Positions 1 to 5,797 of a stretch of DNA of 5,797 nt are shown here, piece by piece; position 1 is the first letter of the stretch; every line of letters begins with the position of its first letter. The stretch is taken from NCBI GenBank assembly GCA_003157225.1, contig PMIZ01000137.1, forward strand, positions 6,704-12,500, in the 5' to 3' direction. The stretch is from Actinomycetota bacterium (GTDB taxonomy: Bacteria > Actinomycetota > Thermoleophilia > RBG-16-64-13). The position numbers were made by a program, and so were the translations under genes. Under the pieces are notes generated by a model. It ran no database searches. It was not told the DNA's origin and saw only the letters and a program-made list of their open reading frames with translations.

Positions 1-71
1 CCGGCCGGCCCGGCGCCGACGACGATGGCGTCGAAGGACGCAGCCCCGCGGGTCGCCGCGCTACTGGACAT
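1..71 (-). CDS. FAD-dependent oxidoreductase, N-terminal fragment (probable FixC/ETF-quinone oxidoreductase-like), cut by window edge
   Basis: Only the first 23 codons plus two bases are present. The peptide starts MSSSAATRGAASFDAIVVGA and runs into GPA, with the next codon beginning GG (Gly), giving FDAIVVGAGPAG. This is the beta-alpha-beta ADP-binding fingerprint that opens FAD-dependent oxidoreductases of the GxGxxG class. The ATG at 71 lies inside the last codons of the ETF alpha gene, in another frame, with an 11-base overlap, as expected for a coupled operon. A FixC-type protein (ETF-quinone oxidoreductase) is the most likely identity because it follows an ETF alpha gene and starts with this fingerprint. 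A different flavoprotein, such as a thioredoxin-reductase-like or monooxygenase-like protein, cannot be excluded from so short a piece. The short Ser/Ala-rich lead before the fingerprint resembles neither a signal peptide nor a membrane segment. Confidence 0.75.
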   Translation of the reverse strand, partial: MSSSAATRGAASFDAIVVGAGPA

Positions 72-1104
72 CGGAACCACCGCCCGCGGGCGCGTCGCGC
101 CATGCCTTGATCTTGTCGATGAGCGACGGCAGGACCTCCTGGAGGTCGGCCACGTAGCCGACATCGGAGAACTGGAAGATGGGCGCCCTCGTATCGCGGT
201 TGATCGAGAGAATGCGGTTGGCACTGCGCACTCCGGCTACATGGTGGGGCGAGCCCGAGATGCCGAGCGCTAGATACAGCTCCGGGGAGACCGTGCGGCC
301 CGTCTGACCGATGAGCCGTTCTTTCGGCAGACGTCCGTCGTCCACCACTGGGCGGGTGGCCCCCACCGAGCCCTCGAGCAGGTCGGCCAACTCCTGAACG
401 GTGGCGAGGAGCTTCTCGCTCGCGCCGCCCGATCCCGCGGCCACGATCCGTTTCGCGTGCACCAGATCCACCGAACGCGCATCCGGCGGCACGAGTTCCA
501 GGTGCCGCGCGCGCGCTCCCAAGGAGGGGGCCGTCTCGAGCATCTCCGGGATAGGCAACGAGCTCAGCACGGAATCGGCCGGCGGCTCCAAGCCGGCCAG
601 CGCCAGCGCGACCACCGCAGTGAACCCCCCTGCTACCTCGACCTCCTGTTCGAGCCAACCGCCATACACCAGCTTGACGAAGGCGATAGATTCTTCTCTG
701 CCGACAGCGCCTTCGGAGTCGGAGGCGCCGCAAGCGGTCCGCCGCTCCGAGCGCACGTCGCCGCAGCCGAGAACCGCTCCCGAACCAAGCCGGTGGGCGA
801 CCATGGGCGCAAGCTGCCTCCCCACATCGGTATCCGCCAGCAGGATGACTCGCGGCCGCAGGGACGCTCCCGACCCTGCGAGGCCGTCCGCGATCGCTTC
901 CAGACTCGATTTCGCCTGCGCGTTCCAGGTGATTGCCCGCGAGTTCACGCCGAGTTCACCAGCGAGGCGGGCGCCCTCGGCCAACAAGACGCGGCCGGTG
1001 GTCACCACAGCGGTCCCCTCCCCGGGCTCCACGGCCACCAACACGCAGCCGGCGACGCCCCGTGGGGTCGCCGAACCTCCCGCCTCCGGAGTCCTCGGCG
1101 TCAT
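61..1104 (-). CDS. etfA: Electron transfer flavoprotein, alpha subunit (FixB/EtfA)
   Basis: FAD-binding subunit of a heterodimeric electron transfer flavoprotein that carries electrons from dehydrogenases to a membrane ETF:quinone oxidoreductase. It is 347 residues, a little longer than the usual 310-330. The C-terminal FAD domain is canonical: GATRPVVDDG (248-257), LIGQTGRTVSPELYLALGIS (264-283), HHVAG (287-291), ILSINRD (298-304), APIFQFSDVGYVADLQEVLP (307-326). R251, T268 and H288 align with the flavin-contacting Arg, Thr and His known from human ETF alpha. The N-terminal domain (about 18-200) is more divergent but keeps VLVAVE and a KLVYGGW strand. The ATG at 1104 overlaps the preceding stop as ATGA; no strong Shine-Dalgarno is present, so translation is probably coupled. 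The last 11 bases overlap the next gene. An alpha subunit normally needs a beta subunit, whose gene usually comes immediately before it; here the OYE-like gene occupies that place. Confidence 0.92.
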   Translation of the reverse strand: MTPRTPEAGGSATPRGVAGCVLVAVEPGEGTAVVTTGRVLLAEGARLAGELGVNSRAITWNAQAKSSLEAIADGLAGSGASLRPRVILLADTDVGRQLAPMVAHRLGSGAVLGCGDVRSERRTACGASDSEGAVGREESIAFVKLVYGGWLEQEVEVAGGFTAVVALALAGLEPPADSVLSSLPIPEMLETAPSLGARARHLELVPPDARSVDLVHAKRIVAAGSGGASEKLLATVQELADLLEGSVGATRPVVDDGRLPKERLIGQTGRTVSPELYLALGISGSPHHVAGVRSANRILSINRDTRAPIFQFSDVGYVADLQEVLPSLIDKIKAWRDAPAGGGSDVQ

Positions 1105-3050
1105 ACCCGCTTGCCCGCCATATAGCCCTCGTGAATGGCCATGTCGACCCGGCGGGGGGCCACGCAGTCCCCCGCCCGCACGAGCTCCGGCACCTTGCCC
1201 TTCAAGGCCAGGTACAGACCGTCGGCTGCGTCGTTGCCCATGGCCGTCACCACGCTGTCATAGCCGGTGATGCTATCCCACACGTTCGAGTACACGTCGA
1301 AGCCATGCAGGTCGGTGCCCCTGATCTCCATGACGGCGAAGTCGGCAGTGAACGTTACCCCCTTCTGCAGCAGACGTTGCCGGGTGAGGTAGAGGTCTTG
1401 TGACGGGCCCAACTCCGAGCCCACGAACAGGCTCGACGTGACCACGTGCACCGTCTTGCCCAATTCCGCCAGGAACTCAGCTGTTGCGGTCGCCTGGTGA
1501 TGCCCGTCGTAGTCGATGAGCAACACCTTCTGCCCCAGCTCGGCCTCGCCGCTCAACACCTGCCAGACGTTGAACACGTTCGGACCGTCGGCGCCGCTCA
1601 CCGGGCGAGGTTTGGGACGGGAACCCGTCGCCACGATCACCGCGTCGGGCCGCTGCTCCAACACGAACTCTGGGGTGACCTCCACGCCCAGCTTCACCGG
1701 AACACCGAGGTTCGCGAGTTGCTTGCGCTCGTTCCGCACGATCACGCCGAACTCGTCGCGTCCGGCGCCCTTGGCCGCCAGCAGTACCTGGCCGCCCAAC
1801 TCGTCGGCCTTCTCGTAGAGCGTCACGTCGTGCCCGCGAAGCGTCGCGATCTTCGCCGCCCACATGCCCGCCGGCCCTCCGCCCACCACCACCACCCGCT
1901 TCTTGCGCAGCGCCGGACGCAGGTGATGCTCGCCCTCCGTGGCCTCGGCGCCCGCCGAGGGGTTCTGAGCGCAGCCGATGGTCTTGTTGAGCCCCACCCT
2001 GCCGTAGCAGTTCTGGTTGCAGGCGATGCAGTAGCGGATCTCCTCGGTGCGCCCCTCGCGCGCCTTGATGGCGAAGTCCGGGTCGGCGATCTGGCCGCGC
2101 ACCACGCCGATCATGTCGGCCTGGCCTTCGGACAAGATCCGCTCGGCCAACGCCGGGTCGTTGATACGCCCCGTCGCGAACACCGGCAGGGTGGCCACCT
2201 CTTTGATACCCGCCGCGAGCGGCACCGCGTAGCCGAGCGGCATGTGCATCGGCCCGCCCACCAGGTACAGGTTGTAGAAGGTGGCGAGCGTGAGGTTGAA
2301 GTAGTCGAGGTTCCCGGTAGCCTGTAACCGCTGGGCTATCTGCTTGGCGTCCTCGAGGGTGAGCCCGCCCGGGATGAGTTCGTCGGCACAGAGCCTGACC
2401 CCGAGGGTGAAGTCGGTACCCAGGGATTCACGGACGGCGGCGACGAGCTCGACGGCAAAGCGCAGCCGGTTTTCGAACTCCCCGCCGTACTCGTCGGTGC
2501 GGAAGTTGGTTAGCGGGGACATGAATTGCCTCGCCAGCGAGCTATGCCCGAACTGCAACTCCACCCCGTCGAACCCGCCCTCGCGTACGTGCACGGCCGA
2601 ACGGGCGAAGTACTCGATCACCTCGCGGATGTCCTCCGGTTCCATGACCTTCGGCGTCTCCCGGTACATCACGTCCGGGATTGCCGACGGCGCCCACACC
2701 GGTAGCCGCGACAGACTGCCGCTGCACTGCTGCCCGTTGTGGTTCAGCTGCGCGAAGACGTGAGTGTCGTAGGCATGCACCGCCTGGGTCAGTCGCCTGT
2801 ACCAGGGGATCACCTCCGGCTTGAAGGCCTCGATGAGGTGCTCGTACGCCCTGTCCGTGGGGTGCACCGACTGCTCCTCGGTGATGATGAGCCCAGTCCC
2901 GCCCCGGGCGCGCGCCGCCAGGTAGCTGATCAGCCGCTCGGTGGGCAGCCCCTCGTTCGCGAGGTTGGTGAGATGCGCCGAGAAGGAGATACGGTTGGCG
3001 ACGGTCACCCGTCCGATTCGCAGTGGACTGAAGAGGTGAGGGAACTGCAT
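1101..3050 (-). CDS. Old Yellow Enzyme/2,4-dienoyl-CoA reductase-type oxidoreductase (FMN, 4Fe-4S, FAD), mycofactocin-associated
   Basis: Multi-cofactor flavoenzyme of 649 residues with the usual FadH-like layout. Residues 1 to about 335 form an FMN-binding TIM barrel (LFSPLRIG, FAQLNHNG, FMSPLTNFRTDEYGGEFENRLRF at 176-198). A CxxCxxxCx11C iron-sulfur motif follows (C341, C344, C348, C360). The C-terminal dinucleotide/FAD domain has GGGPAG at 390-395, the acidic end YEK (412-414), VATGSRP (473-479) and a final AGDC (626-629). Such enzymes move electrons from NAD(P)H through FAD and 4Fe-4S to FMN, which reduces an activated double bond. Oddity: the active-site stretch reads GHSSL (168-172), where relatives usually have GHGYL or EGYL, so the tyrosine used as proton donor in dienoyl-CoA reductases seems to be Ser171. 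An exceptionally good Shine-Dalgarno, AAGGAGGT (3068-3061), sits inside the end of mftC; the gap to mftC is 3 bases. It ends in an ATGA overlap with the ETF gene. Families of this type are known beside mycofactocin genes, but their substrate is not established. Confidence 0.9.
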   Translation of the reverse strand: MQFPHLFSPLRIGRVTVANRISFSAHLTNLANEGLPTERLISYLAARARGGTGLIITEEQSVHPTDRAYEHLIEAFKPEVIPWYRRLTQAVHAYDTHVFAQLNHNGQQCSGSLSRLPVWAPSAIPDVMYRETPKVMEPEDIREVIEYFARSAVHVREGGFDGVELQFGHSSLARQFMSPLTNFRTDEYGGEFENRLRFAVELVAAVRESLGTDFTLGVRLCADELIPGGLTLEDAKQIAQRLQATGNLDYFNLTLATFYNLYLVGGPMHMPLGYAVPLAAGIKEVATLPVFATGRINDPALAERILSEGQADMIGVVRGQIADPDFAIKAREGRTEEIRYCIACNQNCYGRVGLNKTIGCAQNPSAGAEATEGEHHLRPALRKKRVVVVGGGPAGMWAAKIATLRGHDVTLYEKADELGGQVLLAAKGAGRDEFGVIVRNERKQLANLGVPVKLGVEVTPEFVLEQRPDAVIVATGSRPKPRPVSGADGPNVFNVWQVLSGEAELGQKVLLIDYDGHHQATATAEFLAELGKTVHVVTSSLFVGSELGPSQDLYLTRQRLLQKGVTFTADFAVMEIRGTDLHGFDVYSNVWDSITGYDSVVTAMGNDAADGLYLALKGKVPELVRAGDCVAPRRVDMAIHEGYMAGKRV

Positions 3051-3053
3051 AGC

Positions 3054-4121
3054 CTACGCTACCTCCTTGGTTGGCAGAACAGCGCGCAGACACTCGGGGT
3101 CGGGCAGACCTGTGGACCTCGTCAAGAAGTATCCCACCGCCGGACAGCCGCCGTGGCACACGTTGAAACGGTCACAATCACGGCAGCTCGCCACCTCCAG
3201 GTTGCGAAACCGCTCGAAAACAGGAGAGGCTTCGAAGATCACCGACAACGGCTGCTCGGTAACGTTGCCGGCGAGAAACTCCGGATCGCAGAGGAACGCG
3301 CACGGATAGACGCCACCGTTCGGAGCGACCGCACAGGTCATCTTGGCGGCGCCGCACATGTTGAGTCCCAGGGCTCGCCGGCTCTCGGGCGTGAGAGCGA
3401 AGAACGAGTCGCCGGTGAGAATCTCGGGATGGTCGCCGAGGAAGGTGGAGAGCTCCAGCAGTTGCTCCCGGCTCAACCGGTAGTCCTCCCAGGTGCCACA
3501 TCCCGCGCCCGAAGGCCGGAAGCGCGAGAGACGCGTCTTCGCGTGGTACCGCTGCGCCAGCCGCTGGAAATCGGCCAGTTCGCCCGCGTTGAGACGGGTG
3601 ACCACCATGTTCAAGCTGAGATCGGGATACCTTCGCTCCGACAGCAACTCGATGCCCGCCAGAATGCGCTCGAACGTCCCCGCGCCGCGGATGGCGTCGT
3701 TAGTCTCCGCATAGGCACCGTCAAGGCTCACCTGCAGGTAGACCGGCGCCATATCCAGCAGCTCATCTATGAGACAGTCGCTGAGCACTGTCCCGTTGGT
3801 GCTCACGCAGGTCGTGAGGCCGCGCAGGTGGGCGTAGTGGAGCACCGGGAGGAAGTCGGGGCGCAGGAAGGGTTCCCCTCCCCCGAAGTTGATCTGAAAC
3901 ACCTCCATGCCGGCCAGTTCGTCGATGAGCGCTCGGCATAGCGGCAGATCGAGCTCGCCGGGCCGAGCCGACCAAACGGGCGTCCCGCACTCGCTCACCG
4001 GCTCCCGCCCGCGCAGGTCCGCCGACAGGCAGTGACTGCACGAGAGATTGCAGGCCTCGGTGATCTCCCAGGTCACGTTCACCGGCGCTCGGAGGCGAGT
4101 GCTACTCAGTCTCGGCAGCAA
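3054..4121 (-). CDS. mftC: Mycofactocin radical SAM maturase MftC
   Basis: Radical SAM/SPASM peptide maturase, 355 residues. By family knowledge it decarboxylates the C-terminal Tyr of MftA and joins it to the neighbouring Val. Seen: the radical SAM cluster CNLSCSHC (C24, C28, C31); the SAM-binding GGGEP (80-84); QVSLDGA (130-136) and AIRGAGTF; then TGDSFF (236-241) and LNMCGA, which are strongly MftC-like. The SPASM region carries C256, C263, C274, C313, C316, C322, C326 and C344, with the final DPEC. The LAGNV block (283-287) also matches mycobacterial MftC from memory. The start is TTG at 4121: an in-frame TGA lies just upstream (4127-4125) and AAAGGG (4134-4129) is seven bases before it. 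A GTG at 4082 (codon 14) is possible but would leave only ten residues before the first cluster Cys. Oddities are a linker of about 13-16 extra residues after the CxxxCxxC motif (around 40-55) with an extra Cys45, and an extra Cys278. Confidence 0.95.
   Translation of the reverse strand: MLPRLSSTRLRAPVNVTWEITEACNLSCSHCLSADLRGREPVSECGTPVWSARPGELDLPLCRALIDELAGMEVFQINFGGGEPFLRPDFLPVLHYAHLRGLTTCVSTNGTVLSDCLIDELLDMAPVYLQVSLDGAYAETNDAIRGAGTFERILAGIELLSERRYPDLSLNMVVTRLNAGELADFQRLAQRYHAKTRLSRFRPSGAGCGTWEDYRLSREQLLELSTFLGDHPEILTGDSFFALTPESRRALGLNMCGAAKMTCAVAPNGGVYPCAFLCDPEFLAGNVTEQPLSVIFEASPVFERFRNLEVASCRDCDRFNVCHGGCPAVGYFLTRSTGLPDPECLRAVLPTKEVA
3061..3068 (-). promoter_or_regulatory. Near-perfect Shine-Dalgarno of the OYE-like gene
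   Basis: AAGGAGGT on the minus strand, ten bases before the ATG at 3050. It is embedded in the last codons of mftC (Lys-Glu-Val). It supports the ATG at 3050 as the true start and suggests that this enzyme is translated efficiently on its own rather than only by coupling. Confidence 0.8.
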
Positions 4122-4389
4122 TGATCAACCCTTTGGCGAGCAGATTCTCGAGTAGTCGCGACACTGCCGTCCCGGGCCGCCGCTCACCCTCGCTAAGTCG
4201 AAGCACACGCCGGCCGCCGGTGAACGGCGGAGGCACCAAGCTCAGGCCCGAGCGTGCGAACGTCAGCTTGGTGGACCGTGTGTCGTAGAAGAGCAGCCCG
4301 AAGCTCTCTTTCCTAACACGCACCCAGTCCGGGACTAGGTATTCGGGCGTCGAAGTCGCCGGCTCAGTTCCGGGTCGTTCAATAGACAC
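4102..4389 (-). CDS. mftB: Mycofactocin biosynthesis chaperone MftB
   Basis: Small PqqD-like RiPP recognition protein that binds the MftA leader and delivers it to MftC in the cytosol; 95 residues with the start chosen here, typical of the family. Diagnostic stretch: WVRVRKESFGLLFYD (22-36) followed by RSTKLTFARSG, matching the MftB pattern of V-R-x-E-x-F-G-x-L-x-Y plus a TRKL.F strand. The C-terminal half (about 70-90) forms the expected helix and ends LLAKGLIIA. The start is GTG at 4389, inside the last codons of mftA. The frame stays open upstream to an ATG at 4500, but that reading would place 37 Arg/Trp-rich, non-conserved residues (RTTRWRRF, KRSRWKTW) over almost all of mftA and is rejected. 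The Shine-Dalgarno before the GTG is weak, so translation is probably coupled to mftA. Its 3' end overlaps mftC by 20 bases. The exact start is less certain than the identity. Confidence 0.9.
   Translation of the reverse strand: MSIERPGTEPATSTPEYLVPDWVRVRKESFGLLFYDTRSTKLTFARSGLSLVPPPFTGGRRVLRLSEGERRPGTAVSRLLENLLAKGLIIAAETE
4129..4134 (-). promoter_or_regulatory. Shine-Dalgarno supporting the TTG start of mftC
   Basis: AAAGGG on the minus strand, seven bases before the TTG at 4121 and inside the mftB coding sequence. Together with an in-frame TGA at 4127-4125, it makes the TTG the earliest and best-placed start for mftC. Confidence 0.55.
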
Positions 4390-4504
4390 CGCAAATGCCG
4401 TCCACAGCCAGGTCTTCCACCTCGATCTCTTCGAGGATCGCCGGCTCGTCGGCAGAAGCAGCGCCGGGAACCTTCGCCAGCGCGTCGTCCTTATGGGCAT
4501 CCAT
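4379..4504 (-). CDS. mftA: Mycofactocin precursor peptide MftA
   Basis: A 41-residue ribosomal precursor of the redox cofactor mycofactocin. The peptide begins MDAHKDDALAKV, has an acidic leader segment (EEIEVEDLA, residues 25-33) and ends exactly in VDGICGVY before TGA. This is the family hallmark: mycobacterial MftA ends in IDGMCGVY (from memory), so the Gly-x-Cys-Gly-Val-Tyr end is kept and one residue differs (Ile for Met). By family knowledge, MftC acts on the terminal Val40-Tyr41, decarboxylating Tyr and forming a Val-Tyr C-C bond; later enzymes release and convert this end into the cofactor, and the leader binds MftB. The ATG at 4504 has a strong Shine-Dalgarno, GGAGGT at 4519-4514, nine bases upstream. 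The 3' end overlaps mftB by 11 bases. The gene is easily missed because of its size and because an unrelated frame is open across it. Confidence 0.96.
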   Translation of the reverse strand: MDAHKDDALAKVPGAASADEPAILEEIEVEDLAVDGICGVY

Positions 4505-4513
4505 GATCTAGTG

Positions 4514-4519
4514 ACCTCC
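4514..4519 (-). promoter_or_regulatory. Strong Shine-Dalgarno of mftA
   Basis: GGAGGT on the minus strand, nine bases before the mftA ATG at 4504. It is the main sign that the 41-codon precursor is translated from its own start rather than being spurious. It lies in the 37-base gap after the dehydrogenase stop codon, the longest spacer between any two genes in the window; this independent, strong site may raise precursor output relative to the genes that follow. Confidence 0.8.
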
Positions 4520-4541
4520 GTCAGGAAAGCGGTTCAGCTTC

Positions 4542-5651
4542 TCAGTCCCACACGCAGACCCAGCGCCCACCAAGCTGGCGCCGTTCCATCTTCTCGGCGA
4601 TTTCGTTCAACTGCTCGAGCTTGAACTTGCCCTCGATAATCTTGTCGATCTTCATGTCCTCGGTCATGGCGAGATCGCACAGTTTGGGGATATCGTCCTG
4701 CACGGTCACCGAGCCGTACAATCCGGTCAGGATGGACTTCTGCTGCAGGATCATGTAGGTAAAGGGCAATTTTGCCACCTGGTCCTGGCCCATGATCCCG
4801 AGAACCATGATCTTGCCCGCCATGGCCAGCGTCCACACCGCCTGTTCAATGGCGCCGGGGTCGCCGGAAGCCTCGAACGCATAGTCCAAGCCCCCACCGG
4901 TGAGTTCCTTGATGATGGGCACGGGATCGTCCTTGGAGCTGCAGATGAAGTGCGTGGCGCCCAGCTCCATGGCGATAGAACGGCGCGACTCCTCCAGATC
5001 GATGGCGATGAGCGGGTAGGCTTGACGCATCTTGGCCGCACGCAGCACGTTCTGACCAACGCCTCCCAGCCCCCACACGGCCACCTTGTCGCCCGGCAGC
5101 ACACCCGCTAGTTTCGTCACCGAACTCCAACCGGTAGGTATGCAGCAGCTCATGAGACACGCCCATTCGAGAGGCACGTCTTTGCGGATCGGAACGAGAC
5201 CGCCCTCCGGGACCACCGTATGGTCGGAGAAGCCCGACACGAAGTTGCCATGCAAGACGGTATTGCCCTTGGCATCCCTAAGGCGACTGGTGCCGTCGAG
5301 CATGGTGCCCGACACAAAGTGCGTGAAGTTGCCCGTGCACACGTTGCCCAAGCCACGCCGGCACTCGGGGCAGTGACCGCAGGGGATCATCCAGGTACCG
5401 ACCACATGGTCGCCCACCTTGACCCGGGTCACGCCTTCGCCTACCTTCTCCACAACCCCGGCGCACTCGTGCCCCGCCACCAGCGGCAGAGCCATGGTGA
5501 TGCGGCCCGTGATGTTGCTGAGGTCACTATGGCAATAACCGGTGTAGAGCCACTTGACCAGCGCCTCGCCGGCATGGGGATCATCGAGCTCCAGTTCCTC
5601 GAAGCTATAGGGCTTATTGACTTCGCGCAGCACCGCAGCTTTGATCTTCAC
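4542..5651 (-). CDS. Zinc-dependent medium-chain alcohol dehydrogenase, probably mycofactocin-linked (NDMA-dependent type)
   Basis: Predicted cytosolic alcohol dehydrogenase of the MDR superfamily, 369 residues, normal for class I/III-like members. Seen: catalytic zinc ligands C40 (in YCHSD), H61-E62 (GHE) and C169 (SCCIPTGW); a structural zinc lobe C91, C94, C97, C105 (CGHCPEC...C); Rossmann motif GLGGVG at 194-199; and D218 at the end of beta-2, which favours NAD(H) over NADP(H). The segment around MLDGTSR (117-123) matches the longer class III-like ADHs. The start is GTG at 5651, chosen because GGAAGGGG (5665-5658) lies six bases upstream; no ATG, GTG or TTG occurs further upstream in frame within the window. 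Only 37 bases separate its TGA from mftA, so it is probably co-transcribed with the mycofactocin genes. Known of the family: MDR enzymes beside mft genes hold NAD(H) tightly and need mycofactocin, or the artificial acceptor NDMA, for turnover. That this protein belongs to that group is inference from context and overall similarity; the substrate is unknown. Confidence 0.9.
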   Translation of the reverse strand: MKIKAAVLREVNKPYSFEELELDDPHAGEALVKWLYTGYCHSDLSNITGRITMALPLVAGHECAGVVEKVGEGVTRVKVGDHVVGTWMIPCGHCPECRRGLGNVCTGNFTHFVSGTMLDGTSRLRDAKGNTVLHGNFVSGFSDHTVVPEGGLVPIRKDVPLEWACLMSCCIPTGWSSVTKLAGVLPGDKVAVWGLGGVGQNVLRAAKMRQAYPLIAIDLEESRRSIAMELGATHFICSSKDDPVPIIKELTGGGLDYAFEASGDPGAIEQAVWTLAMAGKIMVLGIMGQDQVAKLPFTYMILQQKSILTGLYGSVTVQDDIPKLCDLAMTEDMKIDKIIEGKFKLEQLNEIAEKMERRQLGGRWVCVWD

Positions 5652-5657
5652 GTGGTT

Positions 5658-5665
5658 CCCCTTCC
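5658..5665 (-). promoter_or_regulatory. Shine-Dalgarno of the alcohol dehydrogenase
   Basis: Purine-rich GGAAGGGG on the minus strand, six bases before the GTG at 5651. It decides the non-ATG start: the frame is open upstream to the window edge, but no other ATG, GTG or TTG occurs in it there. Confidence 0.65.
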
Positions 5666-5688
5666 GAACGAGCGCCGTGTTCCGGGCT

Positions 5689-5694
5689 AGATTA
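5689..5694 (-). promoter_or_regulatory. Possible -10 element upstream of the operon
   Basis: TAATCT on the minus strand fits the loose TAnnnT pattern of sigma-70-type -10 boxes, and its AT-rich setting stands out in the GC-rich leader. It would place a transcript start near 5682, about 30 bases before the dehydrogenase GTG. No convincing -35 box is seen at 16-19 bases upstream. The true promoter could lie beyond the window. Confidence 0.25.
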
Positions 5695-5707
5695 CCATCG
5701 TGGCAGT

Positions 5708-5742
5708 CCGCGGGTGAGCCCTTTCGGCCAGGTGAACCGCGG
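5708..5742. repeat. Small paired repeats in the operon leader (possible operator)
   Basis: The self-complementary hexamer CCGCGG occurs at 5708-5713 and again at 5737-5742. Between them, GGTGAGCC (5713-5720) and GGTGAACC (5731-5738) form a direct repeat with 7 of 8 bases identical and an 18-base period, just upstream of the possible -10 element. Such a placement would suit a repressor such as MftR, a TetR-type regulator known from other mycofactocin loci. In a GC-rich leader, repeats this short can arise by chance, so a regulatory role is a guess. Confidence 0.25.
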
Positions 5743-5797
5743 GAGCAGAAGGCGACTCCCGCGCTTGCGCGACCGGCCGCCCTGGCGCGTCGTCGCT

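What the first reader, a model, noticed from the sequence alone, without database searches (positions are those of the whole stretch)
1..3050. Mycofactocin operon carrying its own electron-exit chain: OYE-like enzyme, ETF alpha and FixC-like protein
Immediately downstream of mftC, without a break, come a FMN/4Fe-4S/FAD reductase, an ETF alpha subunit and the start of a GxGxxG flavoprotein. The tight overlaps suggest one functional unit. The inferred route is alcohol to dehydrogenase-bound nicotinamide, to mycofactocin, to flavoprotein(s), to quinone. This would replace the MftG-type link described for mycobacteria. Which carrier actually oxidises reduced mycofactocin is unknown.
Basis: partly seen in the sequence, partly recalled or inferred. 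Interest (0 to 1): 0.75.

Follow-up and report, generated by a model that had tools for sequence, protein, structure and literature searches.

The report
Mycofactocin operon with substitute oxidation module
This operon makes the redox cofactor mycofactocin but carries, in the place where the usual finishing enzyme MftD often sits, a respiratory-type set of electron-carrying flavoproteins; in the genomes examined the two almost never occur together, so the set probably does the same job by another, possibly oxygen-free, route.

Summary
The operon is real: ADH-mftA-mftB-mftC-OYE-etfA-start of fixC. Relatives continue with fixX, etfB and mftF. The link of these OYE and ETF proteins with mycofactocin is already in NCBIfam names; no function is assigned in what I saw. 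New here: the OYE and mftD (premycofactocin synthase) exclude each other. Of 71 mftC-bearing genomes in two class surveys, 30 carry the OYE, 40 mftD, none both, one neither. Of 12 mftC-bearing plasmids, 8 and 4, none both. One genome outside these samples (G013) has both. In class 1 and on plasmids the OYE/EtfAB/FixCX block stands where mftD stands; in class 2 both are often scattered. MftD is needed for premycofactocin in M. smegmatis (PMC7491314, passages), so the block most likely performs that oxidation, with ETF, FixCX and quinone as acceptors, perhaps also MftG's re-oxidation. No biochemistry supports this yet. The window's genome is not held.

The parts
4542..5651 (-). Zinc-dependent alcohol dehydrogenase, relative of NDMA-dependent (nicotinoprotein) ADH
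   Evidence: TIGR03989 300.9 bits, below cut-off 440; PF00107, PF08240; an ADH of this kind lies upstream in 7 of the 10 complete window-type loci, in L005 some 4 kb away
4379..4504 (-). mftA, variant-type mycofactocin precursor, C-terminus VDGICGVY
   Evidence: NF040489 41.1 bits over cut-off 30; the same GICGVY end in L001-L013
4102..4500 (-). mftB, peptide chaperone (open reading frame; the homologous part is the downstream two thirds)
   Evidence: TIGR03967 35 bits over cut-off 33; matches mftB of relatives
3054..4121 (-). mftC, radical SAM maturase of the divergent branch
   Evidence: TIGR03962 316.8 bits over cut-off 265; tree
1101..3050 (-). FadH/TMADH-like Fe-S flavoenzyme, mycofactocin system OYE family 2
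   Evidence: TIGR03997 949.8 bits over 793.15; PDB relatives NCR, FadH, TMADH, histamine dehydrogenase
1971..2030 (-). [4Fe-4S] motif of the OYE-like protein, Cys341-x2-Cys344-x3-Cys348-x11-Cys360
   Evidence: alignment of ten proteins; aligned to FadH and TMADH
1491..1517 (-). degenerate second nucleotide site of the OYE-like protein (IDYDGHHQA, no GxGxxG)
   Evidence: invariant DYDGHHQ in ten proteins; aligned with TMADH and histamine dehydrogenase
61..1104 (-). ETF alpha subunit (etfA/fixB-like)
   Evidence: PF00766 97 bits; best PDB 5ol2_A, 7koe_B
1..71 (-). start of fixC-like ETF:quinone oxidoreductase gene, cut by the window end; overlaps etfA by 11 bases
   Evidence: frame and ATG read; complete homologue in L007 matches 7koe_C at 289.5 bits

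Best explanation
The block OYE (one or two copies) - EtfA - FixC - FixX - EtfB is a non-orthologous substitute for MftD. Inferred mechanism: MftA/B/C make the cyclised Val-Tyr core; after peptidase release (MftE, or another peptidase where mftE is missing) the FMN of the OYE-like enzyme oxidises the C3 carbon of the lactam (amine to keto, as MftD does in mycobacteria); electrons pass FMN, [4Fe-4S], EtfAB (FAD), FixC (FAD) and FixX (two [4Fe-4S]) to the quinone pool instead of O2. The same chain probably also re-oxidises the C3 alcohol of reduced mycofactocin (the job of MftG); where two OYE paralogues occur they may divide the two reactions. Shown: gene content, order, motifs, and mutual exclusion of OYE and mftD in the samples. 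Inferred: substrate, direction of electron flow, quinone as acceptor.
For: Mutual exclusion, class 1 (299 genomes): mftC over cut-off in 21; 10 of these carry the OYE (8 over cut-off, G012 frame-broken, G076 cut by its contig end), the other 11 carry mftD, none both. Class 2 (237 genomes): mftC in 50, OYE in 20 of these (18 over cut-off, 2 just under), mftD in 29, none both, one neither. Plasmids: 12 mftC records, 8 with the OYE, 4 with mftD, none both. Position: in class 1 mftD is next to mftC in 11 of 11 while the block follows mftC in the window type; the same contrast occurs within Streptomyces plasmids. On an mftC tree of 56 rows the two states swap 7 times on the best tree and at least 3 times on strongly supported branches. 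In M. smegmatis deletion of mftD abolishes mycofactocin and piles up AHDP, while loss of mftE is tolerated (PMC7491314, passages), so a cluster without mftD needs a substitute. The MftD step is described as aerobic (PMC8406134, passage). TMADH, of the same architecture, oxidises an amine and gives electrons to ETF (PMC8097209, passages). The window-type OYE lacks a GxGxxG in the second nucleotide site and the FadH Tyr position (Ser171), and keeps His169 at the TMADH His position (the roles of these residues are recalled).
Against: No biochemistry. One genome outside the samples, G013, has OYE_1, OYE_2 and an mftD over cut-off; that mftD is on a separate 6.7-kb contig of a 5.3-Mb MAG with no other mft gene found on it. 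Independent swaps on strongly supported branches are only 3, all concordant, sign test p 0.25. In class 2 position says little: in the 20 regions fetched for mftD genomes, mftC lies within 4 kb of mftD in only 8, and in 3 of 19 OYE_2 regions (G328, G360, G470) OYE_2 stands alone, with only OYE_1 seen beside mftC on another contig and no etfA or fixC in either stretch. The class-2 searches had limits (mftD E 1e-110, OYE E 1e-190), so weaker homologues were not excluded; mftD homologues of 251-289 bits exist in G014-G016 and could do the job. In the window-type group mftE is also missing over cut-off, so mftD is not the only change there. A four-protein exit chain is large for one biosynthetic oxidation. 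The fold does not discriminate: NCR, TMADH and FadH score alike. Genera such as Rhodococcus were not tested for the OYE.
Confidence: 0.55

Rival explanations
1. One reading: the block only re-oxidises reduced mycofactocin (an MftG equivalent); mftD is absent for another reason, for example because another FMN enzyme makes the keto group.
For: mftG not over cut-off in the OYE genomes tested; annotated block plasmid regions list no mftG in 7 of 7, mftD-type regions list it in 2 of 4 (the gene tables are incomplete); an exit chain to quinone fits a catabolic flux; a second copy of the module with its own mftA but no mftBC lies about 5 kb downstream of an ADH in L012; E0' -255 mV for PMFT against -74 mV for menaquinone (PMC11778925, passage).
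Against: The OYE tracks absence of mftD in 82 of 83 mftC units (the last has neither), whereas mftG is missing over cut-off in 9 of 11 mftD-type genomes of class 1 too; in class 1 and on plasmids the block sits among the biosynthetic genes.
Confidence: 0.22
2. Electron-bifurcating FixABCX: the complex splits electrons from reduced mycofactocin or NADH between quinone and ferredoxin.
For: FixC of L007 is closest to the T. maritima EtfABCX FixC, 289.5 bits; FixX has two four-Cys motifs in 14 of 14 aligned sequences (counted by eye).
Against: The stretch that in the bifurcating EtfB chains reads DGDTAQVG is not kept in 13 of 13 operon EtfB sequences; none of the other nine genes annotated in L007 is a further ferredoxin.
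Confidence: 0.07
3. Reductive role: the OYE reduces an enone-type substrate as FadH, BaiCD or NCR do, ETF delivering electrons to it.
For: Best sequence matches in the PDB are NCR and FadH; BaiCD is second in NCBIfam, 420.5 bits.
Against: The FadH Tyr position is Ser and the second nucleotide site is degenerate in ten proteins; a reductase would not explain the exchange with mftD; FixCX suggests electrons leaving to quinone.
Confidence: 0.08

Closest known systems
Canonical mycofactocin cluster mftABCDEF(G) of mycobacteria
   Same: mftA, mftB, mftC and, in relatives, mftF present; core Val-Tyr end kept; mftE also in the class-2 and Streptomyces block type
   Different: no mftD over cut-off in the genomes with the window-type OYE; OYE/EtfA/FixC/FixX/EtfB in its place; mftG not found over cut-off; in the window type also no mftE over cut-off
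NCBIfam 'mycofactocin system FadH/OYE family oxidoreductase 2 / 1' (TIGR03997, TIGR03996), 'mycofactocin-associated ETF' alpha/beta (NF038209, TIGR04503), 'variant-type MftA' (NF040489)
   Same: window OYE and MftA are over the cut-offs; of four class-2 ETF beta candidates two pass TIGR04503
   Different: window ETF alpha and L007 ETF beta fall below those cut-offs; the names state association only
Trimethylamine dehydrogenase - ETF - ETF:quinone oxidoreductase chain
   Same: one-protein FMN/[4Fe-4S]/nucleotide-domain enzyme beside ETF and an ETF-QO-like protein; second nucleotide site degenerate
   Different: Leu27 where TMADH has the flavin-binding Cys (alignment); substrate unknown; 27-28% identity in the structural alignment
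EtfABCX / FixABCX
   Same: same four-subunit gene set, FixC closely related
   Different: EtfB lacks the motif seen in bifurcating chains; an OYE dehydrogenase is added; sits in a RiPP cluster
MftG (GMC family mycofactocin dehydrogenase)
   Same: both would link mycofactocin oxidation to respiration
   Different: unrelated protein family; not found over cut-off in the OYE genomes tested

Membership tests
Mycofactocin biosynthesis cluster | MftA precursor with conserved C-terminus | tested here: met
   NF040489 41.1 over 30 and TIGR03969 26.9 over 25
Mycofactocin biosynthesis cluster | MftB and MftC over cut-off | tested here: met
   35 over 33; 316.8 over 265
Mycofactocin biosynthesis cluster | MftF glycosyltransferase | tested here: inconclusive
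   not in the window; in L007 340.6 over 280 and by tblastn in ten loci
Mycofactocin biosynthesis cluster | MftD premycofactocin synthase | tested here: not met
   not in the window; none over cut-off in the 13 genomes with the window-type OYE; window's own genome not held
TIGR03997 mycofactocin OYE_2 | score over curated cut-off | tested here: met
   949.8 over 793.15
NF038209 mycofactocin-associated ETF alpha | score over curated cut-off | tested here: not met
   137.1 under 240; still an ETF alpha by PF00766
TIGR03989 NDMA-dependent ADH | score over curated cut-off | tested here: not met
   300.9 under 440
TMADH-type amine dehydrogenase feeding ETF | [4Fe-4S] Cys motif and degenerate second nucleotide site | tested here: met
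   three of ten proteins have Asp for the second Cys
TMADH-type amine dehydrogenase feeding ETF | cysteine for 6-S-cysteinyl FMN | tested here: not met
   Leu after the invariant His26 in ten proteins; the feature itself is recalled
TMADH-type amine dehydrogenase feeding ETF | amine oxidation with ETF as acceptor | not testable with these tools
   needs protein
Bifurcating EtfABCX/FixABCX | EtfB motif of bifurcating chains | tested here: not met
   0 of 13 EtfB; a proxy, read off PDB alignments
Bifurcating EtfABCX/FixABCX | FixC and FixX present | tested here: met
   in relatives; window only the fixC start

The most novel reading that the evidence does not exclude
A second, O2-independent way to finish and run mycofactocin: TMADH-like dehydrogenases oxidise the same C3 carbon twice over, first amine to keto (MftD's job), then alcohol to keto at each turnover (MftG's job), both draining through one ETF-FixCX chain to quinone. 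Actinobacteria, a deltaproteobacterium and other bacteria, and haloarchaea would have exchanged the MftD/MftG half of the pathway for this block several times.
Probability: 0.35. Interest if true: 0.85.

Novelty: new variant of a known kind. Interest (0 to 1): 0.7.

Why it matters
The eLife 2025 MftG paper leaves open how the quarter of mftC genomes without mftG re-oxidise the cofactor (PMC11778925, passage), and Haft 2011 noted that the MftD family is not universal without a reason (PMC3023750, passage). An enzyme that excludes mftD in three samples gives one concrete candidate for both, in Streptomyces and haloarchaeal plasmids whose sequences are complete records. It would also give function to OYE_1, OYE_2, mft_etfA and mft_etfB, now named by association only, and suggest how organisms without O2 can make a cofactor whose known keto-forming step is aerobic.

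Tried and rejected

Recalled, from no call: roles of TMADH His172, Cys30 and FadH Tyr166; that NCBI's model comments mention Frankia and Rhodococcus for the OYE families. R. jostii RHA1 has a TIGR03966 (MftD family) protein (Haft 2011 table); whether it also has the OYE was not tested, and would be a counter-example if so.
Full report
What is in the window. All genes are on the minus strand. A zinc alcohol dehydrogenase (4542-5651) is followed by mftA (4379-4504), mftB, mftC (3054-4121), an OYE/FadH-like flavoenzyme (1101-3050), an ETF alpha subunit (61-1104) and the first 71 bases of a fixC-like gene. MftC, MftA, MftB and the OYE pass NCBIfam cut-offs; the ADH and the ETF alpha are relatives of the NDMA-dependent ADH and mycofactocin-ETF models but fall below their cut-offs. 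The precursor matches a 'variant-type mycofactocin precursor' model best. Gene spacing (3 bases apart, overlaps of 4 and 11 bases) fits one transcript.

What lies beyond the window. The window's genome is not held. A scan of species genomes with the OYE found 21 loci. Thirteen (L001-L013) have an OYE 68-87% identical, and L019 a partial one. Ten of them (L001, L002, L004-L010, L013; nine titled as actinobacteria, L007 as a deltaproteobacterium) keep the order mftB-mftC-OYE-etfA-fixC-fixX-etfB-mftF. L011 (Candidatus Goldiibacteriota, contig cut in fixX) and L019 (Dehalococcoidia, contig starting inside the OYE) agree as far as they go. L007 was annotated gene by gene: ADH, MftB, MftC, OYE_2, EtfA, FixC, FixX, EtfB, MftF, then another radical SAM protein. 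So the unit carries a full FixABCX-like set. The precursor of this group ends in VDGICGVY or IDGICGVY instead of the IDGMCGVY seen in L015, L017 and L048-L051.

What is missing. The families MftD, MftG and MftE were searched in the 20 genomes behind. None of the 13 genomes with the window-type OYE (G001-G012, G018) has mftD over cut-off (best 39.9 bits, cut-off 470.85), mftG (none of 20 over cut-off) or mftE (best 93.6 bits, cut-off 172). One of these, G012, has its operon on a 4.6-Mb contig, so a hole in the assembly is an unlikely cause there. MftC scores 309-374 bits in the 11 of these 13 genomes with a match over cut-off, against 584-607 in G013-G017. In G003 and G018 no mftC passes (G018's contig starts inside the OYE; G003 has mftA directly before the OYE).

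Mutual exclusion of OYE and mftD. Class 1 is the class of G012 (299 genomes sampled by the tool). mftC passes in 21, in two bands: ten at 323-356 bits and eleven at 613-655. All ten of the lower band carry the OYE: eight over cut-off, G012 with a broken frame (759 bits) and G076 cut by its contig end (658 bits); the only other genome over the OYE cut-off, G003, has no mftC. mftD passes in 11 genomes, exactly the upper band. Class 2 is the class of G014 (237 genomes): mftC in 50; the OYE in 18 over cut-off plus G482 (787 bits, cut by its contig end) and G443 (764 bits), all 20 with mftC; mftD in 30, of which 29 have mftC (G474 has mftD but no mftC hit at the limit used). No genome has both at the limits used (OYE E 1e-190, mftD E 1e-110); one (G506, mftC at a contig end) has neither. 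Third sample, plasmids: 12 records have mftC; 8 of these have the OYE (six Streptomyces at 70-76% identity, in SAT1 in two pieces without a listed gene of its own; two haloarchaea at 37-38%), 4 have mftD, none both; only the plasmid, not the chromosome, was searched. Together 83 mftC units: 38 with the OYE, 44 with mftD, none both, one neither. If the labels were unrelated, the chance of no overlap is about 3e-6 in class 1 and 4.5e-13 in class 2, ignoring kinship. With kinship: on a tree of 56 MftC proteins the labels change 7 times on the best tree, at least 3 times on strongly supported branches; the 3 independent pairs on such branches all agree, which by sign test is p 0.25 and cannot be lower. 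A counter-case: G013, outside these samples, has OYE_1 and OYE_2 over cut-off and an mftD of 565.5 bits, the latter on a 6.7-kb contig on which no other mft gene was found; G013 is a 5.3-Mb MAG and mixture cannot be excluded.

Position. In the 11 mftD-type loci of class 1, mftC and mftD are neighbours in 11 of 11, with mftE beside mftD in ten (in L099 it lies on the other side of mftC); no OYE or Fix gene was found in the stretches fetched. In class 2 the picture is looser. Of 19 OYE_2 regions fetched, 15 show etfA and fixC beside OYE_2, one (L110) ends at its contig end just after OYE_2, and three (L104, L105, L112: G328, G360, G470) show OYE_2 alone, with OYE_1 beside mftC on another contig (L153-L155) and no etfA or fixC in either stretch. 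mftC is in the same stretch in 11 of 19; five (L106, L111, L118, L119, L121) have the straight order mftC-OYE_1-OYE_2-etfA-fixC-fixX-...-mftE. Of the 20 regions fetched for class-2 mftD genomes, mftC lies within 4 kb of mftD in 8 (L130, L131, L134-L136, L140-L142), so mftD too is often elsewhere. The gene between fixX and mftE was checked in four class-2 loci: three carry the ETF domain over Pfam's cut-off and one below, and two pass the NCBIfam mycofactocin-ETF-beta cut-off. In Streptomyces plasmids the block type reads mftA-B-C-OYE_1-OYE_2-etfA-fixC-fixX-etfB-(SDR)-mftF-mftE (in NBC_00564 mftE follows etfB), the mftD type mftR-mftG-mftA-B-C-D-E-F. In Haloterrigena and Halolamina the block lies on the other strand from the mft genes.

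The OYE enzyme. Ten window-type sequences were aligned. The [4Fe-4S] motif is kept, except that three (L007, L008, L011) have Asp for the second Cys. The first GxGxxG is kept; the second nucleotide site reads IDYDGHHQ, aligned with TMADH and histamine dehydrogenase sequences that also lack GxGxxG, whereas E. coli FadH has one there. The FadH tyrosine position is Ser171; His169 aligns with the TMADH histidine (roles recalled). An AlphaFold model (mean pLDDT 83.8) fits NCR, TMADH, FadH and histamine dehydrogenase about equally. TMADH passes electrons through its [4Fe-4S] cluster to ETF, and ETF to ETF:quinone oxidoreductase (PMC8097209, passages).

ETF and Fix proteins. FixC of L007 is closest in the PDB to FixC of T. 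maritima EtfABCX (289.5 bits). FixX has two four-Cys motifs in 14 of 14 aligned sequences (by eye). EtfB lacks, in 13 of 13 sequences, the DGDTAQVG stretch seen in the bifurcating chains aligned, so bifurcation is not favoured; this is a motif proxy only.

Interpretation. In M. smegmatis the core AHDP is released by MftE and oxidatively deaminated by MftD to premycofactocin; mftD deletion abolishes the cofactor, mftE deletion only lowers it (PMC7491314, passages). A cluster without mftD must therefore get the keto group elsewhere. Of the genes I surveyed, the OYE is the one that tracks the absence of mftD, and in class 1 and on plasmids it does so at the same position. Amine oxidation by an Fe-S flavoenzyme with ETF as acceptor has a precedent in TMADH. 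MftD's step is described as aerobic (PMC8406134, passage); the block would free it from O2. MftG oxidises the C3 alcohol of reduced mycofactocin (PMC11778925, passages), the same carbon, so the block may do both; this part is weaker because mftG is patchy in both types. Midpoint potentials permit flow from mycofactocinol to menaquinone (PMC11778925, passage).

Novelty. The association of these OYE and ETF proteins with mycofactocin is already in NCBIfam and public record names, and Haft 2011 noted that the MftD family is not universal. Nine papers in the library hold mftD, mftC and mycofactocin; I read passages of three of them and of Haft 2011 and saw no mention of this exchange there; the other six were seen as listings. 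I rate it a new variant of a known kind, with a testable function proposal.

Noticed in passing
L007, L008, L011, OYE residue 344 (window numbering): The second Cys of the [4Fe-4S] motif is Asp in three of ten window-type OYE proteins, a possible Cys3Asp cluster.
   Followed up: no
L012:6499-11900; L003:2700-8800; L090:8001-14800: Modules with mftA directly before the OYE and no mftB/mftC between (L012, L003), or with the OYE after an mftC stub matching about 55 residues (L090). Precursor and OYE-ETF-Fix seem able to sit without maturation genes.
   Followed up: partly
L010:4800-8300; the 449-aa gene also in L006 and L013: Where no ADH precedes the operon, a corrinoid-like protein, a uroporphyrinogen-decarboxylase-like protein and an SDR lie upstream, behind branched-chain amino-acid-type ABC transporter genes (names by eye).
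   Followed up: no
L159, L164, L165, L166: Block-type mycofactocin clusters on large linear Streptomyces plasmids sit beside polyketide-type biosynthesis genes, three of the four with a 'mycofactocin-coupled SDR'.
   Followed up: no
L158:17486-23184, L163:13491-19723: Haloarchaeal plasmids have a divergent OYE-etfA-fixC-fixX-etfB block on the strand opposite mftA-B2-C and the glycosyltransferase; annotated only as generic flavoproteins.
   Followed up: partly
G013 (L014, L143, L144): A 5.3-Mb Acidimicrobiia MAG with both OYE_1/OYE_2 and an mftD over cut-off on a lone small contig: exception or mixture.
   Followed up: partly
L104, L105, L112, L153-L155 (G328, G360, G470): OYE_2 alone on one contig and OYE_1 beside mftC on another, with no etfA or fixC in the stretches fetched: scattered block, or OYE without its ETF.
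   Followed up: no
P0284, P0289: Some sources name close OYE_2 relatives 'N-methylproline demethylase' or 'dimethylglycine demethylation protein DgcA', i.e. amine-oxidising enzymes.
   Followed up: no
G474 and G506: G474 has mftD but no mftC hit; G506 has an mftC at a contig end and neither mftD nor OYE at the limits used.
   Followed up: no
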